A DNA stretch of 64,000 nt from Acidobacteriota bacterium (GTDB taxonomy: Bacteria > Acidobacteriota > Terriglobia > Terriglobales > Acidobacteriaceae), in the NCBI GenBank assembly GCA_013289765.1, contig JABCZI010000013.1, positions 1 to 64,000 of the forward strand, read 5' to 3'. A model generated the notes under the pieces. The model was not told the DNA's origin. It did not search any database and worked only from the letters and a program-made list of their open reading frames with translations. Of the stretch, positions 1 to 64,000 are shown piece after piece (position 1 is the stretch's first letter; every line of letters begins with the position of its first letter). The translations under genes and the position numbers were made by a program.

Positions 1-157
1 CGAGCGAGCTTTGGTTGGATTGGCACATCTTCAACGAGACCGAAATGGCGCTCTTCTTCGAGTGCATGCTGGAGTGTGCTCAAAAAGTGCTTGACACCGC
101 CGACATTGTTAGAGAGGCGATGTTACGACAGTTATCACTTGGAACTATAATTCTGCC

Positions 158-433
158 GTGGTCAGACGCGCCAAAGCAGAGCCTTCACTGCGACCGTTCA
201 AGAGGTTTGGGACTCTTCGTGAGCGCGGTTCTGGTGACTGGTTTCCAGTTGAATTTCTGACCTACCACGACGACCGGAATACACTGCGCTCTTTCGCTTA
301 CGTGCGCCGGGAAGATGGTGTCGAGATACCTGACGGCCACTATGTTTTTCAGGACGAACTTGGTGAACGGAGTCTCAGATGGAGGAAGTGGAAGGGCAAG
401 TGGCAGTTCGGATGGCGTTATAGCGGAGACTAA
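158..433 (+). CDS. hypothetical protein, 91 aa
   Basis: A GTG-started ORF that I do not recognise. The product is highly charged and aromatic, with a Trp/Lys-rich C-terminus (RWRKWKGKWQFGWR), and reads like a small soluble domain. No ribosome-binding site is visible. A perfect -10 hexamer (TATAAT, 146-151) ends seven bases before the GTG, so a transcript from it would be almost leaderless. The -35 region (TTACGA, 123-128) is weak. An overlapping open frame in another phase (3-260) competes for the same bases. It could be the relic of a larger accessory gene. Confidence 0.33.
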   Translation: MVRRAKAEPSLRPFKRFGTLRERGSGDWFPVEFLTYHDDRNTLRSFAYVRREDGVEIPDGHYVFQDELGERSLRWRKWKGKWQFGWRYSGD

Positions 434-484
434 CCAAGGTCCAGTGAGTGTAATGGGGATATTACGACAGTTGAGCGGGCTCAC

Positions 485-763
485 TCAACGATTCGGGCTG
501 TTAGGCCAGTAGTCAGCATTGCGAGCCCGGAGAAAGACGGCTATACCAAGACCAAAACCGACCGCAGCCGCCACTAAGTACCCAAGTGCTGATTGCCACA
601 CAAAAAGCACTTGGAACAACCATATGTACGCAAGAAAAGCGTACACACAATTCAGGCCCTTTTGCGTTTTGGGTGTCCACAAAAATGCCCAGACCAAGCC
701 GACAGCGTTCGGCACGCCAACTACCATCTGAAGCCACATGGGCCAATCTTCAGCTTTGGTCAC
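485..763 (-). CDS. small membrane protein, 92 aa
   Basis: Starts at GTG with a GAGG ribosome-binding sequence seven bases upstream. After a short polar N-terminus the protein has two or three hydrophobic stretches (about residues 10-28, 40-60 and 62-78), ending in a polar tail (RARNADYWPNSPNR). This pattern suggests a small inner-membrane protein. I recognise no family. It is isolated: the DNA on both sides is poorly coding. Coding is supported by the start signal and the membrane profile only. Confidence 0.5.
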   Translation of the reverse strand: MTKAEDWPMWLQMVVGVPNAVGLVWAFLWTPKTQKGLNCVYAFLAYIWLFQVLFVWQSALGYLVAAAVGFGLGIAVFLRARNADYWPNSPNR

Positions 764-1443
764 GCCGTCGCCTCAGCAGTATTATGCTCCAAGACGCTGA
801 CTGTTGTTAACAGGCCATAGCGCTCATTGAGAAACCGTCGGGAAGGTCAACGAGTGACATGGCGATGTTCCAACAACTGGGGACGCGATTGATTGCCAAA
901 CGTTGGAGTCACCGGCGACTCTGAAAAGGATGTGGATCTGGATACGCCGCCTTCAGCAGGGGCTCCGACCAAAAAGAAATGAGGCGCGAATCCCCGTCGC
1001 TCCCCATATCGGATGGCCCGCTCACTTGCGTCTGCGCAAGGTCAACAACGTTCTGACGTAATCTATGATTGCGAAGGCAACCGCGATCCAGAACACCGCG
1101 CCGATCCACGCTTGCCATCCTCTGGGATGATAAAACTGCATCACGACGGCAAGCCCGATTTTGTGTTAAGTCTACCGGGATGCTCTCGTGTGGACATTCC
1201 AGCTTCGAAAAGTGACTCACAGCCTCACGACGATCTGCACACTCGCAGGATCGCTTGACCTTAACGATCTCGTTCTTGGGCTGCTGCCAGCAACGACAAC
1301 GCGCGGTTCGCCGCAATCGGCCTCTCATCCTTGGTCATGAATTGGCCGGGCGCATCGTCTTGAACTCGCGCAGGATTGTTGGAGCGATTGGACACTGTGC
1401 CAATGCACCAGAATCATGTATTCGCTTGTTGCGATTCTAGCAA
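764..1443. other. 680-base stretch with no confident gene
   Basis: No recognisable gene fills this stretch. Longer open frames (for example 909-1328 on the minus strand) have Arg/Cys/His-rich, low-quality translations. The only protein-like reading is a 39-codon minus-strand ORF at 1022-1141. The region could be decayed coding DNA at the edge of an accessory segment. Confidence 0.5.
1022..1141 (-). CDS. possible single-pass membrane microprotein, 39 aa
   Basis: ATG-started ORF of 39 codons. The N-terminus is polar (MQFYHPRGWQ), followed by one strongly hydrophobic segment (about residues 11-27, AWIGAVFWIAVAFAIID) and a basic tail (TLRRRK). This layout is typical of a small membrane protein with a cytoplasmic C-terminus. 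No clear ribosome-binding site is visible and no family is recognised. The membrane profile makes it better than chance, but it is unproven. Confidence 0.3.
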   Translation of the reverse strand: MQFYHPRGWQAWIGAVFWIAVAFAIIDYVRTLLTLRRRK

Positions 1444-2874
1444 TCAGTGGCCATTCGCAAACTGTGTGTCATCGAGGCTCCAACTGCCGCCAAGCGCTTT
1501 GTAGAGCTGGACAACGACAAGGCTCCGATCACGCGAGGTCTGGGAAAGAGAAAATTCTGCCGGATAGAGAAGCTCCTGAGCCTCCAGGACCTCGTAGTAG
1601 CTGGCGAGCCCGCCCCGATATCGCCGATTTGCGATCGCGACCGATTCAGTCAGGGCCCTAACCTCGTGCTTCTGCTGTTCCTCTATATCGCTCAGCTTCT
1701 GAGATGCGGTTAGGGCGTCCGATACTTCTTGAAAAGCCCTCAACGCCCTCTGCGAATACTGAAACTTAGCCTGATCAAAGACGGCCTTGGCGGCCCGACG
1801 TTGCTGGGTCAAGCGGCCTCCGGTAAAGAGGGGTCCTGAAGCCGATGCTGCAAGTGCCCAAATATCCGAGTTTCCAGTGGTCAGCGACGATAAATCGGTG
1901 CTGACCCGTCCAAAGAGCGTCGTCAAGCCGATACGAGGAAAGAAATTCGCGTTCGCGACACCAACATTTGCCAAGGCATATCTGAGATTGTCTTCGGCCT
2001 GGCGAATATCAGGGCGTCTTTCCAGAAGCTGGGATGGGATTCCAGCGGGCACAATCGGAGGGGTGTTCAAACCCAATTCGGGTGGACTCCGCTTAATAGC
2101 ACCGGGATTCCGATCGACGAGAATACAAATCTGGTTTTCCTTTTCCGCAATCTGCCGCTCAGCATCATCAACCGTAGTCTGCGCTGCGGCCAAGGCTGAT
2201 TCCGCGCGAGTGACCTGTAATTTGGACCCGATTCCGGCGCCAAAGCGCTCGCTGAAAAGTTTATATGTCGCCTGAAAGGCGTCGCGGCTTTGATGAGCGA
2301 GTTCCAAACGTCGATCTAGTTCGACAAGTTCGAAGTAGGCGGCCGCGACGTCGCTTACAAGCGACAGCATGAGACCGCGGCGGGCCTCCTCAGTTCCCAG
2401 ATAAGTCGCATTCGCCGCCGCCGCCGTGTTGCGAATGCGTCCCCAAAGATCAATCTCCCACGCAGTGGAAAGACCGCCCACAAACAGTTCATGCGTGGAA
2501 GCTCCAGCCGTTGGAAGATCCAGCGCGGGGCGGAATTTATACACGCCGAGATCGCGTTGCGCTCCCGAGTCAAAGCCTACCGAAGGATAGTAGGCCGAGC
2601 GCTCCACGCCGACGTACGCACGCGCCTCTTGGGTATGCGCGATGGCGGTACGCAAATCGTAGTTGTTCTTGAGAGCTTCCTTAATCAGGTCCTCAAGCAG
2701 GGGATCTGAATAGATGTTCCACCACGCCTGATCAGCCAAAGAGAACGAATCCGCACTCGCTTGCCCTCGAAACGTTGGAGGAACCGGCACTACGGGCCTT
2801 TTGTAGACCGGGCCGCGGAAGCAGCCACTTAGGAGAATCGTGGCCACGAGAAGAATCGGCGCGCCGCGTTTCAC
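1444..2874 (-). CDS. RND efflux outer-membrane lipoprotein (NodT/OprM family)
   Basis: Outer-membrane channel component of a tripartite RND efflux pump. The 476-aa length is normal for the OprM/CmeC/NodT group. The N-terminus is a lipoprotein signal with lipobox LLSGC (Cys18), followed by the usual KRPVVPVP linker. Two duplicated outer-membrane efflux domains follow; the family motif LLERRPDIRQAE is seen mid-protein. It starts at a GTG that overlaps the stop of the upstream pump gene (GTGA, 4 bases), so translation is probably coupled. It is the last gene of the adaptor-pump-channel operon. The family is clear; the substrate cannot be read from sequence. Confidence 0.92.
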   Translation of the reverse strand: MKRGAPILLVATILLSGCFRGPVYKRPVVPVPPTFRGQASADSFSLADQAWWNIYSDPLLEDLIKEALKNNYDLRTAIAHTQEARAYVGVERSAYYPSVGFDSGAQRDLGVYKFRPALDLPTAGASTHELFVGGLSTAWEIDLWGRIRNTAAAANATYLGTEEARRGLMLSLVSDVAAAYFELVELDRRLELAHQSRDAFQATYKLFSERFGAGIGSKLQVTRAESALAAAQTTVDDAERQIAEKENQICILVDRNPGAIKRSPPELGLNTPPIVPAGIPSQLLERRPDIRQAEDNLRYALANVGVANANFFPRIGLTTLFGRVSTDLSSLTTGNSDIWALAASASGPLFTGGRLTQQRRAAKAVFDQAKFQYSQRALRAFQEVSDALTASQKLSDIEEQQKHEVRALTESVAIANRRYRGGLASYYEVLEAQELLYPAEFSLSQTSRDRSLVVVQLYKALGGSWSLDDTQFANGH

Positions 2875-5800
2875 GATGAACTCCTCCAGGAACTTACTTT
2901 ATCTTTGGCGGATTCCACGGCATAAAACGCGACCGGTATGATGAAGATGGCGAGCATGGTTGCGGCCAGCATGCCGCCGATCACCGCAGTTCCGAGGATC
3001 CGCCGGGATGCTGCTCCCGCCCCGCTTGCGATCGCGAGCGGAATCGTCCCAAGGACGAAGGCAAAGGCGGTCATCAAGATCGGCCGGAGGCGAATGCGGG
3101 CCCCTTCCAACGCCGCTTCCAACGCGTTCTTTCCGCGGAGACGTTCCGACCTTGCGAACTCGACGATGAGTATGGCGTTCTTCGCGGAGAGGCCAATCAG
3201 CATCACAAGACCAATTTGCGCGTAGACGTCGTTTTCAAAGCCCCTCATCCACAGTGCAACAAAAGCTCCGAACACGGCGACGGGCGTGCATAGCAGAACG
3301 CTAAATGGGAGGGCCCAGCTTTCGTACTGGGCTGCGAGGATAAGAAATACGACAAGCAGCGAAAACCCAAAGACCACGGCGGGACTTACTTGAGAAGCAG
3401 CCTTGTTCTGCTGATATGAAAGAGCATTCCAATCGTACCCCATATCTTTCGGCAAGACTTGATTGGCCACTTGCTCGAGCGCCTTCATGGCTTGCGCAGT
3501 GGTGTAGCCAGGAGCAGCCGATCCCGTAATCTCTACCGAGCGGTATTCGTTAAATCGGGAAGTAAATTCTGGCCCGGCCGCGGCCTTAATGGAAACGACC
3601 GAGGAGAGCGGCAGCATCTCGTCGTTCTTATTGCGGACAAAAAAGTTCGTGACGTCTTTGGCCTCAGTGCGATAGCCGTTGTCTGCACCGATGTATACCT
3701 GCCAGGCGCGGCCGAAGCGGTTGAAGTAGTTCACAAAAAGGGAACCCATGAAGGCTTGAATGGTGCTGTAAACGTCTTTTACTTCCACGCCCTGCTTCAA
3801 GACTTTGTCGCGATCGACCGCAACTAGAACTTGAGGAACCTTGGCGTTTAATGAGCTGTTCAGGCGCGCGAGCTCAGGCCGTTTTTGAGCAGCTTGCAGG
3901 AACCGGTCGGTATTTTCGGCGAGATAATCGACAGATTTTCCGGCCCGGTCCTCCAGCATGAAGCTAAAGCCCCCGGAAGTTCCAACCCCGGAAATAGCCG
4001 GAGGTGAAAAAGCGAAGGCGCGCCCCTCCGGCATTCTGTCAAGCTTATCGTTGACCGAATCCATAATCGCTGTGATGCTCGTATTCTTACTTTTGCGCTG
4101 GTCCCATGGCTTCAGCGCTACGAACACGAAGGCGCTGTATGTGGCGTTCGTTTGCGTAAGGAGGCTGTTGCCCACGATGGTGCTGTAGTACTGAACACCG
4201 GGCGTGTTCTTGAGAGCCGTTTCTACTTTCTTGGTGAAAGCGTCGGTTCGCTGGAGAGAGGCCGCATCCGGCAACTGGATATTCAAATAAAAATAACCTT
4301 GATCTTCGCTAGGAAGAAATCCGGAAGGAAGCCTGTACCCCACCAGAAGAGCTGCGCCAGTTACCGCGCACAGCAGGAGCGCGCTCAAAGCCATTTTTCG
4401 GATGAGCGTGCCGGAAATGCTGACATATCGATTCGTCGCTCTATCGAATACTCGATTGAACCCGCTAAATACACGATGCAGGAAACCGGTGGACTCCTCG
4501 CGTGGCTTCAAAAGGAGAGAACAGAGCGCGGGACTCAGCGATAGCGCGTTGAAGGCGGAGATCACCACAGAGACCGCGATCGTCACGGCAAACTGCTGAT
4601 AGAGACGGCCCGTGATTCCCGGAATAAAAGCGGTGGGAACAAAGACTGCCGCAAGAATAAGAGCAGTTGCGACTACGGGACCACTAACCTGTTCCATCGC
4701 TTTTAGCGAGGCTTCTTTTGGATTCAAGCCAGCAGCTATGTTCGTCTCGACAGCCTCGACCACGACAATCGCATCGTCAACCACGAGACCAATCGCCAAG
4801 ACCAGCCCGAATAAGGAGAGGGAGTTGATGGAGAAACCCAGCATCGGAAAGAAAATAAAGGTCCCGAGTAGCGAGACGGGAACCGTCAGTGCGGGGATTA
4901 GGGTGGCGCGAACATTCTGCAGGAACAGGAATACAACGCAGATTACCAATAGCAGCGCCTCCACCAGCGTGCTGATGATTTCGCGGACGCCTTCTCTGAC
5001 GGAAAGGGTCGTGTCGAGCGAAACTACGTAGTCGACGTCATCCGGAAACTTCTCCTTGAGCTGCGCCAGCATTTTTCGGACGCCATCGACGGCGTCAATG
5101 GCGTTGTAGCCCGGCAGTTGAAAAACATTGATGATCGCCGAGGGAGCGTCGTTCATTCGCCCGATCACGTTGTAGGTCTGTTCTCCGAGTTCGATTCGGG
5201 CAACGTCCTTCATCCGAATGACAGAACCGTCCGGATTCTCGCGAATCACGATATTGCCAAAGTCTTCTTGCGTGACCAGGCGCCCTTGGGCACGCATCGT
5301 GTAGGTAAACTCCTGCCCGCTGGGAGCTGGTTCCGCACCTACCTGCCCTGAGGGGTTAACGGTATTCTGCTGCTCAAGAGCATTGACGAGATCGGGCACA
5401 GTCACGCCGAGGCTGGCCAATTGGTCGGGCTTCACCCATTGACGCATGGCATATGCCCCCGCACCCTGCACGACGATGGATCCGATCCCCATGACGCGCG
5501 TGAGCGGATCCGCAATATTAATGTTGGCGTAGTTCGCCAGGAACTTTGCATCTCGGGTACCCTTCGGGGCGTAAAGCGCAATGATCATCAGGGGGCTGAC
5601 ATGGGATTTTGCGATAGTCACTCCCTGGTTCCGGACCGAGGGAGGGAGTTGCGGCAGCGCGCGATTCACACGGATCTCCGAAAATACCTCCGCGACATTA
5701 GGGTCCATGTTCAGATCGAAATCGACCCGCAGTTTCATGGTTCCATCATTCGCATTGAATGACCGCATGTACAGCATGCCTTCAACGCCGGCCATCGCTT

Positions 5801-5999
5801 CTTCAATCGGGGTTGCGACAGCGCTCTCGATGGTCAGTGCGTCGGCGCCGACATAGTTGGTGGTCACGACAATTTCAGGAGGCGCAATGGCGGGAAACTG
5901 AGCGATTGGAAGGCGCTGCGCAAGCACGACTCCGACAATAACAATGAGAATCGAAATTACGATCGCGGTGACTGTCCGATTGATGAAAAATCTTGACAT
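2871..5999 (-). CDS. RND multidrug efflux pump, HAE1 family (AcrB/MexB-like)
   Basis: Inner-membrane proton-driven drug exporter, 1042 aa, the standard length for AcrB homologues. The proton-relay residues are present: paired Asp in TM4 (GLVVDDAIVVVEAVE) and Lys in TM10 (GLSAKNAILIVEFARSE). The N-terminus (MSRFFINRTVTAIVISILIV) is the canonical TM1. Two large periplasmic loops follow TM1 and TM7. The start ATG shares one base with the stop of the upstream adaptor gene (TGATG), and the downstream channel gene overlaps its stop, so the three genes form a tightly coupled operon. Drug or solvent export is the likely role; no regulator gene of the TetR type lies beside it. Confidence 0.95.
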   Translation of the reverse strand: MSRFFINRTVTAIVISILIVIVGVVLAQRLPIAQFPAIAPPEIVVTTNYVGADALTIESAVATPIEEAMAGVEGMLYMRSFNANDGTMKLRVDFDLNMDPNVAEVFSEIRVNRALPQLPPSVRNQGVTIAKSHVSPLMIIALYAPKGTRDAKFLANYANINIADPLTRVMGIGSIVVQGAGAYAMRQWVKPDQLASLGVTVPDLVNALEQQNTVNPSGQVGAEPAPSGQEFTYTMRAQGRLVTQEDFGNIVIRENPDGSVIRMKDVARIELGEQTYNVIGRMNDAPSAIINVFQLPGYNAIDAVDGVRKMLAQLKEKFPDDVDYVVSLDTTLSVREGVREIISTLVEALLLVICVVFLFLQNVRATLIPALTVPVSLLGTFIFFPMLGFSINSLSLFGLVLAIGLVVDDAIVVVEAVETNIAAGLNPKEASLKAMEQVSGPVVATALILAAVFVPTAFIPGITGRLYQQFAVTIAVSVVISAFNALSLSPALCSLLLKPREESTGFLHRVFSGFNRVFDRATNRYVSISGTLIRKMALSALLLCAVTGAALLVGYRLPSGFLPSEDQGYFYLNIQLPDAASLQRTDAFTKKVETALKNTPGVQYYSTIVGNSLLTQTNATYSAFVFVALKPWDQRKSKNTSITAIMDSVNDKLDRMPEGRAFAFSPPAISGVGTSGGFSFMLEDRAGKSVDYLAENTDRFLQAAQKRPELARLNSSLNAKVPQVLVAVDRDKVLKQGVEVKDVYSTIQAFMGSLFVNYFNRFGRAWQVYIGADNGYRTEAKDVTNFFVRNKNDEMLPLSSVVSIKAAAGPEFTSRFNEYRSVEITGSAAPGYTTAQAMKALEQVANQVLPKDMGYDWNALSYQQNKAASQVSPAVVFGFSLLVVFLILAAQYESWALPFSVLLCTPVAVFGAFVALWMRGFENDVYAQIGLVMLIGLSAKNAILIVEFARSERLRGKNALEAALEGARIRLRPILMTAFAFVLGTIPLAIASGAGAASRRILGTAVIGGMLAATMLAIFIIPVAFYAVESAKDKVSSWRSSS

Positions 6000-7318
6000 C
6001 AGGGCGCGCTCCCGCGGACATCGGCCAGAGCCGAAGTTAAAGGCGGAAGCTGGGCATCTTTGGGATCGACCCTCTCTCCAGTTTTGATTTTCTGGAGGCC
6101 TTCAATCACAACCCGGTCATCCGCGCTTAAACCTTGCTCGATGATCCAGTAGGAACCAACCCGGTTGGAAGCTTTCACGTTGCGGAATGCGACTCGATTA
6201 TCCCCATCGACCACAGCGAGTTCATATTCTCCCTGCAATTCCTGCACGGCGCGCTGGGGAATCAACAAAGCATCCTTGTCGATGCGAGTCGCAGTTCGAA
6301 TCCTGGAGTATTGACCCGGACGCAAGACGTTTCCCGGATTCGGGAAGATACCCCGAATCCTGAGTGTTCCGGTTGATGCCTCAATCTCCCGTCCAACGAT
6401 GTCAATCTTGCCCTTATGGTCATAAACGGTTCCGTCCGGCAGGATTAGTTCCAGGTCCTCCCCTTGCCTCGAACCTTTAGTGAGGAGAAGCCGGCGCAAG
6501 CCGAAATACTCCTGCTCGCTGATCGGAAACTGTACGAAAATCGGATCGATTTGCGAAACCGTTGTCAGAAGAGCCTTTTGATCCGTCCCAACCAGATCGC
6601 CGATGTTGGCGACTCGAATCCCAGCTATCCCGTTGATGGGAGACTTAATTTTTGTGTAACCCAGATTGAGCTGGGCGCCTTGAAGAGAACTGCGTGCGAC
6701 CTCGATCTGCGCCTCGGCGGCTTTCACGGAAGCCAGAGCGTGGTTGTACTTTTCCTTCGCGGCCAGAACCGACGCCTGATTCGCGAGGTTCGACTGAAAC
6801 GCATCATCCATCTCTTGCTGGCTTACCGTGCCATCCGACACGAGAGGTGCATAACGCTCGACATCCAACTGAGTTTTCACCTGAGCGTCTTGGGCGCGGT
6901 TGATCTCGGCTTGAGCCGCATTCACGTCGGCACGAGCCCGAGTCAGTTCAGCGCTGGCTACGTTGAGTTGAGCATTTGCCTGATTCACCACCGCCTGGAA
7001 GGGCCGTGGATCAACCTCGAACAGAAGGTCTCCTGTTTTCACCAAGGATCCTTCTTTATAGTTTTGGGCCAGAAGATATCCCGTGACTTTGGAATGAATC
7101 TGGGCGTCGATATATCCAACCGTGGTTCCGATCCACTCTGAATAGATGGGAACATTCGTGCGAACCGGCTTCGCTACTTCCACTTCGGTCAGCCGGCTCT
7201 TCGCTTTGTTGGCGCACCCAAACAAACTCAGAACCATTACGCAAGCGGCGATCCAAATGGGACTCAGGACTCGGAGTTGGCGGCTGGCCAACCATGGATA
7301 TGGATTCTGAAAAAACAT
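5999..7318 (-). CDS. RND efflux periplasmic adaptor (MFP, AcrA/MexA-like)
   Basis: Membrane-fusion protein joining the inner-membrane pump to the outer-membrane channel. It has 439 aa, a hydrophobic N-terminal signal ending at a lipobox-like LFGC (Cys35), a biotinyl-lipoyl-like half (DARIHSKVTGYLL region and GDLLFEVDPRPF), a long alpha-helical hairpin rich in Ala/Gln (about residues 100-205), the second lipoyl half (KSPINGIAG), a beta-barrel and a membrane-proximal domain. The lipobox is imperfect, so lipidation is only likely. It is the first gene of the operon. The promoter should lie in 7319-7764, where I could not pick out a convincing one. Confidence 0.93.
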   Translation of the reverse strand: MFFQNPYPWLASRQLRVLSPIWIAACVMVLSLFGCANKAKSRLTEVEVAKPVRTNVPIYSEWIGTTVGYIDAQIHSKVTGYLLAQNYKEGSLVKTGDLLFEVDPRPFQAVVNQANAQLNVASAELTRARADVNAAQAEINRAQDAQVKTQLDVERYAPLVSDGTVSQQEMDDAFQSNLANQASVLAAKEKYNHALASVKAAEAQIEVARSSLQGAQLNLGYTKIKSPINGIAGIRVANIGDLVGTDQKALLTTVSQIDPIFVQFPISEQEYFGLRRLLLTKGSRQGEDLELILPDGTVYDHKGKIDIVGREIEASTGTLRIRGIFPNPGNVLRPGQYSRIRTATRIDKDALLIPQRAVQELQGEYELAVVDGDNRVAFRNVKASNRVGSYWIIEQGLSADDRVVIEGLQKIKTGERVDPKDAQLPPLTSALADVRGSAP

Positions 7319-7764
7319 GTTTTGCCGTGTCTGGAGCGAACATGAGTCCGCTAGTGCGGCGGCAGAATTCCTTTCGTGCTATCGCCACGCGAACAGTCGC
7401 TACGACGGTTTCTAAAACTAAAGCTTCGCTTTACAAGCGCAATTTGCCTGCCAAAGCTGGCGACACTCGTTCACCGCGAAACAAGAACTCGCAGGGGAGG
7501 GGTAGGAAGTTTCCGCAAAGTTTTCGCTCGAGCTCCACATCTGGCCGTCGTGACCAAAGCTCGACAGAAGGTGTTCACGGGCCGTCACTGCTTGCCAGTG
7601 CGCTGCCGAAACAATCGTTCTATTCTCCGATGGATTTTGAGTGGCCCCGAGCGGTGCTGATGGTCCCGTTGCGGACCGCGATGGGCCTTGTGGGCGGATT
7701 GCGCTGCAAAGCTCTATGTTAACCGTTGGCTAGCCGACTATCTGGGAATTTCGTCGAATCGCTG
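7319..7764. other. 446-base spacer, no gene recognised
   Basis: Lies between the start of the efflux adaptor and the stop of chrA, both on the minus strand. Plus-strand frames here (7294-7722) give Ser/Arg-rich translations without domain character. It must hold the efflux operon promoter, but I see no clear -35/-10 pair, tRNA or structured RNA. Confidence 0.5.
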
Positions 7765-9090
7765 TCAAAAGCCCAGGAAATAACGAATAGAACCGAACCC
7801 GATGCCCAATAGGATCAGGGGAATCACCTTTAGTTTGAATCTTTGGAGTAGGAGGAGCGACAATATCACCTCGATCAAAGAGATCACATTGAGTTGCTTG
7901 AGACCTGCACCTCCTGATGGGAAGATCACCGCTTTCCCTAGAAATAGCGTTAGATCTAAGATCGCGCCGACCACAACGGCGGTGATCAGTTCCAGGACGC
8001 CTCCGATCATACGGTTGTCTTGGGTTCTTTCCACCAGCCGCGCTCCCGCGAATACGAAGAAGAAGCACGGCAGAAAGGTATAGAAGGTCGTCGCCAGCAG
8101 ACCCAAGGTTCCCATCCACAATGAACCGTGGAAGTGGTTGTACCCGGCCAGGAATCCGACAAAGGCTACTACGATGATCAGAGGGCCTGGAGTTGTCTCG
8201 GCGAGTGCGAAACCGTCCATCATTTGGAGCCTGCTCAGCCAACGAAGTTTCAACACCGCAACCTGAGCTACGTAGGGAATTACCGTATATGAGCCGCCAA
8301 TAGTCACGAAGGCGGTCTTGGTAAAAAACAGCGCGAGGCCCCGCCAAAAATGGAAGTCCCCAGCAAAGAAGTAGAACAGCGGCAACGGCAGCAGCCAGAG
8401 AATCAGGACAACCGCAGCCAACTTCATCGTCGGCCACAAAAGAGAGATAGGTTTCGTCGCGCCCGAACTACTGCGGATGTAATAGCTCTCTTCGTCCTTG
8501 TCCTCTTCGGCGCTTGCTTTGCCGGGGCGGTGGAGAAGGCCGGGCCGCACCGCCGTGAGAGCGATTCCCAGAGCAATGGCGCTGAGCATCACTGTGACCA
8601 GCGAGGCCTCAAAGAAGAACATCGCTGCAAACGCAGCTACTGCGACGGCCCCTTGAATCGGTCCGCGCACGGCCCTTCTGGCAACTTTCTGCAGGGCGAC
8701 GATCACCAAGGCGATGACAACGGGTTTTAAGCCATTGAACATCGCGGCAATCCAAGGCAAGCTACCGAATCTGACATAGACCACACTGAGTGCCAGCAGA
8801 ACAAACATGGAAGGCAGCACAAAAAGTGTTCCGGCAACAATGCCGCCCCGCTTGCCATGAAGCTTCCACCCGATATAGATCGCAAGCTGCTGAGCTTCGG
8901 GTCCGGGAAGCATCATGCAATGGCTCAGCGCATGAAGGAAGCTTCGGTTGCTGATCCACCGCTTCCTCTCCACCAACTCGTCGTGCATGATCGCGATGTG
9001 TGCGGCTGTACCGCCGAAGCTGATCCATCCCAGCTTGCACCAGAAACGCAGCGCTGTCTTAAAGGAAGGTCGCTGCGGTGTCTGTTTCAT
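7765..9090 (-). CDS. chrA: chromate transporter ChrA (long-chain CHR family)
   Basis: Inner-membrane protein of the CHR family; characterised members export chromate. With the ATG at 9090 it is 441 aa, normal for the bidomain form. The two homologous halves are visible: the first begins FKTALRFWCKLGWISFGG and has LPGPEAQQLA; the second begins FFTKTAFVTIGGSYTVIPYV and has ETTPGPLI. Several hydrophobic segments lie between. A charged loop (ASAEEDKDEES) separates the halves. The start is uncertain, because the reading frame continues upstream without a stop into the tail of the broken GntR regulator; 9090 is the first codon that fits the family N-terminus and has a G-rich stretch before it. The regulator probably controls it. 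Confidence 0.88.
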   Translation of the reverse strand: MKQTPQRPSFKTALRFWCKLGWISFGGTAAHIAIMHDELVERKRWISNRSFLHALSHCMMLPGPEAQQLAIYIGWKLHGKRGGIVAGTLFVLPSMFVLLALSVVYVRFGSLPWIAAMFNGLKPVVIALVIVALQKVARRAVRGPIQGAVAVAAFAAMFFFEASLVTVMLSAIALGIALTAVRPGLLHRPGKASAEEDKDEESYYIRSSSGATKPISLLWPTMKLAAVVLILWLLPLPLFYFFAGDFHFWRGLALFFTKTAFVTIGGSYTVIPYVAQVAVLKLRWLSRLQMMDGFALAETTPGPLIIVVAFVGFLAGYNHFHGSLWMGTLGLLATTFYTFLPCFFFVFAGARLVERTQDNRMIGGVLELITAVVVGAILDLTLFLGKAVIFPSGGAGLKQLNVISLIEVILSLLLLQRFKLKVIPLILLGIGFGSIRYFLGF

Positions 9091-9838
9091 CCCCCGGCAT
9101 CCCAGGTCCCGATCGCGAGATGTCGGCAAAAGAGTTCTCAACAGTCTGTAACCTTTGCGGTAGTAGAGTGTTTCGTAATCGACTGGACGGCTGCCTGTCG
9201 AGTAAGTTCGTTCAATGCGAAAAATCGGGCTCCCTGCTTTCACTTTTAGCGCCCTGGCAACTTCGTTCTCAGCGGCCACCTGCGTCCAATTTGTACTCCG
9301 CCTCGATCAGCGGAATATCGTATTTGCGTTCAAGGAGCGAAAAAATGGGCTCGACCTTTAGATTGTGGGTCATGATCTTCTTGCCGATCTCCAAGGGTAG
9401 GTAAGTCTCGTCGAAGGAGAGTGGAACGCCGTTTCCCAGGCGCACGCGACGAATTCTGACGACGCGCTCGCCTCTTGTCAGCTCAAGCTGCCGTGCCACA
9501 GTCGCGTTGGCAGTTACAATTTCCTTACCGATTACGCGGGCCGTTGGCTTGCGGCCAAGTGCGTGCATATCTTCTACAAATCCGCTCAGCTCTTTAAGGT
9601 CCTGCGTAATCTTTCGCCCAGCGACGAATGTGCCCCTGCCGCGACGAATCTCGACAAGACCGCGGCTCACAAGATTCTGAATAGCCCGACGGACGGTGAT
9701 GCGACTGACCCCGAATCGCGCAATGAGGCTGTCTTCGGTCGGCAGTTGGTCACCGACTTGAAGGTCTCCATCGGTAATCTCGCCAGCGAGGATTGTTTCG
9801 ACGCGCGCATAGAGAAGAGAGTCATGCCCCGCTGACAT
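9091..9838 (-). pseudogene. GntR/UTRA transcriptional regulator, broken by a one-base frameshift
   Basis: The N-terminal part (9269-9838) has a winged helix-turn-helix of the GntR family (GDQLPTEDSLIARFGVSRIT, VRRAIQNLVSRGLV, GRGTFVA) and the first half of a UTRA ligand-binding domain. It ends at a stop after KLDAGGR. The rest of the UTRA domain (VAAENEVARALKV, PIFRIERTYSTG, RPVDYETLYYRKGYRL) continues in the next frame from 9279. Removing one base from the CC pair at 9279-9280 rejoins the two parts as LDAVAAENEV, exactly as expected for the family. The repaired frame then runs into chrA without a stop. The start at 9838 is chosen because it puts the helix-turn-helix near the N-terminus. The break may be a true mutation or an assembly error. 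Confidence 0.82.
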
Positions 9839-10008
9839 GACGACATTATAACGTCGTATTAGCGTCTGAGTGACGGGCAAACCCTTGCTTAAGCGATAAA
9901 GGAAGGATTGCCGACCATCTGGACCGAGATTATCACCTTGACTCAATGTGAGTAAGGGCGTAATCTCCCTCGGGTCGAGGGATATTCGACCCGGACGGAG
10001 GTTTCGCG

Positions 10009-10827
10009 ATGTTTTGGGATATTGCGCTTCCTGTGTTGGCTGCTCTTGCACAGGGCTTGACTGGGTTCTTGGGATGGCGGGTGACGGTGGATGGAGTGAA
10101 AGAAGAACGGAAAAAGCTCTACGAATGGCTATTTGCCATCGCGTCGTTGGTGGGAGTTGTGTCTGTTGGAATTGCTGCGTATCGCGGCAGTCAGATTTCG
10201 CGTGATCTGGCCGACCTTAAGCAGGGACAGCAGAGCACAAATGCCGGGATTCAAACCATCGCTAATAATCCTCCTACTGTGGTAGTAAATCCTCCTGCTG
10301 TTACCGTAAATCCGCCACAACAGCTTGCAGCCTCTCTCCTTCGATTCGAGAAGCTAGAGTCGGCTCTTAGTGAAGCAGTAAACGGGCTGCCTACTGGACG
10401 TAGATTGGCCTTTGTGCCGGGAGCGACAGTACAACTCAATCTATATTGGTTGAACGACGGAGCGGTGACAGCTGATCGCGCTAAGGGGATGGCCGCTGTC
10501 TATTTAGCTCCAAATGAGACGAAGGAAACTGAAAAAGAACTCACTACCAAATTTAAGCAGATACTCAAGCGAGCTACTCCAGGCGTCGGCACAATCCCAA
10601 ATGGAGGACATACAGAATTTTGGTATACCGCTGAGTCTGATCGCGTCGTCACACAAGACGACATAGATAAATTGGCAAAAGGAACCGAGGTTTTGTATTT
10701 ATTCGACTCTCTGAGTTGGATTGATCCGACAGGCTCCCATTACATACACAGGTGCATAGCATTGCAGCACCCGGCATTTGATCCGGAAGTTTGGCATTTT
10801 TGTCACGACTTCTCTGATCATCGCTAA
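10009..10827 (+). CDS. hypothetical membrane-anchored protein, 272 aa
   Basis: I do not recognise this protein. It has two N-terminal hydrophobic segments (about residues 4-24 and 40-60) around a charged loop (KEERKKLYEW). A short heptad-like linker and a Pro/Val/Asn repeat follow (NNPPTVVVNPPAVTVNPP, about residues 87-104), then a soluble C-terminal domain of about 165 residues. The start has a GGAGG ribosome-binding sequence just upstream. Base use looks more A/T-rich than in the flanking housekeeping genes, which fits an acquired gene. Its stop codon overlaps a transposase relic on the other strand. Confidence 0.7.
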   Translation: MFWDIALPVLAALAQGLTGFLGWRVTVDGVKEERKKLYEWLFAIASLVGVVSVGIAAYRGSQISRDLADLKQGQQSTNAGIQTIANNPPTVVVNPPAVTVNPPQQLAASLLRFEKLESALSEAVNGLPTGRRLAFVPGATVQLNLYWLNDGAVTADRAKGMAAVYLAPNETKETEKELTTKFKQILKRATPGVGTIPNGGHTEFWYTAESDRVVTQDDIDKLAKGTEVLYLFDSLSWIDPTGSHYIHRCIALQHPAFDPEVWHFCHDFSDHR

Positions 10828-10868
10828 GCGGTTTTCGTCAGTTCTTTGTATTCGAGGTTGTCAGCATC
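10824..10868 (-). pseudogene. IS1595-type transposase C-terminal relic
   Basis: Reading the minus strand into the TAG at 10824-10826 gives DADNLEYKELTKTA. This closely matches the C-terminus of the complete transposase at 11628-12533 (SENLEYKDLVKAA): eight of the last thirteen residues are identical, including the core NLEYK. The match stops inside the end of hicA (stop at 10861). It looks like the stub of a second, older element of the same family, left where the toxin-antitoxin pair now ends. Confidence 0.55.
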
Positions 10869-11112
10869 CTTCAAGCAGCGAGGCGAACTCTTCTTTGGAA
10901 AGTTTAAGCTTGCTTATGTACAAGCCCATCGTGCCGCGAGGAATAGTGTGATTACCGTGTGGTTCATGGAAGGTAACAATCGGTGGGTCTCGATCAACGT
11001 TGACGAAGTCTCGCGCCGAACCACGTTTCTTGTGCTTGGACGGACCGTAGCCGAGTTTGTGGGCTACGCACAGGAGTTGTTCCCAGGTTAGGTGCGCTGG
11101 GAGTTGCACCAT
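10861..11112 (-). CDS. hicA: HicA-family toxin (mRNA interferase-like)
   Basis: Small basic protein of 83 aa. The C-terminal part matches the HicA fold, with the family histidine region and its sequel (FHEPHGNHTIPRG, TMGLYISKLKLSKEEF). In characterised HicA proteins this dsRBD-like fold with its key His cleaves mRNA. The gene follows the antitoxin with only two bases between the TAA and the ATG at 11112, and it has no ribosome-binding site of its own, so coupled translation is likely. A GTG at 11127 is an alternative, overlapping start. The order antitoxin-then-toxin is the reverse of the classic hicAB order but is known. The N-terminus is less typical, so HicA-like is the safest name. Confidence 0.72.
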   Translation of the reverse strand: MVQLPAHLTWEQLLCVAHKLGYGPSKHKKRGSARDFVNVDRDPPIVTFHEPHGNHTIPRGTMGLYISKLKLSKEEFASLLEGC

Positions 11113-11114
11113 GG

Positions 11115-11471
11115 TTAGGCTATGCACACCACTTTATGGTCTTGGAGTCCTGCATTGAACTTTACAAATGGCTGGTTCGACCCCATCTCATCAATGCTAA
11201 CGCGATGGTTTCGCGCACAGGCACGCAGGATGTGGGCGGTCTCATCCAACTTGCCGATTTCTTGCAGAGCTTCAAGGTGGGACATTACCGCATCCTGTAA
11301 ATTGGCAACTGCGGCCTCAAATGTATCGCCAAAAACGGCAACAGGAAGATCTACTGCTTCCCCATTCCATACTTTGTCTTCACGCCACAAACGCGCCAAG
11401 ACTGGTATTTCCAGAACCTTGGAAGCACTGTCGTTTTTATTTTCGCCGAAAATTTTCTCTAGTACTGACAC
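11115..11471 (-). CDS. hicB: HicB-family antitoxin
   Basis: Likely partner and repressor of the downstream HicA toxin. The 118-aa protein carries the partial RNase H-like HicB core: a strand with VLARLWREDKVWNGEAVDLP, then FGDTFEAAVANLQDAVMSHLEAL, which fits the family pattern of a 'LPG...GDT.EEA..N..EAL' module. No helix-turn-helix or ribbon-helix-helix tail is obvious, so autoregulation by this protein is uncertain. It is the first gene of the two-gene unit, in an island beside an insertion sequence. Confidence 0.68.
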   Translation of the reverse strand: MSVLEKIFGENKNDSASKVLEIPVLARLWREDKVWNGEAVDLPVAVFGDTFEAAVANLQDAVMSHLEALQEIGKLDETAHILRACARNHRVSIDEMGSNQPFVKFNAGLQDHKVVCIA

Positions 11472-11627
11472 CGGATGGAAGCCCTCCGCCCCTATTGGAT
11501 GCTCGAATCTTAAAAATGGAGAACTTGTACGAGGGGGAATTTTGTCTTACAACCAGTCTCCTGTCAACAACATTAGCAGAAACCGTCCGCAATTGTGTAT
11601 TACCAGAGGATGTGACCCTGCGCAAAT

Positions 11628-12533
11628 TTATGCAGCTTTTACAAGGTCTTTATATTCAAGGTTTTCCGAGGCGAGCAGGCGTTGGAGCGTGTCCCGAAAC
11701 AGGAATTGATTCTTGCGATTGTTAAAACGCCACGTCATTTCTTGCAGGTAGGCGGGAAGATGTTTTACAGAAACTTTATGCCACGCGCCCACGACACCAC
11801 GCTTGAACAACGAGAACGCGGATTCGATAGCATTTGTGGTGACGCACAATCCGCCTTCGTAGCGGACATATTCTTCGGACTTGTGATTCACCGTCTTGTG
11901 CTTGCCGCGATACTTCGTCGTCTCGAAGTTGTAGAGCTTCGATTCGTCAGTCATGATGACATCCACGGTCTTGTCAACGTTCCGAGCGATAATTTCATTG
12001 ATCTTGTCTTGATTCAGGTTCGCGGCAGAGATGAAGTGAAGGTGTCCGCCACGCTCACGGATGCCGACGACAGGCGCGTGCTTCTTCCACTTGTCCGCGT
12101 TCTTCGTGTGACCGCCGATGTACATCTCGTCAATCTCCACGGTGCCAGCGAGTTTATGGTCCGACTCTTCCATTGCTTTGCGGATGCGGTGGCAGAGATA
12201 CCACGCCGTCTTGTACGAGATGCCGAGCATTCGCTTGATCTGGTTAGCGGAAATCCCTTTGCACGATTCGGTAATCAAATAGGTGACGAGAAACCACTTG
12301 GTAAGCGGCAGATGTGTATCGTGGAAGATCGTTCCCACGGTCACAGAGAATTGGTAGTCGCATGAATAGCACACATACACTTTACGGTCGGATACTGGCG
12401 CAACGTTATCGCTCTTGCACTTTAGGCAGCGCACGCCCTCAGGCCAGCGGAGATGCGTCAGAGCTTCGCGGCAATGCTCGTCGGTGCTGTACTTGTCGAT
12501 CAGGGCGCACAAATTTACGGGAGCAGAGGTCAT
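11628..12533 (-). CDS. IS1595-family transposase (ISXO2-like)
   Basis: DDE transposase of 301 aa. An N-terminal zinc ribbon is seen (CLKCKSDN and CYSCDYQF), followed by an ISXO2-like catalytic domain. Candidate catalytic residues are in EIDEMYIGG, MTDESKLY and TNAIESAFSLFKRG (E). The ORF is intact and full-length for the family, so the element may be active. The ATG at 12533 is preferred because it has GGTGA just upstream and gives the normal N-terminus (MTSAPVNLCALIDKY); an in-frame start at 12569 is less typical. A relic of a related transposase lies at 10824-10868. Confidence 0.93.
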   Translation of the reverse strand: MTSAPVNLCALIDKYSTDEHCREALTHLRWPEGVRCLKCKSDNVAPVSDRKVYVCYSCDYQFSVTVGTIFHDTHLPLTKWFLVTYLITESCKGISANQIKRMLGISYKTAWYLCHRIRKAMEESDHKLAGTVEIDEMYIGGHTKNADKWKKHAPVVGIRERGGHLHFISAANLNQDKINEIIARNVDKTVDVIMTDESKLYNFETTKYRGKHKTVNHKSEEYVRYEGGLCVTTNAIESAFSLFKRGVVGAWHKVSVKHLPAYLQEMTWRFNNRKNQFLFRDTLQRLLASENLEYKDLVKAA

Positions 12534-12542
12534 AGGGTCACC

Positions 12543-12692
12543 ATGAAGAAGCCGAAGTTTAAGAAGCATCCAGCGAAGATGACTAGCGACGAATTAGCTG
12601 AGGGAGTGTTCCATCCGAAGGTGCTCGAAGCCGCACGCAAGCACTTGGATGATTCCAATTTCCCGAAGAAGCCGCCAAAGCCATCAAAGTAA
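12543..12692 (+). CDS. small Lys/Pro-rich IS-borne passenger protein, 49 aa
   Basis: ATG-started ORF diverging from the transposase; the two start codons are only nine bases apart. The product is basic at both ends (MKKPKFKKHPAKM and NFPKKPPKPSK) with a helical middle (SDELAEGVFHPKVLEAARKHL). It lies inside the candidate IS limits, so it probably travels with the element. I know of no function. The strong amino-acid bias and intact frame support coding. A role in regulating or assisting transposition is speculation. Confidence 0.55.
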   Translation: MKKPKFKKHPAKMTSDELAEGVFHPKVLEAARKHLDDSNFPKKPPKPSK

Positions 12693-12860
12693 AGCATGTA
12701 GACAATTTAGCAGAGGAAGCTCATTGAGTCAAGTACATAATCTCGATCTGGACAGAATGATCCGCAGGGTCCAGTGCGGTGGTACTCGTCGCCTTAAAAG
12801 CAAATTGCTACGAATTGATTGACCGTGCGTTGTTAGGTTCTTGCTCTGGAGGCAAACGCT

Positions 12861-13646
12861 TTAAAGTTCGAGCGTGCCGTGAAGGTACAGGCGTGCCCGG
12901 CCGGCGATCTTCACGCGAGCGCCGTCGATTGTGCACTGCACGGACCCCCCGCGGGCGCTGAGTTGTTGCGCATGAAACGTGTCCTTACCCAGCCGCCCCG
13001 CCCAATATGGAGCCATGGTGCAGTGTATCGAGCCGGTCGCGGGGTCTTCATCGATCCCGATCGAGGGTGCAAAAAATCGGTACACGTAATCCACCTCGCC
13101 CCCGTCGGGGGCGGTAACAATCGTTCCGCTTCCGGCGTCCAGTTTGCGAAGAGCGGCAATATCGGGAGAGAGCGCTCGCACTTGTTCAGCCTGATCCACC
13201 ACCACGAGGTAATCGCGCGATTTCATTACCAGGGCCGCTTTCAAGCCCAGGGCTGACAGCAGGTCAACTGGTGTCTCACATGCTTGAGGTGGCCTGGCGG
13301 GAAAGTCCATTTCAAACCTGTCTCCGTCCTGGGCGACGGTCAACACTCCGCTGCGGGTGTGAAAGCGAACCGGCCACACCTTGTGCTTTCGCAGCGCGAG
13401 CACATAGGCGGATGCCAAAGTCGCATGCCCGCACAGGTCGTCCTCGATTTTGGGTGTAAACCAGCGCAAGTCGAAATCACCGTCAGCGCGAGGAACAACA
13501 AAAGCGGTGTTGCTGTGCCTGTTCTCAACCGTAATTTTCTGCATGACGCTATCCGCGAGAAAAGCGGAAAGGATGCAGACCCCCGCTGGGTTACCTGCAA
13601 AGAGTTCGCCCGTGAATGCATCAACGTGGTAATACGGAATTGCCAT
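12861..13646 (-). CDS. PhzF-family isomerase-like protein
   Basis: Member of the PhzF (phenazine biosynthesis-like, diaminopimelate-epimerase fold) family. It has 261 aa, and the family signatures YHVDAFTGELFAGNPAGVC, EDDLCGHATLASAYVL and DEDPATGSIHCTMAPYW are all present. The start at 13646 has AGGAG six bases upstream. In the motif where the family usually has SETxF, with the catalytic Glu, this protein reads HSNTAFV, so Asn takes the Glu position; its isomerase activity is doubtful. It is monocistronic and there is no phenazine cluster here. Substrate unknown. Confidence 0.88.
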   Translation of the reverse strand: MAIPYYHVDAFTGELFAGNPAGVCILSAFLADSVMQKITVENRHSNTAFVVPRADGDFDLRWFTPKIEDDLCGHATLASAYVLALRKHKVWPVRFHTRSGVLTVAQDGDRFEMDFPARPPQACETPVDLLSALGLKAALVMKSRDYLVVVDQAEQVRALSPDIAALRKLDAGSGTIVTAPDGGEVDYVYRFFAPSIGIDEDPATGSIHCTMAPYWAGRLGKDTFHAQQLSARGGSVQCTIDGARVKIAGRARLYLHGTLEL

Positions 13647-14171
13647 GAGGTGCTCCTCTAAGCTGCTGGATCCCTTTAAGAAACGGGACATCAGGATCGG
13701 TAATCATTGAAAATCTGCATAAGTACAACTTACATCGGAAACAGGTAGGCCTGCCGACAGAAAGGCGATCAGCGCTGGGGACAGCGGCTCGCGGCTGTCG
13801 CGGCCGGAAGTCTGATCGTCTTGAGCTGAGCCCCGGAAGCATTCGCTGACGATAGTAACCACGAAGGGGGTTACGCGCAGCGTTACCTCAAGCTATAATC
13901 ATTGAGGAATGACGTCCGTCCGCGATGCTGCGCAACCAACCCAATTCGCATTTACCCGAATGCTGGCTGCACTGCCTGGTGTGCCCGCGCCGCTATCGCG
14001 CGAATCTTCCGTCGCGTCTCCGTCCCAGCCTGTTCGGTAGCGACTAACAAATCCTCCAAGCAAATCGGTTCGCTGGCAATTCTCTTCACGAGATTTTTCT
14101 GCGGGTTCATGCCAACGACCAACCTGATCGACTAACGACGATCGACCAACGACGATTCTCCGGAGGATTCC
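13647..14171. other. 525-base spacer with a -10 hexamer and a 14-bp repeat
   Basis: Divergent spacer between the phzF-like gene and the aminotransferase. A perfect TATAAT is at 13894-13899, but the -35 position 17 bases upstream (TTACGC) is poor. A two-copy 14-bp tandem repeat lies at 14127-14154, just before the GGAGGA ribosome-binding site of the aminotransferase. No convincing ORF was found. Confidence 0.4.
14127..14154. repeat. 14-bp tandem repeat, 2 copies
   Basis: Two adjacent copies, ATCGACTAACGACG and ATCGACCAACGACG, differ at one base. They sit 6-20 bases upstream of the aminotransferase ribosome-binding site. The unit splits into two heptads, as in the repeats at 16660 and 21199. 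Confidence 0.75.
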
Positions 14172-15536
14172 ATGACCACGAAAACACTAATGACGCCCGC
14201 TACCGCAGGACCAAAGATCAAGACGGCGCTGCCCGGCCCGAACGCCCAGCGCGTGCTCGCAGGCGATGAGAAATATATTTCCCCGTCCTACACGCGCTCC
14301 TATCCACTCGTCGCCAAGAGCGGACGCGGCATCGTCATCACTGACGTCGACGGCAACGAGTTCTATGATTTCTCCGCAGGCATCGCCGTGGTCTCGACTG
14401 GGCACTGCCATCCCCACGTTGTGGCCGCCATGCAGAGGCAGGTGGGGGAACTCATCCACATGTCGGGCACGGATTTTTATTACGAGAGCATGATCCAGCT
14501 CGCCGAGCGCCTGTCGAAGATCGCCCCCATGCCTGGCCCGCACAAAATTTACTACGGCAACTCCGGCGCGGAGGCCATTGAATGCGCGCTGAAGCTGGCG
14601 CGCTATCACACCAAGCGCCAGAACATTATCGCGTTCTTCGGCGCATTTCACGGACGCACGATGGGCGCTCTCTCGCTAACGGCATCGAAGCCGCAGCAGC
14701 GGCGCCGCTTTGGGCCGCTGGTGCCGGGCGTGACTCACATTCCGTATCCCGACCTCTATCGCGGACGCAAAGACGCGACGCAAGATCCCGACGCCTTCGC
14801 TCTCAGTTGCGCGCGCTTTATCGAAGAGAAGCTTTTCAAGACCACGCTCGCGCCCGAAGAAGTCGCCGCAATCTTCGTTGAGCCAGTGCAGGGCGAGGGC
14901 GGATACGTGGTCGCGCCTACTATTTTTATGCAGGAACTGCGCCGCATCTGCGACCGTCACGGAATCCTGTTGGTTCTCGATGAAGTACAAAGCGGTGTGG
15001 GACGTACGGGCAAGTGGTGGGCCGTGGAACACACCGGCGTCGAGCCTGACATGATTTGCATCGCGAAAGGCATCGCGTCAGGCATGCCGCTTGGCATCAC
15101 CATGACGCGCGCCGAAATCATGGACTGGGTTCCGGGCTCGCACGCTTCCACTTTTGGAGGCAATCCGGTGTGCATTGCTGCGGCTCTGGCTACGCTCGAC
15201 GTAATCGAAAAAGAAAATCTGCTCGATCACTCCGCCGAAGTAGGTGGGCACATGATGAAGCGCATGGCAACCTGGCCTGCTAAGTTGAAACTCGTAGGCG
15301 ATGTGCGCGGCCGCGGCCTGATGATCGGCGTCGACATTGTGAAGGACAAAGCGACCAAAGAATACGCCGCCGCAGAACGCGACAAAATTGTCGAGCGCGC
15401 CTTCGAACACGGAGTCCTATTCCTCGGTTGCGGTCCCAGCACGATCCGCCTCTGTCCTCCGCTCGTGGTCACGAAAGAAGAAGCCGACGTTGCCATGGAC
15501 GTGCTGGAAGAGTGCATTCAGCAGGTGGGCAAGTAG
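14172..15536 (+). CDS. class III PLP aminotransferase (4-aminobutyrate/acetylornithine type)
   Basis: PLP-dependent transaminase, 454 aa. Class III hallmarks are present: DFSAGIAVVSTGHCHPHVV, the PLP phosphate contact NSGAEAIECALKLAR, the ring-stacking FFGAFHGRTMGALSLT, the LVLDEVQSGVGRTGK signature and the Schiff-base lysine in CIAKGIASGMPLG. The best overall resemblance is to 4-aminobutyrate aminotransferases (GabT/PuuE group), which pass the amino group to 2-oxoglutarate, but ornithine- or lysine-using relatives cannot be excluded. The start has GGAGGA seven bases upstream. It stands alone, with no succinate-semialdehyde dehydrogenase next to it. Confidence 0.9.
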   Translation: MTTKTLMTPATAGPKIKTALPGPNAQRVLAGDEKYISPSYTRSYPLVAKSGRGIVITDVDGNEFYDFSAGIAVVSTGHCHPHVVAAMQRQVGELIHMSGTDFYYESMIQLAERLSKIAPMPGPHKIYYGNSGAEAIECALKLARYHTKRQNIIAFFGAFHGRTMGALSLTASKPQQRRRFGPLVPGVTHIPYPDLYRGRKDATQDPDAFALSCARFIEEKLFKTTLAPEEVAAIFVEPVQGEGGYVVAPTIFMQELRRICDRHGILLVLDEVQSGVGRTGKWWAVEHTGVEPDMICIAKGIASGMPLGITMTRAEIMDWVPGSHASTFGGNPVCIAAALATLDVIEKENLLDHSAEVGGHMMKRMATWPAKLKLVGDVRGRGLMIGVDIVKDKATKEYAAAERDKIVERAFEHGVLFLGCGPSTIRLCPPLVVTKEEADVAMDVLEECIQQVGK

Positions 15537-15599
15537 CAAAAAAGGATGGCTTCCGGCGTTCGACCTTCGGCCTCCGGATTCGGGCGGAACATGTGTCTT

Positions 15600-15619
15600 A
15601 ATGTTCCGCGCGGAACATT
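15600..15619. promoter_or_regulatory. perfect 20-bp palindrome, operator-like
   Basis: AATGTTCCGCGCGGAACATT is fully self-complementary. It lies in the convergent spacer between the aminotransferase and the TPR gene, 63 bases after the aminotransferase stop. A half-site (GCGGAACAT) repeats just before it at 15584-15592, and a 12-bp palindrome (ATATGTACATAT, 15649-15660) follows. It lacks a T-run, so it does not look like a terminator. It resembles a dimeric protein-binding site; its core is loosely similar to the ParB site parS. Confidence 0.5.
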
Positions 15620-15776
15620 TGTGCATGCAACCACGTATGCATGCGAGTATATGTACATATGCCTCTAAGTGCAGCGAACTAGAGGACTTGCGGCGGACGG
15701 ACTTGGAGCGGACAATCCCAGTGACGAGCATCGTGTCACCAGTTCTTCACCGGCTCCCACCTGTATAGACTTCAGT

Positions 15777-16637
15777 TCATTTCGCCGACGTATGACGCAG
15801 GAACGCTTTCCCCTGCGGGGGAGCAGAATTGTTTTCCGCCGCCTGAATCAGGGTGCTAATTCTGTCGCGCCAGATAATGATGCTGTCTTTGGCGGCTTGA
15901 ACGTCCGCTGCATCGGGCGACAGTTCCAGATACTGTTTCATGTGAAAAATGGCAGTATCGTAATACTTCCGCTCGCCCGCCAAAGTTGCGAGATTGAACT
16001 GCCCTTCCGGCCAAGTTGGGAAAATATCCAAGGCAGCCTGGTATTCGCGAATGGCTTTTTCAGTTTCTTTCTCTTTGAACGCGTACTCGGCTAACACCTG
16101 ATGCTCGCGCGCACCTTCCGGCATTGCCGGTTTTGCCGCAGCCTCGCGCCAAGTCTTGGCCTGCGCGCGGAACTGCTGCAGGGCGGCGTCTTGTTGAGCT
16201 TGTTCCTGCTCGCGGGCCGCGTCGGAAAGAAAACGCAGGCCGGCTTCAAACTTGTCGGCACCGTAGATTGGAATGCAGTCTTCGCTATCGTGGCTGTAAT
16301 CCTGCCAGCTCACGGTGCAATAGCCGGGACGCGCAGCATCGCCGCCCATTCTGACGGAGATGACACGGGCCAGAGCGATGCCAAAATGAAATCGTCTGTC
16401 GGCCGACGTGAATCGCAGATACTGGTCGTCAAACTGCTCGATCGAATACCAGCGCTTCATCGACTCGTTAATCCACTTCGTGGCTTCCGCCTTATCGCTT
16501 GCGACCTTCTCGTGCCTTCCTTTGCTTGTTTGCCGGGCGCTGCCCATGGCGATTTGCGAGGAAAGGCTTGAAGGAGTCATTGCCGTCATTGCCAACAGAA
16601 ACGCCGCAACTGCGAAGTTTTGTTTTGTGCCACTCAT
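15777..16637 (-). CDS. secreted TPR-repeat protein, 286 aa
   Basis: Unrecognised beyond its repeats. The N-terminal hydrophobic segment (about residues 8-28, FAVAAFLLAMTAMTPSSLSS) is a signal peptide or anchor. The middle domain (about 45-130) is of unknown type and has two Cys (GYCTVSW, EDCIPIYG). The C-terminal part (about 165-265) has tetratricopeptide repeats, with clear units AEYAFKEKETEKAIREYQAAL and GERKYYDTAIFHMKQYLELSP. It is probably a periplasmic scaffold. The gene is isolated, and its upstream spacer carries a 14-bp triple repeat. Confidence 0.78.
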   Translation of the reverse strand: MSGTKQNFAVAAFLLAMTAMTPSSLSSQIAMGSARQTSKGRHEKVASDKAEATKWINESMKRWYSIEQFDDQYLRFTSADRRFHFGIALARVISVRMGGDAARPGYCTVSWQDYSHDSEDCIPIYGADKFEAGLRFLSDAAREQEQAQQDAALQQFRAQAKTWREAAAKPAMPEGAREHQVLAEYAFKEKETEKAIREYQAALDIFPTWPEGQFNLATLAGERKYYDTAIFHMKQYLELSPDAADVQAAKDSIIIWRDRISTLIQAAENNSAPPQGKAFLRHTSAK

Positions 16638-16659
16638 GTGGATCGTTCTCCGTATCGTC

Positions 16660-16701
16660 AGATAGTTAAGCTTAGATAGCTAAGGTTAGATAGCTAAGCT
16701 T
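16660..16701. repeat. 14-bp tandem repeat, 3 copies
   Basis: Three adjacent units: AGATAGTTAAGCTT, AGATAGCTAAGGTT and AGATAGCTAAGCTT. Each is two heptads. They lie 22 bases upstream of the TPR gene start at 16637, where a promoter would be expected. Confidence 0.85.
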
Positions 16702-16857
16702 CAAAGCTATAAGGCGAGCCGCGCCGAACGCCACAAGAAAGCTCCGGTATGGGTTCCTTTCGTAACTTCCACAGATAACCTCGTCGCCGCAGTCCCTAAG
16801 CTGGGAGTATTCGAATTCCCCAACGGTAATCTTGCCCGGTCTTTCTTCTAATCTCAT
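16672..16857 (-). CDS. doubtful small ORF, 61 aa
   Basis: ATG-started reading with a fairly protein-like N-terminal half (MRLEERPGKITVGEFEYSQL) and a hydrophobic end (LIALKLSYLTLAI) that is encoded by the 14-bp tandem repeat at 16660-16701. No properly spaced ribosome-binding site is visible. It may be a truncated remnant. Confidence 0.22.
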   Translation of the reverse strand: MRLEERPGKITVGEFEYSQLRDCGDEVICGSYERNPYRSFLVAFGAARLIALKLSYLTLAI

Positions 16858-16932
16858 ACTCCATGCGCGCGTTGTTTCGGGAGGGCAAATTGACTAGGCC
16901 GTATCAACCCCAAACGCTCGCGGGGAAACCTC

Positions 16933-19233
16933 ATGGCAAAGATCGGCATGGCAAAGTTCGGCGAATTCGCTGTGGTCAGATATTTTGTTGGGTTGATTCG
17001 GTCATCGCGGAACTCAATCCTTCCGACGGTACTCTGCTGCCTGGCGTTCTTCCTGTGTGCAGTGTCTCTTCGGGCGGACACTTGCTCCTACACATACCGC
17101 TGCACCGGCTGGCAGTGCGGTCAGACTATGGGCGGCATGAGCGGGACTCGCAGCCAATCCGGCGTAACCCGCGCCCAGTGTGAATCGGCGCGGCAAAGCG
17201 CCCCCAATTCGTCTGCTTGCACATGTACATCGGACAGTGCGGCTGCCCCAGGCACCGACATTCCCGTGGCTACCGGCAATCTGACGCAGGACCTGGTGAG
17301 CATGGGCGCGAACGCCATGATCATGAACATCAAGAATCCTTATGTCGGCGTGTTCATGCAACATGCAACCAATTCTTTCCTGGTCTCTTTGTTCGCTAAC
17401 AGCGCGTCCGATACGGAACGCCAACGCCAAATCATGGCGCAACAACAACTGATGGAACAGCAACTACGCCAACGTCAGCAGGAGTTGGAACGCCAGCGGC
17501 GTATTGCCGAGCAGCAACGTATTGATGCCATGTTCGCCCGCCTGCAGCGCCAACTGAAGCTTGAGGGAGTGGCGTTCGGCCTTACGCTGAAAGCGATGAA
17601 CACCAGCACCGACCTGGAATTGAAGAGCATGAGCATGAACTCCGGCGGACCCGACGGCCTGAAGCTCAAAATGAGTCCCGCGACTCCGACCTCGTACGGA
17701 TTAAAGGGTCTTCCCGGCATATATGTAGGCGGGCCGGCGGGCTCGGACGCGGCAGATGGAGCGGCGAACGGAGCAACGAATGGTGGCGCGGGGTCATCAG
17801 CGAACCCGAATCTTGTATCGGGTGCGGGCACGGGAACGACCGGCCCAGGAATACCCGGACTGCCTGGCATTTATCTGGATGGAGTTCAACCGAATCAGGC
17901 TCCGCAACTTGCGCAAGCTGCCGAAAAGCTTTCAGGACCGGAACGCGACATGGCGCAGGACACGGCGCTGGAAGCCGCGCAGAAGAATTCTCAGATCACC
18001 ACTTCTCAGGAGCCGCAGGCGCAGACTTTTCAGAAAGCGGTGCAGGATTACGACCATGCCGCTGCCGACGCCAAGACGGCGCAACAGCAATTGAATAATC
18101 AGCAAGCCAGCGTGGAGGCGGACCACGCTGTGCTTGATATGGCGCGCAGCAAATTGGATTCCACTACGGCGACCGAAGCGCAACAGCAGGCTTACAGTCA
18201 GATGGTTCAAGCGGCGAAGACGGATGAGAACGCGGCCGCGGCAGGCCAGCGAATATTCGACAACGCGCAGGCCACACTCTCACTCAGTCGCACCAGGGCC
18301 GCTGGAGCACTGGCGGCATTGGCGCCTTCCACGACGGCGAATGATACGTCGGTGGTCGACCTTAGCCACGCTACGCATTCACAAACAAATCTTCTCCGTA
18401 CCTCACCCGCTCCGGTCCCGGCAGACAGACCTGTGCAGACCTTGGCAGCATCTCCAGTGCTAGCTCGCGCACCGGTGAACGTTCCCACAACGCCGCTCAA
18501 GCAGACCGCGCCGCAGCTCTGCACCCAGCTGGTTCAGGCTCAGGATGCCCTCCGCCGCCTGATGCGCACCCAGGAAACGCAGTCGCAAAACCGTGAAGAG
18601 TGGGAGAAAGAAATCGACGACGATTCCGACGATGCCCTGAAGCGCGGACTCGACATGGTGCGCGACTATGCCGGCGAAAAACTGACCGACCATCTTCAGG
18701 AATTGATCAAAGGCCAGGACAAGGAAATAGAAAACCTGTATCTGGAGATCTCAAATAAAAAAGGATCAGAAGTTGGCGATCTGCAAAAGAAATTTGAACA
18801 GCTGGATTTGAATAAAGCGCGGCTGAACGATGCGTTAAGGCGCGCCGAAATCGACAAGAAGCATCTCAGCGAACTGGCGAACGAGCGCGACTTTTTCGAG
18901 TGGACCCACAAGAAGCCCGATGATCTGAAGGGCGCGATGGAGGGCGTCCAACAACTTGCTGACATGTTGCTGGGCGATCCTGCGGTTCAACATGCGTTGC
19001 GCCTCTCGCCTGAATCTACCTCTTTCATTAAGTCTGTCGGTTCCCTGATGGGGTCCGGTTATGACATCTACGCCGATTATCTCGGAGCGCAGGAGATTAA
19101 ACAGCTCAATCAGAACTCCGAACAGTTTCTTCAGGCAGTGAAAGCGCTGAACCGGCGCATCCAGACGACCGTGACTCAGCTGAACGCATACAAGGCCCAA
19201 ACTCCCGAAGGTTACAGTTGCACTTCGCGGTAA
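16933..19233 (+). CDS. large secreted Cys- and Gln-rich coiled-coil protein, 766 aa
   Basis: No family is recognised. A signal peptide or anchor lies at about residues 28-48 (ILPTVLCCLAFFLCAVSLRA). A Cys-rich stretch follows (TCSYTYRCTGWQCGQTMGG and a CTCTS motif, about 50-105), which could form disulfides after export. Residues about 150-205 are a Gln/Arg-rich coiled coil. A Gly/Ala-rich region then carries two copies of an LPGIY motif (GLPGIYVGG and GLPGIYLDG). The C-terminal half (about 530-740) is again helical and charged, with coiled-coil character. GGGGAA precedes the ATG. It is likely a periplasmic or surface structural protein. Confidence 0.72.
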   Translation: MAKIGMAKFGEFAVVRYFVGLIRSSRNSILPTVLCCLAFFLCAVSLRADTCSYTYRCTGWQCGQTMGGMSGTRSQSGVTRAQCESARQSAPNSSACTCTSDSAAAPGTDIPVATGNLTQDLVSMGANAMIMNIKNPYVGVFMQHATNSFLVSLFANSASDTERQRQIMAQQQLMEQQLRQRQQELERQRRIAEQQRIDAMFARLQRQLKLEGVAFGLTLKAMNTSTDLELKSMSMNSGGPDGLKLKMSPATPTSYGLKGLPGIYVGGPAGSDAADGAANGATNGGAGSSANPNLVSGAGTGTTGPGIPGLPGIYLDGVQPNQAPQLAQAAEKLSGPERDMAQDTALEAAQKNSQITTSQEPQAQTFQKAVQDYDHAAADAKTAQQQLNNQQASVEADHAVLDMARSKLDSTTATEAQQQAYSQMVQAAKTDENAAAAGQRIFDNAQATLSLSRTRAAGALAALAPSTTANDTSVVDLSHATHSQTNLLRTSPAPVPADRPVQTLAASPVLARAPVNVPTTPLKQTAPQLCTQLVQAQDALRRLMRTQETQSQNREEWEKEIDDDSDDALKRGLDMVRDYAGEKLTDHLQELIKGQDKEIENLYLEISNKKGSEVGDLQKKFEQLDLNKARLNDALRRAEIDKKHLSELANERDFFEWTHKKPDDLKGAMEGVQQLADMLLGDPAVQHALRLSPESTSFIKSVGSLMGSGYDIYADYLGAQEIKQLNQNSEQFLQAVKALNRRIQTTVTQLNAYKAQTPEGYSCTSR

Positions 19234-19433
19234 GCGCCGGCGTTTTTGCGCGAAAGAATGGCGCTGCAATTTCATAAAGATGGGACGTAGGCCGAAACGG
19301 CAGACAGAGGTGCGCGGCGGGAGCCCGTCACTTCCCAGTTTGGGATGAACAGCCGCTTTCCTCCCGCTCAATTTGCTTGAGGGTCACACGCATCACAGGC
19401 TGGGCCGACTACAGTGATCAGGGAGACCTCTTC

Positions 19434-19916
19434 ATGCCTTCTGCCGTTATATTTTTCCGGCGCATGTTTTCTGGCCGTCTCACGCGGGCGGTGCTTCAAT
19501 TCCTGGACTGGGTCGCGGATCAGACTCTGCCTGCAGAGAAGATTGCCGCTCATCACCGCACGGGGCGCCGGGGAGAAGAAGCGGCTTACTTCCATCTGAG
19601 AAAGCTCGGCTATACGATGGTCGCGCGGAACTTCCGTTCGGCGCGGTGCCGGGGAGAGATTGACCTGATCGGATGGGACGATGATGTGCTGTGCTTCGTC
19701 GAAGTGAAGACGCGGACCACGCACGATGTAAAGCCCGGCGAAGCGGCTGTGGACCGGCATAAGCGGCGCCAGATCGCAGCGGTAGCGCGGGAATATCTGC
19801 GGCGCTTCCCACTTTCGTGCCAGTGGCGGTTCGATGTGGTCAGCGTATACTATCAGCGGTCAAACGCCAGCCAGCCGCAGATCGAAGTGTTTCGTAATTC
19901 TTCTCTGGCGGCGTAA
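19434..19916 (+). CDS. YraN/UPF0102 family protein
   Basis: Restriction-endonuclease-like fold protein of unknown role, often annotated as a predicted Holliday-junction-resolvase-like nuclease. The ATG at 19434, with GGGAGA upstream, gives 160 aa. Family motifs are present: TGRRGEEAAYFHLRKLGY, RNFRSARCRGEIDLI and CFVEVKTRT, which hold the Glu/Asp/Glu-x-Lys residues of the PD-(D/E)XK core. The N-terminal extension of about 40 residues is longer than usual. It lies 39 bases upstream of galT and is probably cotranscribed. Confidence 0.88.
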   Translation: MPSAVIFFRRMFSGRLTRAVLQFLDWVADQTLPAEKIAAHHRTGRRGEEAAYFHLRKLGYTMVARNFRSARCRGEIDLIGWDDDVLCFVEVKTRTTHDVKPGEAAVDRHKRRQIAAVAREYLRRFPLSCQWRFDVVSVYYQRSNASQPQIEVFRNSSLAA

Positions 19917-19955
19917 GATAGGAGATTCGTCGATCCCGATTAAAGAGGTTAGTGA

Positions 19956-20996
19956 GTGCCTGAGCTGAGAAAAGATCCTATTGTTGGCCGTTGGGTAATT
20001 ATTTCTACGGATCGCGCCAAGCGTCCGACGGATTTTGCGCGGGAAAACGTCAAGTTAAAGGGCGGTTTTTGCCCTTTTTGCTACGGGAACGAAGGTAAGA
20101 CGCCGCCCGAGATTCAGGCTTATCGCCCCGGATCGAATGGTGGGCCCACGTCGCAACGAGATACTCCGGGATGGACAGTCCGCGTGGTGCCGAACAAGTT
20201 TCCGGCCCTGGGCATTGAAGGCACGTTGAACCGCCAAGCCGAGGGTATGTTCGACCGCATGAACGGCATTGGCGCGCACGAAGTAATTATCGAGACGCCG
20301 GACCATAATGCGAGCCTGGCGACGCTGCCTCCCAAGCGGATTGAAGACGTACTGTGGACGTTTCGCGACCGCATTCTCGACCTGAAGAAAGACCGCCGGT
20401 TCAAATACATCCTGCTGTTCAAGAATCATGGGGAAGCTGCGGGAGCCTCGCTCGAGCATGCGCACTCGCAACTGATCGCTCTGCCGATTCTTCCGATTAA
20501 CGTCGTCCAGGAACTGGAAGGCGCCAAGCAATATTTTCTTTATAAAGAGCGCTGCGTTTTTTGCGACATTATCCGGCAGGAGACGGAAAACGGAAGCCGC
20601 GTGGTCGCCGAGAACGAAAACTTTCTGACGATCGCCCCTTACGCGCCACGCTTCCCGTTTGAAACCTGGATTCTACCCAAGCAGCATGAATCGGCGTTCG
20701 AGAATTCGTCCTCGCACATGTTTGAGAACCTGGCCAAGGCGCTGAAGTCGTTGCTGACCAAGGCCGACCGCGTGCTGGATAATCCTCCTTACAATCTGGT
20801 AATTCACACTTCGCCGGCGCAGGATCCGACCAACGACCATTACCACTGGCACATGGAGTTCATGCCGAAACTCACCAAGACAGCAGGATTCGAGTGGGGA
20901 ACTGGGTTCTACATCAACCCGACTCCGCCGGAGGAATCGGCAAAGTTTCTGCGCGAGGCCAGCGTAGAGGAACCCGTTCCGGCGGCAGTTGGGTAG
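19956..20996 (+). CDS. galT: galactose-1-phosphate uridylyltransferase GalT
   Basis: Transfers UMP between UDP-glucose and galactose-1-phosphate (Leloir pathway), via a uridylylated histidine. It has 346 aa and begins at GTG, with AGAGG upstream. Visible motifs are the N-terminal GFCPFCYGNE (zinc CxxC), the second cysteine pair CVFCDI, and the active site GASLEHAHSQL with the HxHxQ arrangement of the HIT superfamily. The C-terminal half has the DHYHWHMEFMP metal and structural site. No galK or galE is nearby. A hairpin terminator follows at 21026-21050. Confidence 0.92.
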   Translation: MPELRKDPIVGRWVIISTDRAKRPTDFARENVKLKGGFCPFCYGNEGKTPPEIQAYRPGSNGGPTSQRDTPGWTVRVVPNKFPALGIEGTLNRQAEGMFDRMNGIGAHEVIIETPDHNASLATLPPKRIEDVLWTFRDRILDLKKDRRFKYILLFKNHGEAAGASLEHAHSQLIALPILPINVVQELEGAKQYFLYKERCVFCDIIRQETENGSRVVAENENFLTIAPYAPRFPFETWILPKQHESAFENSSSHMFENLAKALKSLLTKADRVLDNPPYNLVIHTSPAQDPTNDHYHWHMEFMPKLTKTAGFEWGTGFYINPTPPEESAKFLREASVEEPVPAAVG

Positions 20997-21025
20997 AGCA
21001 TTAATCTGCAATCGGCATTAAAAAG

Positions 21026-21050
21026 AGGGCACGGATGAACGCCGTGCCCT
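21026..21050 (+). terminator. hairpin terminator after galT
   Basis: AGGGCACGG and CCGTGCCCT form a perfect 9-bp stem around a 7-base loop, 29 bases after the galT stop. It has an A-rich flank before and TTTG after, a weak intrinsic-terminator tail. Confidence 0.65.
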
Positions 21051-21198
21051 TTGCAGTTGGACGGAGAGAGAAGTTGAGCGGGAGCGAGAACTTTGCTGAT
21101 GGCGCTCGCCTCAACTGTTAGGTGGAAGATTAGAATCTCCCCGCGCCACAGTTGTCAGGAAGTTGTCATGAAGATGTAAAAAAATTGGCGACTTGGAA

Positions 21199-21240
21199 GC
21201 GGTCTAGGCTTGGCGGTCTGGGCTTGGCAGTCTAGGCTTG
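21199..21240. repeat. 14-bp tandem repeat, 3 copies, overlapping the iscX stop
   Basis: Units GCGGTCTAGGCTTG, GCGGTCTGGGCTTG and GCAGTCTAGGCTTG are adjacent. The third covers the iscX stop codon (21232-21234) and its last two codons. The repeat thus marks the end of the whole isc operon. Confidence 0.85.
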
Positions 21241-21453
21241 AGTGCGGTCCTGAAATTCTTCGTGCCATGCCATCTGAATGGCTTCGAGCTTGCCTTCGTT
21301 GGAAGTTTTCGGATCACCCTTGAAGTCGGGCAGCTCAGTTACGTAGCGGTGAAGATCAGTGAAGCGAACGGTGAGCGGATCGAGTTCGGGATGAGTTTCG
21401 GACAGGAGGATGCCGATGTCTTCAGCATCGTCCCAAGTGAGCACTTTTGGCAT
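21232..21453 (-). CDS. iscX: IscX (YfhJ), Fe-S assembly accessory protein
   Basis: Small acidic protein of 73 aa, close to the usual size. It has the family pattern: LTWDDAEDIGILLSETHPELDPLTVRFTDLH at the start, then PDFKGD and an EGKLEAIQMAWHEEF end. IscX binds IscS and iron and tunes the rate of cluster assembly in characterised bacteria. It is the last gene of the isc operon, as in Escherichia coli, but a 77-aa unknown gene separates it from fdx. Its 3' end runs into a 14-bp triple repeat. Confidence 0.92.
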   Translation of the reverse strand: MPKVLTWDDAEDIGILLSETHPELDPLTVRFTDLHRYVTELPDFKGDPKTSNEGKLEAIQMAWHEEFQDRTQA

Positions 21454-21483
21454 GAAAAATCTCCTAGCTGAGGTCTTGCTGGA

Positions 21484-21717
21484 TCACGAAGTGAGGGCAG
21501 TGACGCCAGAACCTGACCAGCCCCATATTATGATGCCATCTTCGTTCGACTCAATTTGCAGCATATTGTTTGGGGCCTCGCCGACGGGACCTCTGACTTC
21601 GACTCGCAGGTGCTTGCCCGGTAATAAAACATAAGCCTCCCCCCAAGGCTCCAGATAAACATTCAAACGCGATTTCCGAGAGTTCCGAAGACGAAAACTG
21701 AAGTCTTGTTCGTTCAC
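21484..21717 (-). CDS. unknown 77-aa protein inside the isc operon
   Basis: Not a member of the standard ISC set and not a family I recognise. The protein has a basic N-terminus (FRLRNSRKSRLNVYLEPWGE) and then a predicted all-beta pattern (YVLLPGKHLRVEVRGP, DGIIIWGWSGSG). It has no Cys, so it is not a cluster ligand by itself. It lies between fdx (19 bases downstream of its stop) and iscX (30 bases upstream), so it is cotranscribed. It could be a small accessory factor specific to this lineage. Confidence 0.75.
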   Translation of the reverse strand: MNEQDFSFRLRNSRKSRLNVYLEPWGEAYVLLPGKHLRVEVRGPVGEAPNNMLQIESNEDGIIIWGWSGSGVTALTS

Positions 21718-21736
21718 GCTGGCGCTCCACCGAAAA

Positions 21737-22153
21737 TCAGTGATGTTCTTCCGAAATGTAATTGCGATTCCAGGCGGGGATCTCGACCACGACTTTCCCC
21801 GGCTTTGTGATCTGAACCTGGCAACCGAGACGCGAGTTTAACTGGAGGTCGGCGGCCATGTCCAGGCGGTCGGCTTCATCGTCGTCCATGGGCGAAAGAT
21901 TTTCGGCGCCCTCTTTGATCCAGACATGGCAAGTGGTGCAAGCGCAGTTGCCGCCACAGGCGTGATCGAGCGTGACGCCGTAGTTGAGCGCGATGTCGAG
22001 GATCGACTCTTCCTTGCCGTGATCTTCGTAGGGAAGCTTGCCGTGTTCGAACTGCACCGTCTTGCCTTCGGGCAGGAACGTGATCTGAACCGTATTTTCG
22101 CCGGGAGCTTCTTCGGTGGCTGTGCCGGCGCCTTGCGATTTTTCTTCAGACAT
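21737..22153 (-). CDS. fdx: ISC-type [2Fe-2S] ferredoxin
   Basis: Adrenodoxin-type ferredoxin that gives electrons to cluster assembly on IscU. It has 138 aa; the extra length is a polar N-terminal tail (KSQGAGTATEEAPGEN). The cluster ligands are in HACGGNCACTTCHVW, with the extra Cys typical of ISC ferredoxins, and the distal Cys in RLGCQVQI. A typical ferredoxin core is seen between them (MDDDEADRLDMA). It lies downstream of hscA with an 80-base spacer that contains a GC-rich palindrome. Confidence 0.93.
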   Translation of the reverse strand: MSEEKSQGAGTATEEAPGENTVQITFLPEGKTVQFEHGKLPYEDHGKEESILDIALNYGVTLDHACGGNCACTTCHVWIKEGAENLSPMDDDEADRLDMAADLQLNSRLGCQVQITKPGKVVVEIPAWNRNYISEEHH

Positions 22154-22210
22154 TTGCGACTCCTCAAATCCTTCTTGCTTACAATGCGAGGGCGAGACGC
22201 CATCGCGACA

Positions 22211-22227
22211 GCCGGCGAGACGCCGGC
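22211..22227. repeat. REP-like palindrome GCCGGCG-AGA-CGCCGGC
   Basis: A perfect 7-bp inverted repeat with a 3-base loop in the fdx-hscA spacer. A partial copy of the same motif (GGCGAGACGCC) lies just before it, at 22191-22201. The form is like a repetitive extragenic palindrome. Confidence 0.6.
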
Positions 22228-22232
22228 GCTAC

Positions 22233-24149
22233 TTATTCGAATTCTGCTTTGGCCATGGGATGCGGCGCCGTGGGGCCTTCGCCCATGTCGGCTTCTTCCA
22301 TGGTCTTGCCTTTTAGCGCGGAAGTAACAGCGCTGTCCATCATTAATTCCGCCAACCGCGTAGTGCCTTGATTCAGCGCGTCGATGGCTTTGCGGATCGC
22401 CTGATAATCGTCTTCGCCATTTACCGCGGCCAAAGCTTTCTCCATCTTAGCGATCTTCTTTTTCTCGTCGGTTGTGAGGTGGCCCCAGGCTGGGTTCTTT
22501 TTGCCTTTGTCCAGCGCGGCGAGAATGGTCGCGGTTTCGTTGCGCGCTTCGATGAGCTGACGCTGCCGGAAATCTTCTTCCGCGCTGTCAAACGAGTCGA
22601 GAATCATGCCTTCGACTTGTTCATCGGTGAGTCCGTAGCTGGGCTGAACCTGGATCTCGGATTCCTTGCCGCTGCGCTGCTCGCGCGCCGAGACGTGCAG
22701 GATGCCGTTGGCGTCGATAAGAAATTTGACCTCGATGCGCGCCATGCCCGCCGCCATGGCTGGAATGCCCTTGAGATCGAAGCGCGCCAGCGAACGGCAA
22801 TCTTTCGCCAATTCGCGCTCGCCTTGAAGAACATGGATGGCGACGTTGGCCTGACCGTCGATTTGGGTAGTGTAGTGCTGTGTAGCGGACGCCGGAATGG
22901 TCGAGTTGCGCAGAATAATTTTGTCGGTGACGCCGCCCGCAACTTCTATGCCGAGCGACAAGGGCGTGACATCGAGCAGCAACATGTTTTCCGTAGCTTC
23001 GGAGCCGCCGCCAAGAATGTTGGCTTGCACCGCCGCGCCGAGCGCGACCACTTCATCGGGATTTAAATCGATGTGCGGCTCGCGGTGAAACAGTTCTTTC
23101 ACCAGAGCGCGAACTTTGGGGATGCGCGTGGAGCCGCCGACGAGGACTACTTCGTCAATTTGTTCGGGCTTGAGGCCAGCGTCCTTCAGCGCTTGTTTGC
23201 AAGGACTGACAGTACGATCAATGATGGGCTGGATCAGTTGTTCGAATTGCTCGCGGGTGATTTCGCGCAGATAGCGCTTTCCGCCGGGCAATTCAACATC
23301 GAGCTTTACCGAAGGTTGCGATGAGAGTGCAATCTTAGCCTCGATCACGGCCTTGCGAATGGCCTGCACAGCTTCGGCGTTGCGGCGGAGGTCGTTATGC
23401 CGAAGATCGAGGCCCAAGTCACCGAGTGTGTCGTCGAGCGCAATCGTGATCAGGAGGTTATCGATGTCATCGCCGCCGAGATGCGTGTCGCCATTGGTGG
23501 CGATGACTTCAAAAATTCCGTCGTGCAACTTGAGGATGGAAACATCGAAAGTACCGCCGCCGAGATCATAAACCGCTATGATGCCGTTCTGCTTCTTGTC
23601 GAGACCGTAGGCCAGAGAAGCGGCAGTGGGCTCGTTTACCAGCCGCAGGACTTCGAGGCCTGCAATGCGGCCGGCGTCCTTGGTAGCTTGACGCTGGGCA
23701 TCGTTGAAGTAGGCGGGCACGGTGATGACGGCCTTCGTGACCGGCGCTCCGAAAAAGCGCTCGGCATTGCGCTTCAGTTGGCGCAGGATAAGCGCGGAAA
23801 TCTCAGGCGGGGTGAATGTCTTCTCGCCGAGTTTAATGCGCAGGACTTCGCCAGGTTGCAGATCTTCGGCCAAGCGGAAGGGGAAAAACTTTAATTCTTC
23901 CTGGATATCGTCAATGCCGCGTCCCATCAGGCGCTTGATGGAGTAGACCGCGCGTTCCGGAGTTTCGGTTAGATATTTACGGGCGGCATTGCCGATGACG
24001 GGCTGATTTTTCTCATCGAGCGCTACCACTGAGGGCACAAGATTCAAGCCATCATCGCCCGGAATTACTACGGGGCTTTCCCCTTGCATGAAGGCCACGA
24101 GAGAGTTCGTGGTGCCGAGGTCGATGCCGACGATGCGATCAGTAGCCAT
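22233..24149 (-). CDS. hscA: Fe-S assembly chaperone HscA
   Basis: Specialised Hsp70 that releases clusters from IscU. The ATG at 24149 gives 638 aa. The ATPase domain shows [14 protein letters not shown], the phosphate loops [14 protein letters not shown] and GGSTRIPKV, and [20 protein letters not shown]. The substrate-binding domain begins at about residue 400 ([19 protein letters not shown]). The C-terminus lacks the EEVD-like or other DnaK tail and ends [16 protein letters not shown]. Its place between hscB and fdx and the shared ISC operon identify it as HscA and not DnaK. A start at 24191 would add 14 unlikely residues. Confidence 0.93.
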
Positions 24150-24172
24150 GAATTTGATTTCAAGCTGAGTCC

Positions 24173-24217
24173 AGCAATTAGCAATTGGCAATTAGCCAAA
24201 CGCTAACGGCTAATTGC
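24173..24217. repeat. heptad repeat with hairpin in the hscB-hscA spacer
   Basis: Three tandem heptads (AGCAATT, AGCAATT, GGCAATT; 24173-24193) run into a perfect 10-bp stem, GCAATTAGCC (24188-24197) with GGCTAATTGC (24208-24217), around a 10-base loop. The stem touches the hscB stop codon and lies 24 bases before hscA. It could fold in the mRNA and tune hscA translation. Confidence 0.75.
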
Positions 24218-24975
24218 TAGCTGCTCTCCAGCACCTCACTCACATCCCTGACCAAATTGCGGATGTAGTTACGGCGGTTCAGCAGGTCCACCATTTTGTC
24301 GCGCTCCTGCTTGCGCTCTTCTTCCGAGACGGGCTGGCCGTTCTGCTCGCGCTGGATCATTCCATCCCACATGTTCCAGCGATCCTTCAACTCATGGAGG
24401 AGCGCTTCCTGTTTTTCTTCCAGCTCAAGCTTCTGGCGGCCGATTTCCTCGATCAGGGCGGGATCGTCCTCGCCCATTTTCTTATGCATGCGCAATTCTT
24501 CCAGCTGCATGTTCAGCTCGAAAACTTCTTCCAGCAAATCCGGAGGAACGATCTGCTTCTTGATTTCGCCGGTAGACCGAGCCCTTTCCGTCGCGGTCTT
24601 CGATTGCTCTTCCAGTTCCACGCCTTCCAGTTGCAAGAGATACTGGGTGCGCTTGATGGGATCTTTCAAGGTTCGATACGCGTCGTTGAGCAGGGAACTC
24701 TGTTGCAGGGTCCACTCTTGCTCTTGGCTATTGGCGCGGGCATTGAGATCGGGATGCAGCTTGCGGCTCAATTCGTAAAAATCTTTCTCCAGCGCGGCGA
24801 CGTCGAAATTCAGCTTGCGGGGCAGAGCGAAGAAAGTGAAATAGTCGACTGGAGCCGGCGGTTGAACCTTGCCGCACGCCTCGCAGAAATGCACTGCGCG
24901 CATGGTCCCGCACGACCAGCAGGACTGAGTTTCCTCAGGTGCGGGCTTCCCGGTAATTTCGGTCAAAGACGTCAT
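24217..24975 (-). CDS. hscB: Fe-S assembly co-chaperone HscB, zinc-binding N-terminus
   Basis: J-domain protein that brings IscU to HscA. It has 252 aa, longer than the 171-aa E. coli form. The N-terminus has a CxxC pair set like a zinc ribbon (CWSCGTMRAVHFCEACG), as in mitochondrial and some bacterial HscB proteins. The J-domain follows (VDYFTFFALPRKLNFDVAAL) with the HPD motif in SRKLHPDLNA. The C-terminal helical IscU-binding domain starts near residue 110, followed by a longer charged helix. It lies between iscA and hscA. Confidence 0.9.
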   Translation of the reverse strand: MTSLTEITGKPAPEETQSCWSCGTMRAVHFCEACGKVQPPAPVDYFTFFALPRKLNFDVAALEKDFYELSRKLHPDLNARANSQEQEWTLQQSSLLNDAYRTLKDPIKRTQYLLQLEGVELEEQSKTATERARSTGEIKKQIVPPDLLEEVFELNMQLEELRMHKKMGEDDPALIEEIGRQKLELEEKQEALLHELKDRWNMWDGMIQREQNGQPVSEEERKQERDKMVDLLNRRNYIRNLVRDVSEVLESS

Positions 24976-25094
24976 AGCTGCTGTAAAGTCATACTTCTGT
25001 AAAACAATGGCACGAGCAAATCCGCACCGGCGTAGTCACGTAGCTTCGTGGTGAGTTCTCTCGGGCAGGAGTGTCCGAGCCACACGAGCAAGGC

Positions 25095-25469
25095 CTAGGC
25101 GGAGAACGAGGTCCCGCAGCCGCATGACTTCGTGGCCTGAGGATTCACGAAAACGAATCCCTGTTGCATCAACGTTTCCTGATAATCCAGGATCATGCCG
25201 TGCAGGTAGATAAATGACTTTGGATCGACGAACACGCGAATATCGCCGTATTGGAAGATACGATCGCGCTCGCGGGGCTGAGTATCGAAGCGGACGTTAT
25301 AACTCAGACCGGAACAGCCGCCGCCTTGCACGCCGAGCCGCAGTCCGCCCTGCTCGGGCGAGATGCCTTCCTTCGCCATGGCGCTGCGCACCTTGACCAG
25401 GGCCTTGTCGGTGACCTGAATGCCCTTGGCGGTGGCGGTGTGCGCGGGTTGTTCGGTTGCCGTTGTCAT
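25095..25469 (-). CDS. iscA: A-type Fe-S carrier IscA
   Basis: Carrier that passes Fe-S clusters to target proteins. The ATG at 25469 gives 124 aa, with a short polar N-terminus followed by the HesB/IscA fold. The three conserved Cys are in GGGCSGLSYNV and KSCGCGTSFSA. The downstream ILDYQETLMQQGFVFVNP segment is also canonical. It sits between iscU and hscB. The 140-base spacer upstream of it, towards iscU, carries three GC-rich hairpins. Confidence 0.93.
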   Translation of the reverse strand: MTTATEQPAHTATAKGIQVTDKALVKVRSAMAKEGISPEQGGLRLGVQGGGCSGLSYNVRFDTQPRERDRIFQYGDIRVFVDPKSFIYLHGMILDYQETLMQQGFVFVNPQATKSCGCGTSFSA

Positions 25470-25494
25470 TTGCAGTTCCTGACGCAGTCCCTCA

Positions 25495-25612
25495 GCGGCT
25501 AAAGTGCCGCGAGAATCAGTGCCGTCCCTATCGGGACTCGCTTCGGCGTGTGCCCTTATACCCGGCACTCCCGTGTCGGGCTTTCACATGCCGCCCCTGC
25601 GGGGCTGAGAGG
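25495..25612. repeat. repeat mosaic of three GC-rich hairpins, iscU-iscA spacer
   Basis: Three short inverted repeats follow one another: GTCCC-TATC-GGGAC (25524-25537), CCCGGCAC-TCCC-GTGTCGGG with one mismatch (25561-25580), and GCCCC-TGC-GGGGC (25593-25605). The block also begins with an AGCGGCTAAAGTGCCGC stem (25495-25510). I recall similar blocks between genes of acidobacterial genomes, but could not check here. Confidence 0.6.
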
Positions 25613-26029
25613 CTACTGAGCAACCGCAGAGGTGACCGGCTTCGCGCTCTCCTGCTTTTTCTTCCAGTCGCCGATCGCGGCGCGGATTGCGTCCTCAGCC
25701 AGCACGGAACAATGGATCTTGACCGGAGGAAGCGACAGCTCCTTCACGATGTCCATGTTCTTGATGGCGAGGGCTTCGTCCACGGTCTTGCCCTTGACCC
25801 ATTCGGTGGCCAGGGATGACGATGCGATCGCGGAGCCGCAGCCGAACGTCTTGAACTTGGCTTCTTCAATGACGTTGGTGTCGCGGTTAACCTTGATCTG
25901 CAGCTTCATGACGTCGCCGCATTCGGGAGCGCCGACCAGGCCGGTGCCCACATCTGCGCTGCTCTTATCCATTGAGCCAACGTTGCGAGGATTGTTGTAA
26001 TGATCGATTACTTTATCGCTGTATGACAT
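25613..26029 (-). CDS. iscU: Fe-S cluster scaffold IscU
   Basis: Scaffold on which clusters are built with sulfur from IscS. It has 138 aa; the start at 26029 gives the normal N-terminus (MSYSDKVIDHYNNPRNVGS). The three ligand Cys are in GAPECGDVMK, FKTFGCGSAIASSS and KIHCSVLAEDA. The HscA recognition motif LPPVK is intact. The short C-terminal tail is Lys/Ala-rich. Lies 33 bases downstream of iscS. Confidence 0.95.
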   Translation of the reverse strand: MSYSDKVIDHYNNPRNVGSMDKSSADVGTGLVGAPECGDVMKLQIKVNRDTNVIEEAKFKTFGCGSAIASSSLATEWVKGKTVDEALAIKNMDIVKELSLPPVKIHCSVLAEDAIRAAIGDWKKKQESAKPVTSAVAQ

Positions 26030-26062
26030 TTGTGTGCTCTCCAAAATTCAAAATTTCAAAGG

Positions 26063-27349
26063 TTAGTGCGCTGCTTCTCCGGCCCACTTCACGTCTTTCA
26101 AATTGATGCCTTCCTTCGCCATTTCGTAGAGCGGAGAAAGTTCACGCAGGCGCTCGACGGTCTCGATGACGCGGTCGGCTACGTAATCGACTTCGGCCGC
26201 GGTGTTGAAACGGCCGATACCGAAGCGGATCGAACTGTGCGCCAGGTCGTCCCCGGTGCCGAGAGCCTTCAATACATAGGATGGCTCAAGTGTGGCGGAG
26301 GTGCACGCCGAACCGCTGGAAACCGCGATATCGTTGATGCCCATCAGCAAAGATTCACCTTCGACGTAGGCGAAGCTGATGTTCAGGTTGCCGGGCAGCC
26401 GGTGCTCCATGGTCCCATTGATGTAAGTCTCATCCAAACGGTTCATGATGCGGTCGCGCAAGCGATCTCGAAGGCTCGATAGTTGCACCGCCTCGCGCGA
26501 CATTTCTTCCGAAGCGATGGCGCATGCTTTTCCCAAACCAACGATGCCAGCAACGTTGAGCGTGCCGGAGCGCATGCCGCGCTCGTGGCCGCCGCCGTCG
26601 ATCAGGGCAGCGAGCTGTACCCGCGGGTTTTTGCGGCGAACATACAACGCGCCAACCCCTTTGGGACCGTACATCTTGTGACCCGAGATCGACATCAGGT
26701 CGATGTATTGCTTATTCACGTCGATTGGAACCTTGCCAATTGCTTGCGTGGCGTCGGTGTGGAAAAGAATTCCGCGCTCGCGGCAGAGTTTGCCAATTTC
26801 GGTGATCGGTTGCAGGACGCCAATTTCGTTATTCGCGGCCATGATGGTCACCAGGATGGTTTTGTCATCCATGGCGCGCTTCAGCTCTTCCAGATCGACC
26901 AAGCCATCTTTCTGCACGGGCAGGTAGGTGACGCGATAGCCGTACTTCTCCAGCCGCTTACAAGTGTCGAGCACAGCTTTGTGCTCAGTGACCGCGGTGA
27001 TGATGTGATTGCCTTTCTCGCGGTACATCTCGGCCACACCCTTGATGGCGAGATTGTCGCTCTCGGTGGCGCCTGAGGTGAAGATGATTTCCTTGGTGGT
27101 GGCGCCGATCAGCTTGGCGATGCGCTCGCGAGCCGTCTCCACGCCTTCTTCACCCGCCCATCCGAACGAATGATTGCGGCTGGCGGCGTTGCCGAACTTC
27201 TCCATGAAATAGGGGAGCATCTCTTCCAGCACCCTGGGATCCATGGGAGTGGTGGCGTGGTTGTCCATATAAATGGGAAGCTTCACTCCCTGGGGCGCGG
27301 CGTGCTTGGTAACCGGGAGTTCCTGGGGGATCTTTACGTCGGTGCTCAT
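26063..27349 (-). CDS. iscS: cysteine desulfurase IscS
   Basis: PLP enzyme that takes sulfur from cysteine for cluster assembly. It has 428 aa, with the family signatures [33 protein letters not shown], the PLP lysine in [12 protein letters not shown] and the catalytic Cys loop [17 protein letters not shown]. The N-terminus has about 26 extra residues ([20 protein letters not shown]) before the fold begins. It is the first structural gene after iscR; the 95-base spacer carries degenerate repeats (27371-27422). Confidence 0.95.
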
Positions 27350-27370
27350 GGATTGCGTCTCCTACCTGTT

Positions 27371-27422
27371 TAAATGCCGAACTGGCGTGTCTAAATGCCT
27401 ACCTGCGTCAAATGCCAAACTC
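27371..27422. repeat. degenerate heptad-type repeat, iscR-iscS spacer
   Basis: Related 14-base units: TAAATGCCGAACTG (27371-27384), TAAATGCCTACCTG (27392-27405) and CAAATGCCAAACTC (27409-27422). The first two are 21 bases (three heptads) apart. They lie in the transcribed leader of iscS. Confidence 0.55.
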
Positions 27423-27444
27423 TCTAAAGCTGCGGACTCAACTG

Positions 27445-27909
27445 CTAAACGATGGTCACTAATTCCGCGGCCTTGGTTGCAGTAGCCGGAGCCGATTCCG
27501 GCTCTTCTCGCATATGTGATATCTTGATGCGTTTCAGTACCGCTTCGATGCTGTCATTTACCTTGCGCAGCGGCTCGCGAATGTTACAGCGGTTGCTCTG
27601 ACCGCATTCCCCTCGAACCGTGACACAGGATGTGATAAACAAAGGCCCGTCGATAGCTTCAATCACTTCGAAGGCCGAAATGGTGTGCGCGGCACGAGCC
27701 AACCGATAGCCGCCATTCGTCCCGTGCTGCGAATGCAGCAGACCAGCTTTTGCCAGACGCTGTAGAATTTTGGCCAGAGCCTCCGGCGGAATCCCGAACG
27801 AATCAGCAACGTCTTTGGCACTCGCACTGTTACTTCCCTCATGGGCATGGTCGGCCAAATGCTTCATGGCCATCAAAGCATAATCCGCCTTTTTGGTTAG
27901 CTTCAGCAT
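27445..27909 (-). CDS. iscR: Rrf2-family Fe-S regulator IscR
   Basis: Transcription factor that senses cluster supply and represses the isc operon when holding [2Fe-2S]. The ATG at 27909 gives 154 aa. The winged helix-turn-helix is at residues 1-70 (MLKLTKKADYALMAMKHLAD, IPPEALAKILQRLAKAGLL). The ligand Cys are in CVTVRGECGQSNRC, a C-x6-C-x5-C spacing close to the E. coli C-x5-C-x5-C. The Ala/Thr-rich tail is not conserved. A promoter overlaps a 12-bp palindrome upstream (27959-27989), a possible autoregulatory site. Confidence 0.92.
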   Translation of the reverse strand: MLKLTKKADYALMAMKHLADHAHEGSNSASAKDVADSFGIPPEALAKILQRLAKAGLLHSQHGTNGGYRLARAAHTISAFEVIEAIDGPLFITSCVTVRGECGQSNRCNIREPLRKVNDSIEAVLKRIKISHMREEPESAPATATKAAELVTIV

Positions 27910-27958
27910 GGTCTGTTCAGCAAGGTCTGTTGAATTGCGACCTTTTCCGTCGTAATTG

Positions 27959-27989
27959 ATTCTACGTCCAGACCCCCGGTTGCGCAACC
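27959..27989 (-). promoter_or_regulatory. iscR promoter with palindromic operator candidate
   Basis: On the minus strand: -35 TTGCGC (27982-27987), a 17-base spacer, -10 TAGAAT (27959-27964). The -35 is embedded in the perfect palindrome GGTTGCGCAACC (27978-27989). It lies about 50 bases before the iscR ATG. The palindrome does not match the E. coli IscR type 1 consensus well. Confidence 0.5.
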
Positions 27990-28172
27990 CCCTACGGTTA
28001 ACAAGCAATAATCCGCACGCAATGGTAACCATCCGAGATTGAATGGTTTAGCCCTTGGCGATTGTTTTGGTCGGATTTCTGGCAGGGGCGAACAGGCCAA
28101 TGCTGAGGAGCGGAGATGCGGGCAAATCGCAATTTTCCGTGAGTTTATCTCCGTAAGTTAACAAGGAAGCCC

Positions 28173-28200
28173 TTGACAAGTAACCAAGGGAAGCTAAAAT
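28173..28200 (+). promoter_or_regulatory. strong sigma-70-type promoter
   Basis: TTGACA (28173-28178), 16-base spacer, TAAAAT (28195-28200). The predicted start of transcription, near 28207, is about 50 bases before the ATG of the small zinc-ribbon gene at 28260. Confidence 0.6.
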
Positions 28201-28259
28201 ACCGGAAATTCCCGCGAATCCGTCTCCGACTACTCGGTGAGGGCGCCGCTTCCGGATTT

Positions 28260-28451
28260 ATGACCTCCAAGCCGTTCTCGCAACCTCAAAACACCAGCAA
28301 GCCGTGTAAGCATCCTCGCGTCCAAATTGTGAGCCGCGACGAGGATGCCGAATTTGTTGAATGCCTGGAGTGCCGGGAAGTCTTCGAATCGAGCGAACTC
28401 AAGGACATGAGCATTGAGGAAACCGCTGAGGGCGAAGCTCAAGAATCTTAA
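28260..28451 (+). CDS. small zinc-ribbon-like protein, 63 aa
   Basis: A short acidic protein with Cys and His set as a possible metal site: KPCKHPRVQIV at the start and VECLECREVF in the middle (a C-x2-H ... C-x2-C pattern). The acidic tail is SIEETAEGEAQES. No family recognised. The ATG at 28260 is chosen because a strong promoter starts transcription near 28207; the longer frame from 28173 would begin inside that promoter. Divergent from iscR. A 12-bp direct repeat (28441-28464) covers its stop codon. Confidence 0.6.
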   Translation: MTSKPFSQPQNTSKPCKHPRVQIVSRDEDAEFVECLECREVFESSELKDMSIEETAEGEAQES

Positions 28452-28464
28452 GAAGAATCTTTAG
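28441..28464. repeat. 12-bp direct repeat over a stop codon
   Basis: AAGAATCTTAAG (28441-28452) and AAGAATCTTTAG (28453-28464) are adjacent. They cover the stop codon of the zinc-ribbon gene. Confidence 0.6.
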
Positions 28465-28587
28465 ATCTGAAGTTCTACAGCTGAAGAGCACCAACGTAAC
28501 CGAACCATCTCTATTCTGCCTTGTTCATGCTGCGACGGCTCTGCTAGTCTGCAGGCCGGAGAAGTGCATTCTGGCACGTATAAGCAA

Positions 28588-28974
28588 ATGCCTGCAGTGG
28601 TGCTGGTGGTCGATGATTCCATGTTGATCCGCTACACTGTCTGCCGCTTTCTGGAAGAACGCGGCTTTCAGGTAGAGTCTGCCACCAACGGGCTAGAGGC
28701 CTTGGAGATTCTTGAGCGAGTACTTCCGGAATTGATCTTTACCGACTTGCAAATGCCAAAGATGTCGGGCAGCGAACTGATTACGGCGCTGAAAAAAAAT
28801 CCTCGGACTTCGGCCATCCCCATCGTCATTGTTGCGGGCCGTGCCGGCGGCTTCCATGAGAAAGAGAAGCGCGGTGACTTCGCGATATACAAAGACATCG
28901 ACATCCAAAGCCAGCTCGAAAAAGCGCTGGAGGCGGTGACGGGGAAACGTCGCGGCCAAGCGGCGGGACGGTAG
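28588..28974 (+). CDS. single-domain response regulator (CheY-like)
   Basis: Receiver domain only, 128 aa from the ATG at 28588; a GTG at 28564 would add eight residues. Receiver residues are present: the acidic pair in VVLVVDDSMLI, the phosphoacceptor Asp in LIFTDLQMPKMSG, and the Lys-bearing end (DFAIYKDIDIQSQLEKAL). At the usual Thr/Ser position after beta-4 the protein has VIVAGRAGG, so Ala/Gly replaces Thr/Ser; signalling may be altered. No output domain and no neighbouring kinase. It may act by protein contact. Confidence 0.82.
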   Translation: MPAVVLVVDDSMLIRYTVCRFLEERGFQVESATNGLEALEILERVLPELIFTDLQMPKMSGSELITALKKNPRTSAIPIVIVAGRAGGFHEKEKRGDFAIYKDIDIQSQLEKALEAVTGKRRGQAAGR

Positions 28975-29018
28975 GCGAGTCTCTCCAACGTCTTTCGGTT
29001 TGTGCGGGAGCAACGCGG

Positions 29019-30173
29019 CTAGCGCAAGACGAAACTGGCTTCCGCTGAGAAATCCATCGCGGCAAAATCTTTTCCCAGGAATTTAGGATAGGCCGCCGCG
29101 GCGATCATGGCGGCGTTGTCGGTGGAAAGCGGGCGTGATGGAAAATAGACAGGCAAGCCTTCTTGCGCGCCTTTTTGTTCAAAGGTCCGTCGCAATTCGT
29201 TATTTGCCGCAACTCCGCCCGTAACGAAAAGCGTGGCCACGTCATGCGCGCGGGCCGCAGCCAAAGTCTTGCTAATTAAATCCTCGACGATCGCGCGCTG
29301 AAACGACGCAACCAGATCAAGGGTCTGCTTGTTGCAATTCGCGAGATAATTTTCGAGCGAGGGTTTGGAAATTTCCGCCAGAGCCTTGCGGCGTTTTTCA
29401 ATGGAATCGTGCATGTCGTGAACTTCGACGTAACGCAGCACCGCAGTCTTGATGCCGCTGTAGGAAAAATCAAAGCGGGGAAGATCAGGTTCAACTTCGT
29501 GCGCACCGCGACGGTCGCGACGGTCACGGTGCTTGATTTGCGCAGGTGGAAACTTCACGGCATTGGGGTCACCCTGCGGAGCGAGGCGGTCAATGATCGG
29601 GCCTCCCGGATATCCCAGGCCCAGCAGTTTGGCGACTTTGTCGAAAGCCTCTCCGGCGGCGTCGTCGCGAGTGTGGCCGATGTTCTGGTACGTCCAACCC
29701 TGGTTTTTTTGAGCGGCCAAGTACAAGTGAGTGTGTCCGCCCGACACAACCAGAGCCAGCACAGGGAATTGCACTTCATGATTGCCCTTCTGACGCTCCT
29801 CCAGAAGAACGGCGTGGATGTGGCCTTCGAGATGATTGACCGCGATTAGCGGCTTGTCGAGCGCGAAGGCCAGTGCCTTGGCGAAGCTGATGCCCACGAG
29901 CAACGCGCCGGCGAGCCCGGGACCCTGAGTGACTGCGATCGCGTCGACGGAACTGTAAGTCTGGTTTGCTTCGACCAGTGCCTGCCGAACGACTGGAACG
30001 ATTGCGCGCAAGTGCTCGCGAGATGCGAGTTCAGGCACAACGCCGCCGTAAGGCTGATGCATTGCGATCTGCGAGGCTACCACGTTCGAGATCACCTCTG
30101 CGCCCGAGCGCACGACGGCCGCCGCGGTTTCGTCGCAGGAACTCTCGATGCCGAGGATGTAGGCGTCTGGCAT
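29019..30173 (-). CDS. tsaD: tRNA N6-threonylcarbamoyladenosine transferase TsaD
   Basis: Catalytic subunit that makes t6A37 in ANN-decoding tRNAs. It has 384 aa from the ATG at 30173 (the TTG at 30179 is not needed). The ASKHA signatures are clear: ILGIESSCDETAAAVV, the metal site HLEGHIHAV, SGGHTHLYL, EAFDKVAKLLGL and VTGGVAANNELR. An insertion of about ten charged residues (KHRDRRDRRGAHEVEPD) lies mid-protein. The N-terminus is divergent from cca, so they may share a promoter region. Partners TsaB, TsaE and TsaC are not in the window. Confidence 0.95.
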   Translation of the reverse strand: MPDAYILGIESSCDETAAAVVRSGAEVISNVVASQIAMHQPYGGVVPELASREHLRAIVPVVRQALVEANQTYSSVDAIAVTQGPGLAGALLVGISFAKALAFALDKPLIAVNHLEGHIHAVLLEERQKGNHEVQFPVLALVVSGGHTHLYLAAQKNQGWTYQNIGHTRDDAAGEAFDKVAKLLGLGYPGGPIIDRLAPQGDPNAVKFPPAQIKHRDRRDRRGAHEVEPDLPRFDFSYSGIKTAVLRYVEVHDMHDSIEKRRKALAEISKPSLENYLANCNKQTLDLVASFQRAIVEDLISKTLAAARAHDVATLFVTGGVAANNELRRTFEQKGAQEGLPVYFPSRPLSTDNAAMIAAAAYPKFLGKDFAAMDFSAEASFVLR

Positions 30174-30250
30174 AATCAATTCGAAGTTAGTTTCTGTATC
30201 TAGCTTAATCGAAAACGTTTCGCGCTGACCCTTGTCGAGGCTAAATCCAA

Positions 30251-31600
30251 GTGTTGAAGGATTTTTCCATCTCGATTCTCCAAGTTCTCCGCCAGCATGG
30301 CTTCCAAGCCTACCTCGTGGGCGGATGCGTGCGCGATCTTCTCCTGCGGCGCGAGCCTGCGGACTACGATGTGGCGACCAGCGCCACGCCCGCTCAAGTT
30401 ATGGAGGTCTTTCCCGAAACTTACGCCGTGGGAGTGCAGTTCGGTGTGGTGCTGGTGCCGCTGCCCGAGCAAGATATCAGCGCAGGCCAAAATATCTCAC
30501 CGAAAGCCCAAGCCGTAGAAGTAGCGACTTTCCGCAGCGATCTTGGATATTCCGATGGAAGGCGCCCCGATGAAGTGCGATTCAGCAATGATCCCCGAGA
30601 GGACGTTGAACGCCGTGACTTCACCATCAACGGCATGCTCCTTGATCCGCTAACCGACGAAGTGTTGGATTTCGTGGGCGGGCGCAAAGATCTCGAGGCT
30701 GGCATTATCCGGACGATTGGTGAGCCGGCAAAGCGTTTTGCGGAAGACAAACTGCGGATGCTGCGCGCCGTGCGCTTTGCCGCACGCTTTGATTTTGAAA
30801 TCGAAGCGGAAACGCTGGCTGCGATCCGGCGGCAGGCGCAGGAAATTCAGGTGGTATCGCGGGAACGAGTTCGCGATGAACTCACCAAAATGCTTACCGA
30901 GGGCCATGCGCGGAGAGCTTTTCTTTTGCTCGATGAAAGCGGGCTGCTGCGTGAAGTTCTGCCGGAAATTTCAACGATGAAGGGGGTCCAGCAGCCCCCG
31001 GAGTTTCATCCCGAGGGCGATGTGTTCGTGCATACCCTTTTGTTGTTAGAGAACCTGCCGCGTCCCTGCCCACCAACACTGGCTTGGGGAGCGCTGCTCC
31101 ACGACGTAGGCAAGCCCGCAACCTTCCGAGTGGCGCCCGACCGCATTCGTTTCGATGATCACGTCGATGTGGGCGTCAAAATTGCCGAAGAAATCTGCGA
31201 GCGTCTGCGCTTTTCGGCCCGCGACACCGAGCAAGTGCTCGCTCTCGTCGATAATCACATGCGCTTTGGGCACGCCACGCGCATGAAGGAGTCGACGCTG
31301 AAGAAATTCATCCGTCTGCCCGGCTTCGATGAACATCTGGCATTGCACCGTGCCGACAGTCTGGCGAGCCATGGCAACCTCAGCACCTATGAATTTATCC
31401 AGAAGAAGATCGCTGAGACGCCCCCGGAAAAAATCCGCCCCGCGCCGCTGGTGACGGGCGATGACTTGATTGCCGCAGGGCATGTGCCGGGGCCAAAGTT
31501 CCGCGAGATCCTGGAAGCGGTGGAGGATGCTCAACTCGATGGACGATTGCTGGAGCGGGACGCGGCTCTTGAGTTTGTGAAGCGCGAGTTCCCAGTCTGA
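30251..31600 (+). CDS. cca: CCA tRNA nucleotidyltransferase with HD domain
   Basis: Class II nucleotidyltransferase, 449 aa, that adds or repairs the CCA end of tRNAs. The catalytic head has AYLVGGCVRDLLLRRE and DYDVATSATP (the two metal-binding Asp), followed by RRDFTINGMLLD and the neck region EDKLRMLRAVRFAARFDF. The C-terminal HD phosphohydrolase domain is shown by LLHDVGKPAT and LALVDNHMRF. Starts at GTG with CGAGG 12 bases upstream. Both tRNA genes in the window already encode CCA, so a repair role is possible. It is the first gene of a run with a DUF721 gene, gatC and gatA. Confidence 0.92.
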   Translation: MLKDFSISILQVLRQHGFQAYLVGGCVRDLLLRREPADYDVATSATPAQVMEVFPETYAVGVQFGVVLVPLPEQDISAGQNISPKAQAVEVATFRSDLGYSDGRRPDEVRFSNDPREDVERRDFTINGMLLDPLTDEVLDFVGGRKDLEAGIIRTIGEPAKRFAEDKLRMLRAVRFAARFDFEIEAETLAAIRRQAQEIQVVSRERVRDELTKMLTEGHARRAFLLLDESGLLREVLPEISTMKGVQQPPEFHPEGDVFVHTLLLLENLPRPCPPTLAWGALLHDVGKPATFRVAPDRIRFDDHVDVGVKIAEEICERLRFSARDTEQVLALVDNHMRFGHATRMKESTLKKFIRLPGFDEHLALHRADSLASHGNLSTYEFIQKKIAETPPEKIRPAPLVTGDDLIAAGHVPGPKFREILEAVEDAQLDGRLLERDAALEFVKREFPV

Positions 31601-31641
31601 CGGCGCGAGGCCACACTGAGGGATTGGAGTGCTAGAATCGG

Positions 31642-31671
31642 AATTTCCAACGACGATTGATGATGGAAATT
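31642..31671. other. small hairpin in the cca-DUF721 spacer
   Basis: AATTTCCA (31642-31649) and TGGAAATT (31664-31671) can pair around a 14-base loop. It is too weak to call a terminator, but it could attenuate or be a protein site. Confidence 0.35.
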
Positions 31672-31689
31672 GGCTGATCAGGAGTTGAG

Positions 31690-31977
31690 GTGGAGCAGGC
31701 AGGCGCGGGATTAGAAAAGATTGTGCTGGGCTCACTGCGGCGCGTGCCGCAAGGTAAAGCTCCCATACTCGCGTGGCCCTTGGTGTGCGGGTCGGTGGTG
31801 GCTGAGCGCACTCGAGCGCTGGAGTTTGTTGATGCCGTGCTGCGAGTCGAGGTGCAGGATGCGGGGTGGAAGCGTGAGATGCAAAGCCTGGCTCCGCGCT
31901 ATCTGGCTACGTTGAATCGCTACGCTGGACAAAAAGTGGAGAGGATCGAGTTCGTGATCCGGCAGGGGAAAAGCTAG
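31690..31977 (+). CDS. DUF721 (DciA-like) protein
   Basis: A 95-aa protein of the DUF721 family; some members (DciA) load the replicative helicase. The family core is seen in WPLVCGSVVAERTRALEFVD, AVLRVEVQDAGWKREMQSLA and the ALPRY-like end (PRYLATLNRYAGQKVERIEFVI). It starts at GTG after a GAGG. It lies 89 bases after cca and 33 bases before gatC. The family role in helicase loading is an inference from the family. Confidence 0.8.
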   Translation: MEQAGAGLEKIVLGSLRRVPQGKAPILAWPLVCGSVVAERTRALEFVDAVLRVEVQDAGWKREMQSLAPRYLATLNRYAGQKVERIEFVIRQGKS

Positions 31978-32010
31978 AGATTCGCTGTGGGTGAAGGTCA
32001 CAGAATAAGG

Positions 32011-32349
32011 ATGAAAGTCACAGAAAAAGATGTTGCCTACGTCGCCGATCTGGCCAATCTGGAGCTTTCCGGGGAAGAGCGCGCCGGCATGTTGCGCGAC
32101 CTGAATTCGATTCTTGATTACGTCGATCGTCTGAACGAGTTAGATACCACGAAAGTGGAACCGATGGCGCAGGTTTCGGATCGCTACGGTGTCAGCGAGT
32201 CCCAGCAGGGAAGCGAGAGGTTTGCATACGCCAGTCGCGAAGACGTGGTGGAAGGGCTGCGAAAGTCGTTGCCTCAGGAAGCCGCGCTGGAGAACGCTCC
32301 CGACGCTGATGGCACATTTTTCCGAGTGCCCAAAGTCATTGAGCGATAG
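32011..32349 (+). CDS. gatC: Asp-tRNA(Asn)/Glu-tRNA(Gln) amidotransferase subunit GatC
   Basis: Small subunit that ties GatA to GatB in the indirect route to Gln-tRNA(Gln) and Asn-tRNA(Asn). The ATG at 32011 gives 112 aa. Conserved parts: VTEKDVAYVADLANLELSGEE, LNSILDYVDRLNELDT and the C-terminal ENAPDADGTFFRVPKVIE. Upstream of the start is a 20-base direct repeat (31992-32031) that contains the start codon; an upstream in-frame GTG at 31987 is less likely. gatA follows after 76 bases; gatB is not in the window. Confidence 0.93.
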   Translation: MKVTEKDVAYVADLANLELSGEERAGMLRDLNSILDYVDRLNELDTTKVEPMAQVSDRYGVSESQQGSERFAYASREDVVEGLRKSLPQEAALENAPDADGTFFRVPKVIER

Positions 32350-32364
32350 TTTTTAGCACTGCTC

Positions 32365-32396
32365 CAAATGTAAGAGTGCGGTCAGTCCCACATTTG
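32365..32396. other. hairpin in the gatC-gatA spacer
   Basis: CAAATGT (32365-32371) pairs with ACATTTG (32390-32396) around an 18-base loop. No T-run follows, so a terminator is unlikely. Confidence 0.35.
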
Positions 32397-32425
32397 TGAA
32401 CCACAATAGCAATCATCAATCCCCA

Positions 32426-33859
32426 ATGGAAATAACCCAACTGAGCATTGAGGCTGCCCGTTCTGCCGTTCAGGAGCGCAAGACCACCGCGTTCTCTCTC
32501 GCCGAGGCGCACTACGCTGAGATTCAGAAAGAAGACGGACAGATCGGCGCGTTCCTCACGCTTTGCAAAGAGCGTGCACTGGAGCAGGCGGATCGCATCG
32601 ACCGCATGGCCGCCGAAGGCAAACCATTGCCGCCGTTGGGCGGTGTGCCGGTCGCGATTAAGGATGTGATGTCAACCCGCGGCGTCCGAACAACAGCGGG
32701 GTCGAAAATTCTCGGCAAATACGTTCCTCCCTACGATTGCACGGCCGTCACGCGCATGGAAGCTGCGGGAGCAGTGATACTCGGCAAGACGAATTGCGAC
32801 GAGTTTGCGATGGGATCTTCGAATGAGAATTCGGCGTTTCATCCGGTACGTAATCCGCACGATTTAGGACGCGTGCCGGGAGGTTCTTCCGGGGGTTCGG
32901 CAGCAGCTGTTGCCGCGGACATGGCAGTGGTCGCGCTGGGTTCCGATACCGGAGGATCGATTCGGCAGCCGGCGTCGTTCTGCGGCGTGGTCGGATTGAT
33001 GCCAACCTACGGCAGGGTGTCGCGATATGGTTTGATTGCATTCGCGTCGTCGCTCGATCACATTGGCCCATTGTCGAAAACGGTGAAAGATGCGGCGATC
33101 GTGTTGCAAACCATTGCCGGGCGCGATCCCATGGATTCGACTTCAGCTAATGTGCCGGTGCCTGATTACGTGGCCAAGCTACAGAAGCCGGTGCGCGGTC
33201 TGAAATTGGGTATCGCCAAAGAATACTTTGGCGACGGACTCGACGACGAAGTCCGTCATGCGGTGGAGTCGGCCATTGATAAGTTGAAAAGTTTGGGCTG
33301 CGAAGTCGTCCCGGTTTCGCTGCCGCATACGCCGTATGCAATTCCTACCTATTATCTGATCGCTACCGCGGAAGCCTCGTCAAACCTCGCGCGCTACGAC
33401 GGTGTGCGGTATAGCTATCGCGCTCCGGGAGTGAAGTCGCTTTCAGAAATGTATCGGCGTAGCCGTGATGAAGGTTTTGGTACGGAAGTGAAACGCCGCA
33501 TCATGCTCGGCACGTACGCGCTAAGTGCCGGTTATTACGATGCGTACTATGTGAAGGCGCAGAAAGTACGTACGCTACTTACGCGAGATTTTGCAGAGGC
33601 CTTTACCAAAGTGGATGCAATCGTCACGCCGACAAGCCCCACGGCAGCATTCCGGTTGGGTGAGAAATCAAATGATCCGCTGGCCATGTATCTGGCTGAC
33701 ATTTACACCGTCACCGCGGATTTGGCGGGTATTCCTGGAATTTCCGTACCATGCGGAACAACGCGCGAGAAGTTGCCGATCGGCTTGCAAATTCTCGGGA
33801 AGCATTTTGATGAAGCCACAATTTTGGGTGTGGCGCACGCGTATGAGCAGGCCAGTTGA
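32426..33859 (+). CDS. gatA: Asp-tRNA(Asn)/Glu-tRNA(Gln) amidotransferase subunit GatA
   Basis: Amidase-signature subunit that releases ammonia from glutamine. It has 477 aa from the ATG at 32426; an in-frame GTG at 32396 would add a polar decapeptide not expected in the family. Active-site elements: catalytic Lys in [10 protein letters not shown], the Ser-cis-Ser region in [13 protein letters not shown], and nucleophile region [15 protein letters not shown]. The C-terminal domain is complete ([23 protein letters not shown]). Its stop is 10 bases from the stop of the convergent fmdE-like gene. Confidence 0.95.
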
Positions 33860-33869
33860 ACGGCTCGAG

Positions 33870-34457
33870 TTAAAGCGGCTGGTAGTACTGGTCTCCAGCG
33901 CAAGACCGGCAAAATACTTTTCCGTCGCGCCGCACTTCGCGGCGGAAGTTGATGCCTTCGCCGCATACTTCACATATCACCCGCTCGCCTTTATATCCTG
34001 GAAATTCTTCGGGCGCCAGGTCGACCTTTACCCACTGCGTGCTGAATAGATCATCATCCGCGATTTCGCGATAGGCCAGCATCTGTTGCTGGTTCTTGTC
34101 GGGTATTTCGGGATGCATCTGCCGGGCAAGCGCTTTCGAAGATTCTTTGGCTGCGATGCGAATTGCTTTGCCGGTGTTCACATCTACGAATGTTGCTGCA
34201 ACTTTTCCCCAGTCGCGGAACTTGAGAGCGCGTTTTCCGAGGCGGCAACCGGTGACCACGGCAACGGCGTCGGTGGCGCAGCGGTCGATTTCGACGAAGG
34301 TGACAAGCCGCTTCCGATCTTCCTTATTGCCGCGCGGATCGTCGATGCCGAGTTTCGCCAGACCGAGCATTGCCAGCCTTACCCCCAGAACTTGTCCGGC
34401 GCAAAGATGCCCGTGGGCCTGCTCGGCATCGCGAAGATATTCATCGAGGGAATTCAT
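33870..34457 (-). CDS. FmdE-domain protein with C-terminal zinc ribbon
   Basis: 195 aa. The N-terminal two thirds is an FmdE domain, named after a subunit of tungsten formylmethanofuran dehydrogenase but widespread in bacteria without methanogenesis; its function there is unknown. Marks are DAEQAHGHLCAGQVLGVRLAM (His and Cys), EIDRCATDAVAVVTGCRLGK and a later segment with AYREIADDDLF. The C-terminus is a four-Cys zinc ribbon (CEVCGEGINF and CRSCAG). It is the last gene of the minus-strand run hypothetical-pgsA-cysS-this gene. A short heptad repeat lies just upstream of its ATG (34463-34483). Confidence 0.85.
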   Translation of the reverse strand: MNSLDEYLRDAEQAHGHLCAGQVLGVRLAMLGLAKLGIDDPRGNKEDRKRLVTFVEIDRCATDAVAVVTGCRLGKRALKFRDWGKVAATFVDVNTGKAIRIAAKESSKALARQMHPEIPDKNQQQMLAYREIADDDLFSTQWVKVDLAPEEFPGYKGERVICEVCGEGINFRREVRRDGKVFCRSCAGDQYYQPL

Positions 34458-34462
34458 AGGAG

Positions 34463-34483
34463 CTTTCAGCCCTCAGCTGTCAG
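34463..34483. repeat. heptad tandem repeat, 3 copies (NNNTCAG)
   Basis: CTTTCAG, CCCTCAG and CTGTCAG are adjacent (34463-34483), 6 to 26 bases upstream of the FmdE-domain gene start. Position overlaps its expected ribosome-binding region. Confidence 0.6.
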
Positions 34484-34498
34484 CTTAACACCTCTAAA

Positions 34499-35983
34499 TT
34501 ACTTTCTTCTCCAGCGGACCCCATCCTTTGTATTTTCGATGAGTATGCCGGCGGCGGTCAGTTCAGCGCGCAGGGCGTCAGAAACTTTGAAGTTACGACC
34601 GCGCCGCGCAGCTTCCATTTCCGCAATTTTGTTTTCAATGTCGGTGTCGGAGAGCTGGGCAGAATGCACCGCATCCCGTAGTTCAGGACTGATATCTTTC
34701 TCGCGGCCTTCGCTCCGCGCCCAGTCCAATACCTTTTTCATCTCGAAAGCGTCATCATCTTTGAGTACAGCGAAAATCTCATCAAACTTTTCCAGTGCGG
34801 TGAGCAGCGGTCGGGCATCGTCCTGCTTGATCTGGCCGGCATCAAGCGCCGAATTGACCTTTCGAACCATCTCGAAGATAGCGCCCTGCGCCTGCGCAGT
34901 ATTCAGATCATCGTCGAGCGCCTCTCGCATGCGGGTGACCGTTTCGCTGGCCAGCGCCTGTATCTCAGGATTAGAACCCGAAGGAAAATTACCCGTGGCC
35001 AATCGCTGCCGGAAATTGCGCAACCGCTCCACGGAAACCGCGGCCTGCCTGAGTCCGTCAAAAGTAAAGTTGAGCTGGGTTCGGTAGGGAACCGACGTCA
35101 GCAGATATCGAAGCGATGACGGTTTGTGGCCCTTCAACACCAAGTCACGCAAGGTGTAGAAGTTCCCCAGGCTCTTCGACATCTTCTCGCCTTCGACGAG
35201 CAGAAAGCGCACGTGAAACCAGGTGCGAGCGAACGTTTTTCCTGTGAGAGATTCCGACTGTGCAATCTCGTTTTCGTGATGCGGGAAAATCAGGTCTTCG
35301 CCGCCGGCATGCAGGTCGAAGCTCTCGCCCAGTTCCTGCATTGACATCACCGAGCATTCCAGGTGCCAGCCGGGCCGTCCGGGGCCGATGGAAGTATCCC
35401 AAGAATCCTCGCCGGGCTTGGGCGCCTTCCATAACGCAAAGTCGCGGGCGCCATCTTTATCGTATTCGTCGACGTCGACGCGTGTGCCGGCGCGCATTTC
35501 ACTGAAATCCTTTTTCGAGAGGTTCCCGTAACGCGGAAAGCTCGCAATGCGGAAATAATAAGATCCATCGTCGGTACGGTATGCCACATCTTTGTCAACC
35601 AGCCTGGCCACGAACTCCGCCATTTGCGGAATGTTTTCGGTGGCCCGCACGAAATGGGGCTGCTCGATGCCAATCATGGCGGAGTCTTCGACAAACGCCT
35701 TCTGATATTTCGCAGTGTACTGCTGAACGCTGACACGGTCGCGAGCTGCGTTGCGGATAATTTTGTCGTCCAGGTCGGTAATGTTCATGACATAGCGGAC
35801 CTTATAGCCGGACTGGCGCAGGAACCGCTGCAGCAAGTCGACGGCAATAAAGGTGCGGAAGTTGCCGATGTGTCCGTAGTCATAAACGGTCGGACCGCAG
35901 GCATACATGCGCACTTCGTCTTCGCGAAGCGGATGGAATTCCTCGACTTGCGACGACATAGTGTTGTAAAGGCGTAAGGCCAT
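34499..35983 (-). CDS. cysS: cysteinyl-tRNA synthetase CysS
   Basis: Class I aminoacyl-tRNA synthetase for cysteine, 494 aa. The signature YACGPTVYDYGHIGNFRTF holds the zinc Cys and the HIGH-like HIGN. The second zinc site parts are WHLECSVMSM and DLHAGGEDLIFPHHENEIAQ; the KMSKS loop is EKMSKSLGNFYT. The C-terminal DALR-like and anticodon-binding region is complete, ending in GVRWRRK. It lies 56 bases after pgsA. Confidence 0.96.
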   Translation of the reverse strand: MALRLYNTMSSQVEEFHPLREDEVRMYACGPTVYDYGHIGNFRTFIAVDLLQRFLRQSGYKVRYVMNITDLDDKIIRNAARDRVSVQQYTAKYQKAFVEDSAMIGIEQPHFVRATENIPQMAEFVARLVDKDVAYRTDDGSYYFRIASFPRYGNLSKKDFSEMRAGTRVDVDEYDKDGARDFALWKAPKPGEDSWDTSIGPGRPGWHLECSVMSMQELGESFDLHAGGEDLIFPHHENEIAQSESLTGKTFARTWFHVRFLLVEGEKMSKSLGNFYTLRDLVLKGHKPSSLRYLLTSVPYRTQLNFTFDGLRQAAVSVERLRNFRQRLATGNFPSGSNPEIQALASETVTRMREALDDDLNTAQAQGAIFEMVRKVNSALDAGQIKQDDARPLLTALEKFDEIFAVLKDDDAFEMKKVLDWARSEGREKDISPELRDAVHSAQLSDTDIENKIAEMEAARRGRNFKVSDALRAELTAAGILIENTKDGVRWRRK

Positions 35984-36039
35984 AGGTTGATTGCGCGCAG
36001 AGAAGAACTTCCAATTCTAGGGGGACGCCGGAAAAAGGG

Positions 36040-36639
36040 TCAACTGGCGCGCACGTCGGCGGAAGAATGCGAAGGCAAAACGTGAGTATGCGACCGCAGG
36101 CGTTGCTGAACCAGCAGAACATAATGCAGCGCCGAGATAATCGTGAAGAAGAAAGTTGCGCGCAGGAACTCGGTTCGCGCAATCCATATCCAGCGCAGTG
36201 GCCGGACACAAAACAGCATTACGAAAAACACTGCGGCAATCTGCGAAAAAGTGTTCGCTTTCCCGAAAATGCTGGGCCGGAAATTACGCAATCCCGCGAT
36301 GGCAAACAATACAGCGCTGGCGGCCAGTATCGAAATATCGCGGCTGAAAACCAAGACCGTATATTTCCAGGGAATCTTGTGCAAAATCGAAAGGACAGGA
36401 AACATGGTGCTCAACAACAGCTTGTCTGCGATGGGATCGAGATATTGTCCCAGCAAAGTCTGCTGGTGCAACTTGCGGGCCAACAGGCCGTCCAGGCCGT
36501 CGCTGAAGCCGGCGATGATGAAGAGCACGAGCGCCCAAAAATAACGGCCTTCGACCAGTTCGATCACGATGAACGGGACGAAAATCATTCGCAGCAATGT
36601 GAGTTGGTTCGGCGCGGTGAAGATCTGTGACAGTTTCAC
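36040..36639 (-). CDS. pgsA: CDP-diacylglycerol-glycerol-3-phosphate phosphatidyltransferase
   Basis: Membrane enzyme that makes phosphatidylglycerol phosphate from CDP-DAG. 199 aa. The CDP-alcohol phosphotransferase motif is present: DGLDGLLARKLHQQTLLGQY followed by LDPIADKLL. The N-terminal MKLSQIFTAPNQLTLLRM is typical for PgsA. About six hydrophobic segments are visible. The C-terminus has a polar extension (QQRLRSHTHVLPSH). The start overlaps the stop of the upstream hypothetical gene by four bases. Confidence 0.9.
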   Translation of the reverse strand: MKLSQIFTAPNQLTLLRMIFVPFIVIELVEGRYFWALVLFIIAGFSDGLDGLLARKLHQQTLLGQYLDPIADKLLLSTMFPVLSILHKIPWKYTVLVFSRDISILAASAVLFAIAGLRNFRPSIFGKANTFSQIAAVFFVMLFCVRPLRWIWIARTEFLRATFFFTIISALHYVLLVQQRLRSHTHVLPSHSSADVRAS

Positions 36640-37058
36640 GCCGGGTCCTTAGCTTCGCGAGGTACGAAGTGAGAAGGATGTTTTTGCGCGTGGGCGTCCG
36701 GAAAATCCAAAACCTCAGTGGGATCGAGCCCGGTCTTCGCCGAGAACCGCTGCGATAGCGAAGGCAGATTTCCGTCGGGAAGGTCGAGTTCGATGCGTTC
36801 GATGCGATGCATCGGGAAAAAAACCACCGCGGGCATGACCGACTCGCCATCTTTCACCATCACAACGAAATCTTCAAAGGACGCCAATTCGAGGCCACTC
36901 ATACTCAGCCCTTCCGGAGCCAGCGCGAGAATCATGCCCCAGAATTTGTCCCGAGGATTGCCCAGCGTCACCACGACCATGGATCCAGGCACGAAAGCAG
37001 TCGATGCGGAACTCCGCGCGGCGGAAGTATCGCCTTCCCGCTGAGGGTGTTTCGGCAT
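36636..37058 (-). CDS. conserved-looking hypothetical protein, 140 aa
   Basis: I recognise no family. The N-terminus is polar and low-complexity (SAARSSASTAF). It then has a compact beta-rich domain (PGSMVVVTLGNPRDKFWGMI, SGLELASFEDFVVMVKDG, FFPMHRIERIELDLPDG). The C-terminus is a disordered tail (FSAKTGLDPTEVLDFPDAH). The start at 37058 is the first sensible ATG. Its stop overlaps the pgsA start (ATGA), so it is translationally coupled. It may be a small regulatory protein (a PilZ- or Sm-like fold would fit the pattern, but this is a guess). Confidence 0.75.
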   Translation of the reverse strand: MPKHPQREGDTSAARSSASTAFVPGSMVVVTLGNPRDKFWGMILALAPEGLSMSGLELASFEDFVVMVKDGESVMPAVVFFPMHRIERIELDLPDGNLPSLSQRFSAKTGLDPTEVLDFPDAHAQKHPSHFVPREAKDPA

Positions 37059-37150
37059 GTAACGATTGTCGCCGCCTTGAGCCGGTCTTGCAACTGTCAA
37101 TCGTCAAGCCACTCGCGCTAACACCCAAAACATCTGCGATGCGGCTAGCA

Positions 37151-37179
37151 TTGCGGGAACGCGCCGCTGACATTAGAAT
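37151..37179 (+). promoter_or_regulatory. promoter of tRNA-Val
   Basis: TTGCGG (37151-37156), 17-base spacer, TAGAAT (37174-37179). Transcription would start about five bases before the mature tRNA at 37191. The same hexamers with a 17-base gap (TTGCGC/TAGAAT) form the iscR promoter. Confidence 0.55.
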
Positions 37180-37190
37180 GAGTGCAGTGT

Positions 37191-37267
37191 AGGCGCGTAG
37201 CTCAGTTGGTTAGAGCGCTACCTTGACACGGTAGAGGTCGCTGGTTCGAGTCCAGTCGTGCCTACCA
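37191..37267 (+). tRNA. tRNA-Val (anticodon GAC)
   Basis: A full cloverleaf of 77 bases. Acceptor AGGCGCG pairs with CGTGCCT; the D-arm is GCTC...GAGC; the anticodon stem CTACC/GGTAG holds the loop TTGACAC (anticodon GAC); the T-arm is GCTGG-TTCGAGT-CCAGT. The CCA end is encoded (37265-37267). A promoter lies immediately upstream. Confidence 0.96.
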
Positions 37268-37387
37268 TTTCTTCCACATTTGCAGACTCGACCGATTCTG
37301 AATTCCTGTTTGTGTCCAATTGAGCTACTGCCCATCCAAACTCGGATGTAGACAGGAACGCCTGGATATCAACTTGCGGCCCGCTTT

Positions 37388-38869
37388 TCAGCTCCGTTGC
37401 AACAACGGCCTTAGCTCCCGGATGTCTTTTACTTCGTCGAGTGCGAGCAGGCGGTCGATCAATTTCGAACAGGCCGCTGCTCCCAGCACGGGCGTCATCA
37501 GGTCGCGCGCCTTAGCGACAACTTCTTCGCGAGTCATGGGGTTGTCCGGAGTGCCACGAACTGCTTCGACTCGTTCGCTGAGCTGCGTCCCGTCCTTCAG
37601 AGTAACTTCGACAATTGCTACTCGCACCGGGATAAGTTTTTCCAGGTCTGCGTCGGGAACTAGTTCCACCTTGGCGCGCATCGCGAGCACTGCCGGGTCC
37701 TGCATCCGTGCCTTATCGTGCGCGGCCCGGAAGGAGACCGTTTTATCGAGCAGCATGATGGCGACCAGGTGCTGCAGACAAATATCCGGCATGTCGCGAT
37801 TGTTCACAGTGTAAGCCGCGCTGGTGGCCGCGCGCACCACGACCTTTTGAACCTGATCCGCTTCGAACGGATGCTTCTTGCGCATGTTGTCCAGCGCATC
37901 GAGCGGCGCCTGGATCGGGCCTCCCGTGGTCCACTTCTTCAGCGTCGTCAGCGTCACTTCATAGCGCTCGCCGAGTTCGTTAATCAGCGCCGCAGGATCG
38001 GCCTTTGGGTTGTAGGATTCGATAAAATTATTGGGCCCGGATAGAACATCGTTGGCGCCAGTCCATCCCGACTGCACCACCAACGCAGACATCACTCCGT
38101 TGCGTGCTCCCATCCCTCCGAAGACGAATGCTTTCTCAACGTGTTCAGTGTCGCGCCGCCACGAGCCGATTCCCGCGCCTGCTTGTTGGGCCGCATAGTC
38201 CAGAAGCCATCGCATCTGCTGCGCACTCAGGGACGCCGCGCATCCTGCCGCCGCTGTCGCACCCATGGTCCCCACCAGAGGGTGGGTCTCTTTCATCCCT
38301 GGACCAAGGGTCTTCATGCACCGCATGCCGACGTCATAACCCAGGGCCACGGCTCTCATGAAATGCGCTCCGCTAATACCGAACTGCTCGCCCACGGCCA
38401 GCGCCGCCGGAACCACGGCGCAACCTGGATGAGCTCCTCCCGCGGTGTAATCGTCGTCGCTTTCGTCAGAATGAGCCAGTTGCCCGTTCGCCAGCGCCGC
38501 CTCAATCGGTCCACAAACAATCCTCGAAGCAACCACAGTCGCGATCTTCTCGCCCCCATAGTTCTGAGCGAACTTGATGGCATCGCGTCCGGGCAACAGC
38601 TCTGAGCCGGAAACCATTGCTGCCACGGTATCGAGAATATGATGCTCGGTTTCGCGGAGCGCCTTCTCCGGTAGTTCGCGATTGCGAGCCTCCGTCATGT
38701 AGGCACTGAGCTTGTCCATGACCGGGCTAATCTCTGCTGCAGCCCATGCCGTTACCCGCGAGAATGCTCCCGCGGCAATAATCCAGGCGGTACTGCGCAG
38801 CCAGTTGCGCCGAGTCAGGCCTGACAACCCGTTTTTCGACGGCATCTCCTCACACTGATCCTTCTTCAT
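37388..38869 (-). CDS. MmgE/PrpD-family protein with Tat-like signal
   Basis: A 493-aa protein of the MmgE/PrpD (2-methylcitrate dehydratase-like) family. Family parts: HHILDTVAAMVSGSELLPG, LAHSDESDDDYTAGGAHPGC and DVGMRCMKTLGPGMKETHPL. Unusually, the N-terminus has a twin-arginine motif in LTRRNWLRSTAW followed by a hydrophobic stretch (IIAAGAFSRVTAWAAA), so it may be exported by the Tat route; tatA is also in this window. The role could be dehydration of a hydroxy acid, or the fold may be used for another reaction. Substrate unknown. Confidence 0.85.
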   Translation of the reverse strand: MKKDQCEEMPSKNGLSGLTRRNWLRSTAWIIAAGAFSRVTAWAAAEISPVMDKLSAYMTEARNRELPEKALRETEHHILDTVAAMVSGSELLPGRDAIKFAQNYGGEKIATVVASRIVCGPIEAALANGQLAHSDESDDDYTAGGAHPGCAVVPAALAVGEQFGISGAHFMRAVALGYDVGMRCMKTLGPGMKETHPLVGTMGATAAAGCAASLSAQQMRWLLDYAAQQAGAGIGSWRRDTEHVEKAFVFGGMGARNGVMSALVVQSGWTGANDVLSGPNNFIESYNPKADPAALINELGERYEVTLTTLKKWTTGGPIQAPLDALDNMRKKHPFEADQVQKVVVRAATSAAYTVNNRDMPDICLQHLVAIMLLDKTVSFRAAHDKARMQDPAVLAMRAKVELVPDADLEKLIPVRVAIVEVTLKDGTQLSERVEAVRGTPDNPMTREEVVAKARDLMTPVLGAAACSKLIDRLLALDEVKDIRELRPLLQRS

Positions 38870-38911
38870 CGGTATCGCCTCCTCGCTTGGTCTAACGGGC
38901 AGGAATCGGAA

Positions 38912-38942
38912 TTACAGGGCGGTTCAAGGAACCGCCCTGTAA
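38912..38942. terminator. long perfect hairpin, 14-bp stem
   Basis: TTACAGGGCGGTTC (38912-38925) and GAACCGCCCTGTAA (38929-38942) pair perfectly around a 3-base loop. It lies 12 bases after the stop of the beta-propeller gene and before the MmgE/PrpD gene, both minus strand. No long T-run follows, but the stem is strong enough to act as a terminator or an RNA 3' end. Confidence 0.65.
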
Positions 38943-38954
38943 ATGGGAACATCT

Positions 38955-39992
38955 TTACTTTCCGTAAATTAGAAGATGCGCCGTTCCGGAAATTGCCGGA
39001 CGCCGCCCCTTCGGGCCAGCCGCAGGACCGAAATCCGACGTGCTCAGGAAGAGGTTGTGAGTTTTCGGATCCATGCCCATGGTCTTCGCACCATATTCGG
39101 TTACGAGCGTCTCCAGCGGGCTGAGTTTGTCCGCCGAGTCTGCGTGGAAGATATGAACTTTGCCAGAGCGCGTGGAAGTGAACAACATTCCGGAACCGGC
39201 ATCGAATACGTTGGTGTCGACTCCGTCGCTGATCGCCAGCGATTGCAGAACTTTCCCGCTATCGGCGTCGATCATTACCTGCATGGCTGGTCCGCGGCCC
39301 GCGGAAAACACACGGCCGTGTTCCTTATCCATGGCCATTGCGACGGGCTCACCAGCCGGCGCAACTTTCCAGCGGGCTTTGATCGTAAGTGATTTGGTAT
39401 CGATCACGGCTACTTCGTTGGTCTCGGCAATGTTGTCGTAGATGAGGCCATTGCCATCGGCGACCGCCTGTTCGGGAGCGCCACCCAGATCCAGCATTTT
39501 TACGACGGAATCCTTTGTGGGGTCGATCACGGTGGAATTCTTGCTGTCACCGTTAAAGGTGAAGATCAGTTTCGACGCGGGGTCGTACAGGATGAAATCG
39601 GTGTCAGGGGCGCTCTTGATTTCGCCCGTCTTCTTGAAGGTCTTCAGATCGACTACCACCACGCTCGCGGCTTCGCCGTCCGTGATATAGCCCTTGTTCA
39701 ATTCCGGGACCAATGCGATTCCGTGGGAGCGTTTCAGGCCGGAAATCGTGCCCAGTACGTTGAAGTTATCCGCATCCAGAATTTTGAACTCGGAACCGTG
39801 GCTTACGTAGATGCGCCGCGCCTCGGCGTCCACGGTGATGTAGTCGAAATATTCCGCGCCGCCGGGAGCCTTGCCCAGAGGAACTTTCTTGATCAGGTGG
39901 TAACCGCTCGCGGGCGGAGCTGCCACAGCAGCAACCGCACATATTACGAACAAGCTGAACACCGCAAGCTTGCAAATCCCGGAAACTCTCAT
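38955..39992 (-). CDS. secreted YVTN-type beta-propeller protein
   Basis: 345 aa, with a signal peptide of about 25 residues (AVFSLFVICAVAAVAAPPAS). The rest is a seven-bladed propeller pattern with repeated units such as FDYITVDAEARRIYVSHGSEF, HGIALVPELNKGYITDGEA and VAMAMDKEHGRVFSAG, matching YncE/YVTN-type proteins. No catalytic motif seen. Probably periplasmic. Its 3' end is followed by a strong hairpin. The gene ends before the MmgE/PrpD gene and follows the creatininase gene on the same strand, but the spacers are long, so cotranscription is uncertain. Confidence 0.82.
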   Translation of the reverse strand: MRVSGICKLAVFSLFVICAVAAVAAPPASGYHLIKKVPLGKAPGGAEYFDYITVDAEARRIYVSHGSEFKILDADNFNVLGTISGLKRSHGIALVPELNKGYITDGEAASVVVVDLKTFKKTGEIKSAPDTDFILYDPASKLIFTFNGDSKNSTVIDPTKDSVVKMLDLGGAPEQAVADGNGLIYDNIAETNEVAVIDTKSLTIKARWKVAPAGEPVAMAMDKEHGRVFSAGRGPAMQVMIDADSGKVLQSLAISDGVDTNVFDAGSGMLFTSTRSGKVHIFHADSADKLSPLETLVTEYGAKTMGMDPKTHNLFLSTSDFGPAAGPKGRRPAISGTAHLLIYGK

Positions 39993-40209
39993 TGAACCGC
40001 CTCCTTGATATTTGAGAACTCTATACGTAAGAACTTTGCAATGGACGGAATCTCAGTGAGGCCTTGTTGGCCAGGTACATGCAGGTGACGACAACGAGTG
40101 GCCTGTGAGATTCGGATTACACGCCTGACAATGATGGCAATTCCACATGAAGGACTTCTGAAAACGAAAGATTAATTCCAATTCACTGATTCGAAACGAG
40201 AAGGGTCGC

Positions 40210-41049
40210 TTACTCTGCGGTTTTGCGCTCTGACTTCCTGGATTGCTCCGCATAATGACGGACGAATCGCGCTCCAAGTTCGACAAGCTTCTCTGCCAAT
40301 GCAGATCCGGTCGCGGGCGAGCAAAGGCGTGGATCGCCGGCTGCGACGCCGTTAGGGGCCAGTTCCGCAATCTCGAGCGGCACAGATATATTCACGCCCT
40401 CGAAGGCTATCGTGGCCAAACCCGTGACGGGCAGTCCCAAGACCTTTGGACTTTCACTGGGACCGGGAATCAAATCCTCGCGAACCCGTTCAGGAAAGAA
40501 GTGCATGGCCAGACTGGTCAGTACATCCGCTCCATGACCTGACGTTTTTCTCGCCTTCTCCTCGCCGACAACATCCACCAACAGACTTTGCGCAACGCGC
40601 CAAAGGTAAATATTCGGAATCAGGCAACCGCTGGAGCGATAGATCTCTGATGTCACCTCCTGGATGCATTGCACATTTCCGTCGTGCCCATTGAGGATGA
40701 TCAGATTGAAAAGACGATGCCGCAAGAAGCAACCTATAACGTCCATCAGAATCGCGCGCAGCGTAGTTTGTGAGACCGCAATGCCTCCGGGAGTACTTCC
40801 GAAATAATTGGCTCCTCCAAAGGGAATGACAGGAGCAACCAGGGTTTCCACGCCCGACGCATAAGCGCGGTCGGCAATCCGGGTCGCAACCTCTTCCGCT
40901 AACAGGTAGTCGCCCATAGGCGCATGAGGACCTTGATCCTCGTGGCTGCCCAGGGGAAGCAGGATTACTGGGTTTTTACCAAGAATTTCGCGAGCCTCTA
41001 CGGCGGTCAGATCGGCGAGGCGAACTTTTCTGGAAACTTCACTGGTCAT
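40210..41049 (-). CDS. creatininase-family amidohydrolase
   Basis: 279 aa. Family motifs with the metal ligands are present: VILLPLGSHEDQGPHAPMGD (Glu, His and Asp), ILNGHDGNVQCIQEV and the GHGADVLTS segment. Creatininase itself opens creatinine; other members act on a range of amides and on cofactor peptides, so substrate is open. It lies next to a nitrilase-family amidase (75 bases away, same strand) and a divergent APC permease; together they could degrade an imported N-compound. Confidence 0.88.
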   Translation of the reverse strand: MTSEVSRKVRLADLTAVEAREILGKNPVILLPLGSHEDQGPHAPMGDYLLAEEVATRIADRAYASGVETLVAPVIPFGGANYFGSTPGGIAVSQTTLRAILMDVIGCFLRHRLFNLIILNGHDGNVQCIQEVTSEIYRSSGCLIPNIYLWRVAQSLLVDVVGEEKARKTSGHGADVLTSLAMHFFPERVREDLIPGPSESPKVLGLPVTGLATIAFEGVNISVPLEIAELAPNGVAAGDPRLCSPATGSALAEKLVELGARFVRHYAEQSRKSERKTAE

Positions 41050-41123
41050 ATTCTGTCTCTAAGATGCATGATGACGCGCGCCGTCGTTTGATGTACGGCA
41101 GATGATGTTGAAAACCGCAGCTG

Positions 41124-41960
41124 TCAGATCGCTACCCTGTGTTCGAGCACTGGCATGTTGCGTCGGATTCGTTGCGTAAGGACGCGATCGATGGTGGCGC
41201 TAGTCAATCCGATACCATCCGATACCTTTGCTACAACCTGGCCCCATGGATCACAAATCAGCGAGTGGCCATAGGTGAAGCGTGTCTCGCCGTTTGCGCC
41301 GGTGTTGGGGCCCCAGGTTCCTGCAGCGGCAAACCAGCACTGGGTCTCGATGGCACGGGCCCGGATCAGAGGTTCCCAGTGATCTTTTCCGGTCTGCAGG
41401 GTGAAGGCCGCGGGTAGAAGAATAAGCTCTGCCCCGGCTCGGCGAAGGTTCCAAAACATGTCGGGGAAGCGGATGTCATAACATATGGCACAACCCACTT
41501 TCATCCCATCAACGTCGAAGGTGACGATGGAATCGCCGGCAATGTAGTCGTCACTCTCACGATAACCCGTACCATCAGGGGTGACGACGTCGAACAAGTG
41601 TATTTTTCGGTAGCGGGCGATTTCGGTGCCCTCAGGATCGAATACCACCGTGGTGTTGGCCAATTTACCGCGCAATTTCTCGCCGATGGACCCGCCGTGC
41701 ACGTACATTCCATTCCTGCGAGCGATTTCGCGAAGGAAATTGTATGCAGGACCGCCGTCATTTTCTGATCCCGGGTCGGGCAGACTCTCTCCATTATCCA
41801 GTCGAGTCTTCACGCTGCCGCCCAGACATGTCCAAACCTCGGGAAAGCTGATGAGGCGCGGGGTGTGTTCAGCGATAGCACGCTCCACCAATGTCTGAGC
41901 CTGTGCGATATTCGCACTTTTGTCTTGGCCCGGACTCATCTGAAGAACACAGATTCGCAT
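41124..41960 (-). CDS. nitrilase-superfamily carbon-nitrogen hydrolase (NIT-type)
   Basis: 278 aa. The Glu-Lys-Cys triad is visible: Glu in LISFPEVWTCLGG, Lys in RYRKIHLFD and Cys in VGCAICYDIRFPD. The layout resembles the Nit1/Nit2 branch (omega-amidase/deaminated-glutathione amidase), which hydrolyses terminal amides. The start ATG is followed by the usual MRICVLQMSPGQDKSANI. It is upstream of the creatininase gene by 74 bases and probably cotranscribed with it. Confidence 0.9.
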   Translation of the reverse strand: MRICVLQMSPGQDKSANIAQAQTLVERAIAEHTPRLISFPEVWTCLGGSVKTRLDNGESLPDPGSENDGGPAYNFLREIARRNGMYVHGGSIGEKLRGKLANTTVVFDPEGTEIARYRKIHLFDVVTPDGTGYRESDDYIAGDSIVTFDVDGMKVGCAICYDIRFPDMFWNLRRAGAELILLPAAFTLQTGKDHWEPLIRARAIETQCWFAAAGTWGPNTGANGETRFTYGHSLICDPWGQVVAKVSDGIGLTSATIDRVLTQRIRRNMPVLEHRVAI

Positions 41961-42210
41961 TGCACCTCTCTCGTACTGGATTTCAACAGCGATAAAAAAC
42001 TCAACGAAACGACACCCTAGTTTTGTTTTGTGACGATCAGCAGAACGAGCAGTTCACGGGCAGTAGTGATTGCAGGTACTATATCACTTCCACTCACGGC
42101 ATCCCGCGCGGGGATTGAGAGTGGCGCGGATTTCCCGGGAGTTGGCGACTCCTCTGTCGGGCATGTCGCAGGAACCTTAAAAAATGTACAGATTGCCGGA
42201 GTAAAAACAC

Positions 42211-43779
42211 TTGGTGACTGTGAACTCAAACACCGTATCGGTTAGTACGCCCCCTGCGCATGAGTTGGTCAAGGGGATCGGACTTACGAGCGCCATTGCA
42301 TTAGTAATGGGCAGTATGATCGGCTCCGGCATTTTTATTGTATCTGCCGATATCTCACGCCTCGTGGGTTCGCCTGCACTCTTGATTGCGACATGGATCG
42401 TGTCGGGCGTTATGGTTGTCGGTGGGGCGCTCGCATACAGCGAACTGGCGGTGATGATGCCGCGCGCCGGCGGACAATATATATACTTACGCGAGGCCCT
42501 GGGCCCGTTGTGGGGCTTTCTATATGGCTGGACGCTGTTCCTCGTCATTCAAACGGGAACCATTGCTGCAGTTGGCATGGCGTTCGGAAAGTTTTTGGGC
42601 GTTCTGGTTCCTTCCATTTCACCATCCAATTGGCTGATTCATTTTGCGCACGTGCCGTTGATCCATCTGGGACCGGTTCGGATGGGGGACATTGATGTGG
42701 GTCTTAACACGCAGAATGCGGTTGGGATCCTTGTCATAGTATTTCTCACCGGCATCAATATTCTCGGAGTGAAAGCCGGGGCGGCCGTTCAGGTTGTCCT
42801 GACCACTGCGAAGGCGATCCTTCTCTTATTCCTGATCGTCCTGGGAATATTTATCGGACGCAACATGCAAGCGATATCCGCCAATTTTGGCGCCAACTTC
42901 TGGCGCGATTCGGGATGGCAGGCATTGCATGCGGTTCACATCGGTACGGGCGCGTCCATTGTGACCGTGGGCAGCATCACGATCGTGGCGCTTGCGCAGG
43001 TGGGCCCATTGTTCGCGTCGGATGCCTGGAACAATGTGACTTTCGCTTCCGGAGAAATCAAAAATCCGCAGCGAAACTTGCCGCTGGCCCTCGTGATCGG
43101 TTCTGCAGCGGTAATAGGGCTCTACATTCTGACAAACTTTGCATATCTCAGCGTTCTTCCATTGGCGGGCACCAGTAACGCTCTCACGGTCATGAACCGT
43201 GGCATCCAGCACGCCTCAGAGGATCGAGTGGCAACAGCCATGATTGAGCAAGTGTTTGGTCCGATCGGCGCCAAGATCATGGCAGGCGCCATTCTCGTAT
43301 CTTGCTTTGGGGCGGCGAATGGACTGATTCTTGCCGGGGCACGCGTCTACTATGCCATGGCTAAGAATGGACTGTTTTTCCATGGCGCTGCCTCCGTCCA
43401 CCCTAAATACCGTACGCCGGCGCGGTCGCTGGTAATCCAGTGTGCGTGGGCATGCACACTGTGTATATCGGGTAGTTACAGCCAGTTGTTGGACTACATT
43501 GTTTTCGCGGTTGTGATGTTTTATATCCTGACGCTGCTTGCCGTATTCGCACTGCGTAGAAAGCGGCCGCAGGAGCCTCGCCCATATCGTGCCGTAGGAT
43601 ATCCAATTCTCACTGGCGCAAATATTGTTCTCGCAATTTATATCGACGCAGTGCTGCTCAGGTACAAGCCTCAGTACACTTGGCCGGGATTAATAATTGT
43701 TTTACTCGGAGTACCTTTTTATTTTCTATTTGCCCGAGGCCATGCCTCGCGGATGTTTCCAGCGGCCGATCTCGAATGA
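42211..43779 (+). CDS. APC-family amino-acid permease
   Basis: 522 aa with about 12 hydrophobic segments. The hallmark of the APC superfamily is in the first helix: AIALVMGSMIGSGIFIVSAD (GSGI motif). Also seen are ARVYYAMAKNGLFF and RRKRPQEPRPYRAVGYPILT at the C-terminus. The substrate is unknown; amino acids or amines are usual. Start codon is uncertain: TTG at 42211 has GGAG nine bases upstream; GTG at 42214 is an alternative. Divergent from the nitrilase gene, 250 bases away. Confidence 0.88.
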   Translation: MVTVNSNTVSVSTPPAHELVKGIGLTSAIALVMGSMIGSGIFIVSADISRLVGSPALLIATWIVSGVMVVGGALAYSELAVMMPRAGGQYIYLREALGPLWGFLYGWTLFLVIQTGTIAAVGMAFGKFLGVLVPSISPSNWLIHFAHVPLIHLGPVRMGDIDVGLNTQNAVGILVIVFLTGINILGVKAGAAVQVVLTTAKAILLLFLIVLGIFIGRNMQAISANFGANFWRDSGWQALHAVHIGTGASIVTVGSITIVALAQVGPLFASDAWNNVTFASGEIKNPQRNLPLALVIGSAAVIGLYILTNFAYLSVLPLAGTSNALTVMNRGIQHASEDRVATAMIEQVFGPIGAKIMAGAILVSCFGAANGLILAGARVYYAMAKNGLFFHGAASVHPKYRTPARSLVIQCAWACTLCISGSYSQLLDYIVFAVVMFYILTLLAVFALRRKRPQEPRPYRAVGYPILTGANIVLAIYIDAVLLRYKPQYTWPGLIIVLLGVPFYFLFARGHASRMFPAADLE

Positions 43780-43839
43780 GGGAGGTGTTCTTTGCCCCGA
43801 CACCACCTGCTTTTGCCAGCCGCCGCCGAAGCTGGCAGG

Positions 43840-44427
43840 TTACGCCGTAGTTGCGAGCAAGTCGAGTACAGAACTGCCGCGCTCAGGCAGCGTGGGATCT
43901 TGGGTGCTGACACTAGTCAATTGGGAGTAATGCTTTTCCATCGCGCTACCCAGTTGCTGCAAAGCGCGAATTCGCGCGGCGAGGACGTCCCGCCGCGCAC
44001 AGCCTAAAAGAACGGAACACTCGTGGTCAGAGTAACGTTCAAGAATCGTCAATACATAAACAAACCGGTCGAAGGGCTCCAGTGCAAGAACTGCGTCAAT
44101 CTCCTGCCCGGCTGCTAACGGTGTGCCACCGTTGCCTGAAGCGGAATGGGAAGAGCCGTTACTCTCCGCCGGGCGTGGACTGATGAGCCTCACGGCATTT
44201 TGAATAATTGCCCGCCGCGCCCAGGAGCGGGCCCATTCCTTGAAAACCGGACTGCCGTCGACTGTGTCCTCCAGGCCGGAGACGAAGCACTGCTCAGCCT
44301 TCTCGCGATCCGCCGTCAGCAAGAAAGAGAGCAGGTAGAGTCCATTCATGTCTTCGTGAAAAATTCGCCGGAAATCGGCGCAGGTGGCGTACGGCGTTGG
44401 TTTCGTGATTTGCTTAGCCTCTGGCAT
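43840..44427 (-). CDS. degenerate sigma-70/ECF-like protein
   Basis: 195 aa. The N-terminal half resembles sigma region 2 (FRRIFHEDMNGLYLLSFLLT, DREKAEQCFVSGLED) and the C-terminal half region 4 (LEPFDRFVYVLTILERYSDH, ECSVLLGCARRDVLAARIRA), with a spacer rich in Ser/Gly (NGSSHSASGNGG). The core -10 and -35 recognition residues are not well preserved, so it may be a relic or a protein-binding variant. It starts three bases after the STAS gene's stop, with GGAGGT close upstream, so the pair is an operon. No anti-sigma kinase is adjacent. Confidence 0.65.
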   Translation of the reverse strand: MPEAKQITKPTPYATCADFRRIFHEDMNGLYLLSFLLTADREKAEQCFVSGLEDTVDGSPVFKEWARSWARRAIIQNAVRLISPRPAESNGSSHSASGNGGTPLAAGQEIDAVLALEPFDRFVYVLTILERYSDHECSVLLGCARRDVLAARIRALQQLGSAMEKHYSQLTSVSTQDPTLPERGSSVLDLLATTA

Positions 44428-44429
44428 GG

Positions 44430-44774
44430 TTACCTCCGTGACGATTTCTCTGTTTGAACGCCGCTACCGGTTTGGTCGACACCGTCGCGTAACGGGCCGT
44501 GGCAGTTCGTGGCAAGTCGTTTCAGCACATGTCTAGTGAGAACACCGCAGCAGGAAAATTTTGCGCCTTGTTTCATCAGCTCGGAAATCGCCTTTTCTCC
44601 CTCGGTGCTGATGACGCTCACGCTGCTCAGATCGATCACCAGTTTGCGTCGGTCTAAAGCACGACTCATATTTCTCCAAGCAGTACGAAGCTCATCGACC
44701 CAGGGCTCGACGAGCTTTCCTTCCACCACTAGCTTGCGTTGGGCCGGCGTATCGGTAATGGAAATCCTGAACAT
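44430..44774 (-). CDS. STAS-domain protein (anti-sigma-antagonist-like)
   Basis: 114 aa from the ATG at 44774. The STAS fold is seen in MFRISITDTPAQRKLVVEGK, RRKLVIDLSSVSVISTEGE and ISELMKQGAKFSCCG. The Ser/Thr in VISTEG lies near where SpoIIAA-like proteins are phosphorylated. It is the first gene of a two-gene unit with the sigma-like protein, resembling a cut-down partner-switching module. An array of TGTCAA/TTGACA half-sites lies about 100 bases upstream. An in-frame ATG at 44879 would add 35 less convincing residues. Confidence 0.75.
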   Translation of the reverse strand: MFRISITDTPAQRKLVVEGKLVEPWVDELRTAWRNMSRALDRRKLVIDLSSVSVISTEGEKAISELMKQGAKFSCCGVLTRHVLKRLATNCHGPLRDGVDQTGSGVQTEKSSRR

Positions 44775-44873
44775 TGGTCCCGGTTCGAATGAGATGAACG
44801 CAATGCTCTTGCCAAAGCGCCTGGGCCGCAACCTGCTGAAAGGATTGATCGGAGAAGAATCGTGGAAGGATGG

Positions 44874-44919
44874 TGTCAACGAATGTCAAAGCTGAATTTG
44901 ACACTTGTGCCGATTGACA
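44874..44919. promoter_or_regulatory. four-half-site operator array (TGTCAA/TTGACA)
   Basis: Half-sites lie at 44874-44879 and 44884-44889 (TGTCAA), and 44898-44903 and 44914-44919 (TTGACA). The inner pair forms the perfect inverted repeat TGTCAAA-GCTGAA-TTTGACA (44884-44903). The array is 100 bases upstream of the STAS gene start. TTGACA is also the -35 consensus, so part of it may be promoter. Confidence 0.5.
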
Positions 44920-45191
44920 TAGCTGGAGAGATCCAGAGACCAAGGGCTCGAACTGCCGAAAGCACGGCAGAAATCAGCATGGGCGGGAGTGGCGCGTCTC
45001 GCTTGCAGGGATCGGACTGAGGTTGCCGAAGAGAGTTGGACGGCCGGCGCCAGGTTGGCGAGGCTATACTGCCCGATCCAGACAGCCGTAGTTATGCTTC
45101 GTCGATCTCTTGGGAGTGCGGCTGACTGTCTCGCGCCTCTCGTCTCTCGTATCTCCATGAATTGAAGTTCGGTGACTTGAATGCGAGCCTC

Positions 45192-45242
45192 GGTTGCGTC
45201 CCTTACTTGGTTGCATCTTTTACCTGGCTGCGTCTCTTAGAA
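45192..45242. repeat. 17-bp tandem repeat, 3 copies
   Basis: GGTTGCGTCCCTTACTT, GGTTGCATCTTTTACCT and GGCTGCGTCTCTTAGAA are adjacent. The repeat overlaps the stop codon of the 35-aa ORF (stop 45220-45222). Confidence 0.65.
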
Positions 45243-45327
45243 GAGCGTAGAGAAATGCCAGCATGAAGAAGACTGCTGCGCCGCAAATGCCTACTAATGC
45301 AAAAGATTCGATCACTATAGGACTCAC
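45220..45327 (-). CDS. possible single-pass membrane microprotein, 35 aa
   Basis: GTG-started ORF. Almost the whole product is one hydrophobic helix (SPIVIESFALVGICGAAVFF, MLAFLYALL) with a short polar end (RDAAR). Such a composition is unlikely by chance in this G+C-rich DNA. No good ribosome-binding site is visible, and the stop lies inside a 17-bp triple repeat. Family unknown. Confidence 0.33.
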   Translation of the reverse strand: MSPIVIESFALVGICGAAVFFMLAFLYALLRDAAR

Positions 45328-45435
45328 AGCAAGATAAGGGCCAAAATTGATCGAAGGGTCGTTCGACTGAACCTAATGAAAAGAAAAGGGCGTGCGCTGT
45401 CGCTACAGCGGTGCTAATAGCTTATTGTCTGCAGC

Positions 45436-45453
45436 CTTCGACAAGTGTCGAAG
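45436..45453 (-). terminator. hairpin after the sigma-54 activator
   Basis: CTTCGACA (45436-45443) and TGTCGAAG (45446-45453) pair perfectly around a 2-base loop, just after the activator stop (45456). No clear T-run follows. Confidence 0.45.
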
Positions 45454-45455
45454 CC

Positions 45456-47507
45456 TCATGACACTCTCCGCGGGTCGACGCCGAGCTTCTTCATACGCGC
45501 AATAAGAGTCGTGCGTTTGAGGCCCATGCGGACCGCCGCGCCATCGGGTCCGGCCACTCGACCGTTGGTCATTTTCAGGATGCGCACCATCTCGTTGCGT
45601 TCACTCGCTTCGCGCGTCCCAACCACCGGAGTGGCTTTGCCGTTATTGGTCAGCTCGGCGATCGGAGCTTGCAGGGCCGTGCCATGGGTCAGGATCACTG
45701 AGCGCTCGATGAAGTTTTCCAGCTCACGAATGTTCCCCGGCCAATGCCAACTCGAGAGCTTTCTCATGGCTGCGGCGGGAATCGATTCGATTTCCTTGTT
45801 CATGAGTCGACCGTACTTCTGACTGAAGTAGCGGACAAGCAGTGGAATATCTTCCGGGCGTTCGCGCAAAGGCGGAATGCGGATGGGGAACACGTTCAGG
45901 CGATAGTACAAGTCACTGCGGAACTCGCGATTCTCCATCATTTGTTCGAGGTCGCGATTGGTTGCCGCTACCAGGCGCACATCGACTTTCTTGGTTCGGT
46001 TGCTGCCCAACCTTTCAAACTCACGCTCCTGCAAAGCTCGCAGTAATTTGGGCTGGATCTCCACGGGAATGTCCCCGACCTCATCCAGGAAGAGTGAGCC
46101 TTGGTCGGCCAATTCGAGACGCCCGATCTTTTGTGCAATCGCCCCGGTGAAGGCGCCTCGTTCATGTCCAAAAAGTTCGCTTTCGAGCAGTCCGGTTGGA
46201 ATCGCGGCGCAGTTGAGTTTTACGAAGGTCCGTTCCTTGCGCCGGCTGCGTTCGTGGATCGCGCGCGCAATCAGTTCCTTACCCGTGCCGGTTTCACCGA
46301 GGAGCAATACCGTCGAGTCGCTGGGAGCAACGGTCTCCACGAGGTTCAAAACATGCCGCAGAGCCGAACTCTGTCCAACGATGCCTTCGAAATCCATCTC
46401 GCCACGAATTTCTTCTTCCAGATACAGCTTTTCCTGAGAAAGCTTGTCTTTGAGATCGGCGATTTCACCATATGCCAGAGCGTTCTCCAGGCCGATAGCG
46501 ATCTGCTGCGCGACCTGGGTCAAAAAGGCAGTTTCCTCGCGGTCAAACGCATTCTCTTTCCGGCTAGCTGCAGCGAGCACTCCTAGCGTGCGGCCCCGGC
46601 TAATGAGCGGTACGTGGCAAAGCGACTTGATACCTTCTCCCGCAGCCTTCTCGTACATCTCGGGATGTGTCTCAGGGTCAAGCCGGTTCAAGATCCAGGG
46701 CTTTCCGCTGCGGAACGTTTCGCCTGGTGCCGAGCCTTCAATGGGCATCAGAACGTCCGCTTTGTAAATGCCTCTACTATCCGGGAAGTCGAGAGCATGC
46801 ACTCGCAAGTGCACGCCATCCGGTTCGGCGAGCAGGATTGCCGCGGCGTCGTAGTGCATGATGCTGCGAACGCTGGCAGAGATCGTTCGCAGCAGTTCTT
46901 GAAAGTTTAAGTTTGAGACGACCTGGTTCGTCAGATCAAGGATCAGTTTCAATCGATCCTGCGCCTGTCGTGACAAATAGAAGTTCACCGCCGCATCGAT
47001 CGCCAGTGCAATCTGGTCGGCGACCAAAGACAGGAAGCGGACTTCGTCCTCTGAGTAGGCATCCAAATGCGGCCTGCCTACGCTCAGGACGCCGAGCCGG
47101 CGCTGTCCCCGTACCAGAGGGAGCACGCAAGTAGACGCAATTCCTAGTCCGCTTAGGGCTTCAGCGTGCTCCGGAAACCGAGTCTCTTCATTCCAGTCTG
47201 AGGTGACAAGAGCCTGCCGAGATTCATGAACCCATTCAATTGGCGTGCCCTCCACGACAACATCTTCCGAGCGCAACCGCTGCCTTGCGCCATTTGAATA
47301 GAGCAGATGCCATCCGATTGCCGTAGTCTCGTTCTCGAAAGCGATGAGCTGCAGGTATTCGAAGGGAATGACTTCACGCAGTGATTGAATCAGCACGTCG
47401 GCGGCAGCATCACAATCATCGCATGTACCGATCGCGTTGGCCGCACGCAACAGCGCTTCGTAGCGTTGGGTGTACTCGTCTGAGAGGGTGGCGGATAAAG
47501 TGCTCAT
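45456..47507 (-). CDS. sigma-54 activator with two GAF domains
   Basis: Enhancer-binding protein, 683 aa. Two GAF domains (about residues 15-165 and 190-345) sense a ligand or redox state. The AAA+ ATPase (about 370-600) has Walker A GETGTGKELIARAIHE, the sigma-54 contact loop GAFTGA and Walker B SLFLDEVGD; the arginine-finger region follows (RLNVFPIRIPPLRER). A Fis-type helix-turn-helix ends the protein (AVRMGLKRTTLIARMKKLG). Layout resembles FhlA/NorR-like activators. Target promoters are unknown; TGTCA-type sites lie upstream (47583-47714). A hairpin follows the stop. Confidence 0.92.
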   Translation of the reverse strand: MSTLSATLSDEYTQRYEALLRAANAIGTCDDCDAAADVLIQSLREVIPFEYLQLIAFENETTAIGWHLLYSNGARQRLRSEDVVVEGTPIEWVHESRQALVTSDWNEETRFPEHAEALSGLGIASTCVLPLVRGQRRLGVLSVGRPHLDAYSEDEVRFLSLVADQIALAIDAAVNFYLSRQAQDRLKLILDLTNQVVSNLNFQELLRTISASVRSIMHYDAAAILLAEPDGVHLRVHALDFPDSRGIYKADVLMPIEGSAPGETFRSGKPWILNRLDPETHPEMYEKAAGEGIKSLCHVPLISRGRTLGVLAAASRKENAFDREETAFLTQVAQQIAIGLENALAYGEIADLKDKLSQEKLYLEEEIRGEMDFEGIVGQSSALRHVLNLVETVAPSDSTVLLLGETGTGKELIARAIHERSRRKERTFVKLNCAAIPTGLLESELFGHERGAFTGAIAQKIGRLELADQGSLFLDEVGDIPVEIQPKLLRALQEREFERLGSNRTKKVDVRLVAATNRDLEQMMENREFRSDLYYRLNVFPIRIPPLRERPEDIPLLVRYFSQKYGRLMNKEIESIPAAAMRKLSSWHWPGNIRELENFIERSVILTHGTALQAPIAELTNNGKATPVVGTREASERNEMVRILKMTNGRVAGPDGAAVRMGLKRTTLIARMKKLGVDPRRVS

Positions 47508-47875
47508 AGACTCTTACCGATCATCGCAAGTTGGAAAAGTTATTTACAAGGGCTCCAGCCGTTTCCGAACGCGTCAGTCAAATGTCATCCGCCATGACAG
47601 CGAGACGCTGCCTGGTTGGGGATATGTTTGATCTGATGTAGGGACAGTGTGGAAAGGTTCTACAAAATGTCGTAGCCGTTGCCATTTGTCAAATCAATCG
47701 TCGAGCTGTTTGACGGCCACGAGATCCATGAGGCGTGTGGGGGATATTCAACCATACAACGTTCCGAATTCCGGGCCTTTTTCGGTCAAGAACCGGCTGT
47801 TATACTATGCTGGGACGTTGCAGATTAGAGTCTCCTCGCGTCTGCCGTTTCGTAGTTTTCCTTGCCAATTTGATC
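47508..47875. other. 368-base divergent spacer with TGTCA sites
   Basis: Between the sigma-54 activator and the S1-domain gene. Two inverted TGTCA-type sites: TGTCAT-CCGCC-ATGACA (47583-47599), and TGTCAAA (47687-47693) with TTTGAC (47709-47714). An extended -10 promoter for the S1-domain gene lies at 47798-47806. No ORF supported. Confidence 0.45.
47798..47806 (+). promoter_or_regulatory. extended -10 promoter of the S1-domain gene
   Basis: TGTTATACT (TGN plus TATACT) at 47798-47806. The -35 region (TTTTTC, 47778-47783) is weak, as is usual with extended -10. It predicts a leader of about 60 bases before the ATG at 47876, which supports that start. Confidence 0.45.
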
Positions 47876-49618
47876 ATGTCCAATCCCAGCATTTCACAAT
47901 CGCCATTTACGGCTGAGTCCTCCAGCGAACCCAATGAGTCATTTGGGGAGATGTTATCCCAGTATGAGAACAGCCATTCCCGCAAGGCTGAACACGGCAG
48001 TAAGCAACTTGTCGGGACCGTAATTGTTATCACGGGGGATTCGATATTTGTCGATATCGGATTCAAGAGTGAAGGAATTCTTCCTCTCACAGCCCTGCCG
48101 GCGAATGAAAGCGTGAAACCCGGCGACAAGCTGACGGTTTCGGTTAAGGGTCGAGATCCCGAAGGCTATTACCAGCTTTCTCGGGCCAAAGTTGAGCGAC
48201 CGAAGGATTGGGCGGCGCTGGAAAAAGCCTTTGCTGAAAAGGCAACGATTATGGGTACCGTGACGGGCGTGATCAAGGGCGGCCTCAGCGTGGATGTCGG
48301 GGTACGGGCGTTCATGCCGGGCTCACGGAGCGGAGCACGCGACGCCGCCGAGATGGAGAAGTTGGTTGAGCAGGAGATTTTCTGCCGCATTATCAAGCTC
48401 GACGTGGCTGAGGAAGACGTAGTTGTGGACCGCCGCGTCGTGGTTGAAGAGGAAGGGCAATTAGCGAAAGATCGCCTATACGCGGAGATACAAGAAGGCG
48501 ATACCGTAAGCGGCACGATCCGCAGCATCATGGATTATGGTGCGTTCGCGGATATTGGCGGCGTGGATGCCTTGCTGCATGTGAGCGACATTGCTTGGAG
48601 CCGAGTAGAGAAGCCGGCGGACGTGCTTTCGGTAGGGCAACAGATTGAAGCGAAGGTGCTGAAGATTACGAATGATTCCGGTAAGCGGCGAATTTCCGTT
48701 GGCATGAAGCAATTGCAGCCGCATCCCTGGGACGCGGTAGCGGGAAAATACCAAGTCGGCGAACGAGTGCGCGGGACGGTCACGCGCGTCGCCGAGTTCG
48801 GAGCATTCGTAGAACTGGAGCCGGGAATTGAAGGTTTGATCCACGTTTCAGAAATGTCGTGGGGAAAGAAATTAAGAAGTGCCAGTACCTTGGTGAAGCC
48901 GGGCGAGATCGTAGACGCGGTAATCCTGGGAGTAAATTCTGCTGAACGCCGCATGTCTCTCGGACTGAAACAGGCGCTGGGAGATCCATGGGCTGAAGTG
49001 GCACAACGCTTCGCAGCAGGTTCGGTGGTTGAGGGGTCCGTAACCAGCATCATGAAGTTCGGAGCATTCGTGCAGCTTACCGAAGGCGTCGAAGGCCTGA
49101 TTCACATCAGCGAGATGAGCGCCGAGAAGCGCATCAATCATCCGCAAGAAGTGGTGAGGGTTGGGCAAGTGATTCGCGCCCAGGTGCTCGCCGTCGATAC
49201 CGAGAAGCGGCAATTACGGCTGAGCATGAAGCAATTAGTTCCCAGCGGCTTGGACGAATACTTGGCCGAACATAAAGAAGGCGATGTGGTAACTGGCCGC
49301 ATGATCGACGTTTCAGCCGGAACCTCACGGGTGGAACTGGGCGAAGGCATTGAAGGCCGTTGTCGAATGGAGCCACTGAACGCGACCGCCGCAAAGAAGC
49401 CGCCTAAGTCTTCCAGTCAATCCGCTTCGGAATCCAGCATGAAGGCTGCTTCCAAACCTGATCTATCTTCGCTGGGTTCGATGTTGCAAGCGCGCTGGAA
49501 GGGCAACACCGCGCCCAGTGATGTCAGACCGGAAGCCATTCGCACTGGAGAGATCCGCAAGTTTCGCATCTCAAAGCTGGATGCGGCGGCGAAAAAAATC
49601 GAATTGGAATTGGTCTAG
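47876..49618 (+). CDS. S1-domain protein (ribosomal protein S1 homologue)
   Basis: 580 aa with five clear S1 OB-fold domains and a degenerate sixth: VGTVIVITGDSIFVDIGF, GTVTGVIKGGLSVDVGVRAF, SGTIRSIMDYGAFADIGG, RGTVTRVAEFGAFVELEPGI, GSVTSIMKFGAFVQLTEGV and a final GRMIDVSAG. Domain order and length match bacterial S1, though S1 proper is usually preceded by cmk or ihfB, which are absent; it may be a paralogue. The Ser/Lys-rich C-terminal linker (about 485-540) is followed by a short tail. The ATG at 47876 fits the promoter at 47798-47806. Confidence 0.88.
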   Translation: MSNPSISQSPFTAESSSEPNESFGEMLSQYENSHSRKAEHGSKQLVGTVIVITGDSIFVDIGFKSEGILPLTALPANESVKPGDKLTVSVKGRDPEGYYQLSRAKVERPKDWAALEKAFAEKATIMGTVTGVIKGGLSVDVGVRAFMPGSRSGARDAAEMEKLVEQEIFCRIIKLDVAEEDVVVDRRVVVEEEGQLAKDRLYAEIQEGDTVSGTIRSIMDYGAFADIGGVDALLHVSDIAWSRVEKPADVLSVGQQIEAKVLKITNDSGKRRISVGMKQLQPHPWDAVAGKYQVGERVRGTVTRVAEFGAFVELEPGIEGLIHVSEMSWGKKLRSASTLVKPGEIVDAVILGVNSAERRMSLGLKQALGDPWAEVAQRFAAGSVVEGSVTSIMKFGAFVQLTEGVEGLIHISEMSAEKRINHPQEVVRVGQVIRAQVLAVDTEKRQLRLSMKQLVPSGLDEYLAEHKEGDVVTGRMIDVSAGTSRVELGEGIEGRCRMEPLNATAAKKPPKSSSQSASESSMKAASKPDLSSLGSMLQARWKGNTAPSDVRPEAIRTGEIRKFRISKLDAAAKKIELELV

Positions 49619-49667
49619 CCAACTAGTCGCATTCGCCGAATACCAACCATTCAGCGCTCGGCGCCGT

Positions 49668-52600
49668 TCAATCCATCTCTCGCATCTGACTTTCCGCTCC
49701 GCGCATCCCTGCGCCGGCGGCAACCGCCGATTCCGCTTTCTTCTTCTGCCAATCCGCTTCGGCAAGCACGTGAATTGCTTCCAGTTTTTTCTTCTTCAAT
49801 CCTGCGTTGATTCCCGGTAAATCCTTTTGCGTTAATTTCTGGAAATCATCAATCACATCTTGCAGTTCGTGACCGAGAGATTCCGTCCGCGCCACCTGAT
49901 AATCCGTTGGCTTGCCGTCGTAGCCGGTCACGGCGCCGTACAGTTGTCCCAGCAGCTCCCGGATGCGCTCTTCACCGGTAATCATGCCGCCTTCCTTGGT
50001 GGCCACAATCTTTGCACGCAGCGCATCGCAATCGGCAGCGAGTTTCTGCAATTGCTTGCGCAAGGGATCTTTCTCCGGCAGCTTGGCGGCTCTCGCATTG
50101 GCTGCGTCGCGAACCCCTTCGATTGCTTCCACTCCGTAGGTCATGTGCTCGAGCTCTTTGTACACTTTCATCGAGAGTTCGAACTGCGCCTTGCGTTCAT
50201 CGAGCGAATACTTGGCTCGCGGATCGATCGCAACCTTCAATTCTTCGGTGTAAGTCTGATCGCCTTTCGTCAGTTTCACGCTGTAGGTACCCGGCAATAC
50301 GCGTGGCCCCTGCGCCGCTTCGAATAGTGCCGAAGCCGCTGGAGCGACCGCGGGTGGCTTCACCCTCATACCCCATCCCGAGCGGTTAAGGCCGCGGCGT
50401 TTCCCCCCGGAGACCGTGTCCACCAGTTTGCCGTCCTGATCGAAAACCTCAATCTTCAGATCGCCGAAGATGTGCCGCCCTTTTTGGTAGTACGTGATCT
50501 GCGCGTCCCCAGGCCGGCTGCGGCCGCGGAAAGTCTCATCGCCTTCCGGCCAGCCTCCCTCCACATCAAAGTACTGAATCGACGGCCGGCTCGGAATCAG
50601 CATCGCTTCTTTCGTCATTACCTCTGGCGTCAGTGCGCGAAGCGGAGAGATATCGTCCACGATCCATATGCCGCGCCCGTGGGTCGCCAGTACCAGATCA
50701 GACTCCCGCGCCTGCACCACGATGTCATCCACCGGCGCCGCCGGAAAGTTCGATCCCTTGTATTGCGCCCAGTGCTGTCCACCATCCACTGAAATCCAGA
50801 GTCCAAATTCCGTGCCCAGGAAAAGCACATTTGGGTTGACCGTGTCTTCTTTAATCACATGAGCGAATCCGCGGACGCCGCTATCCTGCGCAGGAAGCGC
50901 CGTCCAGGTCTGCCCGTAGTCCGCCGTTTTATAAACATACGGCTTCATATCTCCAAACGTGTGCCGGTCAAACGTGGCGTACGCGGTCCCCTCGTCGAAC
51001 CGGCCGGATTCAATGGTCGAGACCCATGAATTCTTTTCCAGCCCGTTGACGTTTCCAACCACGTTCGTCCAGGTCTTCGCCCCGTCGCGAGTAATCTGAA
51101 CGTTGCCATCGTCGGTGCCGACCCAAATAATCTGGCCATTCTTCGGCGACTCCGAAATCGAGTAGATCGTGGTGTGCATTTCCGCCGAGGAGTTATCGAT
51201 GGTTACGCCGCCTGATTCCTCCTGCTTTTGCTTTTCCGGATCATTCGTCGACAGATCGGGAGAAATACGATCCCATGACTGGCCATGGTCGCGGGAGCGA
51301 AACAGAAACTGCGCCCCGATGTAGATCGTTCCCTTCTCATTCGGGCTCATGTGAATCGGAGTGTTCCAGTTGAAGCGCAGCTTCTTCTCGCCATAATTCG
51401 GCCACGGTTTCAAGCCACGAGTCTCATGCGTGTAGCGATTGACTCTCCCGATTTCTCCCCCTTGTGCCTCGGCGTAAATATAGGCCGGATCGGAAGGATC
51501 TTCGAACATCCAGAAACCGTCGCCACCGTACATGTTTTCCCAGCGCGAGTTACTTACTCCGCCCGGATAGGAAGAATCGCCGACCCATGAACTGTTGTCC
51601 TGCAGTCCGCCGTATACGTGGTAGGGATCCGCATTGTCGGTGCTGACATGATAGAACTGGGAAACCGGAAGATTCATCTGGTGCTTCCAGCGATTGCCGC
51701 CGTCCTCGCTGCGCCACAACCCGCCATCATCGCCGGCGATCACGATGTTTGGATTCTTCGGATTGATCCAGACGTCATGAAAATCTCCGTGATCGCTCCC
51801 CGAGACCACGTTGAACGTTTTTCCGCCATCGTTGCTGAGAAGAAGAATCAGGTCGGGTTTGAAAATCTTGTTTTCATCTTTCGGATCTACAATTAAATTG
51901 CCGAAATAAAAAGGACGCCACACCATGTAGTTGCTGGCATCGAGCTTGATCCACGTGGCCCCGCCATCATCGGACCGGTAGAGCCCTCTTCCTTTTTCCG
52001 CCTCAATATTGGCGTACACAACCTGCGGCTTCGAGGGCGCTACCTGCACTGCCACGCGCCCCCACGGTTTCGCCGGCAACCCTTTGGCTTTGGAATCGTT
52101 GATCTCGCTCCAACTAACGCCGCCGTCAGTTGACTTGAAAAGCCCGCTGCCCGGGCCGCCCGAGCGGAACGTCCAACCTTGCCGGCGAAAATCCCACATC
52201 GTCGCGTAAATTGTCTTCGGCTCCTGCTTACTGCGAGCAATCATGGCGCAACCGCTCGACCCGTTCGCGCCCGTCAAAACTTTCTTCCAAGTCTTACCGC
52301 CGTCGCTGGTCTGGTAAACGCCGCGTTCATCGTTGTCATTCCAGAGATGACCCAACGCGCACACCAGCACATCGTTACTGTCGCTCGGATTCACTAGAAT
52401 CTTGGCGATATGCTCGCTGTCCTTCAGACCGACATTGGTCCAGTTCTCGCCGCCATCGGTTGATTTGTAAACGCCGTCGCCCACCGAAACGCTGTTTCGC
52501 GTCCAGCCTTCACCGGTTCCCACCCAAACGGTTTTCGAATTCGACGGATCAATCGCCACTGCGCCAATCGATTGCACGTCCTCGCGGTCAAACACCGGCT

Positions 52601-52868
52601 TGTAGGTAGTGCCGCCGTTTACCGACTTCCACACTCCGCCGCTGGCCGCGCCCACGAACACTGTGATGCGCCCATCCTCTTCCACCGCATCCACCGCGGC
52701 AATACGTCCGCTCATCGTGGCCGAGCCGATGTTTCGCGCAGGCAATCCTGAAACTGTTGCCGCGTCAAAGCGGTACGCAGCTTGCGCCCCGGCCTGCAAC
52801 GATACACACAACGAAGCTCCGGCAAACAGCAAGAGCACTTCCCAGGAACAACGAGCGGATGCTTTCAT
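49668..52868 (-). CDS. secreted VPS10/BNR-type beta-propeller protein, 1066 aa
   Basis: A very large exported protein. The ATG at 52868 has AAGGA nine bases upstream and gives a signal peptide (SWEVLLLFAGASLCVSLQAG). Many BNR/Asp-box repeats follow (VYKSTDGGENWTNV, VYQTSDGGKTWKKV, LFKSTDGGVSWSEI, LYRSDDGGATWIKL), the sortilin/VPS10-like double propeller of glycosyl-hydrolase-like proteins. The last 350 residues leave the propeller and end in a charged helical region (KVYKELEHMTYGVEAIEGV). No active-site set of a sialidase is seen, so hydrolase activity is doubtful. Such proteins are abundant in acidobacteria. A LolA-like gene lies 83 bases upstream. Confidence 0.85.
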   Translation of the reverse strand: MKASARCSWEVLLLFAGASLCVSLQAGAQAAYRFDAATVSGLPARNIGSATMSGRIAAVDAVEEDGRITVFVGAASGGVWKSVNGGTTYKPVFDREDVQSIGAVAIDPSNSKTVWVGTGEGWTRNSVSVGDGVYKSTDGGENWTNVGLKDSEHIAKILVNPSDSNDVLVCALGHLWNDNDERGVYQTSDGGKTWKKVLTGANGSSGCAMIARSKQEPKTIYATMWDFRRQGWTFRSGGPGSGLFKSTDGGVSWSEINDSKAKGLPAKPWGRVAVQVAPSKPQVVYANIEAEKGRGLYRSDDGGATWIKLDASNYMVWRPFYFGNLIVDPKDENKIFKPDLILLLSNDGGKTFNVVSGSDHGDFHDVWINPKNPNIVIAGDDGGLWRSEDGGNRWKHQMNLPVSQFYHVSTDNADPYHVYGGLQDNSSWVGDSSYPGGVSNSRWENMYGGDGFWMFEDPSDPAYIYAEAQGGEIGRVNRYTHETRGLKPWPNYGEKKLRFNWNTPIHMSPNEKGTIYIGAQFLFRSRDHGQSWDRISPDLSTNDPEKQKQEESGGVTIDNSSAEMHTTIYSISESPKNGQIIWVGTDDGNVQITRDGAKTWTNVVGNVNGLEKNSWVSTIESGRFDEGTAYATFDRHTFGDMKPYVYKTADYGQTWTALPAQDSGVRGFAHVIKEDTVNPNVLFLGTEFGLWISVDGGQHWAQYKGSNFPAAPVDDIVVQARESDLVLATHGRGIWIVDDISPLRALTPEVMTKEAMLIPSRPSIQYFDVEGGWPEGDETFRGRSRPGDAQITYYQKGRHIFGDLKIEVFDQDGKLVDTVSGGKRRGLNRSGWGMRVKPPAVAPAASALFEAAQGPRVLPGTYSVKLTKGDQTYTEELKVAIDPRAKYSLDERKAQFELSMKVYKELEHMTYGVEAIEGVRDAANARAAKLPEKDPLRKQLQKLAADCDALRAKIVATKEGGMITGEERIRELLGQLYGAVTGYDGKPTDYQVARTESLGHELQDVIDDFQKLTQKDLPGINAGLKKKKLEAIHVLAEADWQKKKAESAVAAGAGMRGAESQMREMD

Positions 52869-52951
52869 TTTCACGAGTCCTTTTCCACGCAGATGATTTT
52901 CGGTGGTACTGGTCTTCATCGATTCAACCCAGATCGAGTCAACCCAGCGAA

Positions 52952-53719
52952 TCAGTGAACCCCGACCATCCCGGACTTCTTTTCTTCTGTTTTCAACGAT
53001 GCGGGCAGCGCGAAGTCTGCCGGATCTATCACAACATTCGCTTCCATCTTCTGCACGGTAGTGGTCTGCGCATCAGGATGGTTCTTCGGCCCGCTCGAGA
53101 TCGAGAACGGATACATTACTCCCGCCACCGGCTTGTAGGAACCCAAACCCACAACGCGATCGCGCTGCGATCCCCGGATAAATTGCTGGATCTCCCGGCG
53201 AATCTCGATAAAGGTATCCGGATCGAGGTAGTCATAAATGATGTCGCCGTTTTTCAGCGTGATCTTCAGCCGAAGGGCATCGTCGCCATCCACCACGTCG
53301 TGTCCCAAGTACTCGACGAGGCTGCCTTTTTCTTTGTAGTCCACGAGCGGTCCATCGAAGTCGGCATCCAGCAGCAAATCCCGCAGATCATCTTCGCCCA
53401 TCAATTCCGGATCTTTTTTCCCGCCAAAGGGTTGGATCTGCCAGCCGGTCGCTCCGTCATAAGCCTGTACCGCGGTCATCCCCTGCAGCGTGAAAGTCTC
53501 CCGGATCAGGTTCGGCCGCTCATTCTCCTGGCCGACTGAAGCAGTGAAGCCTCCCTCGCCCTCGAACCTTCCCGTCATGCGGATGGTCTTGATTGCCTTC
53601 ATCTTTTCCATCCCGCCTCGAGCCTGGATATTCTTGGCAATCAGTTCGTCGACAGTTTGGGAACGAGCAGGTACGGCAAAGCAACACACAGCAATCAGCA
53701 CAATCGAGGCGTGACGCAT
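52952..53719 (-). CDS. LolA/LppX-like secreted lipoprotein-carrier-fold protein
   Basis: 255 aa, with a signal peptide (SIVLIAVCCFAVPARSQ). The mature part matches outer-membrane lipoprotein-sorting proteins: an N-terminal helix (VDELIAKNIQARGGMEKMKA), IRMTGRFEGEGGFT, and a closing strand series with YDYLDPDTFIEIRREI. Such folds bind lipid tails or other hydrophobic cargo. It lies upstream of the VPS10-like gene on the same strand, probably one transcript. Function in the pair unknown. Confidence 0.75.
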   Translation of the reverse strand: MRHASIVLIAVCCFAVPARSQTVDELIAKNIQARGGMEKMKAIKTIRMTGRFEGEGGFTASVGQENERPNLIRETFTLQGMTAVQAYDGATGWQIQPFGGKKDPELMGEDDLRDLLLDADFDGPLVDYKEKGSLVEYLGHDVVDGDDALRLKITLKNGDIIYDYLDPDTFIEIRREIQQFIRGSQRDRVVGLGSYKPVAGVMYPFSISSGPKNHPDAQTTTVQKMEANVVIDPADFALPASLKTEEKKSGMVGVH

Positions 53720-53853
53720 CGAGCGAACTCCTGTTATTGATGGACTTTGAGAATCCTGGAAAACGAAAACAGTACTCTACTCGGGGGTAGACGGTTCTTT
53801 CAAGTATAGGTAAGCGGCACGGTCGTCAAATTTTTTCTTGAAGAGGGAGGTTT

Positions 53854-53883
53854 GTCCCCCGCCTCTCTGACTCGTCCCCCGCC
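53854..53883. repeat. direct repeat GTCCCCCGCC, 20 bases apart
   Basis: Two identical decamers at 53854-53863 and 53874-53883, in the spacer between the DUF481 and LolA-like genes. No other feature seen there. Confidence 0.4.
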
Positions 53884-53908
53884 GCACCGAATGCTCCGCG
53901 CGGGTTTC

Positions 53909-55033
53909 CTAGTGCGTAAAGGAAAGATTTAACCCGGTCGTAAGAATCAGATCGTTTTTCTTCGTGCCCGTCGGAGGGTTCGAGACATAGATGTCGGTAA
54001 ACTGGTTCTGCCAGCCCAGCCACTTGCTGATCTTGGTGACCGTGCCCAAGTCGAATGCACCTCGATATTCGCCGGTGTTCGACAAGTCAGGATAAAAATA
54101 CAATTTTTCCGTTATTACTGTTGTCTTGCCGGCCTTGTGCATCAATTCTTCGCCCAGGGTGAGCGCGATGAATCTGTGAGTCACTCCATAAGAGGCGAAA
54201 GTAGGGGGAACGGTGACGGGCGTGACTTGCGGCCCGTTCGAATATGTTTCGTGGGTGTAGTTCAGACCGGCTAGAAAATCCATTATGGTGCTGTCAGATT
54301 TGATCGCGTGGAAGCCCAGTCCGCCACCGTATACACCGCGCAGATCAAGCTCTTGCAGGGCGTTGCTCATGAAGTCAGCGCCGACGTAACCGAATAGCCG
54401 CGGATTGACGTTGTGGTCGTACCTGGCCCCAGCCGTGATCAGACTGGCAACTGTGCTGGGGGTGGCCAAGTCGTTCTTGGTATCGATCGAGCTCAGGTAA
54501 ATGGTGGTCTTGTCATTCAACGTGGGATGGACGGCATTGATCGCCAAAGCCAGATTGCTGGTTTCGCTGTTGCCGCGGGCCAGCGAGAAGCCGACATTTG
54601 CTCCACCGTTCCAGCCGCGCAGTAGACCAGGATGCACTGACTTCTCGTAGTCGGTCTGGTCCTCAATCGTTGCAATACTTCCGAGAGGCACTTCCACCGT
54701 ACCCTCTGTCTTGGTGGCAACTTCGATTTTCCCGTCGCTGGTGGTCACTGGACCGACAAGAGTCTTCTTGTCCGCGGTGCTGACCCGCAATACCTTCTCA
54801 CTGCTTATCTGGGTGATGGCCTTAAGATCGAGTGTGACGTCTCCCGCGAACGTGGTGTGCAGCACCAAAGTCTTGCCGTCCGATTTCACGATCGTACCGC
54901 TCAGGTGGTCGCCGTTCTTCAGGACAATCTGATCGGCGAATACTGCCGGCGCTAATCCCAACAACACGACGAGAGCAACCAACTTATTCTTGCGCAGCAA
55001 TGCCTGCCTCCAGATTCCAGAGTCAAAAGCCAC
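53909..55033 (-). CDS. DUF481 outer-membrane protein (YdiY-like)
   Basis: 374 aa. After a signal peptide (KLVALVVLLGLAPAVFADQ) there is a small SH3/Sm-like N-terminal domain (IVLKNGDHLSGTIVKSDGKT) and then the DUF481 beta-barrel (GGANVGFSLARGNSETSNL, VHPTLNDKTTIYLSSI), ending in the aromatic C-terminus LNLSFTH usual for outer-membrane proteins. GTG start at 55033; a downstream start near the LLRKNK segment is possible. It lies 89 bases downstream of tatA. Confidence 0.85.
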   Translation of the reverse strand: MAFDSGIWRQALLRKNKLVALVVLLGLAPAVFADQIVLKNGDHLSGTIVKSDGKTLVLHTTFAGDVTLDLKAITQISSEKVLRVSTADKKTLVGPVTTSDGKIEVATKTEGTVEVPLGSIATIEDQTDYEKSVHPGLLRGWNGGANVGFSLARGNSETSNLALAINAVHPTLNDKTTIYLSSIDTKNDLATPSTVASLITAGARYDHNVNPRLFGYVGADFMSNALQELDLRGVYGGGLGFHAIKSDSTIMDFLAGLNYTHETYSNGPQVTPVTVPPTFASYGVTHRFIALTLGEELMHKAGKTTVITEKLYFYPDLSNTGEYRGAFDLGTVTKISKWLGWQNQFTDIYVSNPPTGTKKNDLILTTGLNLSFTH

Positions 55034-55122
55034 AACTCAGATGCGGGATTGCCGGGAAAGGATGGGAAATACACACGAGGCGGCGGCCAGATAGAAGCGG
55101 GGCCTTCTCGCGAGGAAACTTA

Positions 55123-55323
55123 TCAGGCCTTGGTTTCTTTGGAGTCGGTGGTCTTGCTTTGCTCGCCCGAGGCTGGAGGATGGTCCTTCATACCTTCTTT
55201 AAGGGCACGTATCCCTTCACCCAGGCCCTTGCCCAGTTCGGGCAGCTTCTTGGGACCGAAGACCAGCAAGGCAATGGCAAAGATAATGATGAGATGCGTC
55301 GGCTGAAACAGGCCTTCCAACAT
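55123..55323 (-). CDS. tatA: Sec-independent translocase subunit TatA/TatE
   Basis: Pore-forming subunit of the Tat system, which exports folded proteins. 66 aa. N-terminal membrane helix (THLIIIFAIALLVFGPKKLPE), followed by the amphipathic helix (LGKGLGEGIRALKEGM) and a short polar tail. FGPKKLPELG is the family signature. The start has a perfect AGGAGG. No tatB or tatC follows, so these genes lie elsewhere. The MmgE/PrpD protein at 37388 is a candidate substrate. Confidence 0.95.
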   Translation of the reverse strand: MLEGLFQPTHLIIIFAIALLVFGPKKLPELGKGLGEGIRALKEGMKDHPPASGEQSKTTDSKETKA

Positions 55324-55627
55324 GGGAACCTCCTAAAAACCACACAACAACCTCTTCATACCGTACTGGAGTAGCAATAGGGAAGTCAAACTCGCCCTTT
55401 ATCCTGACTATCTCCCGATTTGGAACGGCTGCAAGGGAGCGAGATTGCAGGCACTTTTCTTAAGGGATCCGGATTCAGTCTCTTAAATTTATTAACTTTT
55501 TCGAGAGCTCATTACTTCCGTGATCTTACGTACGGTCCATTCCCGGGGCTAATGTGAGGTCAGCGGCTCGGAATTACGAACCGCGCGGCAATCCCAGCAA
55601 GCCAAGCCATCGCCCCGGAGATTTCGA
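55324..55627. other. 304-base divergent spacer, A/T-rich
   Basis: Between tatA and the TPR gene, which point away from each other. A run near 55478-55500 (TCTTAAATTTATTAACTTTT) is strikingly A/T-rich and may hold promoters for one or both genes. No ORF is seen. Confidence 0.4.
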
Positions 55628-57091
55628 GTGAAGCGCAAGGGCCTATCAGTTTTTCTATTTCTTTTTGTGGCAGTGCTGGCTGCGTATTCCAGCGAAACCC
55701 AGGCGGTAACTTCCACCCAAATAATGGCTTGGCTTGCGGCTGGTGTGCCCAACAATCGCCTCATCCGCATCGTGCAAGAGCGGGGGATCGCCGGGGTTCC
55801 GGGTCAGGAACAGATTCGGCAGCTTGAATCAGCTGGGGCGGATGCCAAATTGGTGAAGGCACTCACGATCTTGAAAGGGTCAGCGCTTGCCAGTCTTGCG
55901 GCATCTGAGATTCCGGCAGCTTTGGTGCAAGCCGCTGTCGATGCTCACAGCCAGCGCTTCCCGCAAGCCGAACTCGCTCTGCGTCAAGCCTTGAGTTCTG
56001 ATCCTAAGAACGGCGCGCTGCACTTCGCCCTTGCCGCGATGCTCCGCCAGCAGGAGCGCTGGGACGATGCCTTCGACGAACTCACCGTCGCCGCGGAGCT
56101 GATGCCGGATTTTCCCGAGAACCACAGCAGCATGGCGTACATCTTCTATCGCCTGGATGACGGTCCCAACTGCATCGCGGAAGCCCGCACCGCCCTCAGC
56201 ATGGATCCTCAGAACGCAGAGGCTTATCAGTTCCTCGCGCTAGGTTTATATTCCACCGGCCAGTATGCAGCTGCGGTTCATTCGTTCATGGAATCGCTTG
56301 CCCGCGATGCTGATAACCCCGACACTTATTACGATCTCGGAATTACCCTGCATGCCGATGGAAATCAAACCGCGGCCATCGGCGCATATCGTGAGGCCAT
56401 TCGCCTCAACCCGTCATTCTGGCAGGCTCATTCAAACCTGGCGTTGATATTGCACGAGCAAAACAGGCTGGAAGAAGCCATCGCCGAATATCGTGAGGCC
56501 AAACGGCTGGCCCCGCAGGAAGCCTCTATTCGCAACAACTTGGGCAATACCTATTGCGACCAAGGCAATTTCGACGCCGCCGTGGTGGAGTTGCACGAGC
56601 TTTACCAGCAGCATCCTGAATGGCAGCAGGGGCATAATTGTCTTGCCCGTGCCTACATGGCGAAGAAAGACTACAGCAACGCCGTCGACGAATTGCAACT
56701 CGCGGTCCGCCAAAACCCCACTAGCGGCTCCGAGCACCGCGCGCTCGGCGAAGCCATGTTAATGGATGACAAGCTGGAAGAAGGGGTGCGCGAGTTGGGT
56801 CTTGCAGTTACACTCAATCCCGACTCCGACGCGACTCACCGCGCTCTCGGAACCGCGCTGTTCCGGCAACATCACCTGCCGGCGGCTGAAAAAGAGTTTC
56901 GCGAAGCGCTTCGTCTTAACGCGTCCCCCGACAACCACTATGCTCTTGCGGCCTGTCTGATGACCATGGACCGCTATGAAGAAGCCTTGGTAGAACTGGA
57001 GACCGCCGCCCGGCTCGACCCCGAGCGTCAACTTTATCGCGCTCGACGCGACGAACTCCTCAAGCTAATGAACCAGACGAATTCACGCTAA
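55628..57091 (+). CDS. secreted TPR-repeat protein, 487 aa
   Basis: Signal peptide (LSVFLFLFVAVLAAYSSETQ) and a GTG start at 55628. A short helical N-terminal domain (about 28-85) precedes about ten tetratricopeptide repeats from residue 110 on (for example AELALRQALSSDPKNGALHF, AAIGAYREAIRLNPSFWQAH and EAIAEYREAKRLAPQ). The N-terminal segment TQIMAWLAAGVPNNRLIRIV resembles a small helical module seen before TPRs in many acidobacterial proteins. Likely a periplasmic scaffold. Confidence 0.85.
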   Translation: MKRKGLSVFLFLFVAVLAAYSSETQAVTSTQIMAWLAAGVPNNRLIRIVQERGIAGVPGQEQIRQLESAGADAKLVKALTILKGSALASLAASEIPAALVQAAVDAHSQRFPQAELALRQALSSDPKNGALHFALAAMLRQQERWDDAFDELTVAAELMPDFPENHSSMAYIFYRLDDGPNCIAEARTALSMDPQNAEAYQFLALGLYSTGQYAAAVHSFMESLARDADNPDTYYDLGITLHADGNQTAAIGAYREAIRLNPSFWQAHSNLALILHEQNRLEEAIAEYREAKRLAPQEASIRNNLGNTYCDQGNFDAAVVELHELYQQHPEWQQGHNCLARAYMAKKDYSNAVDELQLAVRQNPTSGSEHRALGEAMLMDDKLEEGVRELGLAVTLNPDSDATHRALGTALFRQHHLPAAEKEFREALRLNASPDNHYALAACLMTMDRYEEALVELETAARLDPERQLYRARRDELLKLMNQTNSR

Positions 57092-57253
57092 CCAAGGCCG
57101 TAGGGCCAGTACGAGGCAGTGTACTCCGGTCATTTAGATTCTGAGGTGACACTGCTTACACTAGAAAGTCGGTACTGCGCGAACACGAATTGCGAGAACA
57201 CGAGTTACAGGAAAAAGGATTCGCGCACGGAATGCATTCTTGGGAGACTGATC

Positions 57254-57928
57254 ATGGACTTGACGCGACCCACAGCCGTCGCACCTGGCAAACTGGTGCC
57301 GCCTGCGCTGCAGCCTGAGAGCTCTGTTCGCAGCGATCTGCGCAATAACGATCTGCGCAATGCAGTCCGGAACGACCCTGTCGCGCCGCGCAAGTCCTCG
57401 GGCTACGGCCTGCCCTGTTCCAATTGCCGCCTGTACTATCCCGCTAACCTCGATACCTGTCCGGCCTGCAACAGCGGAGAGCGGGTTTCTGCCAGCGTGG
57501 TAGCGATCATTCCGCCGGTGCAACCAGCCCCCGATATCATTCCGGAAAACGCCGTCGAACAGGAAAAGGTCGAGCAGGAGCGAGAGGAATTCCTGAAGCA
57601 ATTTAAGTCTCAGCTTGTTGCGGCGCACGCAGAAGCCGCCAACTCCCAAACTGTTTGCAATCTTGGAGAACATCAGCCGGAGGAGCCCGAATCGGCCTCG
57701 ATCTGCAAGCCGTGTTATGACCGTTTGCAGGAGCGGGTGGATGTATTCGAAGCCGCACTCCACATCGACCTCAAGGAAGCGGCGCAAATTATTTACGATG
57801 CCGTGTGGGCCGACCCCTCAGATCCCAGCAAGACCTACACCAACGCGGCCAGCGCGCTGATTACGGAATTGCGCCGGCGGTCTGGTGTTTCCTCGATGCT
57901 CGGCCCGTTTCATCCGCTGGGCAATTAA
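57254..57928 (+). CDS. zinc-ribbon hypothetical protein, 224 aa
   Basis: Unknown family. The ATG at 57254 has GGGAGA upstream. The N-terminus is Pro/Arg-rich (DLTRPTAVAPGKLVPPALQ). A four-Cys zinc ribbon follows (LPCSNCRLYYPANLDTCPAC), then a helical charged stretch (EQEKVEQEREEFLKQFKSQL) and a C-terminal domain with another CKPC pair. It is probably cytoplasmic. A 15-bp direct repeat with one mismatch lies before it (57181-57210). Confidence 0.72.
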   Translation: MDLTRPTAVAPGKLVPPALQPESSVRSDLRNNDLRNAVRNDPVAPRKSSGYGLPCSNCRLYYPANLDTCPACNSGERVSASVVAIIPPVQPAPDIIPENAVEQEKVEQEREEFLKQFKSQLVAAHAEAANSQTVCNLGEHQPEEPESASICKPCYDRLQERVDVFEAALHIDLKEAAQIIYDAVWADPSDPSKTYTNAASALITELRRRSGVSSMLGPFHPLGN

Positions 57929-57947
57929 ATACAACGGCCTGTCAGTC

Positions 57948-58442
57948 TTAGGCGTACACATCCAGGCCGCCCTGGCTCGTATAAATGCTCTGCGGTATGG
58001 AATTCGTAAGATTCGCACTGCTCGATGACGACCCATTTGAATTCAAACTGCTGAGAATCCCCTGCACCAGTTGTACCGACTGAGCCGCCGCTGTCGTTTC
58101 GTTGATTTGCGATGGCAGCGCCGTAAGTTTCAGATCACCCAAGACGGTCGCAAAAGCCGACTGAGAGCCGGACACATCTCCAGAGCTCAACGCCGTTCCC
58201 AAAACCACCATATCTGTAGATAGCTGAGAGCTGCTGGATAAGCCATTACCGTTTGCAGTTGCGGAGTTTTGAAAAAGTGTCTGCAGTCTCTGGAATGCCG
58301 ATTGGGCGCTCGTCAGATTACCCGACGCCAGGTTGTTCTGCAGCGTCTGCAATGTTTGACGCAGTTGATTGGAGTTGCTTGACGAGAGAACGTTCTGGGC
58401 GAGACCACCAGCTGAAATGGAATTAATAAGACTGATTGTCAT
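57948..58442 (-). CDS. Ser/Asn-rich low-complexity protein, 164 aa
   Basis: The ATG at 58442 gives a protein rich in Ser, Asn, Gln and Leu. Two related segments, NLTSAQSAFQRLQTLFQN and DVSGSQSAFATVLGDL, form a helical repeat. No signal peptide or membrane segment. I recognise the G-D/N-L-x-x-A-Q-x-A-F repeat as a pattern of many small hypothetical proteins but no function. Its 240-base upstream spacer is free of other genes. Confidence 0.7.
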   Translation of the reverse strand: MTISLINSISAGGLAQNVLSSSNSNQLRQTLQTLQNNLASGNLTSAQSAFQRLQTLFQNSATANGNGLSSSSQLSTDMVVLGTALSSGDVSGSQSAFATVLGDLKLTALPSQINETTAAAQSVQLVQGILSSLNSNGSSSSSANLTNSIPQSIYTSQGGLDVYA

Positions 58443-58682
58443 AGGTGTTTTCTCGGCCACGAACCAAAGAGCCCATTGCCGGTTGTCTACCCTATCGGCA
58501 CCCTCGCTGAAAAACTTTAGGACAAGTCCGCGCCGTGGCGCCAGAGGGCTGCGGCCCCAATCGAAGCAATCACTTACGGATGTGTCCTCGCCTGAACATG
58601 TAGGCCCCAAGCGAATGAAGACGAGGAATGCTGCCTCGGAGAGTCGGTCGAAACGGAACAAAAACCAGACGCGGGCGAAGAC

Positions 58683-59186
58683 CTATTCCGGCTTCACCGC
58701 AACCCACTTTTTGCCGGCGTACAACTTGTACCCTGCGCCATCCTCAACCAATTTCAGTGGGACCGGGCGCTTCAACTCCGCATCAGTCTGATACGGCGCG
58801 CTTAGCGCGTCTTCGCTTGCCACATTCATCACTACGAACCTGTCAGCCGCAAAACCGAAACCGTATTCTCCTGGCGAGAGCTCCGACCCACCGATGTTTA
58901 GCTTAGACTCAGTGATTAACAAGCCCTGATATTTCTGCTGGATTGAGGTCGAGTACCCGGATACGTCGACCAGAGCGGCAATCGTGACTTTGCCGCCGGC
59001 TGTTTGAATTCCAGTAGCGTTTCGTAATTGCGTGGGCGCCTTTTGTCCGCGAAAGAAAAAATCCGCCGGCACCAGGCTTTTGAGTTCGTCGGCGCTTAAC
59101 AGGTGCTGGGCAGCTTTCTGGGCCATGCCTGCAGTTATGAGGAGAACCACCGCGGTCCCAATTGCAGCGACGCGCATTTTCTTCAT
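58683..59186 (-). CDS. secreted hypothetical protein, 167 aa
   Basis: The ATG at 59186 starts a signal peptide (VAAIGTAVVLLITAGMAQ). The mature domain has a HLLSADELKSLVPADFFFRG motif and a beta-rich core (VTIAALVDVSGYSTSIQQKY, GEYGFGFAADRFVVMNVA). I do not recognise it; the core resembles a small barrel domain. Divergent from ada, 144 bases away. Confidence 0.7.
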   Translation of the reverse strand: MKKMRVAAIGTAVVLLITAGMAQKAAQHLLSADELKSLVPADFFFRGQKAPTQLRNATGIQTAGGKVTIAALVDVSGYSTSIQQKYQGLLITESKLNIGGSELSPGEYGFGFAADRFVVMNVASEDALSAPYQTDAELKRPVPLKLVEDGAGYKLYAGKKWVAVKPE

Positions 59187-59294
59187 TATTGTTGTCCTCG
59201 AAGTCGTATCCCTGGAAAGACTCATGGAAATCTAACTGTTTCTGCTGACCGGCGCAAATCGGAAATTTATTGTTTGTTCGCAAGATTCGGATAG

Positions 59295-59303
59295 TTGCGC
59301 TTT
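59295..59303 (-). promoter_or_regulatory. possible Ada box (AAAGCGCAA)
   Basis: The minus-strand sequence AAAGCGCAA matches the E. coli Ada operator core AAAGCGCA. It lies in the 144-base divergent spacer before ada. It faces the divergent gene and not ada itself, so the match may be by chance. Confidence 0.25.
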
Positions 59304-59330
59304 GCCGCCGCGCCCTACCTTGTAGCTATC

Positions 59331-60491
59331 ATGACTTCCGAGAACACGTCTTTCCCAACGACCAGTGCGAGTACCATAATCGCAGAGCAGTTCCCGAGTG
59401 AAATGGCAGTGGTCCGCTCTAACTCGAGCCACATACATAACGACCCGCGCTGGGACGCGGTGGTCGGGCGCGATCATGCGCGCGATGGAGAATTCGTTTT
59501 TGCTGTGGCTACGACCGGCGTGTATTGCCGGCCGTCGTGCCCAGCTCGCCGTCCGCGACGCGAGAATGTTACGTTTTATTCCTATCCGGAGCAGGCGGAG
59601 AAAGCCGGCTTCCGCGCTTGCCTGCGTTGCCGGCCGCGATCGCTCAGTGGCAATTCGCAATTTGATTCCGCAAAAGAGATCTGCCGTTACATCGAGCAGC
59701 ATCTCGATGAGCCGATCACGCTCGATCGCCTGGGAAAGGCGTTTCGGCAAAGTCCGTTCCATCTGCAACGGCGTTTCAAAGCAGCGATTGGAATCACGCC
59801 GCGCGAGTATGCCGATGCCTGCCGCATGCGCCTGCTCAAGCGCAATCTTCAAGCCGGAGACAACGTCACCCGCGCCATGTACGACGCCGGTTACGGCTCC
59901 AGCAGCCGACTATACGAGAAGACCGCGTCGCAACTCGGGATGACTCCCGATAAATATCGCCGCGGCGCCATTGCAGCTTCGATTCGCTATGCGTGCGCCG
60001 ATTCGCCTCTCGGACGCATGCTGGTCGCGGCTACCGACAAGGGAATTTGCTCGATTCAGTTCGCACGCTCGGATGGCGAGTTAATCGAAGGCCTGAAGCG
60101 CGAGTTTCCTTTTGCCGTCCGCAAGCCCGATGAGGGTGGATTGCAAACTTGGATCGGAACTTTGCTCGAGAAGATCTCCGGCAGGGAACTGAACGCCGCG
60201 CTGCCCTTGGACATCCGCGCGACCGCATTTCAGCGGCGGGTGTGGATATACTTGCAGTCCATCCCATCCGGAATGACGCGCTCTTACGGCCAAGTGGCGA
60301 AAGCGATTGGCCAACCCGGCGCCAGCCGGGCCGTGGCGCGAGCCTGCGCTACGAATCCCGTGGCGGTTGCGATTCCGTGCCATCGCGTGGTTCGCGAAGA
60401 TGGCAACATAAGCGGCTACCGCTGGGGCGTGCAACGCAAGAAGAAGCTGCTAGAGATTGAGCTCCTAGAGATGGAGCGTCGAGGACTCTAA
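59331..60491 (+). CDS. ada: bifunctional Ada: methyl-phosphotriester sensor and O6-methylguanine-DNA methyltransferase
   Basis: Repairs alkylated DNA and activates the adaptive response. 386 aa from the ATG at 59331; another ATG at 59403 is possible. The N-terminal zinc domain holds four Cys in GVYCRPSCPARRPRRENV and CLRCRPRS. An AraC-type helix-turn-helix follows (LDRLGKAFRQSPFHLQRRFK, YADACRMRLLKRNLQ). The C-terminal methyltransferase has the suicide Cys in AVAIPCHRVVREDG. A possible Ada box lies upstream. Confidence 0.93.
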   Translation: MTSENTSFPTTSASTIIAEQFPSEMAVVRSNSSHIHNDPRWDAVVGRDHARDGEFVFAVATTGVYCRPSCPARRPRRENVTFYSYPEQAEKAGFRACLRCRPRSLSGNSQFDSAKEICRYIEQHLDEPITLDRLGKAFRQSPFHLQRRFKAAIGITPREYADACRMRLLKRNLQAGDNVTRAMYDAGYGSSSRLYEKTASQLGMTPDKYRRGAIAASIRYACADSPLGRMLVAATDKGICSIQFARSDGELIEGLKREFPFAVRKPDEGGLQTWIGTLLEKISGRELNAALPLDIRATAFQRRVWIYLQSIPSGMTRSYGQVAKAIGQPGASRAVARACATNPVAVAIPCHRVVREDGNISGYRWGVQRKKKLLEIELLEMERRGL

Positions 60492-60722
60492 AGACGGGAT
60501 TCTGGTTTCACCAACGACTCCAACCATTGCGATGTACGGTTCAGCTCTTGTGCCTGGGTTGCGAAAGCCTTGCCAGTAGCGGAGTTTGGCGCGATCCAGT
60601 GCTGCTGGTTACTCTCTAGACCGAAGTAATCGCTTGAATTACCAAAGCGCATGATCGTGTGACATCTATCCGCATGGCCCTACCGATGAGATCTTCAAGC
60701 ACGCCAATCATTGCGGCGGCCC

Positions 60723-61109
60723 ATGGGGAACGATACGCAGATGGACGATCTTCACATACGAATGGTGCGAGTCACGGAAGACTTGCGTGCGATTCAGCGC
60801 GAACTCAACTGCGCCGCCATGCAAGCGCCCAGCGATCCGGAGTTAATGGAGGCGTTAAGTGCGCTTCCCGAGACCGAGGCCATTCAGGTCCTGTGTAAGT
60901 CGCTCGATCAGATGCGGCACTTCCTATGGTTCTATACGCAGGTCATGAGTAACGATCCAGAGCTGGGCGACAAGCTGCGGCAGTCGAATGCGTCAAAGAC
61001 TGTCGAAGACTCCAGGGTGGATACGTCTTTCCTGGATCAGCTTACGCGATCGGATGAGGCGCTGCTGTTGCGTTACCTGGCGGAATCCAAAGAGCGCAAA
61101 CCGAACTAA
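60723..61109 (+). CDS. hypothetical helical protein, 128 aa
   Basis: The ATG at 60723 is followed by a soluble, charged, helical protein (VTEDLRAIQRELNCAAMQA, ALPETEAIQVLCKSLDQMRH, PELGDKLRQSN). No membrane or zinc motif. Family not recognised. It is monocistronic; the 79 bases after it lead to the nagA stop. Confidence 0.6.
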   Translation: MGNDTQMDDLHIRMVRVTEDLRAIQRELNCAAMQAPSDPELMEALSALPETEAIQVLCKSLDQMRHFLWFYTQVMSNDPELGDKLRQSNASKTVEDSRVDTSFLDQLTRSDEALLLRYLAESKERKPN

Positions 61110-61188
61110 CCTACCGAGATAGTTCACTGAGCTCTGTGAAGACCCGGCCTTGCGACTCTTCTCCAACACGCCCGAGACTCGCTCTTGC

Positions 61189-62373
61189 TCATCCCTGAAA
61201 GCCGCGTCCGTGAACCATCGTCTTCAGTACTTCTCCTGCGCTGCTCATCAGAACAATGTTGGCTTCCGCTCCGGGAGCGATGACTCCGCGTAGTTTCAAA
61301 CCAACGGTGCGCGCCGGGTTCAGAGTGGCCGCTCGCACGGCATCACGCAAGCTCCAACCCGCGAACTCGGTGATGTTGCGAACCGCGCGGTCCATGGTGA
61401 GAACGCTGCCAGCCAGTTTTCCATCTATCGTGCACCGGCCGTCTTTGACTTCGACCTGCATGGGGCCGAGTTGGTAGGTGCCGTCCGGCATACCGGCCGC
61501 GGCGGTGGCGTCCGTGATCAGAACCGAACTGTCTTTCCCTTTCATCTCCAGGAAAAGCTGGACGACCTCGGGGGCGACGTGAATTCCATCCGCGATTATG
61601 TCGGCTGTGAGTTGCGGATCGGTCAGTACTTCGGCAAGGATGCCCGGATCGCGATGATCCAGAGGACGCATTGCGTTGAAAGTATGCGTGGCGTGCCGGG
61701 CCCCAGACTGAACCCCGGCGCGCGCCGCTTCCACAGTGGCGTCCGAGTGCCCGATGCTGACACAAACCTTGCGACGCGCCGCCTCCGCGATAACTTCGAG
61801 CGCTCCGGGAAGTTCTGGAGCGATCGTCATCATGCGTACTTGCCCGCGTGCCGCCTGCCAGAGACGCTCAAAAATTTCCAACGTCGGCTCGACGAGATTT
61901 TCCGGCGGATGCACCCCGCGGCGCTTATGACTGAGAAACGGACCCTCCAGGTGAATGCCCAACGGCTGAGCCCCCACATCGTCATTACTTGAATGAGAAC
62001 GTTGCGCCGCTTCAATGGCATCAGCCAATCGCCCGAGCGCCGCGCAGGTTTGATCCAGCGGAGCGGCGACCGTGGTGGGAAAGTAGCCGGTGACGCCATG
62101 TTTAGTAAGAAATTTGTTCAGGTGCGGCAGGTCGGCAGCCGAAGCACGCATAACATCAAGGCCCGCGCCGCCATGCATGTGAATGTCGACGAAACCGGGC
62201 GCAAGAATCGCATCGGGAAAATTTTGCGTAAGATCGATTTCGGTGGTATTTGCCGGAACTTCTCGTTGAGCCGAAGAAGAGATCTCAACGATCACCCCAT
62301 CCTCAATAAAGACCAGTGGATGCTGTATTTCTTCCTGCGGCGTATAGAGACTTTGTGCGCGGAGAACGATCAT
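61189..62373 (-). CDS. nagA: N-acetylglucosamine-6-phosphate deacetylase NagA
   Basis: Amidohydrolase that removes acetate from GlcNAc-6-phosphate in amino-sugar catabolism. 394 aa. Metal and active-site motifs: GFVDIHMHGGAGLDVM, LEGPFLSHKRRGVH, SIGHSDATVEAARAG, HTFNAMRPLDH and ITDATAAAGMPDG (catalytic Asp). The C-terminus has the domain end PGAEANIVLMSSAGEVLKTM. No nagB or kinase is adjacent. The promoter should be in 62374-62621, shared in opposite direction with tRNA-Pro. Confidence 0.93.
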   Translation of the reverse strand: MIVLRAQSLYTPQEEIQHPLVFIEDGVIVEISSSAQREVPANTTEIDLTQNFPDAILAPGFVDIHMHGGAGLDVMRASAADLPHLNKFLTKHGVTGYFPTTVAAPLDQTCAALGRLADAIEAAQRSHSSNDDVGAQPLGIHLEGPFLSHKRRGVHPPENLVEPTLEIFERLWQAARGQVRMMTIAPELPGALEVIAEAARRKVCVSIGHSDATVEAARAGVQSGARHATHTFNAMRPLDHRDPGILAEVLTDPQLTADIIADGIHVAPEVVQLFLEMKGKDSSVLITDATAAAGMPDGTYQLGPMQVEVKDGRCTIDGKLAGSVLTMDRAVRNITEFAGWSLRDAVRAATLNPARTVGLKLRGVIAPGAEANIVLMSSAGEVLKTMVHGRGFQG

Positions 62374-62544
62374 TTTACGTTTGGTCAGGTTTATTCAATC
62401 TGGTTGCGTTCGATTGAATGCTTTAGTTTGCTGCCGCTGTCTTCGACGTATAGCTCAACTGTGTTCGCGCGGTCACGTGCGTCCTCAGTGTAACGCGAAA
62501 AATAAGCGGATAAGGTCTTGCGATGTGTCGAATGTTGCGAATGT

Positions 62545-62550
62545 TATAAT
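62545..62550 (+). promoter_or_regulatory. -10 hexamer before tRNA-Pro
   Basis: TATAAT (62545-62550) 71 bases before the tRNA. The best -35 (TTGCGA) has a 21-base spacer, too long to be certain. Confidence 0.3.
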
Positions 62551-62621
62551 TAGAATGCCGGTCGACATGCGGAAAGCGACGCATGCGGAAGGCTTCCTAT
62601 CTACCGTCCGCAGCACCGTCG

Positions 62622-62698
<77 letters not shown>

Positions 62699-62784
62699 CT
62701 TTTCAAGCACATAAACCCCGCTTCTGTTTTTCCGTCTCCATCAATGGTGTCGATTTTGTAGACGGTGCCGCACGAAGCAACGAA

Positions 62785-64000
62785 CTATGCGACTTCCCAT
62801 CGCCGAGCCACTCTACGGGCGATTGCGAAGAGCGCGATGGCAATCGTAACGAGAACCAGAACCTGCGGCCAGAGATGAGAGATCGGCTCGTCCCGCCAGA
62901 AGACTTTGGTAAACCCGTCAATTGCCCAAGCGTTGATGGTCAGTAAACCCGCCTTCTGCATCGCTTCCGGCATCAGGAAGCGTGGGAACATGCTGCCCCC
63001 AACGGACGACATAATAAGAATGACCAGCGTTGAGAGTGCGCCCAGTTGAGCGCGCGTGCGGCAGATGCTCGCCAGCAATATGCCGAAAGAGGCCACGGCT
63101 ACCGCTGTGCAGACGCCCATCACCACGAATCCCGGAATGTGCGACCAAAAGTCGAGCTTGAACACCGCCCATCCCCAAAGAAACATCACTACGAGTTGCG
63201 AGAAGGCCAGCAAAGAATTGTAAGTGATCTTGCCCAACAGCAGCGACGTCATGGTGACGCGCGAACTGAGCACACGGTCGAGCGTGCCGCTTTCGGCCTC
63301 GTCAAGCAATGCTCCCGCCGCGCCGCTCGCAGTGAAGAGCAGGAACATGACCCCAATGGCGGCGGCATAGAACGAAACCATGGGGTTGTTCTTGTTTTCG
63401 CCAACCACCGCTCGGGCGTTGACCGCAATAATTCCGCCTCCCTCGCTGCCAGAGACGGAAGTGGCCGAGCCGCTCTCTTGCCGTTGGCGCAGTTGACGGA
63501 TGCCTTCGTTCAACCGATCGCGCTGTTCCCGCGTTAGGCCGCCGGCAAATTGATCGAAGTATTTTGATCCCTGATCAGCCATCAGATCGGGCATCGACGT
63601 CATGGCAACTTTCTGGAGCAGGCCCGAGATCATTTGCGGCGCAACCATGTCGCTGCTGTCTTCGAGCAGTTGGATCGTCGGGCGATTTGTATCTGAGGGG
63701 ACAAACGAAATTGGGTTCTCGCCGAAACCGTGGGGGATGATTATGGCAACTGGCGCAACTCCCTCTTTGACTGCTATCTCAGCAGTCGCCGCGGTGTATT
63801 CAGGTTGTTCGACATCCTTGACAGGTTCAGGCCGACTCTTCACCACCAGCGAACCTTCCTGCTTCAGACCCTGAACCAGCCGCCCGGAAGCGCGGCTGTG
63901 ATCTTCGTCCACAACCAGCATATGAATCTTGGGCGTCGTGTCGCGGCGTCCGCCGAAGATAACAGCGAAAATGCTGAAGAAGACAACAGGCAAAATGAAA
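62785..64000 (-). CDS. ABC-2 type transporter permease, 5' end beyond the window
   Basis: Permease of an ABC exporter of the NatB/YhaP-like group; at least 404 codons are seen. The reading frame is still open at the window edge (no stop upstream, and the N-terminus reads [17 protein letters not shown], a first transmembrane helix), so the true start is outside. A large periplasmic domain (about 25-205) is followed by about five C-terminal helices. The motif [20 protein letters not shown] is typical. The ATPase partner should lie upstream, beyond 64000. Confidence 0.88.

Follow-up and report, generated by a model that had tools for sequence, protein, structure and literature searches.

The window analysed here, a stretch of 64,000 nucleotides from an Acidobacteriaceae genome, contains a broken GntR/UTRA regulator gene that reads in frame into chrA, a gene for a transporter. 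Does this locus encode a new fusion of regulator and transporter, or has an older arrangement of separate genes decayed so that their frames happen to meet? The features needed to answer this are all on the minus strand.

9839..9858 (-): operator-like palindrome TACGACGTTATAATGTCGTC around a TATAAT core; the regulator ATG follows without a gap
9281..9838 (-): GntR/HutC-type regulator, residues 1-186, with a complete DNA-binding domain and the first two thirds of UTRA
9279..9280 (-): extra base relative to relatives, giving a frame change and then a TGA at 9271-9269
9158..9279 (-): rest of the regulator in another frame, ending ...VDYETLYYR
9157..9158 (-): junction where regulator homology ends; missing here, compared with relatives, are the final 16 residues of the regulator, doxX and the chrA operator
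9091..9157 (-): chrA leader, homologous to the DNA directly 3' of the chrA operator in relatives (CAAAGGTTACAG...)
7765..9090 (-): CHR-family transporter gene chrA, 441 aa, intact, with a pair of Chromate_transp domains; start probably at ATG 9090, otherwise at GTG 9279

Two lesions in the regulator gene

The regulator frame runs on the minus strand from the ATG at 9838 to the TGA at 9271-9269 and encodes 189 residues. With 74 bits against a Pfam cut-off of 27 its DNA-binding domain belongs to the GntR family, and in the same frame UTRA scores 77.6 bits over profile positions 2-94 of 141 (Pfam). An orthologue from the same genus (genome G019), 89% identical over window residues 1-186, reads intact for 244 residues and covers UTRA profile positions 2-140. 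The window regulator has no complete UTRA in a single frame, due to a frameshift and a missing C-terminus. Both regulators score below the cut-offs of the NCBIfam models with which they were compared.

The frameshift lies at 9279-9280, where the plus strand reads CC. Compared with the G019 orthologue the window has exactly one extra base here (blastn), and the alignment with L071, a related chrA locus, gives the same result. These two alignments confirm the claim of the first-pass annotation that one extra base in this CC splits the regulator inside UTRA. The remainder of the regulator follows in the other frame and is one Ser codon (a 3-base gap) shorter than in G019 and L071. In this stretch the extended chrA frame carries VAAENEVARALKVK..., an 85.7% match to residues 187-228 of the G019 regulator (tblastn). 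We identify the tail as regulator because of this match, as its Pfam match to UTRA is marginal (24.3 bits against a cut-off of 23.8) and falls in an unexpected part of the profile (positions 18-56).

The broken frame is confined to the window's genome. The regulator was found at E <= 1e-50 in 19 family genomes (398 searched), and none of the 18 others has an internal stop within the matched stretch, although for two of them (G216 and G346), near contig ends, the match is incomplete or fragmented. Could the extra base then be a base-call or assembly error, in which case the locus would encode one long protein made of a truncated regulator and ChrA? In favour of this, the frame is broken nowhere but at one base of a two-base run, and both frames are otherwise open. 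However, no other split gene was seen by eye among 60 window ORFs (greedy pick, >=80 aa), and removing the base would leave the last 16 regulator residues missing and the frame continuing into the chrA leader. As such a fusion is also found in no relative examined, we consider an error improbable. Programmed frameshifting, which would join both frames on purpose, is suggested only by the overlapping-frame layout; the extra base has left no sign in any of the 18 other family genomes with the regulator, and the site GCA GGT GGC CGC TGA is, to our knowledge, unlike slippery sites. This explanation is scarcely credible.

The regulator has a second lesion that the first-pass annotation did not see, namely its missing C-terminus. 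The blastn match to the intact G019 orthologue spans only 9856 to 9158, and the last 16 residues of that protein have no counterpart in the window after ...VDYETLYYR. The DNA beyond the junction matches chrA leaders instead: the blastn match to L066, another related chrA locus, begins at 9156 with the last base of the L066 palindrome, and that to L071 begins at 9137 (blastn; a MAFFT alignment was also made). Judging from these alignments, the regulator is truncated and runs into the chrA leader whether the extra base is counted or not. We also considered that the leader had lost a start codon through an ATG-to-AAG change, and dropped the idea because at this place the chrA-less relatives G364 and L122 also have CAAAGG or CAAAAG.

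Over regulator residues 1-186, dN/dS is 0.15, 0.15 and 0.25 in three of the four comparisons, the fourth being saturated. These values are low, therefore any decay would be recent. The branch-specific counts of nonsynonymous and synonymous changes are 8:9 for the window, 5:25 for G019 and 12:16 for L071, and the window ratio may be a weak hint of relaxed constraint on the regulator.

A regulator-doxX-chrA module in relatives

In order to place the window among its relatives we compared 15 distinct related chrA loci, six from named records (L066-L071) and nine more from a search of the family (L086 and L088-L095). The first six come from Edaphobacter aggregans (twice), Granulicella mallensis, Granulicella sp. 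L60 and two Acidobacteria MAGs. L084, L085 and L087 were dropped as duplicates of L066, L070 and L069, and L072-L083 (12 of 18 loci, with 45% identity or less, where the regulator was not found) lie outside the comparison.

The fetched DNA contains the regulator at 12 of the 15 loci; it is absent from the upstream DNA fetched for L066 (257 bases), L067 (~3 kb) and L093 (~1.5 kb). At eight of the 12 loci with both genes (L071, L088-L092, L094 and L095) a convergent doxX and the palindrome TATGACGTTATAATGTCATA lie between them, giving the order regulator, doxX, palindrome, chrA, which is shared across the family, with the palindrome in the divergent doxX/chrA promoter region. The doxX of these relatives scores 59.2 bits for the Pfam DoxX family. 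Regulator and chrA abut at three further loci (L069, L070 and L086), and at L068 they are ~1.9 kb apart with no doxX match. The window's genome, which is 97.6% complete, has no match to doxX, while all five control genomes do; in two of these (G410 and G288) doxX is on another contig than chrA.

The module may also be reduced from its other end. G019, G364, G099, G177 and G261 have the regulator and doxX with no adjoining chrA, as judged from 1.5 kb flanks (19 kb for G019), and keep the palindrome beyond doxX with 1-4 mismatches. In G019 a 107-base stretch is 70% identical to the palindrome and chrA leader of L071 (E 2e-5). The two losses may thus be reciprocal, of chrA in G019 and of the regulator in the window. 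The chrA-leader-like stretch of G019 is found at L035 11058-11156.

How closely is the palindrome tied to these genes? The copy before the window regulator is the sole match with <=3 mismatches in its 4.8 Mb genome (18 contigs, 4.80 Mb), and a reversed-pattern control gave 0 matches. With <=4 mismatches, TATGACGTTATAATGTCATA occurs <=150 bases upstream of chrA at all 12 loci where chrA is not directly next to the regulator, and at none of the three where it is; 300 shuffled palindromes gave a mean of 0.003 of the 12 loci and a maximum of 1. The regulator-side sites are weaker, with 3-7 mismatches to the consensus across 15 loci including the window. Upstream of the window chrA there is no such palindrome, the best site having 9 mismatches.

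That chrA starts right at the palindrome in most relatives did not hold up on closer inspection: nine of 12 chrA loci have an ATG or GTG immediately after it, and at only six of 12 is this codon in the chrA frame. Where it is, the arrangement would suit leaderless transcripts.

The intact G019 orthologue shares its GntR plus UTRA layout with NagR, DasR, HutC and PhnF of the GntR/HutC group, which likewise have a palindromic promoter site, whereas the window copy is frameshifted and lacks the C-terminus of UTRA. The window palindrome presumably differs from the dre-site. Another likeness is to the ChrB-controlled chr operon of TnOtChr, for which an excerpt of PMC3817168 describes an AT-rich imperfect inverted repeat that overlaps part of the -10 sequence. 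As far as that excerpt goes, the two systems share a regulator gene beside chrA and the placing of an inverted repeat at the -10, but the regulator there is ChrB, while here it is of the GntR/HutC type and relatives usually have doxX in between.

Taken singly, both parts of the window locus are familiar, the regulator as a decayed GntR/HutC repressor and the chrA product as a CHR transporter. Among the titles and abstract beginnings of part of the literature matches we found no GntR/UTRA-controlled or GntR-fused chrA, and the combination of regulator, doxX and chrA in the relatives may not have been described before. With its intact GntR/HutC regulator, its doxX and chrA, and one palindrome in the divergent promoter region, this module gives a control circuit that can be put to the test for a CHR transporter not governed by ChrB.

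chrA and the apparent fusion

The transporter gene itself is intact. Its product scores above both curated cut-offs, with 237.8 bits for PF02417 (cut-off 28.6) in two stretches and 217.7 bits for TIGR00937 (cut-off 171.7), and it resembles the ChrA family described by these models in its full length and two Chromate_transp domains, the two-domain long form of the CHR family. For the short ChrA/ChrB-type equivalogs NF053760 and NF053759 its scores stay under the cut-offs, and chrB-chrA loci differ from the window locus and its relatives in both regulator and partner gene. By these comparisons the protein is a CHR-family transporter with chromate as its predicted substrate. Against four relatives, chrA has a dN/dS of 0.13-0.21.

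Where does this protein begin? From ATG 9090 it reads MKQTPQRPSF, which is where the proteins of L069 and L086 begin (MNSSATPQRPSF). The frame is open upstream as far as GTG 9279, which would give 504 aa; the observation that the regulator tail continues in the chrA frame with no stop was therefore correct. A promoter prediction gave no promoter-like match just upstream of ATG 9090. It gave one minus-strand match inside the regulator (9481-9453), which is at chance level (3 found, 1.4 expected), and it did not call the TATAAT core of the window palindrome.

If the extra base is real, as we take it to be, the first-pass annotation offered two outcomes. That the regulator is broken and its repression probably lost agrees with our results. 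The other, a remnant of UTRA on the N-terminus of ChrA, is formally possible: ribosomes would stop at TGA 9269 and restart at GTG 9279, which overlaps the regulator end and, of nine in-frame candidates, pairs best with the anti-Shine-Dalgarno sequence (-5.9 kcal/mol), to make the 504-residue protein. That said, ATG 9090 pairs at -4.5 kcal/mol, so the energy difference is small, this ATG coincides with the starts in L069 and L086, and the extension is present in no relative. We regard this protein as a doubtful product of the locus. That through the rearrangement, and by such a stop and restart, ChrA in fact gained the remnant as an extension of its N-terminus in the cytosol is a very long shot; if true, a piece of a sensor domain would now sit on the pump itself.

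The fusion of about 690 residues proposed by the first-pass annotation is not supported. No single uninterrupted frame holds both proteins, with the TGA at 9271-9269 in between, and at the junction the regulator C-terminus is missing. In the 67-base segment 9091-9157 two of the three frames are open, and at the base composition of the window 22 codons would be open with a probability of 0.42; the in-frame link therefore needs no special explanation. Wherever both genes were seen among the relatives they are two separate intact genes (12 of 12 loci with both in the fetched DNA). In these sequence comparisons the open frame from regulator to chrA looks like a coincidence rather than a new fused protein, and the locus illustrates how an accidental open frame can mimic a gene fusion.

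A wider search for other GntR-UTRA-ChrA fusions likewise found none among strong chrA matches, neither in the 12 further genomes of the family whose chrA match reaches E <= 1e-100 (of 398 searched) nor at 28 chrA loci of other genomes of the phylum at E <= 1e-60 (396 searched). An open frame of more than 60 residues precedes chrA at seven of these 28 loci, and no Pfam family was found in those seven stretches. The regulator matched none of 27 phylum loci (L127-L153) by tblastn at E <= 1e-5.

Some loci resembled fusions and were rejected. A 687-residue open frame in G410 (L070) reads the regulator region in another frame, and the true regulator frame ends beside the chrA start. The open extension at L141 overlaps another ORF, methyltransferase-like by eye, in another frame, and that at L149 is antisense to a gene that by eye is metal-ATPase-like, again in another frame. 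At L127 and L151 the matches ran through a stop; the upstream genes there are separate, and the one at L127 looks ChrB-like.

A proposed history of the locus

What is left at the locus most likely derives from a doxX-chrA module under a GntR/HutC regulator; the regulator has decayed and an intact chrA remains without its own operator. From position and conservation we infer that the regulator of an intact module probably acts as a repressor, covering its own promoter and those of the divergent doxX and chrA. In the window lineage a deletion of ~0.6-0.7 kb, or a recombination, would have taken away the end of the regulator (its last 16 codons) together with doxX and the chrA palindrome, and the regulator frame would have been broken by the insertion of one base. 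With no palindrome left in front of it, chrA probably owes its transcription to read-through that starts at the regulator promoter; translation would begin at ATG 9090, and the normal effector-sensing control would be bypassed. On this history chrA has probably lost its normal repressor. It would be a clear example of a local rearrangement that removes a repressor and an operator while the transporter gene stays intact.

What if the truncated regulator still binds its own operator? As an effector-blind repressor it would hold the joined chrA transcript down rather than free it. The complete GntR domain (74 bits) and the retained palindrome at 9839-9858 would permit this, and an excerpt of PMC4333415 reports that isolated DNA-binding domains of NagR, itself of the GntR/HutC type, bind DNA with high affinity. 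The same excerpt, however, has the central sheet of the NagR effector domain taking part in dimerization, and this sheet is cut here. Permanent repression of this kind is possible but unlikely.

Returning to the history of a decayed module, a simple vertical deletion is not certain to have been the only event. The regulators of the window and L071 (residues 1-186) have an identity of 0.80 at third codon positions, their chrA genes one of 0.64, so regulator and chrA may have been joined by recombination. Between L069 and L086 the values are 0.81 and 0.85, and smaller gaps of the same sign as in the window occur in more distant pairs, for example 0.53 and 0.42 between L070 and L090 (16 of 78 pairs). 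Recombination would explain the difference between 0.80 and 0.64 no less well than a simple deletion.

The neighbourhood of the locus has some further features. A 313-aa transposase of the IS1595/ISXO2 kind at 11628-12569 (-), ~1.8 kb upstream of the regulator, is a possible agent of rearrangement. Of two small overlapping ORFs at 10861-11471 (-), one is similar to a HicB-like antitoxin (E 0.009) and the other to a HicA toxin (E 0.002); neither reaches its Pfam cut-off. Lastly, a 272-aa ORF at 10009-10827 (+), which has no Pfam match, stands out by a low GC3 of 0.45.
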